From Flavobacteriaceae bacterium LYZ1037 (lineage in GTDB: Bacteria; Bacteroidota; Bacteroidia; Flavobacteriales; Flavobacteriaceae): DNA of 64,000 nucleotides. Made by a program: the position numbers and the translations under genes. The notes beneath the pieces are model-generated. The model made no database searches and was not told where the DNA came from. It was given only the letters and a program-made list of their open reading frames with translations. This document shows positions 1 through 64,000 of this stretch, piece after piece. The first letter of the stretch is position 1; every line of letters begins with the position of its first letter. The stretch covers positions 434,001 through 498,000 of the forward strand of contig QFWS01000001.1 of assembly GCA_003144015.1 (NCBI GenBank), read 5' to 3'.

Positions 1-1
1 T

Positions 2-322
2 TTTAAGCAGGTGGTTGTTGATGTTAAAGAAGGCGATACCCAATTAACTTTAAAAGAATTGGCACCTGTAAGATTGGTGAAAAATAAATTCTTTAACGAC
101 ATTCAGGAATTGTATAAAACTGCTCCAACACCAGAACAACTAAAAGACTTGTTAGGTCGTGCACGTGCAAAACGAGGGATGTTTGAAGGCGATTTAGACG
201 ATGGCGAACTGGAAATAGGACAAATAGCAGGCTTAATACACGACATCAAACCAGCTGCTCAAATTGTGGCAGACATGATGCTGGAATTTGAGAAAGCTAA
301 GGAGAATATTACTAAACTTTAA
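2..322 (+). CDS. Nitronate monooxygenase / NPD-type flavin oxidoreductase, C-terminal part (5' truncated by window edge)
   Basis: The reading frame is open from base 2 through the first in-frame GTG at 11, so the true start lies outside the window. About 106 C-terminal residues are visible. The segment RAKRGMFEGDLDDGELEIGQ followed by an amphipathic helix (AAQIVADMM) is typical of the end of FMN-dependent 2-nitropropane dioxygenase / FabK-like TIM-barrel proteins in Flavobacteria, where the GELEIGQ stretch closes the FMN phosphate site region. The family oxidises nitronates or acts as an enoyl-ACP reductase; which one cannot be told from this fragment. Its stop lies only 5 bp from the stop of the convergent PD40 gene. 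The family call rests on recall of the C-terminal pattern, since the catalytic core is not in view. Confidence 0.7.
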   Translation, partial: FKQVVVDVKEGDTQLTLKELAPVRLVKNKFFNDIQELYKTAPTPEQLKDLLGRARAKRGMFEGDLDDGELEIGQIAGLIHDIKPAAQIVADMMLEFEKAKENITKL

Positions 323-327
323 ATAAG

Positions 328-1266
328 TTAGTTACTTTTCAACAAATTATCAATAAAAACTTGATACAACCTACTAGAACCATTATCTGCTTTGTTTAAT
401 TCTTTATGAAGCTCTACTGTAGTTAAAGGATTGTCTTGTAGTACATTGGTGTTGTCTCGTTTACTAGTAAAATATAAGGTGTTTGTTTTGGTATCTACAA
501 AAGGGCAGTAATCCATTTTGTCTGAGTTAATAGTATCACCTAAATTTTTAGCAATTGTCCAGCCTTCTTCTGTTAAAAAACTAATATATAAATCGCCAGA
601 CCCTAAACCATCCTTTCTATTATAACTTCCAAATAACAAATAGGATTCGTCTGGAGCAATAAATGCATTGTATTCATAACCATCAGAGTTTATAGCAGAT
701 GATAGTTTTTTAGGAGTTTGGTAAGTGTCATCTTTATACTCACTAACATAAATGTCGTCTTTAGTTTTTAAATCTGTGTCATCACGTGTAAAATAGAAAT
801 TACCATTCGCTGCAATAGATGGGAAGAATTCTCCATGCTCTGTGTTTATAGGACTTCCTAAGTTTATTGGTTCAGACCAGGTATCAGAAAGAGTCTGTCG
901 TTCCACGAACCAAATATCAAAATCTTTAGCTTTTAAATCTGATCTGTCTAAAGCTCTAGAAGACACAAAATAAAGTTTTAAACCATCATGAGAATAAAAA
1001 GGTTCCAAATCAAAAAATTGCCCTGAAAAAGAGACAACCTTAGGTTTGGACCACATGTTATTAATTTTTTTTGATGAAACAATTGCAGATAGATTTCCCA
1101 TAACACTTTGCGCTGTAAACATTATTTCAGTGCCGTCTGGCGACAAAGCAAAATCTCTAACATTTGGAAAATCGTTAGTAATATCGGGTAAATATAGTTT
1201 AGGAGTTTCTTGAGAAAAACCTAAAATAATATAAAACATGAACAAAATGAAGATGTTGAATTTCAT
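328..1266 (-). CDS. Secreted PD40 (WD40-like) beta-propeller protein
   Basis: The product begins with a short basic n-region and a hydrophobic stretch (MKFNIFILFMFYIILGFSQ), a Sec signal peptide probably cut after GFSQ. The mature part repeats blades of the form 'LSPDG.EI.F', 'FYSHDGLKLYFVSSR', 'FPSIAANGNFYFTRD' and 'FIAPDESYLLFGS', which are PD40/TolB-type propeller motifs. Many flavobacterial periplasmic or surface proteins of unknown role share this fold, some linked to OmpA-like domains; none is attached here. I start at the ATG at 1264-1266, because the longer frame begins with TTG at 1284 and adds residues ahead of the signal peptide. The gene is divergent from the MATE gene and has a plausible promoter at 1334-1362. 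No enzymatic role can be assigned. Confidence 0.75.
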   Translation of the reverse strand: MKFNIFILFMFYIILGFSQETPKLYLPDITNDFPNVRDFALSPDGTEIMFTAQSVMGNLSAIVSSKKINNMWSKPKVVSFSGQFFDLEPFYSHDGLKLYFVSSRALDRSDLKAKDFDIWFVERQTLSDTWSEPINLGSPINTEHGEFFPSIAANGNFYFTRDDTDLKTKDDIYVSEYKDDTYQTPKKLSSAINSDGYEYNAFIAPDESYLLFGSYNRKDGLGSGDLYISFLTEEGWTIAKNLGDTINSDKMDYCPFVDTKTNTLYFTSKRDNTNVLQDNPLTTVELHKELNKADNGSSRLYQVFIDNLLKSN

Positions 1267-1333
1267 ATAAATATTTTGAAACAAGATACTGCAGGAATTT
1301 TATTTCACATCTTAAAACCTTGTTAATCTAACA

Positions 1334-1362
1334 TAAAAATACAACCTTAGTTAGTTTAACAA
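1334..1362 (-). promoter_or_regulatory. Candidate Bacteroidota sigma-A promoter for the PD40 gene
   Basis: Read on the minus strand, TTG (1360-1362) is followed after 18 bp by TATTTTTA (1334-1341). This resembles the TTG-N19-TAnnTTTG consensus with one mismatch at the last base. It lies about 70 bp upstream of the ATG at 1266. This is pattern matching only, in an AT-rich region where chance matches are common. Confidence 0.4.
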
Positions 1363-1386
1363 AAACCTAAATACTACTTTTGCCAA

Positions 1387-2763
1387 ATGGTATTAAGCAA
1401 CTACACCAAAGAATTTAAATATAATTGGAAGCTCTCGGCTCCAGTCATGTTAGGCATGCTTGGCCATACTTTTGTACAATTTATTGACAACATTATGGTT
1501 GGGCAATTGGGTACAGCAGAATTGGCAGCAGTCTCTTTAGGTAATAGTTTTATGTTTATTGCCATGTCTTTAGGGATTGGTTTTTCAACAGCTATCACAC
1601 CTTTAGTGGCAGAAGCAGATGCAGCTAAAAACTTTTCAAATGGCAAATCGGCATTTAAACATGGTTTATTTTTATGTTCGGTTTTAGGGATTACATTATT
1701 TATAATTTTAATGTTTGCCAAACCTCTTATGTATTTAATGAAACAACCTATTGAGGTTGTTGAATTAGCCATACCATATTTAGATTTAGTAGCAGTTTCA
1801 TTAATTCCATTAATTATTTTTCAAGCATTCAAACAGTTTAGTGATGGATTGTCTATGACAAGATATCCTATGTATGCTACTATTTTAGCAAATGTGATTA
1901 ATGTTATTCTTAATTATCTACTCATTTTTGGAAAGTTCGGATTTCCAGAACTAGGGATTGTAGGTGCTGCTTATGGAACTTTAGCATCACGTATTGTTAT
2001 GGTAATTTATATCTGGTGGTTGCTAAAAGGAAAAGAAAAATCTAAAGCCTATGTAACAAATATCAAGTTCTTCACTTTAAACAATGTAATGCTAAAAAAA
2101 TTGATGAATTTAGGGTCGCCAAGTGCCATGCAAATGTTTTTTGAAGTGGCCATATTTACGGCAGCTATTTGGTTAAGTGGATTATTGGGTAAAAATCCAC
2201 AGGCAGCAAATCAAATTGCTTTAAACCTATCGTCTATGACTTTTATGGTTGCTATGGGATTAAGTGTGACATCCATGATTCGAGTTGGAAACCAAAAAGG
2301 ATTAAAAAATTACTTTGAATTGAGAAGAATTGCTTTCTCCATCTTTTTATTAGGATTTATCTTTGCTGTTTTTTTCGGACTGATATTTTTTATATTTCAT
2401 CAACACTTACCAAAAATTTATGTCGATTTCAACGATTTAGATAATCTAGCAGACAACACAGAAGTTGTTAGCATTGCATCTAAACTATTAATTGCAGCTG
2501 CATTTTTTCAAATCAGTGATAGTATTCAAGTGGTTATGTTAGGTGCTTTAAGAGGTTTGCAAGATGTTAAAATACCAACAATCATAACCTTTATCTCTTA
2601 TTGGGTTATTGGTTTTCCTATAAGCTTTTTCCTAGGAAAAGAGGAGACCTATGGTAGTTTTGGAATTTGGCTGGGACTCTTAGCAGGCTTAACAACAGCC
2701 GCTATTTTATTGTATATTCGATTTAATTATCTAACAAAAAAGTTAATTTTGTCTAACAACTAA
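1387..2763 (+). CDS. MATE family multidrug / Na+ or H+ antiporter (NorM-like)
   Basis: This 458-residue integral membrane protein has about twelve hydrophobic segments, the usual length for MATE transporters. The N-terminal half carries 'APVMLGMLGHTFVQFIDNIMVGQLGTAELAAVSLGNS', with the family-typical D-N-I-M-V-G-x-L-G-T motif at the end of TM1 and start of TM2. The second half repeats the fold around 'ALRGLQDVKIPTIITFISYWVIGFPIS'. MATE proteins export cationic drugs or metabolites using Na+ or H+ gradients; substrate cannot be read from sequence. A TACTTTTG box at 1375-1382 sits only 5 bp before the ATG, which would imply a leaderless or very short-leader mRNA, but no good -33 TTG is present. 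The stop codon lies inside the heptamer array that leads to the next gene. Confidence 0.92.
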   Translation: MVLSNYTKEFKYNWKLSAPVMLGMLGHTFVQFIDNIMVGQLGTAELAAVSLGNSFMFIAMSLGIGFSTAITPLVAEADAAKNFSNGKSAFKHGLFLCSVLGITLFIILMFAKPLMYLMKQPIEVVELAIPYLDLVAVSLIPLIIFQAFKQFSDGLSMTRYPMYATILANVINVILNYLLIFGKFGFPELGIVGAAYGTLASRIVMVIYIWWLLKGKEKSKAYVTNIKFFTLNNVMLKKLMNLGSPSAMQMFFEVAIFTAAIWLSGLLGKNPQAANQIALNLSSMTFMVAMGLSVTSMIRVGNQKGLKNYFELRRIAFSIFLLGFIFAVFFGLIFFIFHQHLPKIYVDFNDLDNLADNTEVVSIASKLLIAAAFFQISDSIQVVMLGALRGLQDVKIPTIITFISYWVIGFPISFFLGKEETYGSFGIWLGLLAGLTTAAILLYIRFNYLTKKLILSNN

Positions 2764-2801
2764 CAACTAACAACTAACAACTAACAACTAACAACTAACA
2801 A
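2754..2801. repeat. Tandem heptamer array (TAACAAC), about 6.9 copies
   Basis: Six perfect TAACAAC units (2754-2795) are followed by TAACAA. The first unit overlaps the last codons of the MATE gene and the second contains its stop. The array ends one base before the ATG of the next gene at 2803, so it fills the whole stop-to-start gap. The same unit recurs at 47336-47426. Confidence 0.97.
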
Positions 2802-2802
2802 T

Positions 2803-3030
2803 ATGGATTTTCCTAAATTTTTACTTGGCGATAATACCGATTACCCGACAGCTATTTTTGTCATACATACAGAATTCCCTAGATTTATAATCAACCTGGA
2901 GAATGATGAGGTGGAATGGCTTGAAGATTTCGATCAACACGACCAAAAAGAACTAGAGATTGAGGCTGAAGGTTTGATCCAACAGGCAAACGATTTTTAT
3001 GATAGAGAAATTTCACGTTACGAAGATTAA
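2803..3030 (+). CDS. Small acidic conserved hypothetical protein (75 aa)
   Basis: This 75-residue protein has no signal peptide, no membrane segment and a strongly acidic second half (NLENDEVEWLEDFDQHDQKELEIEAEGLI). I recall similar short proteins next to transport or PAP2 genes in Flavobacteriaceae, but know of no assigned function. It is co-directional with the MATE gene before it and the PAP2 gene 29 bp after it, so the three probably share an mRNA. Its start codon directly abuts a heptamer repeat array, which replaces a normal leader. The coding call is supported by conserved-looking composition and tight packing. The minus-strand ORF that overlaps it at 2891-3127 crosses two genes and is rejected. 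Confidence 0.75.
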   Translation: MDFPKFLLGDNTDYPTAIFVIHTEFPRFIINLENDEVEWLEDFDQHDQKELEIEAEGLIQQANDFYDREISRYED

Positions 3031-3059
3031 AAAACGTAAGGACTATAGGCACTTTTATT

Positions 3060-3641
3060 ATGTTAGAACAATTATTACAATTAGACACAGAACTTTTTTT
3101 ATACCTTAATAATTTAGGAAGCACCACTTGGGATGCTTTTTGGATGTTTTATACCACAAAATTTTACTGGATTCCATTCTACGCTATTTTATTGTTTTTA
3201 ATATTTAAACAACATACACCAAGAATGTTTTTAATAATCTTAGTGGTTATAGTTCTCATGGTCACTTTTACAGATCAAATCACCAATTTATTTAAAGATG
3301 GGTTTGAACGTTTAAGACCTTGCCATCAAGAGGGTGTAAAAGAGTTTATGAGAATAGTTAAAAAGGGTTGTGGTGGCCAATTTGGTTATTTCTCTGGCCA
3401 TGCTTCAAATTCCATGGCTGTAGCTGTTTTTGCAGGCTTATTATTAAATCAGAAATACAAGTATCTTATTTTTATATTGCTGTTTTGGTCTGCTTTAATG
3501 GGGTACAGTAGAATATATATTGGGGTTCATTACCCATTAGATGTTTTATGTGGCTTTGCTTTTGGAGCTTTTTCTGGGTTTATATTTTATAAATTAAGTC
3601 AGTTTTTAAAACACAAATATAAACTTTATACAGTTGTTTGA
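3060..3641 (+). CDS. PAP2-superfamily membrane phosphatase
   Basis: This 193-residue protein has five or six hydrophobic segments and the three acid-phosphatase signature motifs: K-x6-RP as 'KDGFERLRP', the SGH motif as 'YFSGHASNS', and SR-x5-H-x3-D as 'YSRIYIGVHYPLDV'. The histidines in the second and third motifs are the expected nucleophile and catalytic partner. Bacterial family members dephosphorylate undecaprenyl pyrophosphate, phosphatidylglycerol phosphate or lipid A at the membrane. The convergent neighbours (GT39, LAB_N, GT2) also act on lipid-linked sugars, so a role in polyprenyl or lipid A phosphate recycling is a reasonable inference, not a proof. It is last in the MATE, 75-aa, PAP2 gene set. 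Confidence 0.9.
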   Translation: MLEQLLQLDTELFLYLNNLGSTTWDAFWMFYTTKFYWIPFYAILLFLIFKQHTPRMFLIILVVIVLMVTFTDQITNLFKDGFERLRPCHQEGVKEFMRIVKKGCGGQFGYFSGHASNSMAVAVFAGLLLNQKYKYLIFILLFWSALMGYSRIYIGVHYPLDVLCGFAFGAFSGFIFYKLSQFLKHKYKLYTVV

Positions 3642-3671
3642 TGTGGTTGTAGTGGCTATTTAGATGGGAAA

Positions 3672-5309
3672 TTATTTTCTTTCAAAAACGTAATAGACAT
3701 TTATAAGTCTGTCATTATATTGTTTAGAGTTTTCAGGAAAGCGATTTAAATTATAAGTTGTTTTTTTCTCTATATGAAACACATCTTCAAAAGCTTCCAA
3801 AGTTTTTTTATTTAAGGCGTCTTTAGTTAATAGTCCAAACTTTTTATCCTTGGGTAAGTTCTCTAAACCTTCATGAATAGAAATGAATGGAATTTTTTCT
3901 CCATAATACCATAGCATTTCAGGTGAAATATATCCTTCTCCATACAAGGTGATTCTTTGTTCTTCCACTTCTGTTTTTAATTTTGAAATGGGGTTGTAAT
4001 TGTCATTTGTATACCCTTTTGTTAGTGGTAATACTGTCAGTATAACACAGGCAAAAAAGAGGACAGTGAATCCAAATACCTTAGTTAAGTCTTTCTTTTT
4101 TAAATAATACAAAAGAAAAATGCCAATAGAAAACAACACGACTGATGCTAAGATATAAGCGAATAAATGATCAGATAAGTTATCCCCTAAGAAAAAATAT
4201 CCTAAAACCGGGAAACAAAGTCCAATACAAGCTATCAAGCCAAAGTTAAAATAAACAGGAAACGTTTCTTTTTTATCCGTCAATGTTTTAAAATGCTTAA
4301 TTAAGTAATCAATATAAAAACCAATATTGATGGCTAAAGGAATTAAAACAGGCATCAAGTATCTTGATTTTTTTTCAGGAATAATTGATAGTAAAACAAC
4401 GGCAAAAAGAGTCCAAAGCAAACTAAATTGGTAGGCTTTTAAATGACTAACTCTGGATTTTAAATAAGGATATAATAAGCTAATAAATGCTGGAATTGTC
4501 CAAAGACCGCTTTGTACAAAAAAGCTCCAGTAATAATAAAACGGTCTAATGTTATAACTGGACCAGTTTGAGGTTTCTTTTTCTGTAATGGCGTTGAAGG
4601 TTTCAGGGTCTTGAAACCTCACATACAAATACCACCAGCCACCAACAACCAAAGCTAGAATTATAATACTAACAAACGAAAAAGCTTTAGCCTTTACCTG
4701 CTTAAATTTAAACGTAAAGCCATAGGCTAGTAGAAATGGGAGCATTAATGCATACATAGAAATAGGCCCTTTACATAAAAAGGATAAGCCCAAGAAACAC
4801 CCTGCTAATAGCGAATGTTTCCAATAATTTGTTGCTTTTTCAAAAACTAAGAATAAATGGTAAATGGCCACACACATAAAGCCATGGGTGAAAATATCCC
4901 AAGGTGCTTCAATTGTAATTCCAATAATATAAAAGGATGTTAATGCTATAAAAGCATTTCTAGTGCTTAGGCTAATGTTTCCAGTTGCTATTTTAGATAT
5001 TTTAAAGACATAAATACCAATAACCATGATAAATAAAATAGCAGGAAGCCTTAAAGCAAAAGTGCTATTTAAACCAAAAGTCATTCCAGAAATAGCTGTT
5101 AACCAAGTTGGTAATGGGGGTTTTTGATAGCGTGGTTCACCATTCATGGTAGTTAATACCCAGTTGCCATCATTTACCATCTCTCGGGCTGTAATAAAGT
5201 TTCTAGCTTCCATAATAGAAACGTCTATCACATTCAAATTTGGTAAGAGCATGATAAGTGTGAAAACTACAATACTTAAAATAGGATACTTTTTAAAAAG
5301 TTTTATCAT
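3672..5309 (-). CDS. GT39/ArnT-like dolichyl- or polyprenyl-phosphate-sugar glycosyltransferase
   Basis: The product has 545 residues and many membrane segments. Its first periplasmic loop carries 'MEARNFITAREMVNDGNWV', with the acidic residue and arginine (EAR) typical of the catalytic loop of the PMT/ArnT clan, followed by 'YQKPPLPTW', also conserved in that clan. The C-terminus is a soluble periplasmic-type domain of about 100 residues. ArnT-like enzymes transfer a sugar from undecaprenyl phosphate to lipid A or another envelope acceptor. The gene overlaps the LAB_N gene upstream by 4 bp (ATGA), and the third operon member is a DPM1/ArnC-like GT2 that could make the lipid-linked donor. Sugar and acceptor are unknown. 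Confidence 0.87.
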   Translation of the reverse strand: MIKLFKKYPILSIVVFTLIMLLPNLNVIDVSIMEARNFITAREMVNDGNWVLTTMNGEPRYQKPPLPTWLTAISGMTFGLNSTFALRLPAILFIMVIGIYVFKISKIATGNISLSTRNAFIALTSFYIIGITIEAPWDIFTHGFMCVAIYHLFLVFEKATNYWKHSLLAGCFLGLSFLCKGPISMYALMLPFLLAYGFTFKFKQVKAKAFSFVSIIILALVVGGWWYLYVRFQDPETFNAITEKETSNWSSYNIRPFYYYWSFFVQSGLWTIPAFISLLYPYLKSRVSHLKAYQFSLLWTLFAVVLLSIIPEKKSRYLMPVLIPLAINIGFYIDYLIKHFKTLTDKKETFPVYFNFGLIACIGLCFPVLGYFFLGDNLSDHLFAYILASVVLFSIGIFLLYYLKKKDLTKVFGFTVLFFACVILTVLPLTKGYTNDNYNPISKLKTEVEEQRITLYGEGYISPEMLWYYGEKIPFISIHEGLENLPKDKKFGLLTKDALNKKTLEAFEDVFHIEKKTTYNLNRFPENSKQYNDRLINVYYVFERK

Positions 5310-5926
5310 TTCGATTTGTTTAATAAAACAAGGTTTCTAATGTAAATAACGGTTCCTAGAATATGTCCGACAAATAAAACAGGATCTTCTCTAAAAACAG
5401 CATAAGTTAAAATTAATATAGAACCAACCAGACTTAATACCCAGAAACCAAGGGGTAAGGCAGATTCTTTACGCCTTTCAGAATAAATCCATTGATATAC
5501 AAAACGAAGGGTGAAGACTATTTGAGATACAATCCCTAAAGTCAATAACCAAAAAGGAATGGCTTCGTTTTTAAATAACAGTTCAACATCTATCACGTTG
5601 TTATTGTAATAGAAAATGACAATTAAAATAGGAACAAAAAATAAAAAGAGTTGGACCAATTTAGGCAAGCGCTGCCATTGGTTTTGAAGCTGTAAATTTC
5701 GAATATAAATAAAATAAGTAAGGGCTTGACCAAACATAATGGCAAAATCGTTTCTTAAATACCCATAAATAAATAATAAAAAAGAGGCAATTAAACTTAA
5801 AGACCAAAATAAGGTTGGAGTCGTAACTTGTTTTTTCTTTTCAGAAGTTAACCATTGAATAATCAGTCTGGAAGAGAATAAAATCTGTGCTAGAAACCCA
5901 ATGCCATATATAATCCAGCTATCCAT
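5306..5926 (-). CDS. Membrane protein with duplicated lipid-A-disaccharide-synthase N-terminal-like (LAB_N) domain
   Basis: The 206-residue protein contains two copies of the LAB_N pattern: 'GIGFLAQILFSSRLIIQWLTSEKKK' near residues 5-30 and 'TLGIVSQIVFTLRFVYQWIYSERRKES' near residues 130-157. Each is followed by 'FW.LSL..S......Y' and 'GQ/GH......YIRNL'. The duplicated architecture suggests two three-helix bundles. LAB_N domains occur at the N-terminus of some LpxB proteins and as stand-alone membrane proteins beside ArnT-type loci; their biochemical role is not settled. Here it is translationally coupled on both sides, with 1 bp overlap with the GT2 stop and 4 bp with the GT39 start. That strongly suggests it works with them in lipid-linked sugar transfer or flipping. 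Confidence 0.85.
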   Translation of the reverse strand: MDSWIIYGIGFLAQILFSSRLIIQWLTSEKKKQVTTPTLFWSLSLIASFLLFIYGYLRNDFAIMFGQALTYFIYIRNLQLQNQWQRLPKLVQLFLFFVPILIVIFYYNNNVIDVELLFKNEAIPFWLLTLGIVSQIVFTLRFVYQWIYSERRKESALPLGFWVLSLVGSILILTYAVFREDPVLFVGHILGTVIYIRNLVLLNKSK

Positions 5927-6639
5927 TATCCTTTTTTAGCTACAGAATAATTGATGTATTTTTTCTTCATCCACAAGTAAGCAAAGCAATCCATTAATGG
6001 CCCAAGTAAACGGTTCCACAATCCAAATTTTGCCGTTCCTGCGATTCTTGGAAAATGCTGCACTGGAATCTGAATAATTTTACCCTCTTGCAATAAAATC
6101 ATGGCTGGTAAAAATCGGTGCAACCCTTTAAACATGGGAATGCGTTTAGCATAATCTGTTTTTATAACTTTTAGCGGACAACCAGTATCGTCCATACCAT
6201 CATGTGTAAAAGCTCGACGAATGCCATTGGCAATGGTAGACGACATGTTTTTTACAAAACGATCTTTTCTATTGGCTCGAACCCCAGTTACCAAATCGTA
6301 GGTCCCAATATGTTCAAGTAATAAATTAAAATCCTCAGGAGCTGTTTGTAAATCGGAATCTATATATCCAACGAGCTCTGTGTCAGTGTAATCGAACCCA
6401 GCTTTTATTGCAGCACTCAAACCCCTATTTTCTTTAAAACTTATAAAAGCAAACTCTGTCTGTCTATTGCATATAGTTTCAATGAGTTCTTGACTTTTAT
6501 CTTTAGAACCATCGTTAATAAATAAAATTTTAGTTTTTTTAGTAGCTATAGAAATATAGTCTAGTAAAGCTTGTTCTACACGAATTAAATTATCTTCTTC
6601 ATTATATACTGGAACTATAATGGTAAAATCGTAATTCAT
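5926..6639 (-). CDS. GT2 polyprenyl-phosphate sugar transferase (DPM1/ArnC-like)
   Basis: The 237-residue protein is a GT-A fold glycosyltransferase. It opens with 'FTIIVPVYNEEDNLIRVEQALL', has the nucleotide-binding 'FINDGSKDKS' and a DxD-like 'YIDSDLQTAPED' motif. The segment 'ENRGLSAAIKAGFDYT' matches the DPM1/ArnC subgroup, which loads a sugar onto dolichyl or undecaprenyl phosphate. Unlike ArnC or GtrB it has no C-terminal pair of membrane helices, so it resembles eukaryotic-type short DPM1. As first gene of a coupled operon with LAB_N and GT39 proteins, it is likely to supply their lipid-linked donor. A TACATTTG box lies 20 bp upstream. Confidence 0.88.
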   Translation of the reverse strand: MNYDFTIIVPVYNEEDNLIRVEQALLDYISIATKKTKILFINDGSKDKSQELIETICNRQTEFAFISFKENRGLSAAIKAGFDYTDTELVGYIDSDLQTAPEDFNLLLEHIGTYDLVTGVRANRKDRFVKNMSSTIANGIRRAFTHDGMDDTGCPLKVIKTDYAKRIPMFKGLHRFLPAMILLQEGKIIQIPVQHFPRIAGTAKFGLWNRLLGPLMDCFAYLWMKKKYINYSVAKKG

Positions 6640-6658
6640 AAATGGATTGTTGGTTTTA

Positions 6659-6666
6659 CAAATGTA
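6659..6666 (-). promoter_or_regulatory. Candidate -7 box of the GT2-LAB_N-GT39 operon
   Basis: On the minus strand the sequence is TACATTTG, a full match to TAnnTTTG, ending 20 bp before the operon's ATG. No clear TTG is found 19 bp farther upstream, so support is partial. Confidence 0.35.
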
Positions 6667-6782
6667 TTCTTTTTTATAGAATTCTAATCTTAGAGAAAAA
6701 AAATGTTTCTGTATCGTTAAATGATTCGTTTAAATATTGGAATATTATTACGGAATTAACAATTTGCGTAATTACAAACAAT

Positions 6783-7871
6783 TTACAACTTAAGTAAGTA
6801 ATCTGCAGCAGCAAAAGGAGTTGTTTTATTTTCTTCAATGAGCTGCAATTGTTTTTCTAGAGCCAACTTCATGTCGCTATTATTAAAAAACTGAGACTTT
6901 AAATGGTCTTCAATGGTTTGTATTAGCCAAAACTTATTTTGATCACTTCGTTTGTATTTAAAATAATGATTCTTTGTTGTTTGGTGAATATAATCTTGAA
7001 TTTGTTCCCATATGGCTTCTATCCCTTCACTTTTTAGAGCACTACATAACAGTACCTTAGGTTGCCATTCCGAAGATTTTTTTGGATGTATGTGTAAGGC
7101 TCGGTTAAACTCCACTTTCGCTAATTTAGCAGATTTAATATTGTCGCCATCTGCTTTATTAATGGCAATAAGGTCGGCCATTTCAATAATACCACGTTTA
7201 ATTCCCTGCAATTCATCACCAGCTCCTGCTAATTTTAGCAGTAAAAAGAAATCTACCATACTATGGACAGCAGTTTCACTTTGTCCAACACCAACGGTTT
7301 CAATAATAATAGTATCAAAACCAGCTGCTTCACACAAAATAATGGTTTCACGTGTTTTCCTGGCAACACCACCAAGGGAATCCCCCGAAGCCGATGGTCT
7401 AATAAAAGCATTGGAGTTTTTAACAAGGGCCTCCATACGTGTTTTATCTCCAAGAATACTTCCTTTGGTTAGAGAGCTACTCGGGTCGACGGCCAAGACG
7501 GCTACCTTTTTACCTAAATCGGTTAAATGAGAACCAAAAACTTCAATAAAAGTGCTTTTTCCAACACCTGGAACACCAGTAATTCCAATACGAATCGATT
7601 TATTAGCATGAGGTAAACAACCTGTAATTATGGTATTAGCTTTTTCGAAATGCGATGGGTTTTTACTTTCAATGGTGGTAATGGCCCGACTTAAAGCTGT
7701 CATGTCACCCTTTAAAATACCAGAGATTAAGTCTTCAGCACTAGGCTGTTTGTGGCGTTTAGATTTTAACTTATCTATAGAAGAAGTGTTGATGCTTTCA
7801 GGTGCCTGAATGCCTTTTTTTTCTTTTAATGCCGATTTTTTTTCTTTAGCCACAAAGTTGCGTTTGTTCAA
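6783..7871 (-). CDS. meaB: Methylmalonyl-CoA mutase-associated GTPase MeaB (ArgK family)
   Basis: The 362-residue protein has a P-loop 'GITGVPGVGKST' with the lysine at residue 105, followed by 'VLAVDPSSSLTKGSILGDKTRM' (switch region), 'IIIETVGVGQSE' (Walker B region) and 'AINKADGDN' (the NKxD guanine motif). This is the diagnostic order of MeaB/ArgK G3E-family GTPases. MeaB guards methylmalonyl-CoA mutase by gating adenosylcobalamin delivery and removing damaged cofactor. The N-terminal 45 residues are lysine-rich and longer than in many homologues. The mutase genes are not in the window, but a PduO-type cobalamin adenosyltransferase is found 13 kb away. It is a single gene with about 140 bp on either side. 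Confidence 0.96.
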   Translation of the reverse strand: MNKRNFVAKEKKSALKEKKGIQAPESINTSSIDKLKSKRHKQPSAEDLISGILKGDMTALSRAITTIESKNPSHFEKANTIITGCLPHANKSIRIGITGVPGVGKSTFIEVFGSHLTDLGKKVAVLAVDPSSSLTKGSILGDKTRMEALVKNSNAFIRPSASGDSLGGVARKTRETIILCEAAGFDTIIIETVGVGQSETAVHSMVDFFLLLKLAGAGDELQGIKRGIIEMADLIAINKADGDNIKSAKLAKVEFNRALHIHPKKSSEWQPKVLLCSALKSEGIEAIWEQIQDYIHQTTKNHYFKYKRSDQNKFWLIQTIEDHLKSQFFNNSDMKLALEKQLQLIEENKTTPFAAADYLLKL

Positions 7872-8003
7872 AAATTAAATGTTAGAATTTAATTCACCAA
7901 TGAAAGATAAAGATATCATTATATTTTTGGATGAAAAAACTAAATTCCAAATGGCTTGCCATAAAGAATACTTCAATTAGAGTTTTATATCAAAAACCAA
8001 ATG

Positions 8004-8558
8004 CTATTTCAAAGGCACAACTACTTTCGTATGATCCCAGGCCATTGTTAAAGATAAGTTATCTGTAGAATTATCAAAACCAATGGTAAATTGTTCAACG
8101 GTTGTATCTATCTTCTGTGCAGGAACTTCAATGTCTACCACATCAAATTCTGGTTCTCTCATAGGTTTCATTTCCATATCAACACCCCAGGAATACTGTT
8201 TTTTATTAAACATCACGTGCCAGGTAGAGTCGTTTGGAACGGTCCATAAAGTGTATTTTCCAGCTGGAAGAGAATCGTTACCTACTTTTAAAGCTTTATT
8301 AGTTTCAAAAGTCGTTGCTTCATTGGCTCCCGTACGCCAAACTTGATTAAAAGGAACCAAAGCACCAAAAATATCACGATTACGTTTTGAAGGCCTGTTA
8401 TAAAATACTTTTAATTCTACATCATCAACTTTAAAACTGACAATTTTTTTCGGACTTAATGGTTTTTTTAATAAGCCATCGTTTAAAACAGAATACACAA
8501 ACACACCTACAGCAACAAGCACCAAAAGCCCAATAATCCATTTTAAAAATCTATTCAT
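8004..8558 (-). CDS. DUF2911 protein with N-terminal membrane anchor
   Basis: The 184-residue protein begins with one hydrophobic helix (residues 5-25, 'WIIGLLVLVAVGVFVYSVL') and continues as a soluble domain. Features of DUF2911 are clear: 'VFYNRPSKRNRDIFGALVPFNQVWRTGANEATTFET', then 'LPAGKYTLWTVPNDSTWHVMFNK'. These proteins are common in Bacteroidota and are predicted to be exported; their function is unknown. The lack of a cleavage motif after the helix suggests anchoring in the inner membrane with the domain in the periplasm. The gene stands alone between meaB and the divergently transcribed ECF sigma gene. Confidence 0.87.
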   Translation of the reverse strand: MNRFLKWIIGLLVLVAVGVFVYSVLNDGLLKKPLSPKKIVSFKVDDVELKVFYNRPSKRNRDIFGALVPFNQVWRTGANEATTFETNKALKVGNDSLPAGKYTLWTVPNDSTWHVMFNKKQYSWGVDMEMKPMREPEFDVVDIEVPAQKIDTTVEQFTIGFDNSTDNLSLTMAWDHTKVVVPLK

Positions 8559-8670
8559 TTTAGCTATTTTTTTGAGTTATAAAGATACTTTAAAAGATAT
8601 ATTAAGTAAAAGTGAAACGCAAATTTCTTTTGAATTATTTTCAATATCTTCAAAAATAATTTTCATTTTT

Positions 8671-8697
8671 TGCAACAACCCATTTTTTTTGTCGTCT
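8671..8697 (+). promoter_or_regulatory. Candidate ECF-type promoter upstream of the sigma factor operon
   Basis: TGCAAC (8671-8676) and CGTCT (8693-8697) are separated by 16 bp, about 37 bp before the ATG of the ECF sigma gene. An AAC-containing -35 box with a CGTC -10 box at 16-17 bp is the usual architecture for ECF sigma factor targets. This suggests that the sigma factor drives its own operon. It is an inference from motif and spacing. Confidence 0.5.
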
Positions 8698-8733
8698 TTA
8701 AAGTGAACTAATCCAAAAAACCAAAAGTAGCGC

Positions 8734-9285
8734 ATGTTTCAGAGTGATATCATTGAAAAATGCAAGCAGAACAATCGGAAAGCACAAATGCAGTTATACA
8801 ACCAGTACTGCCAAGGGATGTATGTTGTTGCCAAACGATTTGTAAAACACAATGCCGAAGCCGAAGATGTGGTCCAGGATGCTTTTATTAAAGCCTTTTC
8901 GAAACTTCATCAATATCAAGCAGAGGTCACTTTTGGTGCTTGGTTAAAACGTATTGTTATCAACACGAGTATCGATGCTTTAAAATCTAAAAATCAACGT
9001 TTGGTTGAATTAGAAGAGGTGCACCTTAAAGTTATCGATGCTAAAGAGGATGACAAATGGTTAGTAGACGATGCGATAACTCTAGAAGAAATTAAAGAGG
9101 CGATGAGTAATTTATCTGAAAAATACAGATATGTGGTCATGTTATTTTTAATAGAAGGCTACGACCATCAAGAAATTTCAGAGATCTTAAAGATTTCGGA
9201 AGTAGCTTCTAGAACACAGCTTTACAGAGGAAAATTAAAATTGCAGGAACTGTTAAAACATAAAAAAGATGGCACAAGATATTAG
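8734..9285 (+). CDS. ECF-family RNA polymerase sigma factor
   Basis: The 183-residue protein has sigma region 2 ('AEDVVQDAFIKAFSKLHQYQ', then 'FGAWLKRIVINTSIDALK', which contains the -10 recognition helix). It also has region 4 ('LSEKYRYVVMLFLIEGYDHQEISEILKISEVASRTQLYRGKLKLQELL'), with a helix-turn-helix near residues 145-170. There is no region 1 or 3, as expected for ECF factors. The stop overlaps the start of the next gene by 17 bp, so the two are co-translated. The operon goes on with a membrane protein that probably controls it and a large exported DUF4097-like protein. An ECF-like promoter lies just upstream. The likely role is envelope-stress or surface regulation. Confidence 0.93.
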   Translation: MFQSDIIEKCKQNNRKAQMQLYNQYCQGMYVVAKRFVKHNAEAEDVVQDAFIKAFSKLHQYQAEVTFGAWLKRIVINTSIDALKSKNQRLVELEEVHLKVIDAKEDDKWLVDDAITLEEIKEAMSNLSEKYRYVVMLFLIEGYDHQEISEILKISEVASRTQLYRGKLKLQELLKHKKDGTRY

Positions 9286-9859
9286 AGAGTTATTTAAAAA
9301 CGACAACAAGCAAGCTACAGATAAAATGTCTGAAGGACACGAAGCGCGTTTTTTAAATAAATTAGAAGCTGAATTTTCTGAGAGAAAAAAACCAACAGGC
9401 TCTTGGATGCGTATTGCTGCTAGTGTGGTTGTGGTTTTGGGCTTAAGCTTTGGCGCTTATACTTTTTTTAATAAGCCAGCAACTATTCAGGTAGTAGAGA
9501 CACAAACAGACACCGAAAATATAACCGATAATACACCTACCAAAAGTTTAGGAGATATTTCTCCAGATTTAAAAAAGGTAGAAGATTATTATTTGGCAAA
9601 TATTAATTTGGAATTGTCTAAAGTGAAAATGACACCAGAAAACAAAGAGCTTATAGATGGGTATATCAATCAGTTGGAAACCTTAAACAAAGAATACAAA
9701 CAGATCTCGATAGAATTGACGCGTTCTGGACCAAATGAATTAACAGTAAATGCCTTGATTACCAATTTAAAGTTTCGTTTAAACCTCATGTATCGTCTAA
9801 AAGAGCAACTGCAAACCTTGCAAACAAGAGATTCAATCAATAAACGAACAAATGTATAA
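9269..9859 (+). CDS. Putative anti-sigma factor, single-pass membrane protein
   Basis: The 196-residue protein has a hydrophilic N-terminal part of about 45 residues ('IRELFKNDNKQATDKMSEGHEARFLNKLEAEFSE'), one membrane helix (about residues 46-67, 'MRIAASVVVVLGLSFGAYTFF') and a periplasmic domain rich in helix-forming residues. This topology and its overlap with the sigma gene are those of a membrane anti-sigma factor. The cytoplasmic part contains the 'GHEARFLNKLE' pattern common in small Bacteroidota regulators downstream of ECF factors. No zinc-binding HxxxCxxC motif is seen, so it is not a classic ZAS protein. The function is inferred from position and topology only. Confidence 0.7.
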   Translation: MAQDIRELFKNDNKQATDKMSEGHEARFLNKLEAEFSERKKPTGSWMRIAASVVVVLGLSFGAYTFFNKPATIQVVETQTDTENITDNTPTKSLGDISPDLKKVEDYYLANINLELSKVKMTPENKELIDGYINQLETLNKEYKQISIELTRSGPNELTVNALITNLKFRLNLMYRLKEQLQTLQTRDSINKRTNV

Positions 9860-11345
9860 AACAATCTTAAAAATGAAACAATTTATAATAACAGGCTTAT
9901 GTTTTTTAAGTGTCTTAAGTATGTCGGCACAACAAAAACTTGATAAAATATCGCAGTCTATAAAAGTTGCAGATAATGTAACTATAGATCTCAATACAAA
10001 TTATACCAATATTGAAATTGATACTTGGAATAAAGATATTATCGAGATAGAAGCTTATGTAGAAAGTAGTTCTTTAAGTAAAGAAGAACTTAAGAATCAT
10101 TTAGATGCTTGGAAAATTCAAGTGGAAGGTGCTAACGATTTTGTCTCCATTTCTTCTGGAGCAAATCATCAATCATGGGCACATACCAATGGACTTTTCA
10201 ATGAGCAATCTTTAAACGCCTTGCAAAATTTAGAATTTGAATTGGCAAACATGCCAGTAATGGAAGGACTTTTCGAGTCTTTACATCTAGCTGAAATGCC
10301 AGAAATGCCAGAAATGCCAAAATTGCCTGAATTACCTGAAGGGATGACAAACTCTGATTTTGATTACGAGCAATATGAAAAAGAAGGCGACGCTTATATG
10401 GAAAAATGGAGCAAAGAATTTAGCGAAAAATATGGAAAAGCTTATGCCAAGCAAATGAAAGCCTGGGCGAAACAAGTGGAGTCCAGTGATGAAATGAAAG
10501 AATTTCAAAAACGTATGGAAGTTTGGGGAGAACAATTTGGAGAAAGGTTTGGTGAGAAATTTGGAAAAGAAATGGAAGCTTGGGGAGAACAATTTGGAAA
10601 AGAAATGGAAGAACAAGCCAGAGTTATGGAAGCAAGAATGGAAGCCGAAGACCATAGAAACCATGCAATGAATAATAGACATCAAGCTCATGAAGCTAGA
10701 CAACAGGCTATGGAAAATAGACAGCAGTCCCTATTAGAATCCCGTTCAGATGTAAACAATCTTAAAATTAAAAAAACAATAAAAATTAAAATGCCTAAAG
10801 GCGCCAAACTAAAAGTAAATGTAAAGTATGGCGAGCTAATTATGGCCTCTTTAATTCAAAATCTGAAAGCAGATATATCTCATACCAAATTAGTAGCAAA
10901 TAGCATTGATGGAAGCAAGACTTCCATCAATGCTTCTTACTCTCCAGTAATCATATCCAATTGGATCATGGGAGAATTAAAATTAAACTATGTAGAAAAC
11001 GCAACTATAAATACTGTAAATAGATTGGTGTTGAGTGCCAATTCATCGAATATAAATATTGGAACCTTACAAGGGAATGCGATTATAGATGGTAGTTTTG
11101 GCGACCTAGTTATCGAAAGCATGTCCGATGCTTTTAATAATCTAAATATCATTCTAGAAAACTCTAATGCGAGAGTAAGTTTGCCAAAGACCGATTATAA
11201 TTTACAATATAAAGGCAAATACTCCAGTTTAAAACACCCTAAAAAAACAACAGACGAAGTTAATGCATCGTTTTCTACAGGTAATTTAACAAGTAACAAA
11301 ACAATTGTTGTTAATGCAAAATACAGTGAAGTAGAATTGCGTTAA
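9852..11345 (+). CDS. Exported DUF4097-like protein with charged low-complexity middle region
   Basis: The product has 497 residues. The signal peptide is 'MKQFIITGLCFLSVLSMSAQQ' if started at the second Met (9873), which may be the real start; the first ATG at 9852 overlaps the previous gene by 8 bp. Residues about 20-110 and 300-497 resemble beta-rich DUF4097 / putative adhesin sheets, with regular 'NATINTVNRLVLSANSSNINIG'-type strands. Between them (about 145-295) is a charged, repetitive segment with EMPEMPEMP and two WGEQFG repeats, probably helical. Similar proteins often follow ECF sigma and anti-sigma pairs in flavobacteria. The molecular role is unknown; surface or periplasmic stress sensing is an inference. 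Confidence 0.78.
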   Translation: MYKTILKMKQFIITGLCFLSVLSMSAQQKLDKISQSIKVADNVTIDLNTNYTNIEIDTWNKDIIEIEAYVESSSLSKEELKNHLDAWKIQVEGANDFVSISSGANHQSWAHTNGLFNEQSLNALQNLEFELANMPVMEGLFESLHLAEMPEMPEMPKLPELPEGMTNSDFDYEQYEKEGDAYMEKWSKEFSEKYGKAYAKQMKAWAKQVESSDEMKEFQKRMEVWGEQFGERFGEKFGKEMEAWGEQFGKEMEEQARVMEARMEAEDHRNHAMNNRHQAHEARQQAMENRQQSLLESRSDVNNLKIKKTIKIKMPKGAKLKVNVKYGELIMASLIQNLKADISHTKLVANSIDGSKTSINASYSPVIISNWIMGELKLNYVENATINTVNRLVLSANSSNINIGTLQGNAIIDGSFGDLVIESMSDAFNNLNIILENSNARVSLPKTDYNLQYKGKYSSLKHPKKTTDEVNASFSTGNLTSNKTIVVNAKYSEVELR

Positions 11346-11472
11346 ACGTTTTTTAAAGATATCAAAAAAGCTCCTCACTTTCTCTTCAGAGGCCCATATC
11401 GTACTCCTTTTTATCTTCCTATTACATTTCTATTAAAACCATTGAGCCGATTTTAAAAATAATGCATGAGTC

Positions 11473-14400
11473 TCAATTTTCTGGCACAGTAGCGTTAATA
11501 CTAAAAGTGGATGAGTTAAACCCGTTAGCTGGATGTGCCAACACATTATCCTTAATAATATTACCATCGTTACTTGCTCCAGAAAACTTCCCTGAACCAT
11601 TAAGGTCTAGATCGAAAAGAAGGTAACCCGAAGAAACAAATGTTACCGAATTAAAGCCATTTGCTGGATCGGTAAGTATGGCATCTTTTATAGCATTATT
11701 ATCATTGTCAACTCCAGAGAATTTAATCTGATGATTACTATTCACATCACCAGTCCAAAGCGCTGTTGTCACCGAGTTTAAGATAACTTGGGCATGTGCT
11801 CCATAGGTTATTGGATTGTTAGCATCTGTAAAATCTAAAACCGTTGTGTTTTCTAATAAATTTATAGCAGTTGCTGTCATGATACCTAAATGATTCCGAT
11901 GTTTAATTACCACATAATAAGCATCTTCTATTTGGTTAAATGTCAATGCAGATAAACCATCTAAAGTCACAATATCTCCATCGCGTTGTAATAAAGCCGA
12001 CTGACTCTCAATAATTGTAGTATTGGTGGTAGCATCTCTTAACTCGACCCAAACCCAATCGACAATATCGTCACTTATTGGTCCAACACCAGAGGTGCCC
12101 CCTGTATTTAAAACGCTAGCAGCTATGGTTGCTGCATCGGTATAAGGAGAGGTCGTTGGTATCAAACTGGCTACTCTTAGGTCATCTCGCATCAATGTTT
12201 CTTCTCCAATATTTGGAAATAATGCAGCTCCTTGTAAATAGGCTTTAGGCGAAACCAATATCGGGCCAGAAGCTTGAACTGTGATTAATTGATCGCAAGA
12301 TATAGACGTATTTCCAGCGCCATCGGTAACTGTCCATGTAATGGTGGTGTCTCCTAATGGATACGGATCTGTTAAGGCCATAGCATCCTGGCGAACACCA
12401 GAGTATGTTAAGGTGTTCGAGCAGTTATCTGTAGCTGTTGGTTCTGTAATTGCAATAGTAGTTTCAAGAGTTCCTGTTAAGACTAGCTCTGTAATATCTG
12501 TCGGACAAGTAATCACTGGAGCTTCAGCATCTTCTACAACTGTCCATTGAAAATCAGTGGAAACATCGAGGCTTCCAGGTTTAGACACTGTTACAGTTAC
12601 TTGATACACACCATCATTATTAGGTCCGCCTGTTACTGCTGTCTCATCAATAATTCCAAAAACCAACCCATTGGTAGGTTCAATATCAATGCCTTGTGGC
12701 TGGCCACTAATGGAGTATACTAAATTTGCGTTAGGGTTTCCACCCGAACCTTCAGCAGAAAAATCGGAAATGTCAAATTCGCAACCAGTTCTATCTGCAA
12801 TAGGTTGTACGGTCAATTCAGAGTATTGCAACCCTAATATTTCAATGGCATTAATAATCGGGTTTTGTATCTTTGTTAAGAAGCCCATTTGCAGATTTCC
12901 ATCTGTTAAAGTCACATTGTATTGTACCATTCCTGCTCTTCGATGTCCAAATTCTGCAGACGGATCTAAATTGCTGCTTCTAACTAATCCTTCTATAGTT
13001 ACATCTAAAACACGTTCACCTGGTCCTGAAGTCCCATTGTATAAATTTGCAAAATATAAATTTACGATATACTCCCCATTCGGTAAGGGAACGGTAAATA
13101 TCATTGGAAATTCTTCATTGCTATTCCCTCTTTGAATACGCATAACGTCATTATATTCTGTTTCAGATACATAACTTGGTATGGAAGCATCTTTTAGATT
13201 ATAATTCATATTTAAAATAGAATAAGGAGATCCGGAAGATAAAATATAAGAAGGACCAACAAAAGCTGTGTTGTCTTCCCATTCTGGACCACCATCAGAG
13301 GCTGTAACAGCTGTCCCACCTACATTAATTCTAACTATTGGCGTAAAGGCATCTGTAATTTCACCGGTTAAAGGTAAAGCTAATGGCGAATTTATTCCAG
13401 AATGAAGAACGTTTAATGTAGCATTTTTATCACCTAAAATCGCATCAGAATCAAAATCTATTGGAACAATAACTGAGGTTCCTGGATTGATATCAAAAGG
13501 AAAACTAATATCACTGGAAAATAAGGCTGCATCTGTACCGGTAAAATTAAAACCAGTAACGGTAATAACACTATCTGTTGGACCACCATCGTTATTAATA
13601 GTGATGTGTTTTGTGCGTTGCGAATTGATTGCTGGTGTTAAGCCAAAGTCTAAAACATCTGGAATGATGGATAATACGCCATCTAGGTTTTCATAAACTT
13701 TAATATAATCCCAGGTAGCTGTAAAAGAATCAGCTGCTGAGTCAGTTCTTGCAGTAGAAATTAAACTGACGGCAAGTCCTTTATTATCTGAAGCGTCAAG
13801 AAAACTAGTCGGCAAGGTAATAGGAGAACCCAGCAACACTAAAGTCTGCCCATCATCAATAGAATAAAAAGCTTGAGCCGTATTTGCTGCAGGATCTATA
13901 GATGCATATAAGCCTATGGAACTGGCGTTAGTGATGTTTGGAATATCATATTTGGTATCGCTGGTCACGACACCATTATCCTCTAAAAGAACTTGAAGTC
14001 CGTTTTCGGCATCATTATTTAAAACACCATTCATTAATACAATTTTCATGTAATTATCCTGATCTCCATTTCCAAAACTAATCCCATAAGACTGGTAATC
14101 AACTGGGTCGTTTTGTGAACCGTTGGCACCAAAGTAAGGAGATTCAATCTTAGAGTGGATGGTAAATGTATTTGAATTTGAATCGACATTAACACCAAAT
14201 TGAAAACCGTAATCTTGATCGTTATTTGCCTCTAAAGCATCGCCACCAGTCACTTCATCTACTGTGGCTTTTCCAGCTGCACCACCAAAAGACATATCTT
14301 CAATATCAAATTGGTCCAGATAATCTGTGGCTCCAGTTGGGTCTAACATCAGTCCGGTAAATCCCAAACCAAACATCCCAGTTCCAGGGTCGTTATTCCA

Positions 14401-16380
14401 AAACGGATAAAAAATCGGCAAATTAGTTGTTGTCCCGTTATCGGGATCCTGAGCAAAGGCATCATTAATATCTAATACCAAATCGTTATCATCGTCAGGA
14501 TCGTTTAAATCTGAAATAAAATCGCCATCAAAATCTGTTGGTTTACTACTTTGAGAACAAATGTTGGTTCCATTGTCAATCTCATCTTGATTTGTAAAAC
14601 CATCTCCATCATTATCAGCATTGGCATCATACCCAACATCTCCTGGTTGAAGGCAATTAATATCCGATGGTTCAAAAACCGTCACATTATTAGAGCCATA
14701 GGTGGCTGCCCAAACAGTTCCTGGAAAAATATCACTATCACCTTGAGCAATGACATCTAAAGGAATACTCCCAAAACCACTAAATGTAGCTTCATGGACT
14801 AAAACGGTATCCCCAGAGGCATTTAATTCATACCGGTTAATATCGCCACTAAAAGAAGCGGTTAAAATATTTCCTTGCATAAGGCCTCCAAAATTTGAAG
14901 CCGTATATTCTGCTATGCCATTAGTGGAGGAATTGACTACATCTAGAATGTTTATTTTAGAACTTCCAATAGGCTCATCTACTAAATATTCTCCTAATTC
15001 TGGTTGTTCAGGAAAATTAGCCGGAGTGAATGAAGCGTTAAAATACCCGGAAACATCGGTTAGTAATGAGGTGAAATTATAGGTGTTTGTAGCGACCCAG
15101 GAACCGGAAATATCTTCGTAAGTAATCACGTTTGCTTTCGAAGGAAATGCTAATATCGGGTTCGGATGTCCACCATAATAAGAACCATTGGCATCTAATG
15201 TCGTACCAATAAAATGTAAGGGATCACCAATTAAATTACTACCACTTTCATTAATTTCATTTTTTATATAATGATTTAATGGGTCGTAAATCATGGTGCT
15301 TTCATCACCTAAATAGGTGTCTGTTGCTTTATCATAGATTCTTGGTACGCCTCCCCAAAGTGAATTTGGACCATTGTCTGATGTGTAAACGCGACCATTT
15401 TCAGTGACCAATATATCATAGGCATTTCTAAACCCTGGAGCAAAAATTTGTATGGGGCCACCCACTTCTGGAAAAGCCTGATTCAAACTATTATTTCCAC
15501 CAAACGGATCTCCTAAATCGATAATCTTATCGTACAAAGGGTGTCCAGAAGGATAAGGGAATTCAGGATGCGTATTATCAATATCAATTCGTGTTGGGTC
15601 GTTTAACGTAGGTAAATCGTAAACATAATCAGTAGCATATCTTGGATCAGTATAAACAGGCATACTTTCCAATTGCGTTAAATTAACAATAAGTATGGCT
15701 GCAGATAACATGTATTCTGGAGTTCCTGCAAAGTTATTACTAGGGGCTCCTTTATTGGTTTGGCCGCCTTGTGCAATTAATAAATAGGTATTGCCATCTC
15801 GTTCAAACATATCTAATCCGTTAATGGCATGATTTTCTTCACAACGGGGTAAACCTCTAATTAAATCGATTTTTACCCATTGAGATCCATCCCATTCTAA
15901 TTTGGATAGCATACTGGAATTGGTGTCTAAATTTGAATCACTTCCTTCAGAGCCACCACCAACAAGATAATCAGATGAGGTAACATATAATATAGGATTT
16001 AAGGCCGTTCCGGCTGTCATAATTCCCGTAATTAAACGTTGTTGACTCGGATTGAATATTCCTGCATCGGTATGATTAGGAATCCCTAAGCGCACATTAG
16101 TAATTTGTTCCGAAGCTGTAGCGGTATACGTACCACTTCCTTGAGGTGCTAAATCTCTTTCAACCGTAAAGGCCCAGATAATACCGTTTTGTTGCGACAC
16201 ATATAGTCGTCCGTCAGGCCCAAAATCTAAAGACGTTGGGTTTAATACATTGGCATCAATTAATCCGGAAGATCCAAAACTAATGGTTTGAGATTGCAGC
16301 GTTGTTGATAAGCATAAAAAGCTTGTAAGTATAAGATAAACAGATACTTGTTTAAATATTTTTATAAAAAATAAAGACAT
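11473..16380 (-). CDS. Large secreted multidomain protein: beta-propeller, Ca-binding repeats, malectin-like, HYR and duplicated C-terminal motif
   Basis: The 1635-residue protein has a signal peptide (about 1-31). Residues about 32-570 resemble a glucose/sorbosone-dehydrogenase-like propeller ('PTSLDFGPDGRLYVSQQNGIIW', 'APGFRNAYDILVTENGRVYTSDNG'). Then come Asp-rich thrombospondin-3-like Ca sites (about 580-650, 'NADNDGDGFTNQDE'), a lectin-like region, an ASH-like strand segment (about 910), a malectin-like domain (about 1010-1170, 'RINVGGTA'), an Ig/cadherin-like domain (about 1190-1280) and a HYR domain (about 1285-1370, 'TATDNC'). The last 250 residues are a module that I recall from many Bacteroidota surface proteins ('VDWVWVELRD', 'ALLQRDGDIV', 'VVIKHRNHLGIMT'). 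It ends in two similar segments, IKFSGVDNDNNAIKD and GKFSGASNDGNIIKD. No type IX sorting domain is visible. A role in sugar binding or degradation is inferred. Confidence 0.85.
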   Translation of the reverse strand: MSLFFIKIFKQVSVYLILTSFLCLSTTLQSQTISFGSSGLIDANVLNPTSLDFGPDGRLYVSQQNGIIWAFTVERDLAPQGSGTYTATASEQITNVRLGIPNHTDAGIFNPSQQRLITGIMTAGTALNPILYVTSSDYLVGGGSEGSDSNLDTNSSMLSKLEWDGSQWVKIDLIRGLPRCEENHAINGLDMFERDGNTYLLIAQGGQTNKGAPSNNFAGTPEYMLSAAILIVNLTQLESMPVYTDPRYATDYVYDLPTLNDPTRIDIDNTHPEFPYPSGHPLYDKIIDLGDPFGGNNSLNQAFPEVGGPIQIFAPGFRNAYDILVTENGRVYTSDNGPNSLWGGVPRIYDKATDTYLGDESTMIYDPLNHYIKNEINESGSNLIGDPLHFIGTTLDANGSYYGGHPNPILAFPSKANVITYEDISGSWVATNTYNFTSLLTDVSGYFNASFTPANFPEQPELGEYLVDEPIGSSKINILDVVNSSTNGIAEYTASNFGGLMQGNILTASFSGDINRYELNASGDTVLVHEATFSGFGSIPLDVIAQGDSDIFPGTVWAATYGSNNVTVFEPSDINCLQPGDVGYDANADNDGDGFTNQDEIDNGTNICSQSSKPTDFDGDFISDLNDPDDDNDLVLDINDAFAQDPDNGTTTNLPIFYPFWNNDPGTGMFGLGFTGLMLDPTGATDYLDQFDIEDMSFGGAAGKATVDEVTGGDALEANNDQDYGFQFGVNVDSNSNTFTIHSKIESPYFGANGSQNDPVDYQSYGISFGNGDQDNYMKIVLMNGVLNNDAENGLQVLLEDNGVVTSDTKYDIPNITNASSIGLYASIDPAANTAQAFYSIDDGQTLVLLGSPITLPTSFLDASDNKGLAVSLISTARTDSAADSFTATWDYIKVYENLDGVLSIIPDVLDFGLTPAINSQRTKHITINNDGGPTDSVITVTGFNFTGTDAALFSSDISFPFDINPGTSVIVPIDFDSDAILGDKNATLNVLHSGINSPLALPLTGEITDAFTPIVRINVGGTAVTASDGGPEWEDNTAFVGPSYILSSGSPYSILNMNYNLKDASIPSYVSETEYNDVMRIQRGNSNEEFPMIFTVPLPNGEYIVNLYFANLYNGTSGPGERVLDVTIEGLVRSSNLDPSAEFGHRRAGMVQYNVTLTDGNLQMGFLTKIQNPIINAIEILGLQYSELTVQPIADRTGCEFDISDFSAEGSGGNPNANLVYSISGQPQGIDIEPTNGLVFGIIDETAVTGGPNNDGVYQVTVTVSKPGSLDVSTDFQWTVVEDAEAPVITCPTDITELVLTGTLETTIAITEPTATDNCSNTLTYSGVRQDAMALTDPYPLGDTTITWTVTDGAGNTSISCDQLITVQASGPILVSPKAYLQGAALFPNIGEETLMRDDLRVASLIPTTSPYTDAATIAASVLNTGGTSGVGPISDDIVDWVWVELRDATTNTTIIESQSALLQRDGDIVTLDGLSALTFNQIEDAYYVVIKHRNHLGIMTATAINLLENTTVLDFTDANNPITYGAHAQVILNSVTTALWTGDVNSNHQIKFSGVDNDNNAIKDAILTDPANGFNSVTFVSSGYLLFDLDLNGSGKFSGASNDGNIIKDNVLAHPANGFNSSTFSINATVPEN

Positions 16381-16544
16381 AACTTAAATTTTTTCGGTGT
16401 TTTGCTATTAATCGAAAAAATAATATTCGTTCGTAATTGAGGAGAATTTTGATGATGAAATTAATGATTTTTTGTAAAATGACTGCTTTTTAAAAAATCT
16501 TTTCGTTAAAACGAAAATATATCGGTTATGAAGGTGAATTCAAT

Positions 16545-16576
16545 AAAAAAAAGCCAAGCTAAGCTTGACTTTTTTT
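16545..16576 (-). terminator. Rho-independent terminator after secA (possibly bidirectional)
   Basis: A 7-bp stem with one mismatch (AGCCAAG / CTTGACT, loop CTAAG) is flanked by an A-run on one side and a T-run on the other. It starts 22 bp past the secA stop. Because of the flanking runs it could also act on transcripts from the left. Confidence 0.75.
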
Positions 16577-16597
16577 ATGCATTTATAGTGGGTATTC

Positions 16598-19500
16598 TTA
16601 ATCTTCAACAAGGACCCAATCTCCTTTAGCAATCAAAGGTTCGGCTTGTTTGTATTTAAGCGTTTTATTTTCACCATTCATCACATGCTTGATAGTCACT
16701 TTGTCGTTTCTACCAATTTTTGGTCGGTCTCGAACAATGGTTTCTACAACCTCCTGTTGACGTTGTGTATTGCCAGCTGCTCTATTTTGTGCAGAACGTT
16801 CATCCAGATTTGGAATCTCATCTTTTTGAGTTTTCAAATGTTCCTTTTTTCTAGGTTGTCTGGCTTCTTGAATCGCATTAGATTCTTCAGATGGTAGCTC
16901 TCCTTTAAACAAAAAGGAAATGACATCTTTATTCACTTGGTCAATCATGCCTTTAAATAACTCAAAAGCTTCAAACTTATAGATTAATAATGGATCTTTT
17001 TGCTCATGAACGGCTAATTGAACCGACTGCTTTAACTCATCCATTTTACGTAAATGTGTTTTCCAAGCGTCATCTATAATAGCAAGGGCAATGTTTTTTT
17101 CAAAATCTGTAATTAACTGTTTCCCTTCCGTTTCATAAGCTTTTTCTAAGTCGGTAACAACCTGCAAGGTTTTTACACCATCTGTAAAAGGAACGACGAT
17201 GCGTTTAAATTTGTCACGTTGATTTTCATACACATTTTTAATAACAGGGAAAGCTGTTTCAGCATTTCGCGTCATTTTTTCTCTGTAATGCTTAAAGGCT
17301 TCTTTATATACCGTTGAAGCAATATCCTGAACCGATAATTTACTAAAATCTGAAGCCGAAATAGGAGAGCTCATCGAGAAGTAACGAATCAATTCAAACT
17401 CAAAGTTTTTATAATCGTTAGCTGCTTTATTAGCTTCTGCAATCCCTTCCGAAGTATCGTAAATCATGTTAGCAATATCCACACGAAGACGTTCTCCAAA
17501 TAAAGCGTGATGACGACGTTTGTAAACCACTTCACGTTGCGAGTTCATAACATCATCATACTCTAAAAGACGCTTACGTATTCCAAAGTTGTTTTCTTCT
17601 ACTTTCTTTTGTGCACGTTCTATAGATTTTGAAATCATTGAATGCTGAATCACTTCACCTTCTTGTAATCCCATGCGATCCATCATTTTGGCAATACGTT
17701 CGCTACCAAAAAGACGCATTAAATTGTCTTCTAACGACACATAAAACTGCGAGCTTCCTGGGTCACCCTGACGTCCAGCACGACCACGTAACTGTCTGTC
17801 GACACGTCGGGAATCATGACGTTCGGTACCCACAATAGCAAGTCCGCCAGCTTTCTTAACAGCCTCACTTAATTTAATATCTGTTCCACGACCAGCCATA
17901 TTGGTTGCAATAGTAACTTGTCCCGAATTTCCTGCTTCAGCAACAATGTCTGCTTCTTTTTTATGTTGTTTGGCGTTTAAGACATTATGAGATATTTTTC
18001 TAATGCTAAGCATCTTACCTAAAAGCTCTGAAATCTCAACAGAAGTGGTACCAATTAATACAGGTCTTCCTGCTTCCGAAAGTTTGGTTACCTCATCAAT
18101 AACCGCATTGTATTTTTCACGTTTGGTTTTATAAACCAAATCGTCTCTGTCATCACGTGCAATAGGTCGGTTGGTTGGAATTTCAACCACATCTAATTTA
18201 TAGATTTCCCAAAATTCACCAGCTTCAGTAACAGCAGTACCTGTCATACCAGACAGTTTTCTGTACATTCTAAAGTAATTCTGAAGTGTTACCGTCGCAA
18301 AGGTTTGGGTGGCATCTTCAATTTTCACATTCTCTTTGGCTTCAATGGCTTGGTGTAATCCATCGCTATAACGACGGCCATCCATAATACGTCCAGTTTG
18401 TTCATCGACAATCATTACTTTATTGTCCATAACCACATACTGAATGTCTTTTTCAAATAATGCGTAAGCTTTTAATAACTGATTTAAAGTGTGAATTCGT
18501 TCAGACTTCACCCCAAAATCTCTAAATAAATCTTCTTTTAGATTAGCTTCTTCTTCTGAAGATAAATTTTGTGCTTCTATTTTGGCAATTTCAATACCAA
18601 TTTCTGGCATCACAAAGAAATCTGGATTGTCTTTCCCCGATAAATATTCAATCCCTTTATCTGAAAGTTCAATCTGATTGTTTTTTTCCTCTATCACATA
18701 GTACAACTCGGCATCTACCTTAGGCATTTCTCGGTTGTTATCTGCCATGTAATGGTTTTCAGTTTTCTGAAGCAGTTGCTTGATCCCTTCTTCACTTAAA
18801 AACTTAATAAGGGCTTTGTTTTTAGGGATTCCTCTATAAGCTCTTAAAAGTTTAAATCCACCTTCTTTCGTATCACCTTCAGCAATAAGTTTTTTAGCTT
18901 CAGCTAAAACACCTGTTAAATATTTTCTTTGTACATCAACAATATCTTCAACTTTTGGTTTAAGTTCTGTAAACTCGTGTCTATCTCCTTGTGGAATAGG
19001 TCCTGAAATAATTAATGGGGTACGCGCATCATCAACCAATACCGAATCGACCTCATCGACAATAGCGTAGTGGTGTGGACGTTGTACCAAATCGTCTGGC
19101 GAATGTGCCATGTTATCACGTAAGTAATCGAAACCAAATTCGTTATTTGTTCCGTAGGTAATATCTGCTAAATACGCTTTTTTACGTGCAGCAGAATTAG
19201 GCTGATGGTAATCGATACAGTCGATACTCATACCATGGAATTGAAAAATAGGTGCCATCCAGGCGCTATCACGCTTGGCTAGATAATCGTTTACAGTAAC
19301 CAAGTGAACGCCTTTGCCTGCAAGGGCATTTAAATACATAGGTAGCGTAGCCACTAAGGTTTTACCTTCACCGGTTTGCATCTCGGCAATTTTACCTTGG
19401 TGCATGGCAATACCTCCAATTAACTGCACATCGTAGTGTACCATGTCCCAGGTAATAGGTTTCCCAGCAGCATCCCAGGAGTTTGACCAGATGGCTTGAT

Positions 19501-19954
19501 CGTTATTCAGCGTAACATAGTCGTTTTCTCCAGAAACTTCTCTATCGAAAGCACTGGCCGTTACGGTAATCTCTGTGTTATTAACAAAGCGTTTAGCGGT
19601 TTCCTTAACAACGGCAAATGCTTCTGGTAAGATGTCGTTTAAAACCCCTTCGGTTACCTCATATATCGTGTCTTTAATGCCATCTATTTCTAGATAAATA
19701 TCTTCGCGAAGGTCAATATCTTCGGTCGTTTCAGCATCTTTTAGTAAAGCTTCTATTTTTTCGTTGTATGGCTTCCTGGCTTCTGCTATCTGGGCTTTAA
19801 AAGCAATAGTTTTTGCTCGTAAGGCATCATGCGAAAGCGCTTCTAAGGCAGCTTCGTAAGTTTTAATTTGGTTGACAATAGGCATGATTGCCTTAACGTC
19901 TTGTTTCGACTTATCGCCGACAAATACTTTTAGTACAGAATCTAAAAATGTCAT
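16598..19954 (-). CDS. secA: Preprotein translocase ATPase SecA
   Basis: At 1118 residues this is the long Bacteroidota form of SecA. The Walker A motif is 'QTGEGKT' (lysine at residue 198), the DEAD-box-like motif is 'AIVDEVDSVLVDDARTPLIISG', and motif III/VI regions 'TIATNMAGRGTDIKL' and 'QLRGRAGRQGDPGSSQFYVSLEDNLMRLF' are intact. The N-terminal extension and an insertion around residues 330-410 explain the extra length compared with about 900 residues in E. coli. The C-terminus ends in a lysine-rich tail ('KVTIKHVMNGENKTLKYKQAEPL') and lacks the cysteine-rich zinc motif that binds SecB. SecA powers Sec-dependent protein export at the inner membrane. It is transcribed alone, with a terminator right after it. 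Confidence 0.99.
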   Translation of the reverse strand: MTFLDSVLKVFVGDKSKQDVKAIMPIVNQIKTYEAALEALSHDALRAKTIAFKAQIAEARKPYNEKIEALLKDAETTEDIDLREDIYLEIDGIKDTIYEVTEGVLNDILPEAFAVVKETAKRFVNNTEITVTASAFDREVSGENDYVTLNNDQAIWSNSWDAAGKPITWDMVHYDVQLIGGIAMHQGKIAEMQTGEGKTLVATLPMYLNALAGKGVHLVTVNDYLAKRDSAWMAPIFQFHGMSIDCIDYHQPNSAARKKAYLADITYGTNNEFGFDYLRDNMAHSPDDLVQRPHHYAIVDEVDSVLVDDARTPLIISGPIPQGDRHEFTELKPKVEDIVDVQRKYLTGVLAEAKKLIAEGDTKEGGFKLLRAYRGIPKNKALIKFLSEEGIKQLLQKTENHYMADNNREMPKVDAELYYVIEEKNNQIELSDKGIEYLSGKDNPDFFVMPEIGIEIAKIEAQNLSSEEEANLKEDLFRDFGVKSERIHTLNQLLKAYALFEKDIQYVVMDNKVMIVDEQTGRIMDGRRYSDGLHQAIEAKENVKIEDATQTFATVTLQNYFRMYRKLSGMTGTAVTEAGEFWEIYKLDVVEIPTNRPIARDDRDDLVYKTKREKYNAVIDEVTKLSEAGRPVLIGTTSVEISELLGKMLSIRKISHNVLNAKQHKKEADIVAEAGNSGQVTIATNMAGRGTDIKLSEAVKKAGGLAIVGTERHDSRRVDRQLRGRAGRQGDPGSSQFYVSLEDNLMRLFGSERIAKMMDRMGLQEGEVIQHSMISKSIERAQKKVEENNFGIRKRLLEYDDVMNSQREVVYKRRHHALFGERLRVDIANMIYDTSEGIAEANKAANDYKNFEFELIRYFSMSSPISASDFSKLSVQDIASTVYKEAFKHYREKMTRNAETAFPVIKNVYENQRDKFKRIVVPFTDGVKTLQVVTDLEKAYETEGKQLITDFEKNIALAIIDDAWKTHLRKMDELKQSVQLAVHEQKDPLLIYKFEAFELFKGMIDQVNKDVISFLFKGELPSEESNAIQEARQPRKKEHLKTQKDEIPNLDERSAQNRAAGNTQRQQEVVETIVRDRPKIGRNDKVTIKHVMNGENKTLKYKQAEPLIAKGDWVLVED

Positions 19955-20029
19955 GTGTTATTATTTTTAGTTGAATCAGCTATAAACTGATAAAATATGA
20001 TTGTGTCCCTGTAGCGGTTTTACAACCCT

Positions 20030-20037
20030 CAAAGGTA
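20030..20037 (-). promoter_or_regulatory. Candidate -7 box for secA
   Basis: On the minus strand the sequence TACCTTTG matches TAnnTTTG, about 75 bp before the secA ATG. No TTG is found at the right distance upstream, so the promoter is only half supported. Confidence 0.3.
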
Positions 20038-20074
20038 CGGTTTGTTATTAAGTTTCCCGAAAAATTAGACACAA

Positions 20075-20099
20075 AAAAAGTCTCTAGACGAGACTTTTT
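20075..20099 (-). terminator. Rho-independent terminator after the DUF2795 gene
   Basis: A perfect 10-bp inverted repeat (AAAAAGTCTC, loop TAGAC, GAGACTTTTT) starts about 17 bp beyond the stop at 20116. It is symmetrical and could work in both directions. Confidence 0.85.
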
Positions 20100-20115
20100 A
20101 ATAATTTTTTACTTA

Positions 20116-20337
20116 TTAGTATTCATCCTCATTCCAGAGGTAATCTTCGTCTGTTGGATAATCCGGCCAAATTTCTTGGATAGATTCATATTGGTCGCCT
20201 TCGTCTTCAATAGACTGAAGATTTTCAACGACTTCCAATGGTGCTCCAGTTCTAATTGAATAATCAATTAATTCATCTTTAGTTGCTGGCCAAGGCGCAT
20301 CACTTAAGTAAGATGCTAATTCTAATGTCCAATACAT
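20116..20337 (-). CDS. DUF2795 small acidic protein
   Basis: The 73-residue protein has the DUF2795 layout: 'LASYLSDAPWPATKDELIDYSIRTGAPLEVVENLQSIED', followed by an acidic, aromatic-rich tail (DEGDQYESIQEIWPDYPTDE). It has no signal peptide or membrane segment, so it is cytosolic. The family is strongly conserved in Bacteroidota near secA, but its function is not known to me; the N-terminal half resembles a short helical nucleic-acid-binding fold, which is speculation. The gene is monocistronic, with a full-consensus promoter upstream and a terminator downstream. That fits a well-expressed small protein. Confidence 0.9.
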   Translation of the reverse strand: MYWTLELASYLSDAPWPATKDELIDYSIRTGAPLEVVENLQSIEDEGDQYESIQEIWPDYPTDEDYLWNEDEY

Positions 20338-20360
20338 TTTTTAATTGTTTTAATTTTCTG

Positions 20361-20390
20361 CAAAAATAAATTTTTAGTTCATATATACAA
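20361..20390 (-). promoter_or_regulatory. Consensus Bacteroidota sigma-A promoter for the DUF2795 gene
   Basis: On the minus strand TTG (20388-20390) is followed by exactly 19 bp and then TATTTTTG (20361-20368), a full match to TTG-N19-TAnnTTTG. It ends 24 bp before the ATG. It is the best promoter match found in the window. Confidence 0.7.
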
Positions 20391-20497
20391 GAAAAAAAGC
20401 AATTAATTACACATCAATAAAAAGAACGTTTTTTCTCACTGTTTTTAATTAAAAACAAAAGGTGTTTTATTCAGTGATTTTTAAAAAAGCAAACAGA

Positions 20498-21070
20498 TTA
20501 ATATTTTTCGGGAATCCATTTAATCTCATCTGCTTCTAAGTCTGAAGACAACTTTCGTGCCAAGACAAAAAGATAGTCAGATAACCTGTTTAAATACATA
20601 AGGGTATTGGGTTCAATAGGCTCCAATTCGTTTAAAGCAGTGGCTAAACGTTCAGCTCTACGGCAGACACAGCGTGCAATATGACAGAATGACACCGTTT
20701 GATGCCCGCCAGGAAGCACGAAGTTTGTCATAGAAGGGAGACTGTCATTCATGTTGTCCATTTCTTTTTCTAAACGGGCAATGTTCTCGTCTGATATCTT
20801 TGGAATATTCAAGCGTTCTTTCCCACTTTTAAGAATGGCTTTCTCTGGATCCGTGGCTAAAACAGCCCCAACGGTAAACAACCGATCTTGTATATGCGAT
20901 AACAAATCTTTATAAGCTTGCTGAATATCTTGGTCTTTTAATAAACCAATATGTGCGTTGAGTTCATCGACTGTGCCATAACTTTCAATACGTATATGAT
21001 GCTTTGGAACTCGGGTGCCACCAAAGAGCGCCGTGGTTCCTTTATCTCCTGTTTTTGTGTAAATTTTCAT
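20498..21070 (-). CDS. PduO-type cob(I)yrinic acid a,c-diamide / cob(I)alamin adenosyltransferase
   Basis: The 190-residue protein starts with 'MKIYTKTGDKGTTALFGGTRVPKHHIRIESYGTVDELNAHIGLL', the ATP-binding signature (TKTGDKGTT...R...YG.VDELN) of PduO/MMAB-type adenosyltransferases. A later 'FVLPGGHQTVSFCHIARCVCRRAER' contains the conserved R-x4-R-R-x-E-R region that lines the active site. The enzyme transfers the adenosyl group of ATP to cob(I)alamin, giving adenosylcobalamin for methylmalonyl-CoA mutase. This pairs well with meaB in the same window. No cobalamin riboswitch was seen upstream; that spacer holds a short intergenic repeat instead. Confidence 0.96.
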   Translation of the reverse strand: MKIYTKTGDKGTTALFGGTRVPKHHIRIESYGTVDELNAHIGLLKDQDIQQAYKDLLSHIQDRLFTVGAVLATDPEKAILKSGKERLNIPKISDENIARLEKEMDNMNDSLPSMTNFVLPGGHQTVSFCHIARCVCRRAERLATALNELEPIEPNTLMYLNRLSDYLFVLARKLSSDLEADEIKWIPEKY

Positions 21071-21153
21071 GTGATAAAGTTAAAAGTAAAAAGTGAAAAG
21101 GCAAAAGGTTATAAGTTAAAAAGTAGGATACCTTATTTAAGAGCCAACTTACT

Positions 21154-21235
21154 GTCATTGCGAGGACAGCGGACGAAGCAATCTCATGAATGGGAAGCCG
21201 TATTAAACAGATTGCCACGCTTCACTCGCAATAAC
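21154..21235. repeat. Intergenic inverted-repeat element, family B (GTCATTGCGA...TCGCAATAAC)
   Basis: The copy starts GTCATTGCGAGG and ends ACTCGCAATAAC, with internal 'GAAGCAATCTCATGA' and 'AGATTGCCACGC' arms. It lies between the adenosyltransferase start and the convergently placed methyltransferase stop. Three other copies in the window (22064, 28887, 62105) have the same ends. Confidence 0.85.
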
Positions 21236-21260
21236 ATTGTGTAGTTTGTTGATCGAGGTA

Positions 21261-22028
21261 TTACAATCGAATTACAAAATCCTCCTTCACCTGTTCGGTT
21301 CTAAAAAACACCAATCCCCAAAAAAACGTATCGATCGTAACTGTAACTTGTGGGTGCTTCTTTATGGTTTCCCAGGCCTCTGTCATGCCTTTAGACCAAT
21401 AAATGTCATCAAAAAGAAAAAGGGTGTCATTATGGATTTTTGGCAGGAGTTTGTCAAAATATCTTAAGGTTGCTTCTTTGTCATGGTTGCCATCAAAGAA
21501 CACAAAATCGCAAGTCGTCTGTTCAAGAGCATCTAAATGCGTGTCAAAATCACCTACCAAGAGATTTATAGAGGCGTGATCTCCTAAATAGGTTTTAGCA
21601 GTCTTCGAAACCCTAGGGCAGCCTTCAATGGAAGTGATGTTTGCTTTTGGGTTCCCAAGATGTAGTGCTTGAGTGGCTATTCCTAAAGAGGTTCCTAACT
21701 CCAGGACATTTTGATATTCAAAATAGTTAGAGAGCCTAAAAAGTAGTTTGGCTCTTTTAAAGCTAGTTCCAGAATGTTTGGCAATAGAAGAAATAGCTCT
21801 AGAGCTATTATTTGTGACTTTGGAGCCAGACCCTAAATCTGTAATTTTAAGTAATTCTTTGTTGGCTAATAATGCTTTTCTATAGGCTTTTAAGTCTCGA
21901 TACTCAGGATATTGGGTCTTGTTATAAAAACACTTAGTTACCAAATCATACACAAAAGGCGAGTGAACACCATGTTGGTTGGTGGACTTTAATAGGAATT
22001 GTATGTATTGTTTTTGTTGGTAAAACAT
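21261..22028 (-). CDS. Class I SAM-dependent O-methyltransferase-like protein
   Basis: The 255-residue protein has a Rossmann methyltransferase core: motif I is 'NVLELGTSLGIATQALHL', the acidic loop is 'ITSIEGCPRVSKTAKTYL', and 'CDFVFFDGNHDKEATLRYFDKLLPKIHNDTLFLFDDIYWSKGMTEAWE' follows. The FFDGNH and FDDIYW segments resemble metal-dependent O-methyltransferases (type 3 / TylF-like) in which Asp residues bind Mg2+. The N-terminal 85 residues are helical and basic. Substrate is unknown. It is flanked on both sides by family B repeats, so it is probably transcribed alone. Confidence 0.85.
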   Translation of the reverse strand: MFYQQKQYIQFLLKSTNQHGVHSPFVYDLVTKCFYNKTQYPEYRDLKAYRKALLANKELLKITDLGSGSKVTNNSSRAISSIAKHSGTSFKRAKLLFRLSNYFEYQNVLELGTSLGIATQALHLGNPKANITSIEGCPRVSKTAKTYLGDHASINLLVGDFDTHLDALEQTTCDFVFFDGNHDKEATLRYFDKLLPKIHNDTLFLFDDIYWSKGMTEAWETIKKHPQVTVTIDTFFWGLVFFRTEQVKEDFVIRL

Positions 22029-22063
22029 ATTTAAACTAGTAATTTCATAGTATAAAATTTGAT

Positions 22064-22156
22064 GTCATTGCGGGGGAGTGACGATAGGAATGACGTGGCA
22101 ATCTGTTACTTGATTGCGAAAGCATCATGAGATTGCCATGCTTCGCTCGCAATGAC
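22064..22156. repeat. Intergenic inverted-repeat element, family B
   Basis: It begins GTCATTGCGGGG and ends GCTCGCAATGAC, with internal 'GGCAATCTG' and 'GAGATTGCCATGC' arms. It fills most of the spacer between the methyltransferase start and the ABC-F stop. Confidence 0.88.
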
Positions 22157-22233
22157 GGTCTTTTTTTTGTTTTATATTGTTTTATTGACACATCGACTCT
22201 TTGATTCATTGCGACTGAGACTGCAAACTATTT

Positions 22234-24096
22234 TCACTCCTCCAGCTTCGAACTCAATTCAAACCATCGCAGTTCTTTGTCCTCAATCTCGTCTAAAATG
22301 GTTTGGAGCTTTTGCGAGAGTTCTTGAATCTGCTCAGGACTCAGACTGTCATCGTGAAACTTGGCTTCCAAGGCGTTTTTATCGTATTCCAAGGAGCTTA
22401 ACTTACTTTCAATATTTTTATACTCTTTCTGTTCGTTGTAAGAGAGCTTGTTATTGCTCTCCTTTTTCCAGTCTTTTTTGTCTTTTTTAGAATCGTTGCT
22501 CGCAGGTTCCTGCAGTCGACTATCTTCATACGTTCTATAGTCGCTATAATTTCCAGGAAAATCTTCAACAACACCTTCGCCTCTAAAAACAAATAAATGA
22601 TCCACCACCTTATCCATAAAATACCGATCGTGAGAGACCACAATCAAACAACCTGGAAAATCCAGTAAGAAACTTTCCAAGACGTTTAGGGTAACAATAT
22701 CTAAATCGTTTGTAGGCTCATCCAAAATTAAAAAGTTCGGATTCTGTATTAAAACCGTACATAAATACAAACGTTTGCGTTCGCCACCACTTAGTTTTTC
22801 AACAAAATCGTATTGCTTTTTACGGTCAAATAGAAAACGTTCCAGCAATTGTTGTGCACTAATTTGTTTGCCTTTCTTTAGTGGTATATACTCCCCAAAT
22901 TCTTTAATAACATCAATCACTTTTTGATTGGGTTTTACTGTAATCCCCGCTTGTGTATAGTAGCCAATTTTAATAGTGTCTCCTAAAACCACTTTTCCAG
23001 AATCGGGTTGCTGGGTTTGGGTGATGAGGTTTAAAAAGGTCGACTTTCCAGTGCCGTTTTTTCCAATAATCCCCAAACGTTCTCCTTTCTGAAAGATATA
23101 ATCAAAACCGTCTAAGATGACTTTGTCTTTATAAGACTTAGAAATTTTATGAAGTTCAATAATTTTACTCCCCAAGCGCTCCATGTTTAATTCCAGTTGA
23201 ATCTCATGGTCGTTACGGCGTTGCTGTGCTTTGTGTTTGATATCGTGAAAATCGTCAATACGCGATTTCGACTTCGTTGTTCTGGCTTTGGGCTGCTTGC
23301 GCATCCAGTCCAGTTCTTTTTTAAAGAGCTGTTTGGTTTTGCCAAGCTCTACCGCTTCATTTTCTATTCGGGCATCTCTTTTTTCAAGGTAATACGAATA
23401 ATTCCCTTTATAAGTATATAGTTGCCCTTGATCGAGCTCGATTATTTCATTGCACACACGTTCTAAAAAATACCTGTCGTGGGTGACCATAAACAGAGTC
23501 ATTTGTTCTTTGGCAAAAAAATCTTCCAGCCATTCAATCATCTCTAGATCTAAATGATTGGTAGGCTCATCTAAAATCAACAGGTCTGGTTTTTTAAGAA
23601 GTACTATGGCTAAGGCCAGTCTTTTTTTCTGACCACCGGAAAGTGTGCTCACTTTCTGATTGAGATTTTCCAGTTTGAGCTGAAATAATATTTGTTTGTA
23701 TTGGGTTTCAAAATCCCAAGCCTGATGGCTGTCCATTTCCTCAAAAGCTTTCTGGTAAGATTCAGCATCTTCAGGGGTTTCTAAAGCTTTTTCGTAGGCT
23801 TTAATAACATCTAGGATGGGGTTTTTAGTATCGAAAATAGCCGCTTCAACCGTGAGGTTGTTGTTCAGTTCCGGATCTTGAGATAAAAAGGCCACCTGAA
23901 TGTCTTTTCTATAAATAATGCTTCCTGTATCTGGGGTGTCTTTCCCAGACAGCATGTTTAAAATAGATGTTTTTCCAGTACCATTTTTAGCAACAAAAGC
24001 TATTTTCTGGTCTTTATGGATACTAAAAGAAAGATTTTGGAAGAGATTTAGCTCCCCATAAGATTTCGCTATGTTTTCAACAGTAAGATAATTCAA
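22234..24096 (-). CDS. ABC-F family ATPase (Uup/EttA-like, ribosome-associated)
   Basis: The protein has two ABC nucleotide-binding domains and no membrane segments. The first has Walker A 'VAKNGTGKTS', signature 'LSGGQKKRLALA' and Walker B 'LLILDEPTNHLD'. The second has 'IGKNGTGKST', 'LSGGERKRLYLC' and 'FLILDEPTNDLD'. The linker between them is highly charged, and the C-terminus carries a coiled coil (about the last 85 residues), as in Uup. ABC-F proteins act on the ribosome E site or in DNA/translation quality control. I place the start at the TTG at 24094-24096 (LNYLTVENIAKSYGE), because family members begin MNYLTVEN. The longer frame starts at another TTG at 24135 and adds 13 unlikely residues. 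Confidence 0.93.
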   Translation of the reverse strand: MNYLTVENIAKSYGELNLFQNLSFSIHKDQKIAFVAKNGTGKTSILNMLSGKDTPDTGSIIYRKDIQVAFLSQDPELNNNLTVEAAIFDTKNPILDVIKAYEKALETPEDAESYQKAFEEMDSHQAWDFETQYKQILFQLKLENLNQKVSTLSGGQKKRLALAIVLLKKPDLLILDEPTNHLDLEMIEWLEDFFAKEQMTLFMVTHDRYFLERVCNEIIELDQGQLYTYKGNYSYYLEKRDARIENEAVELGKTKQLFKKELDWMRKQPKARTTKSKSRIDDFHDIKHKAQQRRNDHEIQLELNMERLGSKIIELHKISKSYKDKVILDGFDYIFQKGERLGIIGKNGTGKSTFLNLITQTQQPDSGKVVLGDTIKIGYYTQAGITVKPNQKVIDVIKEFGEYIPLKKGKQISAQQLLERFLFDRKKQYDFVEKLSGGERKRLYLCTVLIQNPNFLILDEPTNDLDIVTLNVLESFLLDFPGCLIVVSHDRYFMDKVVDHLFVFRGEGVVEDFPGNYSDYRTYEDSRLQEPASNDSKKDKKDWKKESNNKLSYNEQKEYKNIESKLSSLEYDKNALEAKFHDDSLSPEQIQELSQKLQTILDEIEDKELRWFELSSKLEE

Positions 24097-24152
24097 GAGA
24101 GCTATGTTTTTTGCAAATAAACGTATAAAAACCAAAATTAACTACATTAGTT

Positions 24153-24181
24153 TTGATATTCCTATCGAAAAGTTATATTTG
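24153..24181 (+). promoter_or_regulatory. Strong candidate sigma-A promoter of the polysaccharide locus
   Basis: TTG (24153-24155) is followed by 18 bp and TATATTTG (24174-24181), a full TAnnTTTG match, 22 bp before the ATG of the Wza-like gene. It would give a very short leader. The element is divergent from the ABC-F gene and is likely to start the long polysaccharide transcript. Confidence 0.65.
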
Positions 24182-24203
24182 TGAATAAACTATAAAACAC
24201 CTC

Positions 24204-24998
24204 ATGAAGAAGCCCTTCGGTCTTGTGTGCCTGATTGTCACTCTGGCATTGATGTCTTGTATTCCAAACAAAGATTTGGTCTATTTGCAAAACCTGGAAA
24301 CCGCTACAGACAGCACGCAAGTGATTACTGAAACACAAAAGCCCTATCGCGTTCAAATCAACGATATTTTAAATATTAGAGTGAAAGCCTTAGACCAGGA
24401 GAATGTGCAGATATTCAATCCAGTGGGAGAGGAAAATCTGACTGCCGATGGGGATCAACGGGCATATTTTGACGGTTTTACAGTCGATTTGCATGGGAAT
24501 ATTCGTATTCCTGTTTTAGGAGAAATAAATGTCTTGGGCTATACCACAGAAGAGATAGAACAACTCCTGGAAAAAAAACTATTAGAAGAAGAGTTTAAAG
24601 AAACGGCTAATATTTTTGTGTCGGTGAAGTTAACAGGGATTCGTTTTACGGTAAATGGAGAGGTGAAAAGTACAGGAACTCAAACCTTATACCAAGCCAG
24701 AGTCAATATCTTTGAAGCCCTAGCCAATGCAGGAGATATCGAGATGACTGGAAATAGAAAAGATGTGTTGATTATCCGGCAGTACCCTCAAGGACAGCAA
24801 ATTCATCACGTGAATTTATTGGATGCTAAAGTTATGCAATCCCCATATTACTACATTCAGCCCAACGATATTATTTATGTAAAACCCTTAAAACAAAAAT
24901 CTTGGGGAACTGGAGAAACAACCATGCAAACAGTTGGCACTATTGTTACGGCACTTTCTTTAGTAACCACCACGCTATTATTAATCGATAGAATTTAA
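24204..24998 (+). CDS. wza: Wza/GfcE-like polysaccharide export outer-membrane lipoprotein (OPX)
   Basis: The 264-residue protein has a lipoprotein signal ending in LMSC (lipid-modified Cys at residue 19). Next comes the Poly_export domain ('YRVQINDILNIRVKAL', about residues 50-140) with the characteristic 'DLHGNIRIPVLGEINVLGYTTEEIEQLL'. A SLBB-type segment follows ('FTVNGEVKSTGTQTLYQARVNIFEALANAGDIEMTG'), and a C-terminal hydrophobic stretch (TVGTIVTALSLVTTTLLLI). OPX proteins form the outer-membrane conduit for capsule or exopolysaccharide. It is followed 3 bp later by the Wzc-like kinase and has its own strong promoter. The C-terminal helix is the Bacteroidota version of the membrane-spanning barrel helix. 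Confidence 0.93.
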   Translation: MKKPFGLVCLIVTLALMSCIPNKDLVYLQNLETATDSTQVITETQKPYRVQINDILNIRVKALDQENVQIFNPVGEENLTADGDQRAYFDGFTVDLHGNIRIPVLGEINVLGYTTEEIEQLLEKKLLEEEFKETANIFVSVKLTGIRFTVNGEVKSTGTQTLYQARVNIFEALANAGDIEMTGNRKDVLIIRQYPQGQQIHHVNLLDAKVMQSPYYYIQPNDIIYVKPLKQKSWGTGETTMQTVGTIVTALSLVTTTLLLIDRI

Positions 24999-25001
24999 GG
25001 C

Positions 25002-27476
25002 ATGTCAAATTACGAAAATTTTGAAATAGAATCGGGCGAATCAAAAAATATCACTTTCGATTTTAGAGGCTTTTTGTTTAAAGTGCTAAATTTGTGGAAG
25101 TTGGTATTATTGTGTATTGGAGTGGCACTTATTATTGCATATTTTATTAATGTGCGTAAGCAGAATGTATATCGTTTAGAATCACTCATATCTGTTGAGA
25201 ACGACCAAAACCCATTTTTTACAGCTAATACCAGCATCTCTTTTAACTGGGGTGGCGTCTCAGGGAAAATGGGCAAGACTATTACCACCCTACAAACTCG
25301 AACCCATAATGAGAAGGTGGTCGATTCCTTACAATATTATTTAGAGTATCTGGTAGAAGGGAAATACCGGAAAGTAGATATCTACAAACAAGCCCCATTT
25401 AAGGTAGAACTCGATTTATCAAAACCACAAGTATTAGGGCAATATATTGGAATTCGTTTTTTAGACGAATCGACTTTTGAATTATTTACTCAATTTGATA
25501 ATGAACGGGCTAGTGGACAACGCTATGACACAAAAGAAAAACAAACTGTATCTTTACCTATTGGTTCACTAAAAAAAACATATCAAATTGGAAAGCCAAT
25601 CCATTTGCCATTTTTTAGTGGTAAATTACTATTGAGAAATAATAGACTTATTAAACCAGGTTCTGAGTTTTATATAAGATTTTTAAATTTTGATGGTGTT
25701 GTTAGTCAATATCAAAAGGGTATCAGTGTAAAGCCTTTTAGTAATTCTTCAGCTTCAGTATTAATACTTGGTTTAGTAGGAACTAATAAAGACAAAATAG
25801 CAGATTATTTAAACACAACATCGGTAATCTTAAGCCGGACAGAACTAGAACGCAAAAATTTATACGCAAGTAATACCATCAAATTTATCGATAGCAGTTT
25901 GGCTGCTGTCAATTCAAGTTTAAAGGAAGTGGCTGACGAAATGAATAATTTTCGTAAAGTAAATAAAGTCTTCGATGTAGGTACAGAGATGTCAGATGTT
26001 TCCTCAAAATTGAAAGAATTTGAACTCCAGAAAGAAACAGAAGAGTCTAAACTAAATTATTTAAATGCTCTTGAAAAATATTTAAGAACGAAGACGGATT
26101 ATACACAAATTGCAGCACCTACTTCAGTAGGTATAACCGAATCTAATATTTTATCTAGCGTGACTAAAATAACAGGTTTGGCCATTGAGCGTCAAAGTTT
26201 GGAATACACCACAAGAGAAGGTTCAGATCTTTTTAAAGACATTGATAGACGCATTAATGCAGAAAAAAATGTTTTATTAGAAACCATTGATGCTACTAAG
26301 AGCACTATTAGTTTGTTGTTGAATACAATTAATAGAAATATAGCCATTTTTGAAGGAAAATTAAGTGGCTTACCGGAAGACCAACAGGAATATTTGAAAA
26401 TCCAACGGAAATTAGATATCAGTCAGGAAGCATATAATGTCTATATGGACAAGCGCAGCGAAGCTGCCATTGTCAAAGCTGCTAATATTTCAGACATAAG
26501 TATTATAGATGAGGCCAAAGATATTGGGAGAGGCTTGATTGGCCCAAACAAATCTTTGAATTATATGATGGCTTTGATGATTGGGTTTTTTGCACCCATG
26601 TTTCTTATTTTTGTGATATTCTTATTAGACAATACCATTCATGGCTCCGATGAAATTGAACGCTTATCCAATATCCCCATCATTGGTTTGATTGGTAAAT
26701 ACCGGTATCATAATAATTTGGTGGTCTTTGAGAAGCCTAAATCAGCGGTGGCAGAATCTTTTCGTTCAATCCGGTCTAGTTTGCAATTTATTTTAAACAA
26801 ACAACCCAAAGAAGGTGGGAGAACCATCATGATTACATCGTCTGTGAGTGGTGAAGGAAAAACCTTTTGTTCCATCAATATTGCTACGGTCTATGCTTTA
26901 AGTGGGAAGAAAACTATTTTATTAGGCCTGGATTTACGGAAGCCAAAAATCTTTGACGATTTTGGTTTAACAAACGATAATGGTATTGTGAATTATTTTA
27001 TTGGTGAAAAATCGTTTGAAGAGGTCAATAATCACACCCATATCGAAAATTTAGATGTGGTTCCTGCAGGCCCAATACCTCCAAATCCCTCCGAATTATT
27101 GATGGGGGACAAGATGAATTCGCTTATTGAGAAGTTACGTCTGGAATACGATATTATTATATTAGATACACCTCCATTAGGCTTGGTGACCGATGCTTTG
27201 GAGTTGGTGAAATATGCAGACACCTCTATTTTTATGGTACGTTTAGACTATACAAAGAAAGGCATGTTGCAACTGATTAATGCCAAAAATAAAGCAGGAG
27301 AAATTAAAAACATCCATATAGTCTTAAACTTTTACAAGCATAAAACCAATCATAATTATGGCTATGGCTATGGTTATGGCTATGGCTATGGCTATGGCGT
27401 TTATGGCAATGCCTATCATGAGTCCGGAGATAAAAGTGTGTTTAAAAAGGTGAAAGCCTTTTTAAAAAGAATATAG
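25002..27476 (+). CDS. wzc: Wzc-like polysaccharide co-polymerase / BY-kinase with YG-repeat tyrosine tail
   Basis: The 824-residue protein has a Wzz domain between two membrane helices (about 30-50 and 520-545), a long coiled-coil periplasmic region, and a C-terminal BY-kinase. Kinase motifs are 'SSVSGEGKTF' (Walker A lysine 620), 'LLGLDLRKP' (Walker A') and 'IIILDTPP' (Walker B). The tail is tyrosine-rich: seven Tyr-Gly pairs at residues 786-799, then 'VYGNAY'. In Wzc, cycling autophosphorylation of such a tyrosine cluster controls oligomer state and polymer export. Here the cluster is encoded by a nearly perfect hexamer repeat. The partner OPX gene lies just upstream. Confidence 0.94.
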   Translation: MSNYENFEIESGESKNITFDFRGFLFKVLNLWKLVLLCIGVALIIAYFINVRKQNVYRLESLISVENDQNPFFTANTSISFNWGGVSGKMGKTITTLQTRTHNEKVVDSLQYYLEYLVEGKYRKVDIYKQAPFKVELDLSKPQVLGQYIGIRFLDESTFELFTQFDNERASGQRYDTKEKQTVSLPIGSLKKTYQIGKPIHLPFFSGKLLLRNNRLIKPGSEFYIRFLNFDGVVSQYQKGISVKPFSNSSASVLILGLVGTNKDKIADYLNTTSVILSRTELERKNLYASNTIKFIDSSLAAVNSSLKEVADEMNNFRKVNKVFDVGTEMSDVSSKLKEFELQKETEESKLNYLNALEKYLRTKTDYTQIAAPTSVGITESNILSSVTKITGLAIERQSLEYTTREGSDLFKDIDRRINAEKNVLLETIDATKSTISLLLNTINRNIAIFEGKLSGLPEDQQEYLKIQRKLDISQEAYNVYMDKRSEAAIVKAANISDISIIDEAKDIGRGLIGPNKSLNYMMALMIGFFAPMFLIFVIFLLDNTIHGSDEIERLSNIPIIGLIGKYRYHNNLVVFEKPKSAVAESFRSIRSSLQFILNKQPKEGGRTIMITSSVSGEGKTFCSINIATVYALSGKKTILLGLDLRKPKIFDDFGLTNDNGIVNYFIGEKSFEEVNNHTHIENLDVVPAGPIPPNPSELLMGDKMNSLIEKLRLEYDIIILDTPPLGLVTDALELVKYADTSIFMVRLDYTKKGMLQLINAKNKAGEIKNIHIVLNFYKHKTNHNYGYGYGYGYGYGYGVYGNAYHESGDKSVFKKVKAFLKRI
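27357..27398 (+). repeat. In-frame (TATGGC)7 hexamer tract encoding (Tyr-Gly)7
   Basis: Seven TATGG(C/T) units run in a row, only the third ending in T. An eighth TATGGC follows after one GTT codon. The tract lies inside the wzc-like gene, and because it is a multiple of three it could expand or contract without frameshift. Confidence 0.97.
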
Positions 27477-27590
27477 GTGGCAGTAGTGTGTTGAGAGTGT
27501 TTGATGTTTCGAGAATATGGATCCGAATGTCATAAACGCATAAAACCATTGCCAATAAAACAAGAAGCTATTAATTAATTATATATAAGT

Positions 27591-28880
27591 ATGAGTACAG
27601 ATAACATTGCCATTATAGGCTTGGGTTATGTGGGTTTGCCTTTAGCGGTAGAATTTGCCAAAAAATACCCCGTAGTTGGGTTCGATATCAATGTTAAACG
27701 GATTACCGAATTACAAGCAGGTACAGACCGAACTTTGGAAGTAGAAGACACTTATTTAAAGCAGGTGTTGTCTGTAGATAACAACGGGCAGACAGGTCTT
27801 TATGTCACCAATCAATTAGAAGCTTTAAAAAAAGCAAATGTGTACATCATTACGGTGCCAACCCCAACAGATGAGTTAAATAAACCTATTTTCACACCTC
27901 TAATAAAAGCCAGTGAAAGTATAGGGGCTGTCTTGAAAAAAGGCGATATCGTTATTTACGAATCCACGGTATATCCGGGTGTTACCGAAGATATCTGTGT
28001 GCCAATTTTAGAGGCAGTTTCAGGATTAACCTTCAATACCGATTTTTATGCAGGGTATTCTCCAGAGCGTATCAACCCGGGAGATAAAAAACACACGGTT
28101 ACTAAAATATTAAAAGTCACCTCTGGTTCCACACCAGAGATTGCCATAGTCATCGATAATTTATATAAATCCATCATCACAGCAGGGACTCATATGGCGC
28201 CTTCCATTAAAGTGGCTGAGGCTGCCAAAGTGATTGAAAACTCCCAACGCGATATTAATATTGCTTTTGTCAATGAGCTCTCTAAAATTTTTAGGCTCCT
28301 AGACATCGATACCAAAGCCGTATTAGAAGCTGCAGGCACCAAGTGGAATTTTATCAATTTTACTCCGGGCTTGGTTGGAGGACATTGTATTGGGGTCGAT
28401 CCATATTACTTGGCTCAAAAAGCCATAGAATCGGGTTACAATCCAGAGATTATATTGGCTGGAAGGAAGATGAACGACAGCATGGGATCATACGTTGCCA
28501 CTGAAACGGTGAAAATGATGATTAAAAAAGGAGCGACTATTAAAGGGGCAAAGGTGTTGGTTTTAGGAATCACCTTTAAAGAAAACTGTCCGGATATTCG
28601 TAATTCCAGAGTGATTGATATCATTAGAGAATTTGAAAGCTATGATGTTAATGTCGATGTATTCGATCCATGGGCCTCATCAGAAGAGGTAAAAGAAGAG
28701 TATGGTTTTGATTTGCTTTGTGATAAGAAGGAAATCAGCGAAAATTATGATGCCGTTGTTTTGGCTGTTAGCCATAAAGAGTTTCTTAAAATAAATTTAC
28801 AAAAGTTAAAATCTCCCATTGGAGTTATTTTCGATGTCAAGTCTTTATTACCGAAGCATACGGTGGACGGGAGGTTGTAA
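27591..28880 (+). CDS. tviB: UDP-N-acetylhexosamine 6-dehydrogenase (TviB/WbpO-like)
   Basis: The 429-residue protein has an N-terminal NAD-binding motif 'IAIIGLGYVGLPLAVEFAKK', a helical core 'EAAKVIENSQRDINIAFVNELS' and the catalytic loop 'GLVGGHCIGVDPYYL' with the thiol Cys266. The C-terminal domain contains 'LGITFKENCPDIRNSRVIDI'. This belongs to the nucleotide-sugar dehydrogenases that carry out two successive oxidations at C6, and its closest recalled relatives are TviB (UDP-GlcNAc) and WbpO (UDP-GalNAc). The next gene is a TviC/WbpP-like epimerase, so the pair probably makes UDP-GalNAcA. Which step comes first is not decided by sequence. A 115-bp spacer separates it from wzc. Confidence 0.93.
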   Translation: MSTDNIAIIGLGYVGLPLAVEFAKKYPVVGFDINVKRITELQAGTDRTLEVEDTYLKQVLSVDNNGQTGLYVTNQLEALKKANVYIITVPTPTDELNKPIFTPLIKASESIGAVLKKGDIVIYESTVYPGVTEDICVPILEAVSGLTFNTDFYAGYSPERINPGDKKHTVTKILKVTSGSTPEIAIVIDNLYKSIITAGTHMAPSIKVAEAAKVIENSQRDINIAFVNELSKIFRLLDIDTKAVLEAAGTKWNFINFTPGLVGGHCIGVDPYYLAQKAIESGYNPEIILAGRKMNDSMGSYVATETVKMMIKKGATIKGAKVLVLGITFKENCPDIRNSRVIDIIREFESYDVNVDVFDPWASSEEVKEEYGFDLLCDKKEISENYDAVVLAVSHKEFLKINLQKLKSPIGVIFDVKSLLPKHTVDGRL

Positions 28881-28886
28881 TTTACT

Positions 28887-28924
28887 GTCATTGCGAGCCT
28901 GCCAGCAGGCAGGCTCGCAATGAC
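28887..28924. repeat. Perfect palindrome, family B: 17-bp stem, 4-nt loop
   Basis: GTCATTGCGAGCCTGCC, loop AGCA, then its exact reverse complement. It lies 6 bp after the tviB-like stop and 47 bp before the tviC-like ATG. The trailing sequence is A-rich, not T-rich, on the + strand, so it is not a standard intrinsic terminator. Confidence 0.97.
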
Positions 28925-28971
28925 GTTAAAAAAAAGCGCTCTCAATGACAATAATATATAAGTATATAATC

Positions 28972-29952
28972 ATGTATCAAAACCCATATCACAATCAAGA
29001 TTTATCAACTTTAAAATTTCTAGTTACTGGAGGCGCAGGCTTTATTGGATCAAACCTTGTAGGCTACTTATTAAAACACGGCGCTAAAAAAGTACGAGTA
29101 TTAGACAATTTTTCTAATGGTTATCGCGAGAACCTCACAGAATTTGAAGCAAACCCTGCTTTTGAATTATTAGAGGGTGATATTAGAGATCTAGCAACCT
29201 GCAAACAAGCTATGGTAGACATCGATTACGTGAGTCATCAAGCAGCTTTAGGCTCTGTGCCTCGTTCTATAAACGATCCTGCAACCACCAATGCCGTGAA
29301 TATCTCTGGCTTTTTAAACATGATGATCGCTTTAAAGGATAGTTCTACTGTAAAACGCATGGTCTATGCAGCATCCAGTTCCACTTATGGCGATAGCAAA
29401 AGCTTGCCTAAAGTAGAAGCGCATATAGGAAAACCGTTGTCGCCCTATGCGGTAACTAAGTATGTAAACGAACTCTATGCCGATGTCTTTAGTAAAACCT
29501 ATGGCACAGATGTGGTTGGCTTACGTTATTTTAATGTGTTTGGCCCTAAGCAAAGTCCGAATGGCGCTTATGCAGCCGTTATTCCCTTATTCATGCAGGC
29601 TCTTAAAGATAAAAAGGCACCAACCATCAATGGCGATGGCGAACAAACCCGCGATTTTACATTTGTAGCCAATGCCGTTCAAGCCAATGTAAAAGGCTTT
29701 TTTGCTTCCAAAGAAGCCAGTAACGAGGTGTTTAATGTGGCTTGTGGCGAACGTATTTCAGTCAACTATTTATGGGAGTCCTTAAATCAAGCAGCAAATG
29801 CCAATTTAAAAGCCATTCATGGACCAGACCGTCAAGGGGATGTGCGTGATTCGTTGGCTGATATTTCTAAAGCTGAAACGTTATTGGGGTACCAACCAGA
29901 ATATTCAGTCGGACAAGGCCTCAAAATCACTTGGGATTATTTTAATTCATAG
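28972..29952 (+). CDS. tviC: UDP-N-acetylglucosamine(uronate) 4-epimerase (TviC/WbpP-like SDR)
   Basis: The protein has an extended-SDR Rossmann motif ('FLVTGGAGFIGSNLVGYLL'), the 'DIDYVSHQAALGSVPRSINDP' substrate region, and the catalytic Y159-x3-K163 in 'SPYAVTKYVNELYA'. It also has 'GLRYFNVFGPKQSPNGAYAAVIP', typical of UDP-N-acetyl-sugar epimerases of the WbpP/TviC group. I start at the ATG at 28972 (MYQNPYHNQ), which agrees with family length (about 326-348 residues); the frame extends upstream to 28945 with a poor start. With the preceding dehydrogenase it should give UDP-GalNAcA or a related uronate. Its stop codon merges with a heptamer array, and the repeat island follows. Confidence 0.92.
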   Translation: MYQNPYHNQDLSTLKFLVTGGAGFIGSNLVGYLLKHGAKKVRVLDNFSNGYRENLTEFEANPAFELLEGDIRDLATCKQAMVDIDYVSHQAALGSVPRSINDPATTNAVNISGFLNMMIALKDSSTVKRMVYAASSSTYGDSKSLPKVEAHIGKPLSPYAVTKYVNELYADVFSKTYGTDVVGLRYFNVFGPKQSPNGAYAAVIPLFMQALKDKKAPTINGDGEQTRDFTFVANAVQANVKGFFASKEASNEVFNVACGERISVNYLWESLNQAANANLKAIHGPDRQGDVRDSLADISKAETLLGYQPEYSVGQGLKITWDYFNS

Positions 29953-29981
29953 GCATAAGGCATAAGGCATAAGGCATAAGG
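29951..29981. repeat. Tandem heptamer array (AGGCATA), 4.4 copies
   Basis: Four perfect AGGCATA units plus AGG begin inside the stop codon of the tviC-like gene. It is unrelated in sequence to the TAACAAC and CAGACAA arrays but has the same 7-bp period and the same position at a gene border. Confidence 0.93.
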
Positions 29982-29994
29982 GATATAGGTGTTT

Positions 29995-30600
29995 GTCATT
30001 CAGAAGGAGCATTTTTGCGACTGAAGAATCTATAGTGTAGACAGTCAGAGATTCTTCGCTTACACTCTGAATGACATGAGAGATTCTTCGCTATGCTCTG
30101 AATGACAATGGTGTTCTGAATGACATTAGAGATTCTTTAATTTTCCAACGCGCCATCTGACCTCATCGCTAAAATAGTCCACTGGACTATTTTTTTACGC
30201 TCGATCCTGCTCTGAATGACAATGGCGCTCTGAAAGACATTAGAGATTCTTCGTTCCACTGCGTTTCACTCTGAATGACAATGATTGTGTCATTCAGAAG
30301 GAGCATTTTTGCGACTGAAGAATCTATTGAAAAAAGGAGTAGAGATTCTTCGCTTTGCTCTGAATGACAAGGAGGCTCTGAATGACATGAGAGATTCTTC
30401 GTTCCACTGCGTTTCACTCTGAATGACAAGGGGACTCTGGATGACAATGGTTGTGTCATTCAGAAGGAGCATTTTTGCGACTGAAGAATCTATAGTGTAG
30501 ACAGTCAGAGATTCTTCGCTTTGCTCTGAATGACAATGGTGTTCTGAATGACAATGGTGCTCTGAATGACAAGGGGACTCTGAAAGACAAGGGTGATTCT
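29995..30600. repeat. Left half of a repeat island: mosaic family A elements
   Basis: This 650-bp gene-free stretch is built of 'head' units GTCATTCAGAAGGAGC...GACTGAAGAATCTAT (at 29995, 30289 and 30455) and 'tail' units AGAGATTCTTCG...CTCTGAATGAC, many in series. The ends GTCATTCAGA and TCTGAATGAC are exact reverse complements, as are GAAGAATCT and AGATTCTTC, so head plus tail form an imperfect hairpin element. Truncated tails ('CTCTGAATGACAATGG') are stacked at 30520-30590. The short minus-strand ORFs here are artefacts of the repeat. No gene is seen. Confidence 0.92.
30135..30220. repeat. K module copy 1 within the repeat island
   Basis: The module runs from CTTTAATTTTCCAACG, through CGCCATCTGACCTCATCGC and a perfect hairpin (AAAATAGTCC, loop ACT, GGACTATTTT), to CGCTCGATCCTGCT. 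It is joined to a CTCTGAATGAC tail. Copies 2 and 3 lie at 31175 and 31395. Confidence 0.85.
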
Positions 30601-30606
30601 ATTAAT

Positions 30607-30915
30607 TTAAATATCATTATTCAAAAACTTACGAGTTGGATTAAACACATTAATTAAATCATCTTTTTTAGCTCTGCTGTAGCCTTTTATTTGTTTTTCT
30701 CTTTTAATTGCATCGTTTATTTCTGAAAAATGTTCATAATATATAAGATGAAAACATTTGTATTTTGTAGTAAAAGCTTTAGAAAATGGTAAAGGATTGT
30801 TATGATGAAATAGGCGTTCTTTTAGGTTGTTAGTAACCCCCGTGTAAAGAACCGTTTTTGTTTTGTTGGTTACAATATAAACATAGTAATTATGAGTCCC
30901 TTTTGTTTTCATCAA
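30607..30915 (-). CDS. Small GIY-YIG nuclease-domain protein embedded in repeats
   Basis: The 102-residue protein is a stand-alone GIY-YIG domain: 'YYVYIVTNKTKTVLYTGVTNNLKERLFHH' holds the two GIY-YIG-like strands (YVY and YTG) and the catalytic arginine region. 'DAIKREKQIKGYSRAKKDDLI' holds the conserved glutamate (REKQIKG). This is the usual length for the short UPF0213/endonuclease-like family in Bacteroidota. No DNA-binding domain is attached. It is the only gene inside a 1.6-kb island of family A repeats, is antisense to the surrounding polysaccharide operon, and starts and stops within tens of bases of repeat copies. Both facts suggest acquisition separate from the capsule genes. Its function (repair, homing, or repeat spread) is unknown. 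Confidence 0.88.
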   Translation of the reverse strand: MMKTKGTHNYYVYIVTNKTKTVLYTGVTNNLKERLFHHNNPLPFSKAFTTKYKCFHLIYYEHFSEINDAIKREKQIKGYSRAKKDDLINVFNPTRKFLNNDI

Positions 30916-31174
30916 ATTAAGATAGTGAAAAAGAATGAAAGTCTGAGTAAGAGATTCTTCGCTACGCTCTGAATGACATTAGAGATTCTTCGTTCCACTG
31001 CGTTTCACTCTGAATGACAATGGTTGTGTCATTCAGAAGGAGTATTTTTGCGACTGAAGAATCTATAGTGTAGACAGTCAGAGATTCTTCGCTACGCTCT
31101 GAATGACAATGGCGCTCTGAATGACATGAGAGATTCTTCGCTATGCTCTGAATGACAATGGTGCTCTGAATGAC

Positions 31175-31270
31175 ATTAGAGATTCTTTAATTTTCCAACG
31201 CGCCATCTGGCCTCATCGCTAAAATAGTCCACAGGACTATTTTTAAACGCTCGATCCTGCTATGAATGAC
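31175..31270. repeat. K module copy 2
   Basis: Same layout as copy 1 (CTTTAATTTTCCAACG...CGCTCGATCCTGCT). The hairpin loop region is CACAGG here, and the tail is TATGAATGAC. Confidence 0.85.
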
Positions 31271-31394
31271 AAGGGTTGTGTCATTCAGAAGGAGCATTTT
31301 TGCGACTGAAGAATCTATTGAAAAAAGGAGTAGAGATTCTTCGTTCCACTGCGTTTCACTCTGAATGACAATGGCGCTCTGAATGACAAGGGGG

Positions 31395-31484
31395 ATTCTT
31401 TGCTTTTCTACTGCGCCATCTGGCCTCTTCGGTAAAATAGTCCACTGGACTATTACTTAACCCTCGATCCTGCTCGCAATGACG
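31395..31484. repeat. K module copy 3, joined to a family B end
   Basis: It diverges from copies 1 and 2 (CTTTGCTTTTCTACTGCG, CTCTTCGGTAAAATAG) but keeps the TAGTCCACTGGACTA hairpin and TCGATCCTGCT. It then ends CTCGCAATGACGG, which is the family B terminus instead of CTCTGAATGAC. It therefore links the two repeat families. Confidence 0.82.
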
Positions 31485-31689
31485 GACGAAATAATTAATA
31501 GATTCATACTTCGTGCTTCGATGCTTCGATACTTCGACAAGCTCAGTACAGGCTCAGCTCAGCACAGGCTAGCTAGCAATGACATGGCTCGCAAAGAGGG
31601 ATTTAATAATTTTTAATTCTTATCTTGGTAATATTTCATAATTTAAACCCCTTTGTTTATATTAGCCACAACCAAAAATAGAACTAACA

Positions 31690-32553
31690 TTGAACAGGAA
31701 AGATGACGATACATGGTTATATACCATTTCCTCAAAGCGTAAATTAATAGATTTTAATTTTAAGGAAATTTGGCGTTATCGTGATTTGCTTATGTTGTTT
31801 GTTAAGCGTGATGTAATTACTGTATATAAGCAAACCATATTAGGTCCTTTATGGTATTTAATTCAGCCGCTATTTACTGCACTTACCTTTACTCTAATAT
31901 TTAATAAGGTAGCTAATATTGATACTGGTTCTGTACCTCCATTTCTATTTAATTTAGCTGGAATTTCAGTATGGAATTACTTTAAAACTTGTTTAACATC
32001 TACATCAGACACCTTTAAATCTAATGCTTCAATTTTTGGTAAAGTTTATTTTCCTCGTATAATTTTACCGCTTTCAATAATTATTTCAAATTTATTAAAG
32101 TTTGGTATTCAACTGCTCATCTTTATTGCGTTTTATATCTATTATTATAGTCAAGGAGCCAATATAAACATTACATCAAGTCTTATATTTTTTCCGCTAT
32201 TAGTTATTTTAATGGGATTATTAGGCTTAGGATTAGGCATGATAATTTCAAGCTTGGTAACCAAATATAGAGATCTAAAGTTTTTAGTCACTTTTGGGGT
32301 GCAATTACTTATGTATTTATCTGCTGTAATGTATCCTTTAGCTTTGATGCGTGAAAAATTACCAAAAGTAGCTTGGCTAGTGGAATATAATCCAGTGGCT
32401 TATATTATCGAAACAGCTCGTTACATGCTTTTGGGAGAAGGTACCATCCATTATTATGGCATTGTGTTTACAATAATTGTAACGATGGTTATTCTATTTT
32501 TCGGAATTATTATTTTTAATAGAACAGAAAAAACATTTATAGATACAGTTTAA
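31690..32553 (+). CDS. wzm: ABC-2 type polysaccharide exporter permease (Wzm/TagG-like)
   Basis: The 287-residue protein has six hydrophobic segments and belongs to the O-antigen/teichoic-acid exporter permeases. The N-terminal amphipathic gate 'FKEIWRYRDLLMLFVKRDVITVYKQTILGPLWYLIQPL' and 'VKRD...YKQT.LGPLW' are highly typical, as is the late 'YNPVAYIIETARYMLLG'. It starts at TTG (31690-31692), the only plausible in-frame start; related proteins begin at the same place. It exports a finished lipid-linked glycan across the inner membrane together with the Wzt-like ATPase at 33514. Its upstream side is the repeat island, so its promoter is unclear. Confidence 0.94.
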   Translation: MNRKDDDTWLYTISSKRKLIDFNFKEIWRYRDLLMLFVKRDVITVYKQTILGPLWYLIQPLFTALTFTLIFNKVANIDTGSVPPFLFNLAGISVWNYFKTCLTSTSDTFKSNASIFGKVYFPRIILPLSIIISNLLKFGIQLLIFIAFYIYYYSQGANINITSSLIFFPLLVILMGLLGLGLGMIISSLVTKYRDLKFLVTFGVQLLMYLSAVMYPLALMREKLPKVAWLVEYNPVAYIIETARYMLLGEGTIHYYGIVFTIIVTMVILFFGIIIFNRTEKTFIDTV

Positions 32554-32710
32554 ATTAAAACTAGATCATTACAAAAGTGGCAGAAGTTGAAAAAGAAACA
32601 AACATGAAATTAATTTATACAAGCAAATAATGGCATTAATCTATTAAGTTTAATAAGAAGACCATATTAAATCAATTAGCAGTATAAAATAAATTTTAAC
32701 AAAACTAAAA

Positions 32711-33409
32711 ATGGCTACAAAACAGACTATCGATCATTTTTCAAAATACTCTAAAGAATTGTTAGGCCCAATTCTTGAAATTGGATCGCTTATCAATTTA
32801 GGCTATGAACAATTTTTGCCTAAAGACATTCATTCCGAAATATTAGAAGATACATATGTAGGAATAGATATCTTTCAAGGGGAAGGTGTAGATTACGTTG
32901 TTGATATAACAAAAAAAGGGGCATTAGAAATGTTGCCTTTTAAAAAATTTAAAACGATTCATTGCCATTATGTAATGGAACATGTTCCTAACATTTTTGA
33001 AATGGCTAAGAGTATTGAAAAACTTTTAGATGTTAATGGCGTACTTCTTATAAGTGTTCCAATATCATGGAAACTTCATCGAATACCTGTAGATATGTGG
33101 CGTTTTACTCCTCAGTCAATTGATTATTTATTTCCAAACATTGATTTTGTTGAAGCAAAATCTGCCATTCATACAAGAAAAGGAAGTGTTTTTTATGGGA
33201 TTCATGAAATACCAGAACTTAATCTAGGCACAGCATTAAATAAATACCCGTTTCTTTTTAAACTTGCAATAAAAACCCTTAGAAAACTTAGAATAGATAA
33301 AACGTTCTTTACTCAAAGAGCCTTATTACAAGAATCAAATCTAATGATGTACGGTATAAAAAAAGAAAATCCTACTTATAATTTTATTGACAAGTCATAT
33401 ATTAATTAA
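32711..33409 (+). CDS. Class I SAM-dependent methyltransferase (type 11) between wzm and wzt
   Basis: The 232-residue protein has a methyltransferase core with 'PILEIGSLINLG' (motif I, with Ser in place of the usual GCG) and 'HCHYVMEHVPNIFEMAKSIEKLLDVNGVLLISVPISWKLHRIPVDMWRFTPQ'. The latter stretch, V-P-x2-W-x-LH-x2-P-x-D-x2-R-x-TP, is shared with the methyltransferase at 35526, so the two are distant paralogues. Because it lies between the permease and ATPase genes, it may methylate the exported glycan, perhaps as a chain-end cap; that is inferred. The 157-bp spacer before it contains no gene I can support. Confidence 0.82.
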   Translation: MATKQTIDHFSKYSKELLGPILEIGSLINLGYEQFLPKDIHSEILEDTYVGIDIFQGEGVDYVVDITKKGALEMLPFKKFKTIHCHYVMEHVPNIFEMAKSIEKLLDVNGVLLISVPISWKLHRIPVDMWRFTPQSIDYLFPNIDFVEAKSAIHTRKGSVFYGIHEIPELNLGTALNKYPFLFKLAIKTLRKLRIDKTFFTQRALLQESNLMMYGIKKENPTYNFIDKSYIN

Positions 33410-33513
33410 ATTTTTAGTTCTTTAAAATAACCATTTTTAACTATCTTGGAAAGATAAATATTTCAATAATTGCAGCACAACAAACAAAAAAATAAAGTTA
33501 GCTTTTAAACTTC

Positions 33514-34791
33514 ATGATTATACTTAAAGCACAAAATATCAGCAAACAATACCGTTTAGGTTTGGTTGGTACAGGAACTATTAGCGACGATTTAAAACGT
33601 TGGTGGTATGGAGTACGTGGTAAAGAAGATCCATTTTTAACAGTTGGCGAGGTTAATGACCGAAGTACTAAAAGTAATAGCGATTATGTTTGGGCTATTA
33701 AAGACATAAATTTTGAAGTGAAGCAAGGCGAAGTATTAGGAATTATTGGTAAAAATGGGGCTGGTAAGTCAACCTTATTAAAAATTTTATCAAGAGTCAC
33801 AGCGCCTACAACTGGAGAAATAAAAACCAAAGGACGTATAGCATCCTTACTAGAAGTAGGTACAGGCTTTCATCCAGAGTTAACAGGACGTGAAAACATT
33901 TATTTAAATGGGGCTATTTTAGGGATGACCAAAGCCGAAATACAAAATAAAGAGGAAGAAATTGTATCCTTTTCTGGTTGCGAACGTTATGTAGATACCC
34001 CTGTAAAGCGTTATTCTTCTGGAATGCGTGTACGCTTAGCTTTTGCAGTAGCCGCTTTTTTAGAACCTGATATTTTGGTGATAGATGAGGTGCTTGCTGT
34101 TGGCGATGCCGAATTCCAAAAAAAAGCCATAGGCAAGATGCAGGATATTTCTAAAGGAGATGGGAGAACAGTAATTTTCGTTAGTCATGATATGAATGCT
34201 GTCTCCGTTTTAACTAATAGAGTTATTGTACTAAAAAATGGAATAGTAGACTTTGAAGGAGATACAGATGAAGGGATCAAAGAATATTTAAAAGGAGAAA
34301 ATAAACAATTACGATATGAATATCATGGATTAGTTAATAAACCAAAGATTTTAAATTTAGAAATTGAAACAAGTTTGCCAAATAATATACATGAGTTTGG
34401 TAAAGAAATTAAATTTATATTTGAAATAGATATACCTTATATTGTTGAAAATTTAGCTTTATCATTTCAAGTTGTTGATGAATTTAACGTGCCTATAACA
34501 CATTCTTGGGTGTTTGATGCAGATACTCAAAAGACACGAAATAAAGGTAAGTATTTGTTTATAGGAAGTTATCCTAATCCTAAACTTTATATGGGTAATT
34601 ATTCTTTAATAGTACATCTGTCAAATTCAAGAACAAAAGAAAAGTTTGATTTTTTAGACTCTGTTTGTCATTTCAAAATACAAATGATGAAAACTGTAAG
34701 ATCAGAATATCATTGGCAAAAAAATACATGTAAGTATATAGAAAAAGTAGAATGGCTGACGTATAAAAATGATGAGATTGAAAGCAATTAG
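33514..34791 (+). CDS. wzt: Polysaccharide ABC exporter ATPase with C-terminal Wzt domain
   Basis: The 425-residue protein has an ABC domain (about 1-250): Walker A 'GIIGKNGAGKST' with Lys85, signature 'YSSGMRVRLAFAVAAFLEPDILVIDEVLAVGDAEFQ' and H-loop 'VIFVSHDMNAV'. A C-terminal beta-sandwich of about 160 residues follows ('IKFIFEIDIPYIVENLALSFQVVDEFNVPI'). The extra domain matches the Wzt carbohydrate-binding module, which recognises capped chain ends of O antigens. The N-terminal 'SKQYRLGLVGTGTISDDLKRWW' is a family-specific insertion. Its last 23 bp overlap the next gene. With the permease at 31690 it forms the exporter of the locus. Confidence 0.94.
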   Translation: MIILKAQNISKQYRLGLVGTGTISDDLKRWWYGVRGKEDPFLTVGEVNDRSTKSNSDYVWAIKDINFEVKQGEVLGIIGKNGAGKSTLLKILSRVTAPTTGEIKTKGRIASLLEVGTGFHPELTGRENIYLNGAILGMTKAEIQNKEEEIVSFSGCERYVDTPVKRYSSGMRVRLAFAVAAFLEPDILVIDEVLAVGDAEFQKKAIGKMQDISKGDGRTVIFVSHDMNAVSVLTNRVIVLKNGIVDFEGDTDEGIKEYLKGENKQLRYEYHGLVNKPKILNLEIETSLPNNIHEFGKEIKFIFEIDIPYIVENLALSFQVVDEFNVPITHSWVFDADTQKTRNKGKYLFIGSYPNPKLYMGNYSLIVHLSNSRTKEKFDFLDSVCHFKIQMMKTVRSEYHWQKNTCKYIEKVEWLTYKNDEIESN

Positions 34792-35533
34792 AAAAAAAAT
34801 AAAGAATAAACTATTTAAAAAGTTTTTTTTAGAATATAAAATACAACAAAACAATAATTATTCAGACTTTACTGATGAAGAACTAGGTATTATAAAACAT
34901 GTAAAAGGCTATACCATGACTTCTCCAGAGCGAATTGTTAGTTTAGTTAGAGCTATTAACTATGTTGAAAAAAACAATATTGAAGGAAGTATTGTTGAAT
35001 GCGGGGTATGGAAAGGAGGTAGTATGATGGCAACTATATTAGCTATGAAAGAGAAAAATAAAGATATCTATTTGTATGACACTTTTGAAGGAATGAGTGA
35101 GCCTACTAAGGAGGATAAATCATATAAAAATGAATCAGCACAAGAAGCATTTTTAAGTAAAGATGAATATTGGAAACGTATTGAATGTTATTCAACTATA
35201 GATGAAGTTAAAAGCAATATTTTTAGTTTGGAATATCCTATAAATAAGATACATTTTGTTCAAGGAAAAGTAGAGGAGACGATACCTGCAACTATTCCAG
35301 AAAAAATTGCAGTATTAAGATTAGATACAGATTGGTATGAATCTACTATGCATGAAATGGTTTATTTGTTTCCGAAATTAGTAATAGGAGGTGTTATAAT
35401 TATTGATGATTATGGACATTGGCAAGGATGTAAACTAGCTGTGGATGAATATATTTCAAAAAATAATATTAAATTATTATTGAATAGAATAGATTATACT
35501 GGTAGAATTGGAATAAAATTATTAAATGAATGA
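34769..35533 (+). CDS. TylF/MycF-type macrocin O-methyltransferase family protein
   Basis: The 254-residue protein matches the TylF group: 'TMTSPERIVSLVRAINYVEKNNIEGSIVECGVWKGGSMMATIL' contains the family's SPERI motif and SAM loop (ECGVWKGG). 'YDTFEGMSEPT' follows, and 'RLDTDWYESTMHEMVYLFPKLVIGGVIIIDDYGHWQGCKLAVDEY' carries the metal-binding aspartates (DTD, IDDYG). These enzymes methylate sugar hydroxyls in a Mg2+-dependent way. The gene overlaps wzt by 23 bp, so the two are co-translated. The codon use is notably AT-rich, like its neighbours up to about 39 kb. Confidence 0.92.
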   Translation: MMRLKAIRKKIKNKLFKKFFLEYKIQQNNNYSDFTDEELGIIKHVKGYTMTSPERIVSLVRAINYVEKNNIEGSIVECGVWKGGSMMATILAMKEKNKDIYLYDTFEGMSEPTKEDKSYKNESAQEAFLSKDEYWKRIECYSTIDEVKSNIFSLEYPINKIHFVQGKVEETIPATIPEKIAVLRLDTDWYESTMHEMVYLFPKLVIGGVIIIDDYGHWQGCKLAVDEYISKNNIKLLLNRIDYTGRIGIKLLNE

Positions 35534-36227
35534 TTTTATTGACATAAAGCTAGGTTTAAAAAATTTAGATAGATATTATATCCGACATTCTATTTTTAAA
35601 GCCCTTAAAAAATCGCTACCAAATTTAAAGGGGAACTTGTTAGATATTGGTTGCGGTCAAATGCCTTATAAAGATTATATATTAAATAATTCTGATGTTT
35701 CTGTTTATATAGGTTTAGATATTGAAACAGCTCTTGTTTATGATAGTAATGTGAAGCCAGACTATACATGGAATGGTGTTACAATGCCATTTGAAGAAGC
35801 TAGTTTTAACTGTGCTTTTGGCACTGAAGTCTTGGAACATTGTCCTGAACCAGAGGTTGTTTTAAAAGAAGTCTATCGGGTTTTAAAACCCGAAGGTGTT
35901 TTTTTTTTTACGGTTCCTTTTTTGTGGAGTTTACATGAAGTTCCACATGATGAATATCGCTATACGCCTTTTGCTTTGAAGCGTCATTTAAAAAACAGTG
36001 GTTTTACCAATATTACGATTAAAGCAACTGGTGGTTGGCATGGAGCTATGGCACAAATGTTAGGGCTTTGGGTGAGACGTAGCTATATGGGGAAGTATAA
36101 GCGAAAAGTGTTATCTGTAGTTTTAAAACCTATTATAAAACGATTGATCGCCTATGATAAACCAGAACAGGTTGTCTTTAAAGAGGGACAAATGATTACG
36201 GGACTTTATGGTATTGCTAAAAAATAA
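35526..36227 (+). CDS. Class I SAM-dependent methyltransferase (type 11)
   Basis: The 233-residue protein has motif I 'NLLDIGCGQMPYKDYIL', 'YIGLDIETA' (acidic loop), 'FNCAFGTEVLEHCPEPEVVLKEVYRVLKPEGVFFFTVPFLWSLHEVPHDEYRYTP' and an arginine-rich C-terminus. It is a typical sugar or glycan methyltransferase of polysaccharide loci and shares the VP-x2-W-x-LH-x2-P signature with the protein encoded at 32711. The gene overlaps the TylF-like gene by 8 bp and is followed 5 bp later by a GT4 gene. Substrate is not known. Confidence 0.88.
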   Translation: MNDFIDIKLGLKNLDRYYIRHSIFKALKKSLPNLKGNLLDIGCGQMPYKDYILNNSDVSVYIGLDIETALVYDSNVKPDYTWNGVTMPFEEASFNCAFGTEVLEHCPEPEVVLKEVYRVLKPEGVFFFTVPFLWSLHEVPHDEYRYTPFALKRHLKNSGFTNITIKATGGWHGAMAQMLGLWVRRSYMGKYKRKVLSVVLKPIIKRLIAYDKPEQVVFKEGQMITGLYGIAKK

Positions 36228-36232
36228 ACTTT

Positions 36233-37357
36233 ATGACTATTGCAATTTTTTCACCAACTGACGTAGCTTATTCCGAAACATTTATTGAAGCACATAAACT
36301 TTATCTTAAGCAAGAGGTGTTGTTTTATTATGGTATAGGAGATAAAATACAGTTAGAAGGAGCTGATAGTTTAGAGCCTAAAAAGAAACTCTCCACCTTT
36401 AATAAGATAAAAAATAAAATTGGAGGTAAGCCTAAGCAACATTGGACTTTGAATGTGATAGATTCACTTAAACACTATAAGCCAGATGTATTATTAGTAG
36501 AATATGGGACTCATGCTCATCGCTTATTACCCGTTTTAAAAAAGGTTAATATTCCTTTTGTCGTTCATTTTCATGGGTATGATGCCAGTGTTAAAAGTGT
36601 AATTGAAAGTTGTGGATTTTACAAAGAGGTATTTAAAAGAGCAAATACTATAATTGCAGTTTCAAATAAAATGAAAAAAATGCTTAATACTTTAGGGTGT
36701 CCTGAGAATAAGCTAGTTTATAATACTTATGGGCCTAGACCAAAATTTGGTGAAATAACACCAAATTTTAACAAACTTCAATTTATAGCAGTTGGGCGTT
36801 TTACAGAAAAAAAAGCACCCCATTTAACTTTGTTATCATTTAAATCAGTGCTTGATTATTATCCAAAAGCCAAATTAATTATGGCTGGTAAAGGAGAGCT
36901 TTTAGAGGTCTGTAAAGAATTAGCAAGACATTATCATATATTAGATTCTGTAAGCTTTCCAGGTATAATCTCGCCAGAACAATTTAGAAATTATTTAAAA
37001 GAGTCCTTAGCTTTTGTGCAACATTCAGTTACGGCATCAAATGGCGATATGGAAGGTACTCCAGTTGCAATATTGGAAGCTAGTATATCGGGAATACCTG
37101 TTATTGCAACAAAACATGCAGGTATACCTGATGTGATTTTAGATGGGGAAACAGGATTGTTATGTGAAGAAAGAGATGTCGTAGGAATGACAGATAATAT
37201 GCTGAAAGTTTTAAAAAACATTGATTTTGCAAAACAATTGGGGCAAGCTGGTAAAGTTTATATTAGTGAACATTATAGTTTGCGAGATCATATCAAAGTT
37301 CTTCAAGATCTTTTGGTTTCAGTAGTTATGAATAATAAAAAAAAACTAATAGAATGA
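36233..37357 (+). CDS. GT4 glycosyltransferase
   Basis: The 374-residue GT-B protein shows the GT4 retaining-transferase pattern: 'FIAVGRFTEKKAPHLTLLSF' (start of the C-terminal domain), 'LIMAGKGELLEVCKELARH' and the donor loop 'EGTPVAILEASISGIPVIATKHAGIPDVILDGETGLL'. The last has the E-x7-E motif that binds the nucleotide sugar. The N-terminus 'FSPTDVAYSETFIEAHKLYL' is found in colanic-acid-type enzymes. Length is normal. It follows the methyltransferase by 5 bp and precedes the GT14 gene by 1 bp. Confidence 0.93.
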   Translation: MTIAIFSPTDVAYSETFIEAHKLYLKQEVLFYYGIGDKIQLEGADSLEPKKKLSTFNKIKNKIGGKPKQHWTLNVIDSLKHYKPDVLLVEYGTHAHRLLPVLKKVNIPFVVHFHGYDASVKSVIESCGFYKEVFKRANTIIAVSNKMKKMLNTLGCPENKLVYNTYGPRPKFGEITPNFNKLQFIAVGRFTEKKAPHLTLLSFKSVLDYYPKAKLIMAGKGELLEVCKELARHYHILDSVSFPGIISPEQFRNYLKESLAFVQHSVTASNGDMEGTPVAILEASISGIPVIATKHAGIPDVILDGETGLLCEERDVVGMTDNMLKVLKNIDFAKQLGQAGKVYISEHYSLRDHIKVLQDLLVSVVMNNKKKLIE

Positions 37358-37358
37358 T

Positions 37359-38225
37359 ATGACCATAGCTTATTTAATTACAGCTTACAATAACTTTGAA
37401 CATTTAAAAAAACTCATAATGGCATTAGATGATGTGACTTCTGAGTTTTATATTCATATTGATAAAAAAAGCCAGTTTGATCAGGAGAGTTTTAGACAAG
37501 ATAATATTTTTTTTATCAAGAGATTAAAGGTGTATTGGGGAGGTTGGTCTCACCAGCAGGCAATACTAAATTTAATGATTTCTGCAAATAAAAAGGGTTA
37601 TGATCGTTATGTTTTAATTAGTGGTACTGATTATCCAATAAGACCAAATATGTTTTTATATAACGCATTAAAAAAAGATGTAGAATACTTTAATCTTATT
37701 CGAGGATTTCAGTCACATAAGCCGGAGAGTAGGCTAAAATATTATTATCTTGAAGGTTTTGATAGGCGTAATAAAAAATCTTTAAAAACAAATTTGTTTT
37801 TAAAAATTGAATCCTGCATAAAATTAATTTATAAAAAAAGAAACTATCCATTTGAAGAAGTATATCATGGTTCGACATGGTGGGCACTAACGGATAAGGC
37901 AATTACTTATATTTTGTCCTATATAGAAAGCAATAAAGAATATGTGAAATTTTTTAAAACATCTTGGTGTCCTGAAGAATCTTTTATTCCAACTATTTTA
38001 GGAAACTCTATATTTAATTCTCGTTGCGTTGGTAATCTTTCATATTCTGACTGGTCTATAAAACCTGCCCCTGCTTTTTTAAACAACAGTCATATACAAC
38101 TTTTTAAAAAAAGTAAATATTTTGAGAGCCCTTATGGGACATATGTACCTTTTTTTGCAAGAAAATTTAATAATGAAAGTGAAGAGTTAATAAATATGAT
38201 TGAACAAAAATTAAGAATTAAATAA
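37359..38225 (+). CDS. GT14 core-2/I-branching beta-1,6-N-acetylglucosaminyltransferase-like protein
   Basis: The 288-residue protein starts 'MTIAYLITAYNNFEHLKKLIMALDD' and contains 'FYIHIDKKSQ', 'VYWGGWSHQQAILNLMISA' and 'RYVLISGTDYPIRP'. These are hallmarks of the GT14 family (core-2 GlcNAc transferases and xylosyltransferases), including the 'HGSTWWALTDKAITYIL' segment around the predicted catalytic region and 'CPEESFIPTIL', where the glutamate fits the base. Bacterial members add GlcNAc or xylose branches to surface glycans. Membrane segments are absent. The gene is strongly AT-rich and lies in a tightly packed run. Confidence 0.92.
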   Translation: MTIAYLITAYNNFEHLKKLIMALDDVTSEFYIHIDKKSQFDQESFRQDNIFFIKRLKVYWGGWSHQQAILNLMISANKKGYDRYVLISGTDYPIRPNMFLYNALKKDVEYFNLIRGFQSHKPESRLKYYYLEGFDRRNKKSLKTNLFLKIESCIKLIYKKRNYPFEEVYHGSTWWALTDKAITYILSYIESNKEYVKFFKTSWCPEESFIPTILGNSIFNSRCVGNLSYSDWSIKPAPAFLNNSHIQLFKKSKYFESPYGTYVPFFARKFNNESEELINMIEQKLRIK

Positions 38226-38234
38226 TTATAATGT

Positions 38235-38993
38235 ATGAGAAGTTATAGACTATATAAATTTAATCAATCACTAAATAAATATATAAAGAAATTAAAAAAC
38301 AAAGTCATTATTTATAGAGGGAAAGATTTGAGAGCGATTGGAAAAATTTATGGAACAGATAAGGTGAAAGGACACAATTATACCGACCACTATATATATC
38401 ATTTTAAAAAATATAGAAAAAAGGAAATAAATTTATTAGAAATAGGTGTTGGTGGATTTGAAAAGACAAACGAAGGTGGAAATTCTTTAAAAATGTGGAA
38501 ATCTTATTTTTGCAAAGGGAATATTTTTAGTTTTGATATTTATGATAAAACTTCTTTACAAGAAGATAGAATTAAAATTTTTATAGGAAGCCAGGTTGAT
38601 AAAGAGTTTTTACATAAAATAATGTCTGAAATTGGGAATGTTGACTTAATAATTGACGATGGCAGTCATATTAATTCTCATGTAATTACTACTTTTAAAA
38701 TATTGTTTCCTTTGTTGAAGATTGGTGGTATCTATGTAATTGAAGATACACAAACATCATATTGGAAAGAATATGGAGGGGATAGCGTAAATCTTAACAA
38801 CCCAAAGACGACTATGAATTTTTTTAAAGGATTAGTTGATTCTTTAAATAATAAAGAATTCTTGATTGATAATTATGAACAGAACTATTATGATAAACAT
38901 ATTATCTCTATGCACTTTTATCATAATTTAATATTTATATATAAAGGGATAAATAATGAAGAGTCAAATATGGTCGTTAATAATAAAAGATAA
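38235..38993 (+). CDS. MycE-like SAM-dependent sugar O-methyltransferase
   Basis: The 252-residue protein has 'IYGTDKVKGHNYTDHYIYHFKKYRKKEINLLEIGVGGFEKTNEGGNSLKMWKSYFCKGNIFSFDIYDK', then 'NVDLIIDDGSHINSHVITTFKILFPLLKIGGIYVIEDTQTSYWKEYGG'. The GTDK, EIGVGG, FDIYDK and IDDGSH elements match the C-terminal catalytic domain of MycE-type 2''-O-methyltransferases, with metal-binding Asp residues in IDDGSH and IEDTQ. The first 30 residues are basic and may contact the glycan. Such proteins are common in capsule and O-antigen loci. The start codon is ATG, 9 bp after the GT14 stop. Confidence 0.88.
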   Translation: MRSYRLYKFNQSLNKYIKKLKNKVIIYRGKDLRAIGKIYGTDKVKGHNYTDHYIYHFKKYRKKEINLLEIGVGGFEKTNEGGNSLKMWKSYFCKGNIFSFDIYDKTSLQEDRIKIFIGSQVDKEFLHKIMSEIGNVDLIIDDGSHINSHVITTFKILFPLLKIGGIYVIEDTQTSYWKEYGGDSVNLNNPKTTMNFFKGLVDSLNNKEFLIDNYEQNYYDKHIISMHFYHNLIFIYKGINNEESNMVVNNKR

Positions 38994-38996
38994 GAA

Positions 38997-40049
38997 GTGT
39001 TGAATAATGAGAGTATTATTTCTATTATTATTCCAACTTTTAATCGGGTTAAGCTGTTAAAAAGCACCTTATCAAGTATCAAAGTGCAATCTTATACCCA
39101 TTGGGAGTGTTTGGTAATAGATGACGGGAGTACTGATGGAACCGAAGAATTATTAGTAAAACGTTGTAACGAAGACTCACGTTTTCGTTACATAAAACGA
39201 CCGGTTACCAGACAAAAAGGAGCTTCAACCTGCCGAAATATTGGCTTAGAATTAGCTATAGGTAAATACATTCTGTTTTTCGATTCTGATGATGTTTTGC
39301 TGCCTGAGGTTTTGGAATCTAGAATGCAGGCCGTTTTAAAAAATCCAGAATACCCATTCCATGTATTTCAAACAGCTCGTTTTAATAATAAAATTCAGGA
39401 TAGTGATGCAGTATGGAATAGCTTATCAAAACCAAACGCATCAGATTTACAAGACTTTTTAAACATCAATCCAGTCTGGCATACTTCTGGCCCAATTTGG
39501 TCAAAGCGCTTTTTAATACAAAACAATCTTTGTTTTACTGAAGGGGTAAACTCCTGGCAGGACTGGGAATTTCATATTAGGGTGTTATTGCTTCACCCAA
39601 GCTACCTTAAGATAAACTCTAAGGAAACCATGGTGTATCAAAGATTTCATGAGGAAGAAGCTATTAATAAATTAAATGCCTTAGACATACAGTTAAACAG
39701 AATCCAATTACTTTTTAAGTTAATAGAAGCATTTAAAGCTGAAAAACAATTTGATAACATACAGGTACAAAAACAATTCTTTAAATTGTTTTATTTTGTC
39801 ATCCAGAAGATGCCCTTTAAAGAATTAGACAAAAAGCTATGGCAACACATTGAAGAAGAATTGTATCTTGTGCCTAAACTTGATGTTTGTTTCTGGAAAC
39901 AATATGTTCACTTTAAGGAACGCTATCATGGTCGAGGAACTTATACATTTTATAAGTTGTTAAAACGTTTAAAAAAACAGGTGTTCAATAAACGATTTCC
40001 TGTGGATGACTTTTCAAATAGAACCTGGTATCAAATAAAAAGAAACTAA
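38997..40049 (+). CDS. GT2 glycosyltransferase
   Basis: The 350-residue protein has a GT-A domain at the N-terminus: 'ISIIIPTFNRVKLLKSTLSSI', 'WECLVIDDGSTDGTEELL', 'RNIGLELAIGKYILFFDSDDVLLPE' (DxD motif as DSDD) and 'NSWQDWEFHIRVLL' (the usual ED/QDW acceptor motif). There is a long C-terminal extension with no known domain. The start is GTG at 38997 or the TTG directly after it. It is clearly paralogous to the GT2 gene at 43913, sharing the WECLV-DDGSTD and FDSDD contexts. It is followed 1 bp later by a GT4 gene. Confidence 0.92.
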   Translation: MLNNESIISIIIPTFNRVKLLKSTLSSIKVQSYTHWECLVIDDGSTDGTEELLVKRCNEDSRFRYIKRPVTRQKGASTCRNIGLELAIGKYILFFDSDDVLLPEVLESRMQAVLKNPEYPFHVFQTARFNNKIQDSDAVWNSLSKPNASDLQDFLNINPVWHTSGPIWSKRFLIQNNLCFTEGVNSWQDWEFHIRVLLLHPSYLKINSKETMVYQRFHEEEAINKLNALDIQLNRIQLLFKLIEAFKAEKQFDNIQVQKQFFKLFYFVIQKMPFKELDKKLWQHIEEELYLVPKLDVCFWKQYVHFKERYHGRGTYTFYKLLKRLKKQVFNKRFPVDDFSNRTWYQIKRN

Positions 40050-40050
40050 T

Positions 40051-41181
40051 TTGAGAATTTTATTTATAACACATAATACACATAGGGCAGGAGCTCCCTT
40101 GGTTTTACTGCATTTTTTAAAATGGATTAAAGAACACCAACCAGCTGTGAATATCTCGGTTTTAGATTTAAATGAAGGAGATTTAAAAAAGGACTTTGTA
40201 GAAGTAAGTGATGAGTACAGATGTTTAACCAAGAATAATAATACGAAGAATTCTTTTGTGTCAAATGGATTAAGCAGATTATCAAGAAAAAAGAAAAAAG
40301 CCTCCTTTAAGGAATTAGTAACCCAATTAAACTTAACATCTTTTGATTTAATTTATGCCAACACCATAAAAGCCATTCCAGTAGGCGCTTTTATAAAGGC
40401 AGGTAACAGTCATGCCAAGTTTGTGGCACACATACATGAAATGCCAACGGTTATTAAATTGTTATTGCCAGATTTTAACAGGTATACAGAAAAAATAGAT
40501 CATTTTATTACCGTTTCAAATCTTGTGTTAGAGAGTTTGCAAAATATTTGGAATATTCCTTTTAATAAGTTGACAATGATACACGCTTATGCTATAGTTG
40601 ATAAAATAGTCTCTGATAAAAAACAATTGGAAAGTTTTCATGTAGGAGCTTCCGGATTGGTGGATTGGCGTAAAGGCTATGATATTTTTATACAAGTGGC
40701 AAGACATATAAAAAAGCACACCCCAGATGTAGACATCAGGTTTACTTGGGTTGGAAGTATTTCAGATGCCCAAAGAATTATTATAGAGGAAGATGTATTA
40801 AAGTTAGGTTTAAATGAAACAGTTTCTTTTGTAGGGGAGTTATCAAACCCTTTTGAGGTTTATAATACGTTCGATGTCTTTTTAATGTGTTCCAGAGAAG
40901 ATCCATTTCCTCTGGTTAGCATTGAGTTAGCCATGCTTAAAAAACCTATTATTTGTTTTGAAAAAGCCACAGGAACTGCCGAAATAATTAGTAAAGGTGG
41001 AGGAGAAATAGTGCCTTATTTAGATATAGAAGCTATAGCAGAAAAAGTATTGGAATATGAGAAGGTTCCTGAAAAACGGATAGCAGATGGAAATAAGGCA
41101 AACGAATTGTTTTCTAATTTCACACCAGAAAAAATATGCCCACAATTGTTTCAGGTTATTCTAGAACTTGAAGAGTCTTAA
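40051..41181 (+). CDS. GT4 glycosyltransferase
   Basis: The 376-residue GT-B protein has 'ILFITHNTHRAGAPLVLLHFLKWI' at the N-terminus (the glycine-rich acceptor loop of GT4, here GAP). The C-terminal domain has 'DWRKGYDIFIQVARHI', 'IRFTWVGSISDAQR', 'FVGELSNPFEVYNTFDVFLMCSREDPFPLVSIELAMLKKPIICFEKATGTAEII'. The donor loop motif E-D-P-F-P-L-V-S-I-E keeps both glutamates. The start is TTG at 40051, 1 bp after the previous stop, with no ATG near by. It is one of several GT4 enzymes in the locus; donor and acceptor are unknown. Confidence 0.92.
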   Translation: MRILFITHNTHRAGAPLVLLHFLKWIKEHQPAVNISVLDLNEGDLKKDFVEVSDEYRCLTKNNNTKNSFVSNGLSRLSRKKKKASFKELVTQLNLTSFDLIYANTIKAIPVGAFIKAGNSHAKFVAHIHEMPTVIKLLLPDFNRYTEKIDHFITVSNLVLESLQNIWNIPFNKLTMIHAYAIVDKIVSDKKQLESFHVGASGLVDWRKGYDIFIQVARHIKKHTPDVDIRFTWVGSISDAQRIIIEEDVLKLGLNETVSFVGELSNPFEVYNTFDVFLMCSREDPFPLVSIELAMLKKPIICFEKATGTAEIISKGGGEIVPYLDIEAIAEKVLEYEKVPEKRIADGNKANELFSNFTPEKICPQLFQVILELEES

Positions 41182-41210
41182 AATAAGAAAATATAAATAA
41201 TGTTTATTCC

Positions 41211-42017
41211 ATGATTTCTATAATTGTTTCTTCTTACCAACCAACGTATTATAAAGCGCTAGTAGATAATATTAGCCTTACCATTGGCAATGTGGTGTAT
41301 GAAGTGATTAGAATAGACAATCCTGGTCTTATGGGAATCAGTGAAGCTTATAATAAAGGAGCCATAAAAGCACAATATCCGTATTTATGTTTTGTACATG
41401 AAGATGTCTTGTTTCATACAAACAATTGGGGAATAAATCTCATAAACCATTTAAAAGGTCTAGAAATAGGTGCTATTGGTGTAGCAGGTTCTGCTTATAA
41501 AAGTTTTGTACCTTCCACCTGGTCCTTATTTAAACCTTATATAGCCTCAAACTTGATTCAGCATGTTAAAAATCAAGATAAAACATCATACTTAAATAAG
41601 ATACAAGGAAAAGAGGATGAGAATATGTATGAAGTGGTAACTTTAGATGGTGTATTTATAGCAACTCATAAAACAATATGGGAAAAGGGACCTTTTGATG
41701 AAAAATTATTAAAAGGCTTTCATGGCTATGATATGGATTTTTCGTTGCAAGTGGCTCAAGACCATAAACTATATGTGGTATTTGATATTTTATTAGAACA
41801 TTTTTCAGAAGGGAATCCTAATAATGATTGGATGCAGGCAGCTATGACTGTTAGTGATAAATGGAAAAAATATTTACCAACACATTGCATTCCGAATCTT
41901 TTAGAAACAGATAGATTGAATCTTGAAACTAAAGCCAAAACGGGTTTTAAGAAGAGATTAAAACGCTTTGGATATAAAAAACTTAATCGTATACTTTTAT
42001 ATTTAAAGTATTTATGA
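41211..42017 (+). CDS. GT2-like glycosyltransferase (StrF / Glyco_tranf_2_5 type)
   Basis: The 268-residue protein opens with 'MISIIVSSYQPTYYKALVDNISLTIG', then 'EVIRIDNPGLMGISEAYNKGAIKAQYPYLCFVHEDVLFHTNNWG'. The FVHEDV stretch replaces the classical DxD, as in the StrF-like GT-A group. 'VVTLDGVFIATHKTIWEKGPFDEKLLKGFHGYDMDFSLQVA' is the acceptor-side region with GYD. It ends with a basic tail. It overlaps the next GT2 by 4 bp. The family is assigned to glycosyltransferases of unknown specificity. Confidence 0.85.
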   Translation: MISIIVSSYQPTYYKALVDNISLTIGNVVYEVIRIDNPGLMGISEAYNKGAIKAQYPYLCFVHEDVLFHTNNWGINLINHLKGLEIGAIGVAGSAYKSFVPSTWSLFKPYIASNLIQHVKNQDKTSYLNKIQGKEDENMYEVVTLDGVFIATHKTIWEKGPFDEKLLKGFHGYDMDFSLQVAQDHKLYVVFDILLEHFSEGNPNNDWMQAAMTVSDKWKKYLPTHCIPNLLETDRLNLETKAKTGFKKRLKRFGYKKLNRILLYLKYL

Positions 42018-42943
42018 GTGTTATGGATAAATCAATAGCAATTATTATTGTTACTTACAATGGGATGCCTTGGATAGAAGCCTGTTTAAACAGTTGTAAG
42101 GCATATCCAGTTATTGTGGTTGATAACAACTCATCCGACCATACCGTATCTTTTATAAAAACCAATTTTAACCAAGTGATATTATTGGAACAAAAAGTGA
42201 ATTTGGGTTTTGGGCAGGCAAATAATATAGGAATATCAAAAGCCTTATCTTTAGGTTTTGAATCTGTGTTTTTATTAAATCAGGATGCATACTTAGGGGA
42301 GCATTGTTTAGAGAAATTATTAAAAGCATCTAATGAAAATCCCAACTATGGTATTTTAAGTCCTATTCATACAAATGGTAAAGGTCTGGATTATGATGTA
42401 CAATTTTTTAAATACGCCAACATAAAAAAGAATCATTTACCCAGCGATTTTAATAAACTAGCAAATTCTGAAGCTTTGTTTCAGGTGCCTTATATAAATG
42501 CAGCTGCTTGGTTGGTTTCAAAGAGCTGTTTACAGAAAGTAGGAGGTTTTGACCCCTTGTTTTTTCATTACGGAGAAGATAACAACTATTGTCAACGTGT
42601 GCATTATCATGGGTTTCTTGTTGGTGTTTTAACAAGTGCCTATGTTAGGCACGATAGAGAATCTCGTCCTAAAGCCATTATTAAACATGGTAGTGTTATT
42701 TATTTTAATCGTTTGGAAAGAAAACTTAAAAGTCGGTATGGAGACATTACAAAAGTGAATTTAAGTGATTTAACTCGGCTTCAAAAAAAACGCTTTAACG
42801 AATGTATGAAAGAATGCCTGAAAGGAAATTTTATGTTAGCTAAATCAAAACTAAAAGAGGTGATTTTAATTAAAAACCTATTCCCATTAATTAAAGAAAG
42901 CCGAGAAAGGAATAAAACCAATATAAGTCAGAGATATTTATGA
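42014..42943 (+). CDS. GT2 glycosyltransferase (rhamnosyltransferase-like)
   Basis: The 309-residue GT-A protein has 'AIIIVTYNGMPWIEACLNSCKAYPVIVVDNNSSDHTVSFIKTNF' and 'VNLGFGQANNIGISKALSLGFESVFLLNQDAYL' (the N-Q-D motif that stands for DxD in WbbL/RfbF-like enzymes). 'AAWLVSKSCLQKVGGFDPLFFHYGEDNNYCQRVHYHGF' carries the GEDN catalytic motif. This pattern is typical for transferases that add rhamnose or similar sugars. It is coupled by 4-bp overlaps to the gene before it (StrF-like) and the gene after it (sulfotransferase), so the three are made together. Confidence 0.92.
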   Translation: MSVMDKSIAIIIVTYNGMPWIEACLNSCKAYPVIVVDNNSSDHTVSFIKTNFNQVILLEQKVNLGFGQANNIGISKALSLGFESVFLLNQDAYLGEHCLEKLLKASNENPNYGILSPIHTNGKGLDYDVQFFKYANIKKNHLPSDFNKLANSEALFQVPYINAAAWLVSKSCLQKVGGFDPLFFHYGEDNNYCQRVHYHGFLVGVLTSAYVRHDRESRPKAIIKHGSVIYFNRLERKLKSRYGDITKVNLSDLTRLQKKRFNECMKECLKGNFMLAKSKLKEVILIKNLFPLIKESRERNKTNISQRYL

Positions 42944-43908
42944 TATCGATAAAACAATTTAAAAAAAAACTTAAACCTAAGATCATTCACTTGGCATTGT
43001 TGTTTAAAAATTATAGAATGGGCAATGCCATTCTTATTTTCAGTGAAGCTAGAGGAGGCAGTACTTGGCTAATGGAATTATTAAAAAACATTCCAGGAGT
43101 CATCATTAATTGGGAACCTTTACATGTTAATAAGGGCGTTGTGCCTAAAGCCTTTAAATTTGGTTGGCGCCCCTATCTGCCAGTAGACACTAAAGATGGA
43201 AAGTACATGTCTTTATTTTCTAATATTTTCATATTAAAAATCTATAATAAATGGACAACACGATTCATCTTTTGGAAAGATCTTAAAAAGTCTAAGCATG
43301 TGTTAACCAAGTTTGTAAGAGCCAATCAAAGTCTACCTTGGGTAGTTAATACTTTTCCTAAATTAAATCATAAACCCATATTTTTATTGAGACACCCAAT
43401 CACAACATGTGTGTCTCGATTAAAATCTTTTGAGGGGGTTTCTTCAGGTAGTATTAGTAAGTTAAAGCATGATGCAAATTTTGTGGAACCAGACTGTATC
43501 AATAACGAACGATTTATACTTCATAAAGAGTATATCAATAACTTAAAAACGAAACTGGAAGTTGAAATTGCTATATGGTGTATTAACAATGCTAATATTA
43601 TAGTTCATAAAGATCGAAATAAATGGCTTACTGTATATTATGAAGATTTAGTGCTATATCCAATGAAGACTATCCAAACTACTTTAAAAGGTATTAATAT
43701 AAAGTTCGAGGAAGGTTATTTTGAAAATATTAATTTTTCGAAACCAAGTATATCTAATTATCAAAAAGATTTTAAACCAGATCCAGTTACACAATTAGAA
43801 TATTTCTTTAATATAATAAAGCAAAATGAGTTGCAACGCATACAAGATATTTTTGATTATTTCGAATTAAAAGCGTATTCTGCTTTTAGTGCCTATCCAA
43901 TAAAGTGA
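42940..43908 (+). CDS. PAPS-dependent sulfotransferase
   Basis: The 322-residue protein has the 5'-phosphosulfate loop as 'SEARGGSTWLMELL' (residues 35-48), followed by 'INWEPLHVN'. 'PIFLLRHPITTCVSRLKSF' (about 150-168) is the 3'-phosphate-binding RHP-x8-SR motif. A later 'WLTVYYEDLVLYPMKTIQTTL' is also standard for the family. It would transfer sulfate from PAPS to a sugar hydroxyl, giving a sulfated glycan, common in marine bacteria. It overlaps the rhamnosyltransferase-like gene by 4 bp. PAPS synthesis genes are not in the window. Confidence 0.92.
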   Translation: MISIKQFKKKLKPKIIHLALLFKNYRMGNAILIFSEARGGSTWLMELLKNIPGVIINWEPLHVNKGVVPKAFKFGWRPYLPVDTKDGKYMSLFSNIFILKIYNKWTTRFIFWKDLKKSKHVLTKFVRANQSLPWVVNTFPKLNHKPIFLLRHPITTCVSRLKSFEGVSSGSISKLKHDANFVEPDCINNERFILHKEYINNLKTKLEVEIAIWCINNANIIVHKDRNKWLTVYYEDLVLYPMKTIQTTLKGINIKFEEGYFENINFSKPSISNYQKDFKPDPVTQLEYFFNIIKQNELQRIQDIFDYFELKAYSAFSAYPIK

Positions 43909-43912
43909 GTAA

Positions 43913-44869
43913 ATGAATTCAGAAAAAGCTTTAATTAGTATCATCATTCCAACTTTTAATCGAGTAATTCAGTTGGAGGAAACATTGAAGTCAATTATAT
44001 CTCAAACATATACCAATTGGGAGTGCTTGGTGGTGGACGATGGGAGTACTGACAACACGTCTGTCATCATGAATAAGTTGTTAAAACAGGATACGAGATT
44101 TCAATATTATCAGCGTCCAGAAACTCATTTAAAAGGAGGGAATGGAGCTAGAAATTATGGTTTTATAAATAGCAAAGGAGACTATATCCAATGGTTTGAT
44201 AGCGACGATATCATGTATCCAAACTTCTTAGAAGCCCAATTCCAAAATTTAGTTAAAAATAAAGCCGTGTTTTCATTGTGTTTATACGATTTATATAGTG
44301 AAAATACTGGAGAAGTTAGTAAAGGATATCCCCAAACCTTAAAAGACAGTTTTTATTTAGATTATATAACCAGAAGGCTTTCTGCTAATTTACCTACCAT
44401 GTTTTTTAAAAAATCTGCTTTAGAAGGAATCTCTTTAAATGAACATCTTTTAAAATCGCAGGAATACGAATTTTTACAACGTTTTTTTAGATTGCATCAA
44501 CATGAAGGGGTATTATTGAATAAATCTTTACTAAAAGTAATTCGACATAAAGATTCCATAACAGAGCAACATTCACCAGATAAAATAGCTTCGGCTTTAG
44601 ATGCCTTATTGATTACCTATTCCGAATTACCAAAAGATTGCCCTGTGTATATTAGAAAAGAACTCATATTATTGTATCTAAAAACCCTATACTTGGCATT
44701 TACAAACCGAATGACTGTAGTGTATTATAAGTATCTTTTAAAAATACCTAGCTTTCAAATCTTTAAAAAATTTATAGTTATTTGTTATTTAGGGATGCTG
44801 TATGGAACAGTAAAAGTTTTACCAATAGGTAATTGGCATTATAAATATATTTATAACTTGTATCATTAA
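43913..44869 (+). CDS. GT2 glycosyltransferase
   Basis: The 318-residue protein has 'LISIIIPTFNRVIQLEETLKSIISQTYTNWECLVVDDGSTDNTSVIM', 'ARNYGFINSKGDYIQWFDSDDIMYP' (DSDD metal site) and 'SQEYEFLQRFFRLHQHEG' as acceptor region. It is a paralogue of the protein at 38997 (same WECLV-DDGSTD context), so a duplication within the locus is likely. The C-terminal 80 residues are hydrophobic in part and could lie at the membrane. It is 4 bp after the sulfotransferase stop. Confidence 0.92.
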   Translation: MNSEKALISIIIPTFNRVIQLEETLKSIISQTYTNWECLVVDDGSTDNTSVIMNKLLKQDTRFQYYQRPETHLKGGNGARNYGFINSKGDYIQWFDSDDIMYPNFLEAQFQNLVKNKAVFSLCLYDLYSENTGEVSKGYPQTLKDSFYLDYITRRLSANLPTMFFKKSALEGISLNEHLLKSQEYEFLQRFFRLHQHEGVLLNKSLLKVIRHKDSITEQHSPDKIASALDALLITYSELPKDCPVYIRKELILLYLKTLYLAFTNRMTVVYYKYLLKIPSFQIFKKFIVICYLGMLYGTVKVLPIGNWHYKYIYNLYH

Positions 44870-44883
44870 TTAATACATTGTAA

Positions 44884-46008
44884 ATGGCATTGCAAAAGAC
44901 AATTAAAGTAAGACAGGTTTTTCAATCGTATCCCATATTTTACCAGCCATATATCCCACCTGTTATGGATGCTTTATGGCAACATCCAGAACTGGATTTT
45001 GGAATACAGATCTTTGTTGAGGGAGAAGGGCCCTATGTAAATAAAATGCCTTCTTATTATTACCGTAGAATTTTTGAAAAGTTGCTGCAGAAGTTTAATA
45101 AAAAACCATATCCTCTTAATTACTTAGAATGGAAAGCGATTAAGCAAGATGTAGATGTCGTGCACATTCAAGACTCTTATTTGTTTAAAAAAATATATGG
45201 ACTCTTACATCTAGATGCAAAAAAGCGACCTAAGGTTGTTATCACTTTAAGAGGAAATGATACCTATGTAAAGCCTTGGATACAGAAAAAGTGGCAAGAC
45301 TTTTATAAAATTTATGGAAACAAAGTGGATGCCTTTATTGTAATGAGTATACACCAAAAAAACTACTTGCATACCAATTGGGGAATTTCTCTTGATAGAA
45401 TTCATGTCATTCCTATTTCCTATGGAAACAAACATGCGCATCAACCGAAAACCTTAAATAGTGAGACTATTAAAATTGTATCAGCTTTTAGAATGTGCTG
45501 GGAAAAAAACATTGATGGTAATTTAAGAACAATTGCTCACTTAAAATCATTGGGAGCAAAAATAAAATACGATTTATATGGAGATGGTCCAGATGCAGGA
45601 CAGGTATCTTATTTAATAAACAAATACGATTTGCAGTATGAAGTCTGTTATCATGGACGTATTGAAAATAAAGAATTAAAAAAGCGTTTAATTGATTATG
45701 ATTTTTTTCTTCAATTAAGTCATTCAGATGCTTTGCCTACGAGTGTTTTAGAAGCACAATCTTATGGTTTGCCTGCTATTGTAGCTAATAGTGGAGGTTT
45801 GCCTGAGTCTATTGTGCCTTATAAAAGTGGCTATGTAGTAGAGGCTTATGATACTAAACAGGCTGCAAAAGCGATTTTAGATTTATGGAACGATTCTAAA
45901 AAGTACGAAAATTTTTCACAACAGGCCATAGCTCATTCGCAAACTAATTTCACCATTTCCAATGAAGTCAATAGATTATTAATGCTTTATAGATCCTTAT
46001 CTGAGTAA
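44884..46008 (+). CDS. GT4 glycosyltransferase
   Basis: The 374-residue GT-B protein has 'DVVHIQDSYLFKKIYGLLHL' in the N-terminal domain, 'KIVSAFRMCWEKNIDGNLRTI' at the start of the C-terminal domain, 'LYGDGPDAGQVSYLINKY', and 'LSHSDALPTSVLEAQSYGLPAIVANSGGLPESIVPYKSGYVVEA'. In the donor loop the first glutamate of E-x7-E is replaced by Ser/Asp (SDALPTSVLE), which is seen in some GT4 members and may reflect different donor use. Length is normal. The next gene starts 1 bp after its stop. Confidence 0.9.
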   Translation: MALQKTIKVRQVFQSYPIFYQPYIPPVMDALWQHPELDFGIQIFVEGEGPYVNKMPSYYYRRIFEKLLQKFNKKPYPLNYLEWKAIKQDVDVVHIQDSYLFKKIYGLLHLDAKKRPKVVITLRGNDTYVKPWIQKKWQDFYKIYGNKVDAFIVMSIHQKNYLHTNWGISLDRIHVIPISYGNKHAHQPKTLNSETIKIVSAFRMCWEKNIDGNLRTIAHLKSLGAKIKYDLYGDGPDAGQVSYLINKYDLQYEVCYHGRIENKELKKRLIDYDFFLQLSHSDALPTSVLEAQSYGLPAIVANSGGLPESIVPYKSGYVVEAYDTKQAAKAILDLWNDSKKYENFSQQAIAHSQTNFTISNEVNRLLMLYRSLSE

Positions 46009-46009
46009 T

Positions 46010-47257
46010 TTGAAAACACCAATTAAAATAGCCATTTACTCAGGTGTCTTACCTGCAACTACCTTTATTGAAAACCTCATTACAGAAGTAGGGAAGCAAC
46101 ACAAGGTCTATCTGTTTGGTACCATAAAAGTTCCAACCTCCTATACATCAAAAAACATTCATATAGTTGAAACATCTACCAATCAGTGGCAAAACATCCC
46201 ACAAACAATTTTAAGGGTTTGTCAATTACTTATTAAAAGACCAAAACGTGTTTGGATAGCCTATAAAGAAGCCAAACGTTATAAAACACCTTATGAACAA
46301 TGGATGCGTTTTTCACGTTTTATTCCAGTATTATTATATCAACCAGATGTGTTTCACTTACAATGGGCCTCTAAAATAGACCGTTGGATGTTTTTAAAGC
46401 AGGCTTACAACTGTAAAATAATATTAAGCTTACTAGGGTCCAATATTAATATAGATCCAATTACAAAACCAATTTTAAAAGACTGGTACCTCAAGCATTT
46501 CCCAAATATCGATGCCTTTCATGCGGTGTCTCACCATTTAGCCAAAGCAGCAATTGGTTTTGGAGCAAACCCAGAAAAACTAAAAGTCATTAGAACAACC
46601 ATTCTAGAAGAGACTTTTAATTACTTTAAGCCCAAAACCAAATTGAATGAAACTATAGAACTTCTTTCTGTTGGAAGACATCATCAGGTAAAAGGTTACA
46701 AACATGCTATCTTAGCTATAAAAACATTAAAAAATCAAGGTGTCAAAGTTAAATATACTATAATTGCTCAAGGTTTAGTCCCAGAGGAATTATTATTGTT
46801 GGTTCAACAACAAGAATTGCAGGGTCAAGTGTTTTTTAAAGATGGATTACCTCAAGAAAAATTGTTTACTGCCATGCAAAACTATGATGCCTTAGTGCTA
46901 CCTAGTTTAAGCGAGGGGATTGCAAACGTAGTGTTAGAGGCTATGTTATTAGGTGTCCCAGTCATTTCTACCAACTGTGGAGGGATGCCAGAAGTGGTGA
47001 TTCCTAAAGAAACAGGCTGGTTGGTGCCTGTTGCAAACCCCGAAGCTCTTAGTAATGGCATCATTGATTTTATATACACAGATAAAGATGAAATAGAACA
47101 AATAACAAACAATGCATTTCAATTAGTAAACACCCAATTTGATACCCAAACAGTCGTTAAACAATATATAGAACTTTATGAATCTGTTTGTCATTCAGAA
47201 GGTTGCATGAAAGCAAGCACTGCTTTCTTGAGGGCACAAAGCGAAGCTAACGACTGA
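46010..47257 (+). CDS. GT4 glycosyltransferase with repeat-encoded C-terminal tail
   Basis: The 415-residue GT-B protein starts at TTG (46010) as 'LKTPIKIAIYSGVLPATTFIENLI'. Its C-terminal domain has 'LLSVGRHHQVKGYKHAILAI' and 'PSLSEGIANVVLEAMLLGVPVISTNCGGMPEVVIPKETGWLVPV', a perfect EGIANVVLE donor motif. It is closely paralogous to the gene at 47496, which ends '...LELYESIVND'. Here the frame goes on past '...IELYESV' for 22 residues (394-415, CHSEGCMKAS...SEAND). These are encoded by a family A repeat copy starting GTCATTCAGAAGG at 47190. The tail is therefore probably not part of the ancestral protein. Enzyme core confidence is high. Confidence 0.93.
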   Translation: MKTPIKIAIYSGVLPATTFIENLITEVGKQHKVYLFGTIKVPTSYTSKNIHIVETSTNQWQNIPQTILRVCQLLIKRPKRVWIAYKEAKRYKTPYEQWMRFSRFIPVLLYQPDVFHLQWASKIDRWMFLKQAYNCKIILSLLGSNINIDPITKPILKDWYLKHFPNIDAFHAVSHHLAKAAIGFGANPEKLKVIRTTILEETFNYFKPKTKLNETIELLSVGRHHQVKGYKHAILAIKTLKNQGVKVKYTIIAQGLVPEELLLLVQQQELQGQVFFKDGLPQEKLFTAMQNYDALVLPSLSEGIANVVLEAMLLGVPVISTNCGGMPEVVIPKETGWLVPVANPEALSNGIIDFIYTDKDEIEQITNNAFQLVNTQFDTQTVVKQYIELYESVCHSEGCMKASTAFLRAQSEAND

Positions 47258-47276
47258 AGAAACCTTTAGGTTCAGC
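47190..47276. repeat. Family A repeat copy overlapping the 3' end of a GT4 gene
   Basis: GTCATTCAGAAGG and later CGACTGAAGAA are the family A head with a roughly 50-bp different middle part (GCATGAAAGCAAGCACTG). TTCAGCGTAGCTAATCTC follows, a degraded tail. The first 68 bp are coding. Confidence 0.8.
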
Positions 47277-47335
47277 GTAGCTAATCTCTTTAAAAAATAA
47301 TTTTGATATAGATACCAAAAAGTATTTTATTTAAC

Positions 47336-47426
47336 TAACAACTAACAACTAACAACTAACAACTAACAACTAACAACTAACAACTAACAACTAACAACTA
47401 ACAACTAACAACTAACAACTAACAGA
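47336..47426. repeat. Tandem heptamer array (TAACAAC)12 plus TAACAGA
   Basis: Twelve perfect TAACAAC units (47336-47419) are followed by TAACAGA and CAAC. The last unit already shows the CAGACAA sequence that makes up the array at 54583. It lies in the 238-bp spacer between two paralogous GT4 genes. Confidence 0.97.
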
Positions 47427-47436
47427 CAACAAACTC

Positions 47437-47483
47437 ACGTCACTTCGAGTGAAACCGAGGCACGAGGTTTTGTATCGAGAAGC
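47437..47483. repeat. Intergenic repeat, family C (CGTCACTTCGAGTG...TATCGAGAAGC)
   Basis: It contains CGTCACTTCGAGTGAAACC, GAGGCACGAGG and TTTTGTATCGAGAAGC. Two further near-identical copies lie at 48764 and 48827. It ends 12 bp before the ATG of the GT4 gene at 47496. Confidence 0.92.
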
Positions 47484-47495
47484 AACATACAACAC

Positions 47496-48677
47496 ATGAA
47501 AATAGCCATCTTTTCAGGGTCCATTCCAAGTACCACTTTTATAGAACATCTTATTGAGGGTGTGGCTAAAACACATACGGTATGGTTGTTTGGAGTAAAA
47601 CACTCCCCAAAAAAATATAAAGCGTCTAACATAAAAATAGTTGCTACCCCAAAAGCAAAACTTTTAAATTTGTGGGTCACCTTTTTTAGAACCATATGGC
47701 TTTTATTAAAAAGCCCCAAAGATATCTTTAAATTATTAATAGAAATCAAACAATTCCCATCTCTTTATACTAAATGGAACTGGTATAGCAAATGGCTGCC
47801 TATTATTTTATACAAGCCAGACATACTACATATTCAATGGGCAAAAGATGTGGAATATTATATGTTTTTAAAAAAAGAGTTTGACATTAAAATTATTTTA
47901 AGCTTAAGGGGTGCACATATCAATTACTCACCTGTTGTCAACCCAAAACTTGCTGCAATCTATAGACAGGAATTCCCTCATATTGATGGTTTTCATGCGG
48001 TTTCAAAAGCTATTGGCTTAGAAGCTCAAATGTATGGAGCTCCACCTAAACGAATTCAAGTCATTCATTCTCCAGTTCCGAAGTGTTTTTTTGAAGAGTA
48101 TCTAATTTTAAATAAAAACGAGAGCAAAATAATTCAAATAGTTTCAGTTGGTAGATTTCATTGGATAAAAGGCTTTAAATACATGTTGGATGCAATCTTT
48201 TTATTAAAGCAGAAAGGTAAACAGGTAAATTATACCATTATTGGTCCTCAAAAATTTAGCGAAGAGCTTTTGTTTCAAATACATCAACTAGGCTTGGAGA
48301 AAGACATAAAACTAATGGCGTCTTTACCTCAGGACAAATTAATAATAACACTTAAAACCTTCGATATGTTGGTGCTTCCAAGTCTAAAAGAAGGCATTGC
48401 GAATGTGGTTTTAGAGGCTATGGCTCTTGGGTTGCCAGTGCTTTCTTCAGATTGTGGAGGCATGCCAGAGGTGGTGATTCCTAAGAATACGGGTTGGTTG
48501 GTGCCTGTAAGAGATCCTGAAGCATTAGCCAATGCCATAGTGGAAATAAAAGATACTTCAGTGGCTGAATTACAGAATATTACAAAAAACGCACATCACT
48601 TTGTTCAAGAACATTTTAATGCTGAAGATTCTATTCAACAATTTTTGGAACTATATGAATCTATTGTTAATGATTGA
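47496..48677 (+). CDS. GT4 glycosyltransferase, paralogue of the preceding GT4
   Basis: The 393-residue protein is similar over its whole length to the one encoded at 46010. Both start 'KIAI(Y/F)SG...P.TTFIE.LI', have 'FHAVS', 'SVGR.H..KG.K' and share 'EGIANVVLEAM.LG.PV.S..CGGMPEVVIPK.TGWLVPV'. GT4 donor-loop glutamates are intact. The N-terminal 'IPSTTFIEHLIEGVAKTHTVWLFG' is a positionally conserved acceptor-domain motif. The pair most likely arose by tandem duplication, followed by insertion of repeats between them. The gene lies 12 bp downstream of a family C repeat and a heptamer array. Confidence 0.93.
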   Translation: MKIAIFSGSIPSTTFIEHLIEGVAKTHTVWLFGVKHSPKKYKASNIKIVATPKAKLLNLWVTFFRTIWLLLKSPKDIFKLLIEIKQFPSLYTKWNWYSKWLPIILYKPDILHIQWAKDVEYYMFLKKEFDIKIILSLRGAHINYSPVVNPKLAAIYRQEFPHIDGFHAVSKAIGLEAQMYGAPPKRIQVIHSPVPKCFFEEYLILNKNESKIIQIVSVGRFHWIKGFKYMLDAIFLLKQKGKQVNYTIIGPQKFSEELLFQIHQLGLEKDIKLMASLPQDKLIITLKTFDMLVLPSLKEGIANVVLEAMALGLPVLSSDCGGMPEVVIPKNTGWLVPVRDPEALANAIVEIKDTSVAELQNITKNAHHFVQEHFNAEDSIQQFLELYESIVND

Positions 48678-48763
48678 CATTGAATTCGAAATTGAAATTG
48701 AAATAGAAGAAGAGAAAAAACCTTAATAATTTAGAACCAATATCCTTTTAATCCACAAACCCA

Positions 48764-48872
48764 CGTCACTTCGAGTGAAACCGAGGCACGAGGTTTTGTA
48801 TCGAGAAGCAACAAACCACAAACCCACGTCACTTCGAGTGAAACCGAGGTACGAGGTTTTGTATCGAGAAGC
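48764..48872. repeat. Family C repeat, two tandem copies with 63-bp period
   Basis: Copies at 48764-48809 and 48827-48872 differ by one base in the core (GAGGCACG versus GAGGTACG). They share flanking CACAAACCCA, so a 63-bp unit was duplicated. The rest of this 288-bp spacer is AT-rich, with a short (GAAATT)n stretch near 48689, and no gene is seen in it. Confidence 0.92.
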
Positions 48873-48965
48873 AACCAAACACTAAATACCAAACACCAAA
48901 AACTTTATAGACTTTTAATTTTTAACTTTTCAACTTTCATCCTATATTAGTCTCAAGTTTCTAAT

Positions 48966-50357
48966 ATGATCATTAAAACACCCATCATTCCTATAAAACA
49001 AACCTTTGCCAAGGTCCAAAAACCTCACGAGTTAAACTTCGAGGGTATTTGTATTTTCGCTGCCACAGGTTTTTTTTTAGAGATGGATACCTATTGGAAA
49101 GACCAAGTGGTTTTACCTCCAGCCAGTATTTGTGAAATAGACGATGCAGGTTTCTTAATAGATGCAAAACCTTGGTTTAAATGGCATAACACTCCTAGAG
49201 ACATATCCTTTGATGAAGCTTTAGAGGAATTTTCAGCTTTATTTAAAAAAATAATAGCAGAACAGGTAGGGGACAGACCTGTTATTTTACCCCTTTCTGG
49301 AGGTTTAGACAGTCGCACCCAGGCCATTGTTTTAAAGCAATTAGGGGCTGAGGTACAGACATATAGCTACCAATTCGAAAATGGTTATAACGAAACAAAA
49401 ATTGCCGAACAGATAGCAAATATCTGTGACTATAAATTTTCAAAGTTTAAAATCCCTCAAGGTTATCTTTGGAAGAGTATAGACCAATTAGCAGAAATAA
49501 ATGGCTGTTATTCCGATTTTTGTAGCCCAAGACAAATGGCAGTTCTGGAAGACCTAAAACAATTGCAAGGCGTTTTTTCTTTAGGACATTGGGGCGATGT
49601 GCTTTTCGATGATATGGGAGTTTCAACACAATTAGACTTAGATGAACAAGCGAAGTTTGTTTTAGGAAAAATCACCAAAAGAGGAGGCTTGGAATTTGCG
49701 AACAAACTTTGGAAAGAGTGGGATTTAGAAGGAGATTTTTACGAATATTTTTATAATAGAATCTATAAGTTATTAAAGCAAATAAACATCCCACAAGATG
49801 CCAATGCACAGATTAGAGCCTTTAAAAGTTTGTATTGGGCACCAAGATGGACCTCCATAAATCTAGCTATTTTTGAAGAAGCCCATCCCATCACGCTGCC
49901 TTACTACGACAATCGGATGTGCGAGTTTATCTGCAGCTTACCCGAATCTTACTTAGCAGGCAGACGTTTACAAATTGAATACATTAAAAAACACAGCCCA
50001 GACTTAGCAAAGTTAACATGGGATTTTTACCATCCTTTTAATTTGTATAATTACACCAACTATAAAAACAACAAAGGCCTAGGCAGTAGAATTCTAAATT
50101 CTCTCAAGTATAGAGCTAAATTAGCAATGGGAAAAACAGTCATCCAGCGTAATTGGGAATTACAATTCTTAGGGAAAGACAATAAGAAGGCTTTGGAAAA
50201 ATACTTATTTTCAGTAGATTTAGAGACTTTAGTGCCAAAAGAGTTAATACAAGAGGTTTATCACAAATTTAAAACTGAGAATTCGTTAAAGCAGGCGCAT
50301 GCTATAAACATGTTGTTGACTTTGTCGGTTTGGAACTCTAATTTCAATTATTTATAA
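48966..50357 (+). CDS. Asparagine-synthetase-like ATP-pyrophosphatase domain protein without intact glutaminase
   Basis: The 463-residue protein has the AsnB-type PP-loop 'LPLSGGLDSRTQ' with S111-GGLDS, then 'YSYQFENGYNETKIAEQIANICDYKF' and 'SLGHWGDVLFDDMG' (the second ATP-site region). The N-terminal 85 residues resemble a degenerate glutaminase but have no catalytic Cys2 after the initiator methionine (the sequence starts MIIKTP), so ammonia would have to come from elsewhere. Such proteins are found in polysaccharide and lasso-peptide loci, where they form amides or isopeptides. Its stop overlaps the ATG of a full AsnB by 1 bp, and the two may work together. Confidence 0.85.
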   Translation: MIIKTPIIPIKQTFAKVQKPHELNFEGICIFAATGFFLEMDTYWKDQVVLPPASICEIDDAGFLIDAKPWFKWHNTPRDISFDEALEEFSALFKKIIAEQVGDRPVILPLSGGLDSRTQAIVLKQLGAEVQTYSYQFENGYNETKIAEQIANICDYKFSKFKIPQGYLWKSIDQLAEINGCYSDFCSPRQMAVLEDLKQLQGVFSLGHWGDVLFDDMGVSTQLDLDEQAKFVLGKITKRGGLEFANKLWKEWDLEGDFYEYFYNRIYKLLKQINIPQDANAQIRAFKSLYWAPRWTSINLAIFEEAHPITLPYYDNRMCEFICSLPESYLAGRRLQIEYIKKHSPDLAKLTWDFYHPFNLYNYTNYKNNKGLGSRILNSLKYRAKLAMGKTVIQRNWELQFLGKDNKKALEKYLFSVDLETLVPKELIQEVYHKFKTENSLKQAHAINMLLTLSVWNSNFNYL

Positions 50358-52186
50358 TGTGTGGATTTTTAACAGAATTTAATATATCATCTCAAAAGAT
50401 GCTCGATAAAGGAGCTTTTTTAGAGGTATTGAATGTGTCATTTAAACGAGGTCCAGATAGCCAAGGTTATATGTCACCAGACAGATATTTACAAATGGGT
50501 TTTAATAGGTTGGCTATTATTGACACAACAGATGCTGGACAGCAACCTATGCAAAGCCCTAATAGAAAATTCACTATTGTATTTAACGGAGAGATCTATA
50601 ATCATCTAGACCTACGTAAAAAACTAGATTTCAACAGGTATAGAGGTCATAGCGATACAGAAACCATCACAGTATGCTTAGAAGCTTGGGGTATTGAAAA
50701 AACAGTAAAAGCCCTTAATGGCATGTTTGCCATGGCCATCTATAATCATGAAACCCAAGAATTAAGTTTGGTAAGAGATTTTGCCGGCATCAAGCCTTTA
50801 TTTTATGGCTGGGATGGCAAATCGCTTGTTACTGCTAGTCAGTACGACCAGATAATTTCGCATCCTAGTTTTGCAAATAAATCTGTTAATTCACAAGTTC
50901 TAAAATTATATTTACAACAACATTTTGTACCAGCACCTTTTGGACTGCACGAAGATACCTTTCAAATCTTGCCAGGGGAAATAGTGACCTTTAATAAGAA
51001 AGGGGTTAAAAAACACCTGCGTTATTGGGAATTAACGGTCAATCAAGAACCAACTCTCTCTAACCCAAAAGAAGCTGAAGCTCATATCGAATCCGTATTA
51101 GACACTTGTGTCCAAAGGCAATTGCTTTCCGATGTGCCTGTAGGTGCCTTTCTATCAGGAGGGGTCGATTCCTCCTTAATAGGGACATCCATTAAAAAAT
51201 ACCACAATAGGGCTCAAGTATTTACAATAGGGTCTGATAGTAAAATTCACGATGAATCACTTCGTGCTAAACAATTTGCTGAGGCTTTAGACTTACAACA
51301 AACCATCTGGAATTTAAATGCTAAGGAGACGCTCTCCTATTGGGATGAAGCCATGAAAGCTTTACACGAACCAATGGCAGATTTTAGTATTTTGCCCACC
51401 TATCTGGTGTCTAAATTAGCTAAAAAGCAGGTGACTGTTGCTTTAAGTGGTGATGGAGGCGATGAACTTTTTTTTGGTTACGAACGCTTTTGGAGTGTGA
51501 GTAAAAATTTGGCATACCAACACTACCCAAGCCTGTTACGTAAAGCCTTATATGGTTTCGATAAATATACAACAGGCAATAAAAATCTAAACGGAGTCCT
51601 TTTGGCCTCTAGTCAGGCAAAAGCACATCAAGGCATGCACTCTAGGTTTCGAAACGAATGGTTAGATGCTTTGGCACCAAATTTAAAAGAAGTGCCTGTA
51701 CCTCAGTCATACAAAGTATATAACTATAAAAACACAAAAGATCCAAGAGCCTTATTACAGTCTATGCGTCATGCCGAATTTTATGGAATGATGCAAAAAA
51801 CATTGAGAAAAGTTGATTTGGCTAGTATGGAGAATAGCCTCGAAGTGAGAGTGCCGTTTTTAGACAAACAAATGATAGAGGCCAGTTTGCAAATAGACCC
51901 CTTATTAAGCTACGGAATGCACAAGCGTAAACAACTACTTAAAAATGTCTTGCATAAACGCATCCCCTCCGTTCCTGAAGAAACGGTTAAAAAAGGATTC
52001 TCAATACCTTTATCAACATGGCTCAGAGAAGACCTAAAACCATTTTTTACAGAACGCTTGCTAGATGCAGACTTATCTTCATATGGATTTGAACGGTCTG
52101 CCATTGAAAATCTATTAAAGATGCATGATAAAAAGCAAAAGGATTTAAAATGGCCATTATTCACCCTTTATGCCTTATTGAAATGA
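50357..52186 (+). CDS. asnB: Glutamine-hydrolysing asparagine synthase family amidotransferase
   Basis: The 609-residue protein starts MCGFLTEF, exposing Cys2 as the glutaminase nucleophile. 'RGPDSQGYMSPD' and 'FNRLAIID' (glutaminase site) follow. The synthetase PP-loop is 'GAFLSGGVDSSLIGT' with S267-GGVDS, and 'ALSGDGGDELFFGYERF' is intact. It has the length and order of AsnB/WbpS-like proteins. In O-antigen loci such enzymes amidate uronic acids (GalNAcA to GalNAcAN), which fits the tviB/tviC pair here; ordinary asparagine synthesis cannot be excluded. It overlaps the upstream AsnB-like gene by 1 bp and the next GT4 start by 4 bp. Confidence 0.92.
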   Translation: MCGFLTEFNISSQKMLDKGAFLEVLNVSFKRGPDSQGYMSPDRYLQMGFNRLAIIDTTDAGQQPMQSPNRKFTIVFNGEIYNHLDLRKKLDFNRYRGHSDTETITVCLEAWGIEKTVKALNGMFAMAIYNHETQELSLVRDFAGIKPLFYGWDGKSLVTASQYDQIISHPSFANKSVNSQVLKLYLQQHFVPAPFGLHEDTFQILPGEIVTFNKKGVKKHLRYWELTVNQEPTLSNPKEAEAHIESVLDTCVQRQLLSDVPVGAFLSGGVDSSLIGTSIKKYHNRAQVFTIGSDSKIHDESLRAKQFAEALDLQQTIWNLNAKETLSYWDEAMKALHEPMADFSILPTYLVSKLAKKQVTVALSGDGGDELFFGYERFWSVSKNLAYQHYPSLLRKALYGFDKYTTGNKNLNGVLLASSQAKAHQGMHSRFRNEWLDALAPNLKEVPVPQSYKVYNYKNTKDPRALLQSMRHAEFYGMMQKTLRKVDLASMENSLEVRVPFLDKQMIEASLQIDPLLSYGMHKRKQLLKNVLHKRIPSVPEETVKKGFSIPLSTWLREDLKPFFTERLLDADLSSYGFERSAIENLLKMHDKKQKDLKWPLFTLYALLK

Positions 52187-53298
52187 TAAAAGTATTATTT
52201 ACAATTCCTAATTTCGATACGGCTGGAAGTGGGAAGGCTTTGTTACATGTGGCTAAAAGACTAGACCCAGATCGCTTTGAAGTCCATATTGCCTGCTTGC
52301 ATACCAAAGGCACATTTTTTAAAACGGTGGAACAATCAGGGATTCCAATTCATGTCTTAAATTATACAACCCCAATGAAACCATACCCAAAGGGATTGAG
52401 GGCATGTTATCAAATTAGCAGGAAATTAAAAGAAATTAATCCAGACATCATTCATAGTTTTCATTATGCAGCCGATTATTCGGAACCTTTAGCTGCGAAA
52501 ATGGCAGGTATTAAATGGGTTTATACAAAGAAAAACATGAATTGGGGAGGAGCATCAAAGAATGCTTGGAAATTGAGGAGTTTTTTAGCAACAGCTATAG
52601 CTGCTCAAAATACCGATATGTTAGAATTGTTTTTTAAAAATTCCAATAAAACAGTTTTAATTCCCAGAGGGGTTGATGTGGAAGCCTTTAAGCCCCAAAT
52701 AAAAAATGAAACCTTAGCTCAAAAATGGCAGATAGAACCAAACCAACGCATCCTTATGTGTGTGGCTAATCTAGTCCCTGTAAAAGGTATAGAAGTCTTG
52801 ATTCAAGCATTTCATAGAATCCATAGTCAATATCCTGACTGGAGATTGATGATTGTTGGAGATCATAGCAATCCCTATGGTCAGGATATGATGACACTGG
52901 CAACAGAGTTAGGTTTAAAGGATAAGGTGTTGTTTACTGGCAAACAAAATAATATTCAGGACTATTTAAGTCTAGCTGAAGTAGTGGTATTACCTACATT
53001 AGATAAAGGTAGAAAGGAAGGCTCTCCCGTGTCTTTATTAGAGGCTATGGCTTCAGGTAAAAATGTGTTAGGCTCCAATATATCTGGGATAAAAGATCAA
53101 TTACAATCTTTTCCTGAACATTTGGTTCAAGCAGGAGATATAGACGCTTGGAGAACGAAATTAATGAATTGCTGTTCAAATTCAAGAGAAGTAAATACGC
53201 AATTAGGAAAGGTTTTTAGAGAGTATGTCATGCAAAATTATCATATTGAGAAAGAAGTGAATCTATGCGAGCGCTTGTATGAAAAAATTGGAATTTAA
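52183..53298 (+). CDS. GT4 glycosyltransferase
   Basis: I take the ATG at 52183, which overlaps the asnB stop as ATGA and gives 'MIKVLFTIPNFDTAGSGKALLHVAKRL', a normal GT4 start; the frame is open back to 52150. The C-terminal domain has 'MCVANLVPVKGIEVLIQAFHRI', 'RLMIVGDHSNPYGQDM', 'FTGKQNNIQDYLSLAEVVVLPTLDKGRKEGSPVSLLEAMASGKNVLGSNISGIKD'. The donor loop keeps E-G-S-P-V-S-L-L-E. A shared transcript with the two asparagine-synthetase-like genes is likely. Substrate is unknown. Confidence 0.92.
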   Translation: MIKVLFTIPNFDTAGSGKALLHVAKRLDPDRFEVHIACLHTKGTFFKTVEQSGIPIHVLNYTTPMKPYPKGLRACYQISRKLKEINPDIIHSFHYAADYSEPLAAKMAGIKWVYTKKNMNWGGASKNAWKLRSFLATAIAAQNTDMLELFFKNSNKTVLIPRGVDVEAFKPQIKNETLAQKWQIEPNQRILMCVANLVPVKGIEVLIQAFHRIHSQYPDWRLMIVGDHSNPYGQDMMTLATELGLKDKVLFTGKQNNIQDYLSLAEVVVLPTLDKGRKEGSPVSLLEAMASGKNVLGSNISGIKDQLQSFPEHLVQAGDIDAWRTKLMNCCSNSREVNTQLGKVFREYVMQNYHIEKEVNLCERLYEKIGI

Positions 53299-53313
53299 AG
53301 TGAATAAGTAAAT

Positions 53314-54483
53314 ATGAAAACAATCGGACTTGTACTTTCACAGCCTCCAGCATATTCAGAAACCTTTTTTAATGCTAAAATTAAAGGGCTTCAAGAAATA
53401 GGTTTTCAGGTTGTACTATTAGTTCAATCAAATCCTGATAATTATGAGCTTTGTAAGGTGAAAGTTGGTTATAACTGGTCCTCTTATCCAGTTAAAAGAT
53501 TGGCAGCTTGTATTAAAGTAGCTATAAGAATTTTATTGAACCCTAGTAGGATAAGAAGGTTTGTGAAATTAGAAAGACAAGCAAAAAGATCCTGGACACA
53601 AATCTTTAAAAATACATTTACAAACAGTCATATGTTTTCTGAACATTTGGATTGGTTGCATTTTGGATTTGCAACCCTTGCCCTACAAAGTGAACACGTG
53701 GCTAAAGCTATTGGTTCAAAAATGGCTGTAAGTCTTAGAGGCTTCGATATAGATGTCTATCCTTTAAAACATCCAGATTGCTATAAATTGCTTTGGTCTC
53801 AAGTAGATAAAGTGCATGCCATTTCAAATTATTTATTGCAAAGCGCATATCAATTAGGTTTATCTAAAGAAACAGACGTTCAAATAATCACTCCTGCTAT
53901 CGATATTGAAAAATTTAAAATGAAACCTGAGAAAATAGCGTCTATTGAAACAAAGCTCCTCACAGTTGCAAGATTGCATTGGATGAAGGGACTCACTGAG
54001 ACCTTAGAAGCCTTAGCAATTCTAAAACAAGAAGGTGTACGGTTTAATTATACCATAATTGGCGCTGGAGATTTATACGAGTCGTTGTGTTTTACAATCC
54101 ATCAATTAGATTTAACAGATTCGGTATTTCTTGCTGGGAAGAAATCTCAAGGGGAAGTCATCCAAGAACTCACGAATACAGATATTTATATCCAATACAG
54201 TCAGTCCGAAGGTTTTTGTAATGCCGTATTGGAAGCACAAGCTGTAGGAGCGATATGCATTGTAAGTGATGGTGGAGGACTTCCTGAAAACATCATACAT
54301 CAAGAAACAGGCTGGATTGTGCCAAAAAGACAACCAAAAGCATTAGCTGATATCTTGTTATATGTATTGCAGATACCTAGTCAAGAAAAATTAAAAATAA
54401 TGGATCTGGCAAGGGGCAGGGTGGCAAAAGATTTCAGTATAGAATATCAAAAAAATCAGTTTGTTGAGTTTTATAAGGCTTAA
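53314..54483 (+). CDS. GT4 glycosyltransferase (colanic-acid type)
   Basis: The 389-residue GT-B protein has 'IGLVLSQPPAYSETFFNAKIKGLQEIGFQVVLLVQ' at the N-terminus, 'WLHFGFATLALQSEHVAKAIGSKMAVSLRGFDID' in the middle and 'LLTVARLHWMKGLTETLEALAILKQEGVRFNYTIIGAGD', followed by 'SEGFCNAVLEAQAVGAICIVSDGGGLPENIIHQETGWIVP'. The E-x7-E donor motif is present. The middle segment resembles the WcaL/AmsL group, which acts late in colanic acid repeat assembly. It is distantly related to the two paralogues at 46010 and 47496. It is the last gene before the third heptamer array. Confidence 0.92.
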   Translation: MKTIGLVLSQPPAYSETFFNAKIKGLQEIGFQVVLLVQSNPDNYELCKVKVGYNWSSYPVKRLAACIKVAIRILLNPSRIRRFVKLERQAKRSWTQIFKNTFTNSHMFSEHLDWLHFGFATLALQSEHVAKAIGSKMAVSLRGFDIDVYPLKHPDCYKLLWSQVDKVHAISNYLLQSAYQLGLSKETDVQIITPAIDIEKFKMKPEKIASIETKLLTVARLHWMKGLTETLEALAILKQEGVRFNYTIIGAGDLYESLCFTIHQLDLTDSVFLAGKKSQGEVIQELTNTDIYIQYSQSEGFCNAVLEAQAVGAICIVSDGGGLPENIIHQETGWIVPKRQPKALADILLYVLQIPSQEKLKIMDLARGRVAKDFSIEYQKNQFVEFYKA

Positions 54484-54582
54484 AATATTAAATCGAATGA
54501 TGGTAATATTGAAACCCTTCTCTTAAAAAATTACTAAATAGTTTTAAATTATTAGATGTTAATTTACTATGTTTTTTATTTT

Positions 54583-54680
54583 CAGACAACAGACAACAGA
54601 CAACAGACAACAGACAACAGACAACAGACAACAGACAACAGACAACAGACAACAGACAACAGACAACCGACAACCGACAA
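54583..54680. repeat. Tandem heptamer array (CAGACAA)12 plus two CCGACAA units
   Basis: Twelve perfect CAGACAA units (54583-54666) are followed by two CCGACAA units. It lies in a 252-bp spacer, 56 bp before the ATG of the exostosin-like gene. On the minus strand it reads through as a short ORF with SVVCCLL repeats, which is an artefact. The rest of the spacer is AT-rich, with nothing recognised. Confidence 0.97.
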
Positions 54681-54735
54681 CATAATTATATTACAATAAA
54701 CAGCGCAAATCCTCAAGAATTCCTATTTTTAAGCA

Positions 54736-55779
54736 ATGAAAATTCACTACCCTAAGATAACATATAACAAAGCCGAGCGTGCACATCTATTTCCTCTCTT
54801 AAAACCTTTTATAAAAAAGGGAGAATTTAATGATGAAGAGAGAATATCAACCTATGCCATTTCTGAACAAGATATAAGTTTTGTCGATAAATTAGAGGAT
54901 GCAGATATAGGAATCCTTCCCATGTCTTGGAATTATTATGTAACAAAAAAGAAACAAAAAGAAGCTTTAGATTTTATTGATTTAGCCAATGGTTTAGATA
55001 AAAAAGTATGGGTAATTATGTTAGGAGATATGGGTTTGGTTATTCCAGATTTAAAAAACATAGTCCTTTTTAGAGCCAGTGGCTATCGCTCGAAGCTACC
55101 AATAACGCATCAAGGCCTACCTATATTTATTACAGATCCTTTAAAAGCATACTACAATACTACAAATCCAATACCACATGCCTATTCTGAAAAACCAAAA
55201 GTAGGTTTTTGTGGGCTTGCAACTAATGATAAATGGTTTGCAGCTAAAACCCTTTCGAAAATTGCATTAAAAAACATGGTGTGTTTTTTAAAAATAAACC
55301 CTCAAACACCTGAACAATTAATTGCAGCTCCTTATTTTAGATACCAATGTTTAAAACCATTAATGGCTCATCAAGGGATTGATGATAAGGTTATTTTAAG
55401 AGAGCAATATCGGGCTGGTGCCATAACGAAAGCGCAAAGAGAACAATCAACTTTAGAGTTTTACAACAACATCCAAGAGTCAGACTACATACTTTGTGCC
55501 AGAGGCGCTGGTAATTTTTCGGTAAGACTCTACGAAACCTTAGCCATGGGTAGAATTCCTATTTATATTAATACCGATGGACTATTACCTTTAGCTGATA
55601 AAATAGATTGGAAAAAACACCTGGTTTGGATTGAAAAACACGAGATTTCCATGATTGCTGAAAAAGTAATCGCTTTTCACCAGAATTTAAATCATAAACA
55701 ACTAAATTCTATGTTTATTTCAAATAGGTTACTTTGGGAAAATAATTTACAAACAGGAACTTTTTTTAAGAAAATATGA
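54736..55779 (+). CDS. Exostosin-family (GT47-like) glycosyltransferase
   Basis: The 347-residue protein has no signal peptide. Its C-terminal half has 'KPKVGFCGLATNDKWFAAKTL', 'FYNNIQESDYILCARGAGNFSVRLYETLAMGRIPIYINTDGLLPLADKIDWKKHLVWI'. The R-G-x-G-N-x-S-x-R-x-x-E-x-x-x-x-G-x-I-P motif is the exostosin signature, in which the RFYEALAxGxIPV segment binds the UDP-sugar. GT47 members transfer GlcA, GlcNAc, Gal or arabinose in eukaryotes; bacterial versions are found in surface-glycan clusters. The next gene starts within its stop (4-bp overlap). Confidence 0.87.
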   Translation: MKIHYPKITYNKAERAHLFPLLKPFIKKGEFNDEERISTYAISEQDISFVDKLEDADIGILPMSWNYYVTKKKQKEALDFIDLANGLDKKVWVIMLGDMGLVIPDLKNIVLFRASGYRSKLPITHQGLPIFITDPLKAYYNTTNPIPHAYSEKPKVGFCGLATNDKWFAAKTLSKIALKNMVCFLKINPQTPEQLIAAPYFRYQCLKPLMAHQGIDDKVILREQYRAGAITKAQREQSTLEFYNNIQESDYILCARGAGNFSVRLYETLAMGRIPIYINTDGLLPLADKIDWKKHLVWIEKHEISMIAEKVIAFHQNLNHKQLNSMFISNRLLWENNLQTGTFFKKI

Positions 55780-56612
55780 CAAAAAAGAAAATAGGGATAA
55801 ATATTTATAATAAAATTCCATCAAAAATAAAAAACATTTTAGGTAAACAGAAATGGTTAAAACCCATTAGAGATAAAATGTTTAGAAGGAAGGAAGTATA
55901 TAAAGAGGTTGAAACTTTTATAAAAAAAGAGTATATTAATTACTCTGTTGAATTCAAGTTTATAGCATCTTTTCAAGTAAGTGCAAAGGCAACTAAAAGA
56001 GGGATAGAAAGTAAGCTTTTAAATAATTCTATAAAACTTGTAAATAAATATAAGACACATAATAATGATTTATATGTATTAGATGTAGGTGCAAACTTTG
56101 GGTTCTTAAGTTTAGTTTGGGCAAATACATTGGCTAAAAATGGTAAAACAATGGCTTTTGAGCCGAATATTAATTTATTCCATACGTTTTCTAAATCAAT
56201 AGTATTAAATGAATTACAAAACCGATTATCGGTTTTTAATAAGGCTATTGGCAATGATAATAAAGTGTTAGAGTTGTATATGGAGAATACGACTTCTAAT
56301 ATATTGGAATTAAATAATTCAAACACTATTCAAGAAATTGAAATGATAACGTTAGATACATTTTCTAATAGTTCTAATATGGAGAAATGTGATTTATTAA
56401 AAATTGATGTAGATGGTATTGAATTAGATATACTTAAAGGAGGTGCCAAATTAATAGAAAAGTTTAAGCCAATAGTAATAATTGAAACAAATGAAGACAT
56501 AAGGATTGTAGAATTTATGAAAATGCTAGATTATACAATATTTGATATGGATTTAAATGTATTAAAAGAAACTGATGTGCTTCCATTAAATATTTTTTGT
56601 GTTTCAAAATAA
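55776..56612 (+). CDS. FkbM-family methyltransferase
   Basis: The 278-residue protein has the FkbM pattern: 'YVLDVGANFGFLSLVWANTLAKNGKTMAFEPNINLFHTFSKSI', 'NRLSVFNKAIGNDNKVLELYM', 'MITLDTFSN', then 'CDLLKIDVDGIELDILKGGAKLIEKFKPIVIIET'. K-I-D-V-D-G-x-E is the family core. The N-terminal 80 residues are basic with a helical look. These enzymes methylate sugar hydroxyls. The gene is more AT-rich than the exostosin gene before it, with which it overlaps by 4 bp. It is the first of two FkbM genes in a row. Confidence 0.92.
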   Translation: MTKKKIGINIYNKIPSKIKNILGKQKWLKPIRDKMFRRKEVYKEVETFIKKEYINYSVEFKFIASFQVSAKATKRGIESKLLNNSIKLVNKYKTHNNDLYVLDVGANFGFLSLVWANTLAKNGKTMAFEPNINLFHTFSKSIVLNELQNRLSVFNKAIGNDNKVLELYMENTTSNILELNNSNTIQEIEMITLDTFSNSSNMEKCDLLKIDVDGIELDILKGGAKLIEKFKPIVIIETNEDIRIVEFMKMLDYTIFDMDLNVLKETDVLPLNIFCVSK

Positions 56613-56625
56613 AAGAATATAAAAG

Positions 56626-57396
56626 ATGTCTCTAAAAAAACGTGTAATAAAAATATTTGCAACTAAACATTTTCAACCCTTTTACAAAGCACTTCATTAT
56701 ATAGCTTTAAAAGGTATGAATTATGGTTCTGCGAATAGTCCACTAGATTCGGGAGAATTATCCATACTAAAAATGCTTCAAAAAGAACTCCCAAAAAATC
56801 CAGTTATTTTCGATGTGGGAGCAAATAATGGACAATATTTGGAATTAATAGAGACTTATTTTAAAGAATTTCAGCCTATGGTACATGTCTTTGAACCAGA
56901 TGAAGTTGCTTTTAGCAAATTAGAAAAGCGTTTTGCAAATAAACCTAATATCATTTTAAATAATGTAGCTCTTGGTCATGTAAATCAAACAACTACTTTG
57001 TATTCTACTGCTAGTGGTGGTGTGGATGCAAGTCTAGTAAATACTCAAAATGAAAATCTAAAGCAAACCTCTATTTCTATGGTAACTTTGGACGATTACT
57101 GTTTAAAAAATGAGGTTGAAACCATTCATTTTATGAAAATAGATGTTGAAGGATTTGAAATGAATGTACTTAAAGGAGCTAAAACAAATATTGAGAAACA
57201 AAACATTAAACGCATCCAAGTAGAACATGGGTCTTTACAGTCTATTATTGCTGGAACTACCTTATATGGTTTTACTACGCTGTTACATAACTACCAATGT
57301 TATCATATCAAGCAGAATGGAATCTATAAAATAGACTATGCACCAATTAATGAGATATTTTATAACTCGAATTATTACTTCAAAATTAACGAATAA
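56626..57396 (+). CDS. FkbM-family methyltransferase
   Basis: The 256-residue protein carries 'NPVIFDVGANNGQYLELIETYFKEFQPMVHVFEPDEVAFSKLEKRF', 'NIILNNVALGHVNQTTTLYSTASGG', 'SMVTLDDYC' and 'IHFMKIDVEGFEMNVLKGA'. That is the same FkbM core as the gene before it, but with only moderate similarity, so the pair is not a recent duplication. The gene lies 13 bp after its neighbour, and the next GT2 gene begins at the base right after its stop. Position of methylation is unknown. Confidence 0.92.
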   Translation: MSLKKRVIKIFATKHFQPFYKALHYIALKGMNYGSANSPLDSGELSILKMLQKELPKNPVIFDVGANNGQYLELIETYFKEFQPMVHVFEPDEVAFSKLEKRFANKPNIILNNVALGHVNQTTTLYSTASGGVDASLVNTQNENLKQTSISMVTLDDYCLKNEVETIHFMKIDVEGFEMNVLKGAKTNIEKQNIKRIQVEHGSLQSIIAGTTLYGFTTLLHNYQCYHIKQNGIYKIDYAPINEIFYNSNYYFKINE

Positions 57397-58725
57397 ATGG
57401 TATTCGATTTTCTTAAATATCTGCAGCCTACAAACTATTTTTCTTTATATCAAAAGAATAGAACGTCTGTGTTTCCCTTTGTGTATAAATTACCTGAGCA
57501 GATTTTAGAACAATTGTTTCCAGACATCCAGTTCAAAAGTTCAGAAGCGAAAGCCTACGACCTCTCTTGGCAAGCCGTTCAAAAAGGCTATATCGGACAA
57601 ATGGAAACCTATCAACAATTTGAAAAATTACCCATTATAGATGAATACCGTTTTATCCGTAAATATTTTCATCCAGCTTGGGTACTTTATGTGCTTTTAA
57701 TCAGGCTTTTTAGTTTTAAAAATCCCTTTAAAGAAATAAAGGCGTTTTATGCGACTAAAAACACAAAACGCAGCGACTATTTAAAAACACCCATTTTATA
57801 TAATAGTTGGGATAATTTTCAATCGAAGCTCGTTGCAAGTCAACCAAAAGTTACTGTTATTATTCCAACCTTAAACCGTTATGTTTATTTAAAAGACGTG
57901 CTGAAAGATTTAGAAAAACAAGACTATACCCATTTTGAAGTGATTGTGATGGACCAGTCAGAGCCCTTTCAGGAAAGCTTTTACTCGTCGTTCGACTTAG
58001 ATTTAAAGCTTATTTATCAAAAAGAAAAAGCCCTTTGGTTAGCAAGAAATACAGCCATCAAACAAGCCAAAGGGGACTATCTGTTGTTGTTTGATGACGA
58101 CAGTCGTGTGGATTCCAACTGGATTACGAACCACCTTAAATGCTTAGATTATTTTCAAGCCGAGGTGTCTTCCGGGGTATCTATTTCGAAAGTAGGAGCT
58201 GAGGTGCCTGCTAATTATCGGTTTTTTAGAATCAGCGACCAGTTAGATACAGGAAATGTGATGATTAAGAAAAGGGTTTTTGAAGCCATTGGTTTGTTCG
58301 ACAGACAATTTGAAAAACAGCGTATGGGGGATGGAGAGTACGGCCTGAGGTCTTATTTGAATGGATTTTTAAATATCTCTAATCCCTATGCCAAACGCCT
58401 GCATTTAAAAGTAGGTTCCGGAGGCTTGAGAGACATGGGGAGCTGGGATGCCTTTAGAACTAAAAAATGGCTGTCTCCAAGACCCATCCCATCAGTATTG
58501 TATTTCTATAGAAGCTATTTTGGGAACCAAGCAGCCAAACGGGCTTTATGGAAAACCGTGCCATTATCCATCATGCCCTATCAATTTAAAAGCAATAAAC
58601 CCATGATGATTCTAGGCGTTTTTGTTTCTTTGCTATTGTTGCCTTTGGTGTTGTTTCAAGTGTGTAAGTCTTGGTATTTATCGAGTTTAAAAATGAAGGA
58701 AGGAGCTTTAATAGAAAAACTATAA
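57397..58725 (+). CDS. GT2 glycosyltransferase with N-terminal extension and C-terminal membrane helix
   Basis: The 442-residue protein has an N-terminal region of about 145 residues of no known domain. The GT-A domain follows: 'KVTVIIPTLNRYVYLKDVLKDLEKQDYTHFEVIVMDQSEP', 'RNTAIKQAKGDYLLLFDDDSRVDSNWI' (DDD metal site) and 'RQFEKQRMGDGEYGLRSYLNG' (GDGE in the place of the usual GED catalytic motif). Near the end is one hydrophobic helix ('MILGVFVSLLLLPLVLFQV'). The start at 57397 follows the FkbM stop directly. The long N-terminal extension has aromatic residues that may contact the lipid acceptor; that is speculative. Confidence 0.88.
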   Translation: MVFDFLKYLQPTNYFSLYQKNRTSVFPFVYKLPEQILEQLFPDIQFKSSEAKAYDLSWQAVQKGYIGQMETYQQFEKLPIIDEYRFIRKYFHPAWVLYVLLIRLFSFKNPFKEIKAFYATKNTKRSDYLKTPILYNSWDNFQSKLVASQPKVTVIIPTLNRYVYLKDVLKDLEKQDYTHFEVIVMDQSEPFQESFYSSFDLDLKLIYQKEKALWLARNTAIKQAKGDYLLLFDDDSRVDSNWITNHLKCLDYFQAEVSSGVSISKVGAEVPANYRFFRISDQLDTGNVMIKKRVFEAIGLFDRQFEKQRMGDGEYGLRSYLNGFLNISNPYAKRLHLKVGSGGLRDMGSWDAFRTKKWLSPRPIPSVLYFYRSYFGNQAAKRALWKTVPLSIMPYQFKSNKPMMILGVFVSLLLLPLVLFQVCKSWYLSSLKMKEGALIEKL

Positions 58726-58775
58726 TCTGAGCTATTATTTAAAGAGTAACAAAGTGAATTTTTTTAAAAACATTT

Positions 58776-60362
58776 ATGATTCTTAATATTGAAATAATTA
58801 CATCACTATCAGAACCTACAGCTTTTTTTCTAAAAAAAAATAAAGTTCTAATAAATAGTGATGCCTTCTTATCAGAGTCATTTAAAATGAAATTCACTTT
58901 TAGTGAACCCATTATTTCTTTGAGAGATCATGATTATTTATGGAAGGCACCATATGAAAATTATAATGCTGGTGTATTCGCACCTAAACTTCTAAAATTA
59001 AAAAACAACTATTATATTCAGGCAAATCAAGCCATTGGTTCTTGGCGTTTGGATATCAATGAAGATAATGTATTGTATTGGTGTTTTAATGAGATTAATC
59101 AGAATCCGATTACACAATATGTTGGTGAAAGCAATTCAAGATTAATAAACAGTTTAACTGAGGAAATTGAGGTAGGTAAATTATCCTTATTATTTTCTAA
59201 GTCTCATGGGATAGAATATAGTAGATCTATCGTTCCTTTTTCAGGCATCATTTGTTTTACAGATCATTGTGATTTTGATTCTTTTGAAAGTCTTGAAACT
59301 TTAAGAGAATTTTTTAAGAAAATGAGTATTAGAACTACTAAAGGCTTTTTTTTAAATCATTTTTCAAAAAGAGCAGAGAATGCTTCTTATGAGAATGAAA
59401 AAGAGGAATTACAAAAGTGGGAGCGAGATGGTCATGAAATGGCTTACCATTCTTTAACACAATCTTTGCGAAGTCAAACTGAAGCTTTTAAAGAATTTGA
59501 ATTATTTAAACCAGAATTTTCAAGTAAAACATGGATAGATCATGGGTATCAACCTTATAATTTGTCGTTAAGTAGTCAATTTAAAGAAAGCTATAATTAC
59601 ACCATTGATAGTCTTCAAAGCAAAGGAGTATCCTATTTTTGGAGCTATATAGATTCAGGCTTTGCAACAAATGGAGTTATTAATCAACTAAACCCAAATC
59701 AGTTTACACTGAAAGTTTTTAATAAGGGAATTAAAAAGTTTGTATTAAAAAAACGAATGGCCTTAAGTATTAAAAATTTGATGTTTCATTATGATGCAAG
59801 TTCCAAACAAATTGATAATTATAAAAGCTTAGCATCATCATTAAAAAAGGCTCTTAAACAAAAATCTTTAAAACATGTTTTTCAGTTAATCCAAAGTGCA
59901 ATATCAATTCAAAAGATATTTTTTACTTTGCTTCTAAAATGGAAAACGACGTCGAAAACAGTCTATCCATTATCTGAATACACACCCATTGTTTTTAAAC
60001 TTAATAAGTCGGTATATGCTTTTCAAACGTTGGAAATGACTGATTTTGTTGAAGGCCTGTCAAAGAATAATATAAACATCCTACTGAAAGAATCGGGTTT
60101 GTGTATCTTGCATACTTATTTTTCGGTTCGATTAGAGTATCATGAAGGTAAGTTGCTACAAGACGAGCACACTATTAATCCCCATGTAATATCTAATTTT
60201 CAATATTTATCAGAACAGGTATTGAAAAATAAATTATGGAATCCAACACTTCGTGAGCTGATAGAGTATCTAAAGCAATTCTATAGTTTAAAATTAGATA
60301 TCGATGAAGAAGGAGCTATTTTTGAACGGTCTAAAACGAGTTTAATAAGTAGAAAGGTATAA
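58776..60362 (+). CDS. Divergent polysaccharide-deacetylase-like (NodB-homology) protein
   Basis: The 528-residue protein is not closely matched to a family that I can name with certainty. Residues 158-168 read 'IICFTDHCDFD', which resembles NodB motif 1 (TFDD) with aspartates D163 and D166, and H220-EMAYH-225 resembles motif 2 (H-x4-H, in place of H(S/T)xxxH). 'SKTWIDHGYQPYN' may be motif 3. The first 150 residues and the last 200 belong to no known domain. It could remove N-acetyl groups from amino sugars, making free amines. The next two genes are acyltransferase-like (FemAB, GNAT), which fits such a role. There is no signal peptide, so action would be cytoplasmic. Confidence 0.6.
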   Translation: MILNIEIITSLSEPTAFFLKKNKVLINSDAFLSESFKMKFTFSEPIISLRDHDYLWKAPYENYNAGVFAPKLLKLKNNYYIQANQAIGSWRLDINEDNVLYWCFNEINQNPITQYVGESNSRLINSLTEEIEVGKLSLLFSKSHGIEYSRSIVPFSGIICFTDHCDFDSFESLETLREFFKKMSIRTTKGFFLNHFSKRAENASYENEKEELQKWERDGHEMAYHSLTQSLRSQTEAFKEFELFKPEFSSKTWIDHGYQPYNLSLSSQFKESYNYTIDSLQSKGVSYFWSYIDSGFATNGVINQLNPNQFTLKVFNKGIKKFVLKKRMALSIKNLMFHYDASSKQIDNYKSLASSLKKALKQKSLKHVFQLIQSAISIQKIFFTLLLKWKTTSKTVYPLSEYTPIVFKLNKSVYAFQTLEMTDFVEGLSKNNINILLKESGLCILHTYFSVRLEYHEGKLLQDEHTINPHVISNFQYLSEQVLKNKLWNPTLRELIEYLKQFYSLKLDIDEEGAIFERSKTSLISRKV

Positions 60363-60364
60363 CA

Positions 60365-61438
60365 ATGAAATTCTTTTTCACAACAGAGCAATCCTGGTTT
60401 GATAAATGGGACGAATTCCTTACAAAGGAATCACGTGGCACACACCTGCAACATTCTGTTTGGCTCAATTCCTATAAATCCTATGGGTTTACCACAGAGC
60501 TATTTCTTTTGGTTGAAGAGAATAATGATATTATTGGTGGTTTTATAGCTGTTATAGCAAAAAAAGCATTTTTTAAATTCTATATTATTCCACAAGGCCC
60601 CATAATAAAATTATCTAAAGAATTTTATTTAAAAGACTGTTTTGAGCAGATACATATCCGTTCTAAACATCTTAAATGTTGCTATGCACAATTTTCTATA
60701 CCTATCTCAAATAATTTATTAATAAAGGATTATGTGTATGGTGAGAATGTGAGAGAATGGATACCGGAACCTTTTGAGAGTGGAAATAAGTTTAAATATA
60801 TTTATTCAGGTTATGGAATGAATTGGGTTGATTTAAGCGAATTTACTGATTTTGATTCCTATTTAAAAAGTTTAAAATCACAAGTGAGACGCAATATTAA
60901 ATTAGCCTATCAAAGAAATGATGATTGTTATTATTTATCTAATAAAAGTACCATAGATGATCTTGAGTTACTTTATGAATTGGTATTATTAAACGCTAAG
61001 CAATTTCATTATTCTGTTAGAAGCTTTAAGGATGTAGGTAATAGTTTATTGAACTTATTATACAAGGGACAGGGTGTATTCCAAAGTATATCTAATAATT
61101 CAGAAATTGTATCTACGGGGTTTTCAATAAAACATCATAATTATTTAGTGTATTTGTTTGGTGGTACCAAAAGAATGAAACCAGACACCAAATCTGGTTA
61201 TTTAATACATGCTAGTAATATTAAAATGTCTATAGAAAATGGGTATCCAGGTTATAATATTTCTATGGGTGGCTCAGAAGGAGTTAGAGATTTTAAACGC
61301 AAGTTTGCTTCAGAGGAAATTTATTTTAATAAACCTCATTACTTTTGTGTGCATAATGCATTAGTATTTAATATATTTAAAAGTTTTGAAAAAATATTAA
61401 AAAAACATAAGGGGGTAATCTCTAAATATCTAAAATGA
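60365..61438 (+). CDS. FemAB/GNAT-fold aminoacyl- or acyltransferase
   Basis: The 357-residue protein has two GNAT-like halves. The N-terminal half begins 'WFDKWDEFLTKESRGTHLQHSVWLNSYKSYGFTTELFLLVEENNDIIGGFIAVI', which follows the pattern of FemABX and BioF2-like acetyltransferases ('Q...W......G'). The C-terminal half carries 'LKSQVRRNIKLAYQRND' and 'HHNYLVYLFGGTKRMKPDTKSGYLIHASNIKMSIENGYPGYNISMGGSEGVRDFKRKF', the conserved 'G...Y.....FK..F' ending of FemAB proteins. Such enzymes add amino acids from aminoacyl-tRNA, or acyl groups, to cell-wall or glycan amines. The start is 2 bp after the deacetylase-like stop, and it overlaps the next gene by 4 bp. Confidence 0.85.
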   Translation: MKFFFTTEQSWFDKWDEFLTKESRGTHLQHSVWLNSYKSYGFTTELFLLVEENNDIIGGFIAVIAKKAFFKFYIIPQGPIIKLSKEFYLKDCFEQIHIRSKHLKCCYAQFSIPISNNLLIKDYVYGENVREWIPEPFESGNKFKYIYSGYGMNWVDLSEFTDFDSYLKSLKSQVRRNIKLAYQRNDDCYYLSNKSTIDDLELLYELVLLNAKQFHYSVRSFKDVGNSLLNLLYKGQGVFQSISNNSEIVSTGFSIKHHNYLVYLFGGTKRMKPDTKSGYLIHASNIKMSIENGYPGYNISMGGSEGVRDFKRKFASEEIYFNKPHYFCVHNALVFNIFKSFEKILKKHKGVISKYLK

Positions 61439-61902
61439 AGGCATTTTTTAATAAATTAAAATTAAAACACATAGATGTTTTTGTTTATAAAATGCCTAGT
61501 CAAGGCTTGGTTGATTTTGTTATAGATATATCTTCTTACACCTTAAAAAATGAAACACAAAACGGACGCCAAGTGTTTTGCATACTAGATTCTTTTAAAA
61601 AAACAATACATAAAAGTTTTATTTTTAAAAAGGTATACCTCTTGAAGCTCATTCAAGTGCAAGGTGATGTAATTGGTGGGTGTTCTACATCTGAAAAACA
61701 TAGAGGTAAAGGCTTTTATCCTTTTATGTTAAATACCATAGGTAAGACGTATGCTAAAGATGGAAATTTTGATTTATACATCATAGTGGATAAATCAAAT
61801 ACAAGTTCTATTCGTGGTATTGAAAAAGCTGGATTTATAAAATACAAATCTGTTAAAACAAAAAGATTTGGACCAATATATTTTGATACAATGGTAGAGT
61901 AA
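61435..61902 (+). CDS. GNAT-family N-acyltransferase
   Basis: The 155-residue protein has the acetyl-CoA loop 'STSEKHRGKGFYPFMLNTIGKTYA' (R-G-K-G, the Q/RxxGxG/A motif) and the C-terminal 'IIVDKSNTSSIRGIEKAGFIKYKS' (N-x-x-S-x-x-x-x-E-K-x-G-F) typical of GNATs. The N-terminal half is less clear. It overlaps the FemAB-like gene by 4 bp. Together with the deacetylase-like gene it forms a three-gene cassette that could exchange N-acetyl for another acyl group on an amino sugar. This role is inferred from neighbours only. Confidence 0.88.
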   Translation: MKAFFNKLKLKHIDVFVYKMPSQGLVDFVIDISSYTLKNETQNGRQVFCILDSFKKTIHKSFIFKKVYLLKLIQVQGDVIGGCSTSEKHRGKGFYPFMLNTIGKTYAKDGNFDLYIIVDKSNTSSIRGIEKAGFIKYKSVKTKRFGPIYFDTMVE

Positions 61903-62104
61903 GATTAAAAAAAAAATCGATGGGCGGAGTCTTTATTGAGGTGTTTAATTTTGGAAGCTAGGTTTGCATTGAATTTTTTGATAAAACGCCTTCGACAGGC
62001 TCAGACTGACATAGTGATTTGGGTTTTGATTGTGGTTGAAATTTTTATAGTTAGGAAAAAGAGATGCTTCGATAGGCTCAGACTGACAATAACTATTGCT
62101 AGCT
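61903..62104. other. Gene-free spacer with two family D repeat units
   Basis: This spacer begins a 346-bp stretch with no gene. It holds two copies of CTTCGACAGGCTCAGACTGACA (61988-62011) and its variant CTTCGATAGGCTCAGACTGACA (62065-62088). A related unit lies inside the repeat island (31531-31555), and its inverse at 63411-63436. The short ORFs over this area on both strands are read from the repeats and are not genes. Confidence 0.8.
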
Positions 62105-62197
62105 GTCATTGCGAACGTAGTGAAGCAATCTGTCATTAAAATTGTTCTCAGTTTCATGAGATTGCCACGTCACTCCTTCGTCGTTTCTCGCAATGAC
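62105..62197. repeat. Intergenic inverted-repeat element, family B
   Basis: It starts GTCATTGCGAACG and ends TCTCGCAATGAC, with internal 'GAAGCAATCTG' and 'GAGATTGCCACG' arms, like the copies at 21154 and 22064. It lies upstream of the GT4 gene at 62249. The remaining 50 bp to that start are AT-rich. Confidence 0.9.
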
Positions 62198-62248
62198 AGG
62201 TATAAAGTAATGACGATAAAAATTAAAAATAGAGAATAAATTAAGGTA

Positions 62249-63346
62249 TTGAATAAAAACATCCTCATAGTAACCTCCGAATTCCCTCCACAACCTGGAG
62301 GTATCGGCTATCACGCGTTTAACCTTGCTGAACAGCTTCAGATGCATGGCTATGGTGTGACTGTTTTAGCAGACCAACGTTCAAAATCGGGTGAGGAAGA
62401 ATTGGGTTTTGATAAGTCACTTGCCTTTCAAATAAAACGAGTATCCTGGAAGTCTATTCGGATTTTGATGTATCTGGAACGTCTGGTTTTACTTTTTAGG
62501 TTGATTAAAACCAACGAGGTGGTTTTAGCTTCAGGAAAATTTTCCTTGTGGATGGTAGCTTTTGTGAGTTTGTTTTATAAGAAACACTATCTAGCAGTGA
62601 TTCATGGTTCTGAGGTGAATTTTAAAAAGTACCTTCTAAAAAAGAGTATTGAAAGCGCCTTAAAACGATTTTCCACCATCATAGCAGTGTCGCAGTACAC
62701 ACAAAGTCTGGTTTCGCATTTAAACCTCAATACCATAGTGATTCCCAATGGGTATGATGTTAAAAAGTGGCAAACGGTGGTTCCTGTCCATGGAGCCCTT
62801 CAGGGATATCCCCAACTCATGACTGTTGGGAATGTTACTCAAAGGAAAGGTCAGCTACAGGTGATTAAACACTTACCACAACTCTTGAAGATTTATCCGA
62901 AAATTCAGTATCATTGTGTGGGATTACCAACAGAAGCAAAAAGGTTTAAACAAATAGCGAAAGACTTAGGTGTAGCTAAGCACGTTGTTTTTCATGGTCG
63001 TCTCGAGGATACCGAATTACAAGCTTTGTTGCAGGTTATGGACGTGTTTGTGATGTTAAGTACCGAAACAGCATCAGGCGATGTGGAAGGTTTTGGAATG
63101 GCACTCATAGAAGCTAATGCTTTGGGAATACCAAGCATAGGCTCTAAGGGCTGTGGCATTGAAGATGCCATTTTAGATGGGAAATCGGGATGTCTGGTAG
63201 CTCATGGAAATGCATCAGAATTTCAAGACGCTTTAAAAAACATTTTAGAGGCTCATGAGACCTATAAAATAGAAGCTAAAAAATGGGCAGACACCCATAG
63301 ATGGGAAGATGTTATAAAGACTTATATCAAGATTATTGAAGCATAA
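62249..63346 (+). CDS. GT4 glycosyltransferase
   Basis: The 365-residue GT-B protein starts at TTG (62249): 'LNKNILIVTSEFPPQPGGIGYHAFNLAEQLQMHGYGVTVLAD', with the PGGIG acceptor loop. The C-terminal domain has 'LMTVGNVTQRKGQLQVIKHLPQLL', 'YHCVGLPTEAKRFKQIAKDLGV', 'FHGRLEDTELQALLQVMDVFVMLSTETASGDVEGFGMALIEANALGIPSIGSKGCGIEDAILDGKSG'. The E-G-F-G-M-A-L-I-E donor motif is intact. It is separated from the acyltransferase cassette by repeats. No ATG is available near the start, so TTG is the only good choice. It is one of the late GT4 genes. Confidence 0.92.
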   Translation: MNKNILIVTSEFPPQPGGIGYHAFNLAEQLQMHGYGVTVLADQRSKSGEEELGFDKSLAFQIKRVSWKSIRILMYLERLVLLFRLIKTNEVVLASGKFSLWMVAFVSLFYKKHYLAVIHGSEVNFKKYLLKKSIESALKRFSTIIAVSQYTQSLVSHLNLNTIVIPNGYDVKKWQTVVPVHGALQGYPQLMTVGNVTQRKGQLQVIKHLPQLLKIYPKIQYHCVGLPTEAKRFKQIAKDLGVAKHVVFHGRLEDTELQALLQVMDVFVMLSTETASGDVEGFGMALIEANALGIPSIGSKGCGIEDAILDGKSGCLVAHGNASEFQDALKNILEAHETYKIEAKKWADTHRWEDVIKTYIKIIEA

Positions 63347-63410
63347 GAGATGAATCGAACATGATCAAAATTTTATCACCCAAAGAAATGATTAAATGCG
63401 AATAGCATGC

Positions 63411-63436
63411 CTGTACTGAGTCAAGTCGAAGTATGA
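63411..63436. repeat. Family D repeat unit, inverted
   Basis: CTGTACTGAGTCAAGTCGAAGTATGACC is on the minus strand the same kind of unit as CATACTTCG...CTCAGTACAG at 31531. It lies in the 116-bp spacer before the last gene. Confidence 0.7.
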
Positions 63437-63462
63437 CCATTAAAAGGCAATAAAAAAAGCAG

Positions 63463-64000
63463 ATGAAACTGGCCATTATATCACATACCGAACATTATAA
63501 AGCCCCAGATGGCACCATCGTTGGTTGGGGCCCTACCATTACGGAAATCAATCACCTCTTAGAGATTTTTGATACCATTTATCATGTGGCCATGTTACAT
63601 GACACCGAAGCCCCTCCAAGTGCTCTGCCGTATCTGTCTAATAAAGTGGTTTTTATACCCTTACCTGCTTTAGGTGGCCAAAGCATAATATCTAAAATAG
63701 AACTTGTTTGGAAGGCACCTAAAGTATTACGAATTATTAATCGGACTTTAAAACAGGTTGATTGGTTCCAGTTTCGAGCGCCTACGGGCATGGGCGTGTA
63801 TGTGATTCCCTTTCTAAGTCTTTGTGTTAAGACACCCGGTTGGTTTAAGTATGCAGGGAATTGGAATCAAGAACATCCACCATGGGGCTATAGATTACAA
63901 CGCTGGATGTTGAAACAGCAATCTAGGAAGGTGACCATCAATGGGAGTTGGAACCATCAACCCAAACACTGTATCACTTTTGAAAATCCCTGCTTAACAA
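63463..64000 (+). CDS. Probable glycosyltransferase, 5' part (3' end beyond the window)
   Basis: The frame is open from the ATG at 63463 to the window edge, 179 codons. It begins 'MKLAIISHTEHYKAPDGTIVGWGPTITEINHLLEIF'. This is the start of a GT-B N-terminal domain with an acceptor loop ('VGWGPTITEIN') as in GT4 family members of polysaccharide loci. It goes on with 'VVFIPLPALGG', 'VDWFQFRAPTGMGVYVIPFL' and 'GWFKYAGNWNQEHPPWGYRLQRWMLK'. The RAP...Y...IP and KYAGNW parts resemble the sugar-acceptor side of GT4 proteins. The donor domain lies outside the window, so the family is provisional. Confidence 0.7.
   Translation, partial: MKLAIISHTEHYKAPDGTIVGWGPTITEINHLLEIFDTIYHVAMLHDTEAPPSALPYLSNKVVFIPLPALGGQSIISKIELVWKAPKVLRIINRTLKQVDWFQFRAPTGMGVYVIPFLSLCVKTPGWFKYAGNWNQEHPPWGYRLQRWMLKQQSRKVTINGSWNHQPKHCITFENPCLT

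Follow-up and report, generated by a model that had tools for sequence, protein, structure and literature searches.

Small stand-alone GIY-YIG nucleases form a gene family whose members probably each occupy a cassette of their own, in which the enzyme would nick its flanking hairpins and host repair would then copy, lose or rearrange the units. Several observations bear on this reading: the gene is associated with the repeats, the cassette has a recurring layout with unlike ends, the hairpin stems covary, the repeats track the protein, the same genomic sites occur in alternative states and the protein is conserved. Together, they suggest a single small mobile unit made up of the gene and its repeats. 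GTCAT-headed hairpin repeats are a scattered feature of many genomes, and how they arose is largely unexplained.

A nuclease gene within a repeat island

The window (the whole 64,000-nucleotide stretch of DNA analysed here) comes from the genome of a marine Xanthomarina, 3.19 Mb in 36 contigs. In this genome, the motif GTCATTCAGA occurs 36 times, with 24 of the copies packed between window positions 29995 and 31387, and a control pattern, the same motif read backwards, occurs once. The island lies in a polysaccharide locus, between genes for a tviC-like epimerase (28945–29952) and a wzm-like ABC-2 transporter (31690–32553), and contains a single intact gene, the remaining listed frames overlapping repeats. 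The original prediction, which placed a GIY-YIG nuclease gene in the centre of the repeats, is confirmed by this arrangement. The features are as follows:

29995–31387, no strand: repeat island in which type A and type B hairpin units form a mosaic, with 24 exact GTCATTCAGA heads and three one-base variants
30607–30912, minus strand: stand-alone GIY-YIG nuclease gene, 101 aa (PF01541, alignment, dN/dS, AF2 fold)
30952–30977, minus strand: type A unit directly upstream of the GIY-YIG gene, forming the left end of its cassette
30455–30491, plus strand: type B unit, the closest right-end unit 3′ of the GIY-YIG gene, bracketing the cassette with 30952–30977
30509–30588, minus strand: type A unit and additional GTC heads, separating the type B end from the gene
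29995–30075, no strand: gene-less B...A pair, 81 bp
30289–30368, no strand: gene-less B...A pair, 80 bp
31028–31107, no strand: gene-less B...A pair, 80 bp
31280–31369, no strand: gene-less B...A pair, 90 bp
28887–28924, no strand: solo perfect palindrome GTCATTGCGAG...CTCGCAATGAC, 38 bp, in the tviB/tviC gap

The island had been described as mosaic copies of one inverted-repeat element; the mosaic stands, but its units are of two kinds. All five plus-strand units are of type B (GTCATTCAGAAGGAG...GCGACTGAAGAATCT) and all minus-strand units are of type A (GTCATTCAGAGCGNAGCGAAGAATCT and variants). Because the former is the right-end and the latter the left-end type, the island resembles a single cassette accompanied by derivatives without a gene, and the strand pattern of the A/B pairing is what would be expected for a minus-strand cassette plus such derivatives. 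Taking 30455–30977 as the cassette, with extra type A units and heads between its type B end and the gene, is our own reading of a mosaic. B...A pairs with no gene between them number five in the island and span 80–90 bp each.

Some units carry, nested in their loop, a second repeat with a near-palindrome of its own, AAAATAGTCCACTGGACTATTTT (window 30131–30220, 31183–31260 and 31400–31475), and a stretch resembling it is also found in the congener G303 (locus L163, 2084–2145). Outside the island, the window has solo copies of GTCATTCAGA at 45719–45728 and 47190–47199, and at 47334–47424 the matches to a congener locus shift by seven bases, so that a short period-7 tandem repeat is likely there.

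The gene itself, first delimited as a 102-aa frame at 30607–30915, is upheld by a profile search (PF01541, E = 1.5 × 10−16), and only its start is revised: the ATG that gives 30607–30912 and 101 aa is most likely the correct one, because homologues align from the second methionine. Family residues Y12, Y23, G25, R33, H37, E72 and N91 are intact in the alignment, and comparison with the closest relative (dN 0.062, dS 0.34, dN/dS roughly 0.18) shows that the gene is under purifying selection. An AF2 model of the protein has a pLDDT of 90 and matches the GIY-YIG folds of UPF0213, Slx1 and UvrC. No other stand-alone GIY-YIG gene is present in the source genome, where the two further matches sit in frames of 467 and 600 aa. 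In a domain search of the cassette gene, GIY-YIG was the only domain above cut-off, with neither a transposase domain nor an HUH/Y1 catalytic domain found.

Repeats accompany the gene across homologues

Enrichment of repeats near homologues had been set beforehand as a test, for which we collected 79 homologue loci by protein similarity alone, in a set that includes assemblies of Bacteroidota, Patescibacteria, Thermodesulfovibrio, Elusimicrobia and Spirochaetota. The enrichment was found: GTCATNNNGA occurs within 300 bp of the gene in 78 of the 79 loci, and its density falls roughly 50-fold, from 7.95 per kb at up to 300 bp to about 0.15 per kb at 4–10 kb. As the loci have common ancestry and their counts are not independent, we give these densities in place of a p value. 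The enrichment is restricted to the 300–500 bp around the gene, and the backwards-read GTCATNNNGA control is flat (0.03–0.13 per kb). The gene–repeat association is therefore real and specific.

The stricter motif GTCATTYNGA is found within 500 bp of the gene in all 47 homologues with at least 61% identity. On its own it is absent within that distance at 14 of the 79 loci, of which the relaxed GTCATNNNGA picks up all except L112, and this one locus bears a GTCATTCCCG hairpin. A loose short pattern, TTCAGARNGARNN, proved uninformative. Only three weak matches were found in phage records.

Two loci deserve separate description. At L190 (genome G255, about 834–843 kb of the contig), a stretch of 5 kb contains four gene copies that are nearly identical, together with their repeats, and adjoins a further array of gene-less repeats. 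At L223, on plasmid p1 of Planktothrix agardhii, GTCATTCTGA and GTCATCCTGA units flank the gene, and the cassette is located between an MmeI-type restriction gene and the DISARM gene drmA.

The kind of repeat also goes with the kind of protein. The two letters that follow GTCATT (CA, CT, CC, TC or GC) cluster on the protein tree, with 24 changes compared to 46.0 when shuffled, a value as low as 24 being reached in 0 of 200 shuffles; for single types, there are 5 changes compared to 24.4 for CA and 3 compared to 10.5 for GC. The repeat variant follows the protein tree; few columns underlie this tree, many of its forks are weak, and near-copies inflate clustering tests of this kind.

Cassette anatomy

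The recurring minimal cassette consists of a left hairpin, the gene and a right hairpin, with the GTC heads outermost at both ends and terminal inverted repeats, GTCATNNNGA...TCNNNATGAC, around the gene. The upstream unit lies roughly 30–60 nt from the gene and the downstream unit roughly 23–30 nt past the stop codon. Upstream of the gene, the nearest unit is oriented as in the minimal cassette at 49 of 57 loci; downstream, this holds for 47 of 63. The two ends differ, as a GGAG...CGAC signature is carried by 20 of 49 downstream units compared to 3 of 52 upstream ones (p = 2 × 10−5). Genome G248 likewise contains dispersed A/B pairs.

Each unit has the layout of a potential hairpin, GTC-AT(stem)-GA-loop-(stem)AT-CT. 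Among 154 units, stem position 3 is paired in 137 (94 expected from composition) and position 4 in 129 (89 expected from composition), and these two covarying positions use all four Watson–Crick types. Position 5 is paired in only 85 of 154 (45 expected), because CA-type units have an A·A mismatch there. A fold more stable than that of shuffled sequences is reached only by the 80-nt pair, which forms a single hairpin (z = −3.6), and by the solo palindrome, not by single units. For single units we thus base the hairpin on covariation and not on energy.

Orthologous sites occur in alternative states

We compared the presence and absence of cassettes over eight Xanthomarina genomes. At one site (site B), a GC-type cassette stands between two genes in G261, and in G301 its right end is found at a contig end; in five others (G000, G300, G038, G299 and G302) the gap measures 10–32 bp and has no cassette. 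At another (site A), G038 has a decayed CA-type gene flanked by an A end and a B end, G299, G302 and G303 have gene-less repeats, and G000, G300 and G261 have no repeat. Between tviB and tviC, G300 has a gene-bearing GC cassette whose flanks match those of the palindrome at 28887–28924 in the window; the gap is gene-bearing in G303 too and repeat-free in G261 and G301. The same site can thus hold a gene-bearing form in one genome and a gene-less form in another, and congeners carry cassettes of a sister family (GC-type) in the polysaccharide locus that houses the island.

The interval that holds the island follows the same pattern. Around 1.6 kb of operon DNA had been taken to be replaced by repeats, a view the comparison does not support: the island reads as an insertion, because in G261 the same genes, tviC and wzm, lie 249 bp apart without repeats, compared to about 1.74 kb with the island in the window. 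In G302, this interval contains a smaller island in which the orthologous gene adjoins tviC. At site B, where the flanks differ among species, no target-site duplication is apparent, and no excised form of the cassette was seen at the sites compared.

Repeat copy number with and without the gene

Among 299 genomes of the family, 18 have a close homologue (at least 61% identity) and 281 do not. As anticipated by the original prediction, genomes with the gene have more repeats, with a median of 13.5 copies of GTCATTCAGA compared to 3 in the others (p = 1.2 × 10−5, or 3.8 × 10−5 when the window genome is left out), and the backwards control does not differ (median 3 compared to 3, p = 0.58).

Genomes with many repeats and no such gene had been named as evidence against the idea, and at least one exists. 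G094 has 133 copies of GTCATTCAGA, 73 of them full hairpins, and its GIY-YIG domains occur only in larger frames, with no stand-alone gene; conversely, at most five exact repeats are found in 7 of the 18 genomes that encode a close homologue. The association stands, but the repeats can be maintained in the absence of the gene. G094 may have lost the gene, have a gap in its assembly or harbour another mover.

A proposed mechanism and its rivals

Cutting, specificity and mobility are what we infer from these observations. The GIY-YIG enzyme would recognise and nick its own hairpin in single-stranded DNA, on the lagging strand or during transformation uptake. Since GIY-YIG enzymes would not be expected to religate the ends themselves, the copying, deletion or rearrangement of units would then fall to host repair and to recombination between repeats. 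Cassettes that lose their gene would persist as short non-autonomous hairpin pairs.

The main rival, to which we give a limited but real chance, involves target-site control and no mobility. A resident Ssn-like enzyme would shape transformation or recombination by cutting single-stranded DNA, whether incoming or exposed, at scattered repeats; those beside the gene would be kept for regulation or by local recombination, and would not be spread by the gene. The gonococcal homologue, which sits in a dRS3 array, fits this scheme, as do a gene that is conserved and under selection and the Ssn nuclease and NTS repeat, which are said to modulate transformation in Neisseria. Gene-bearing cassettes with defined ends that are present or absent at orthologous sites do not fit it; nor do the identical end types around the gene and in gene-less pairs, or a cassette form that recurs across phyla.

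The repeats might instead be mobilised by another system, such as a transposase elsewhere, or amplified by recombination alone, with the nuclease gene riding along as a passenger or as their parasite; we consider this rather unlikely. It would sit well with repeat-rich G094, which has no stand-alone copy, and with the local arrays in G255 and the window, which are of the kind made by unequal recombination, but a passenger does not predict end-specific hairpins around itself, repeats concentrated at the gene over many phyla or a repeat type that follows the nuclease clade. That the gene merely landed by chance in a repeat cluster of the source genome, with no general association, is barely credible: repeats do stand alone elsewhere in that genome, but the distance profile and the backwards-read control rule out chance clustering, and the roughly 50-fold enrichment within 300–500 bp in 78 of 79 loci, the fixed orientation, the end asymmetry and the tree tracking all speak against it.

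Under the cassette reading, we tentatively raise a broader idea, which may well prove too wide: that the GTCAT-headed intergenic repeats common in bacteria, including dRS3 of Neisseria, stem from a phylum-wide class of tiny mobile cassettes, which move with a GIY-YIG nuclease in place of a transposase and each have covarying hairpin ends of their own. If each repeat family has its own nuclease cassette, then its spread, any rearrangement of surface-polysaccharide loci by the repeats and a nuclease specificity code all become testable, and the roughly 79 natural enzyme–repeat pairs with covarying stems gathered here could serve to read that code.

Comparison with known systems

The nearest known system is the Ssn family. 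A 2025 study in Nature Communications reportedly describes site-specific single-strand GIY-YIG nucleases together with an NTS repeat in Neisseria, with thousands of homologues. Our search found a gonococcal GIY-YIG homologue with 36% identity over 91 aa, encoded on a chromosome filed among plasmids and surrounded by 16 dRS3 repeats with GTCATTCCC heads; we take it to be SsnA, and its kin are presumably the Ssn single-strand nucleases. Two records labelled as gonococcal plasmids, NZ_CP119140.1 and NZ_CP119142.1, each measure about 2.17 Mb and appear to be chromosomes. Like Ssn, the window protein is a small stand-alone GIY-YIG enzyme, and its family has its own repeated sequence, a putative target, in the genome and around the gene; the heads of the dRS3 repeats around the gonococcal homologue also begin with GTCATT. 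The two differ in sequence specificity.

The dRS3 elements are short hairpin repeats, ATTCCC(N8)GGGAAT, found in intergenic mosaic arrays at almost 700 copies (PMC3898611). At the gonococcal locus they too have a GTC head beyond the stem and lie around a gene of this kind, but their stem sequence differs and they are far more numerous.

Homing endonucleases of group I introns had been invoked for their GIY-YIG domain, and this link holds as an analogy only: the catalytic domain is shared, and spread by a break and host repair is the analogy we propose, but there is no intron or intein here, as the gene is intergenic and no intron or intein model scored above cut-off (TIGR01453, 21.1 bits compared to a cut-off of 56.05). 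The cassettes share terminal inverted repeats with insertion sequences and MITEs, but differ from them in that no transposase domain was found in the cassette gene.

RAYT (TnpAREP) proteins and their REP, BIME and REPIN sequences were the other parallel drawn at the outset, and REPtrons reportedly do not transpose as whole units (PMC6006769). Of that parallel, the association of nuclease and repeat holds; repeats can persist without the gene, and a role of the nuclease in spreading them is putative. As in REPtrons, one nuclease gene lies between inverted hairpin repeats of its own type, gene-less pairs are dispersed and repeat type is specific to a protein clade. Unlike REPtrons, which have an HUH enzyme and a 5′ GTAG/GTGG foot, the cassettes described here have a GIY-YIG enzyme and a GTC foot before an AT-stem, and they are present or absent as units and appear to come and go as such. 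The pairing of gene and repeat has probably been published already and the anatomy of the cassette may not have been; what this work may add are the cassette ends, the gene-less derivatives and the presence and absence of cassettes at orthologous sites.
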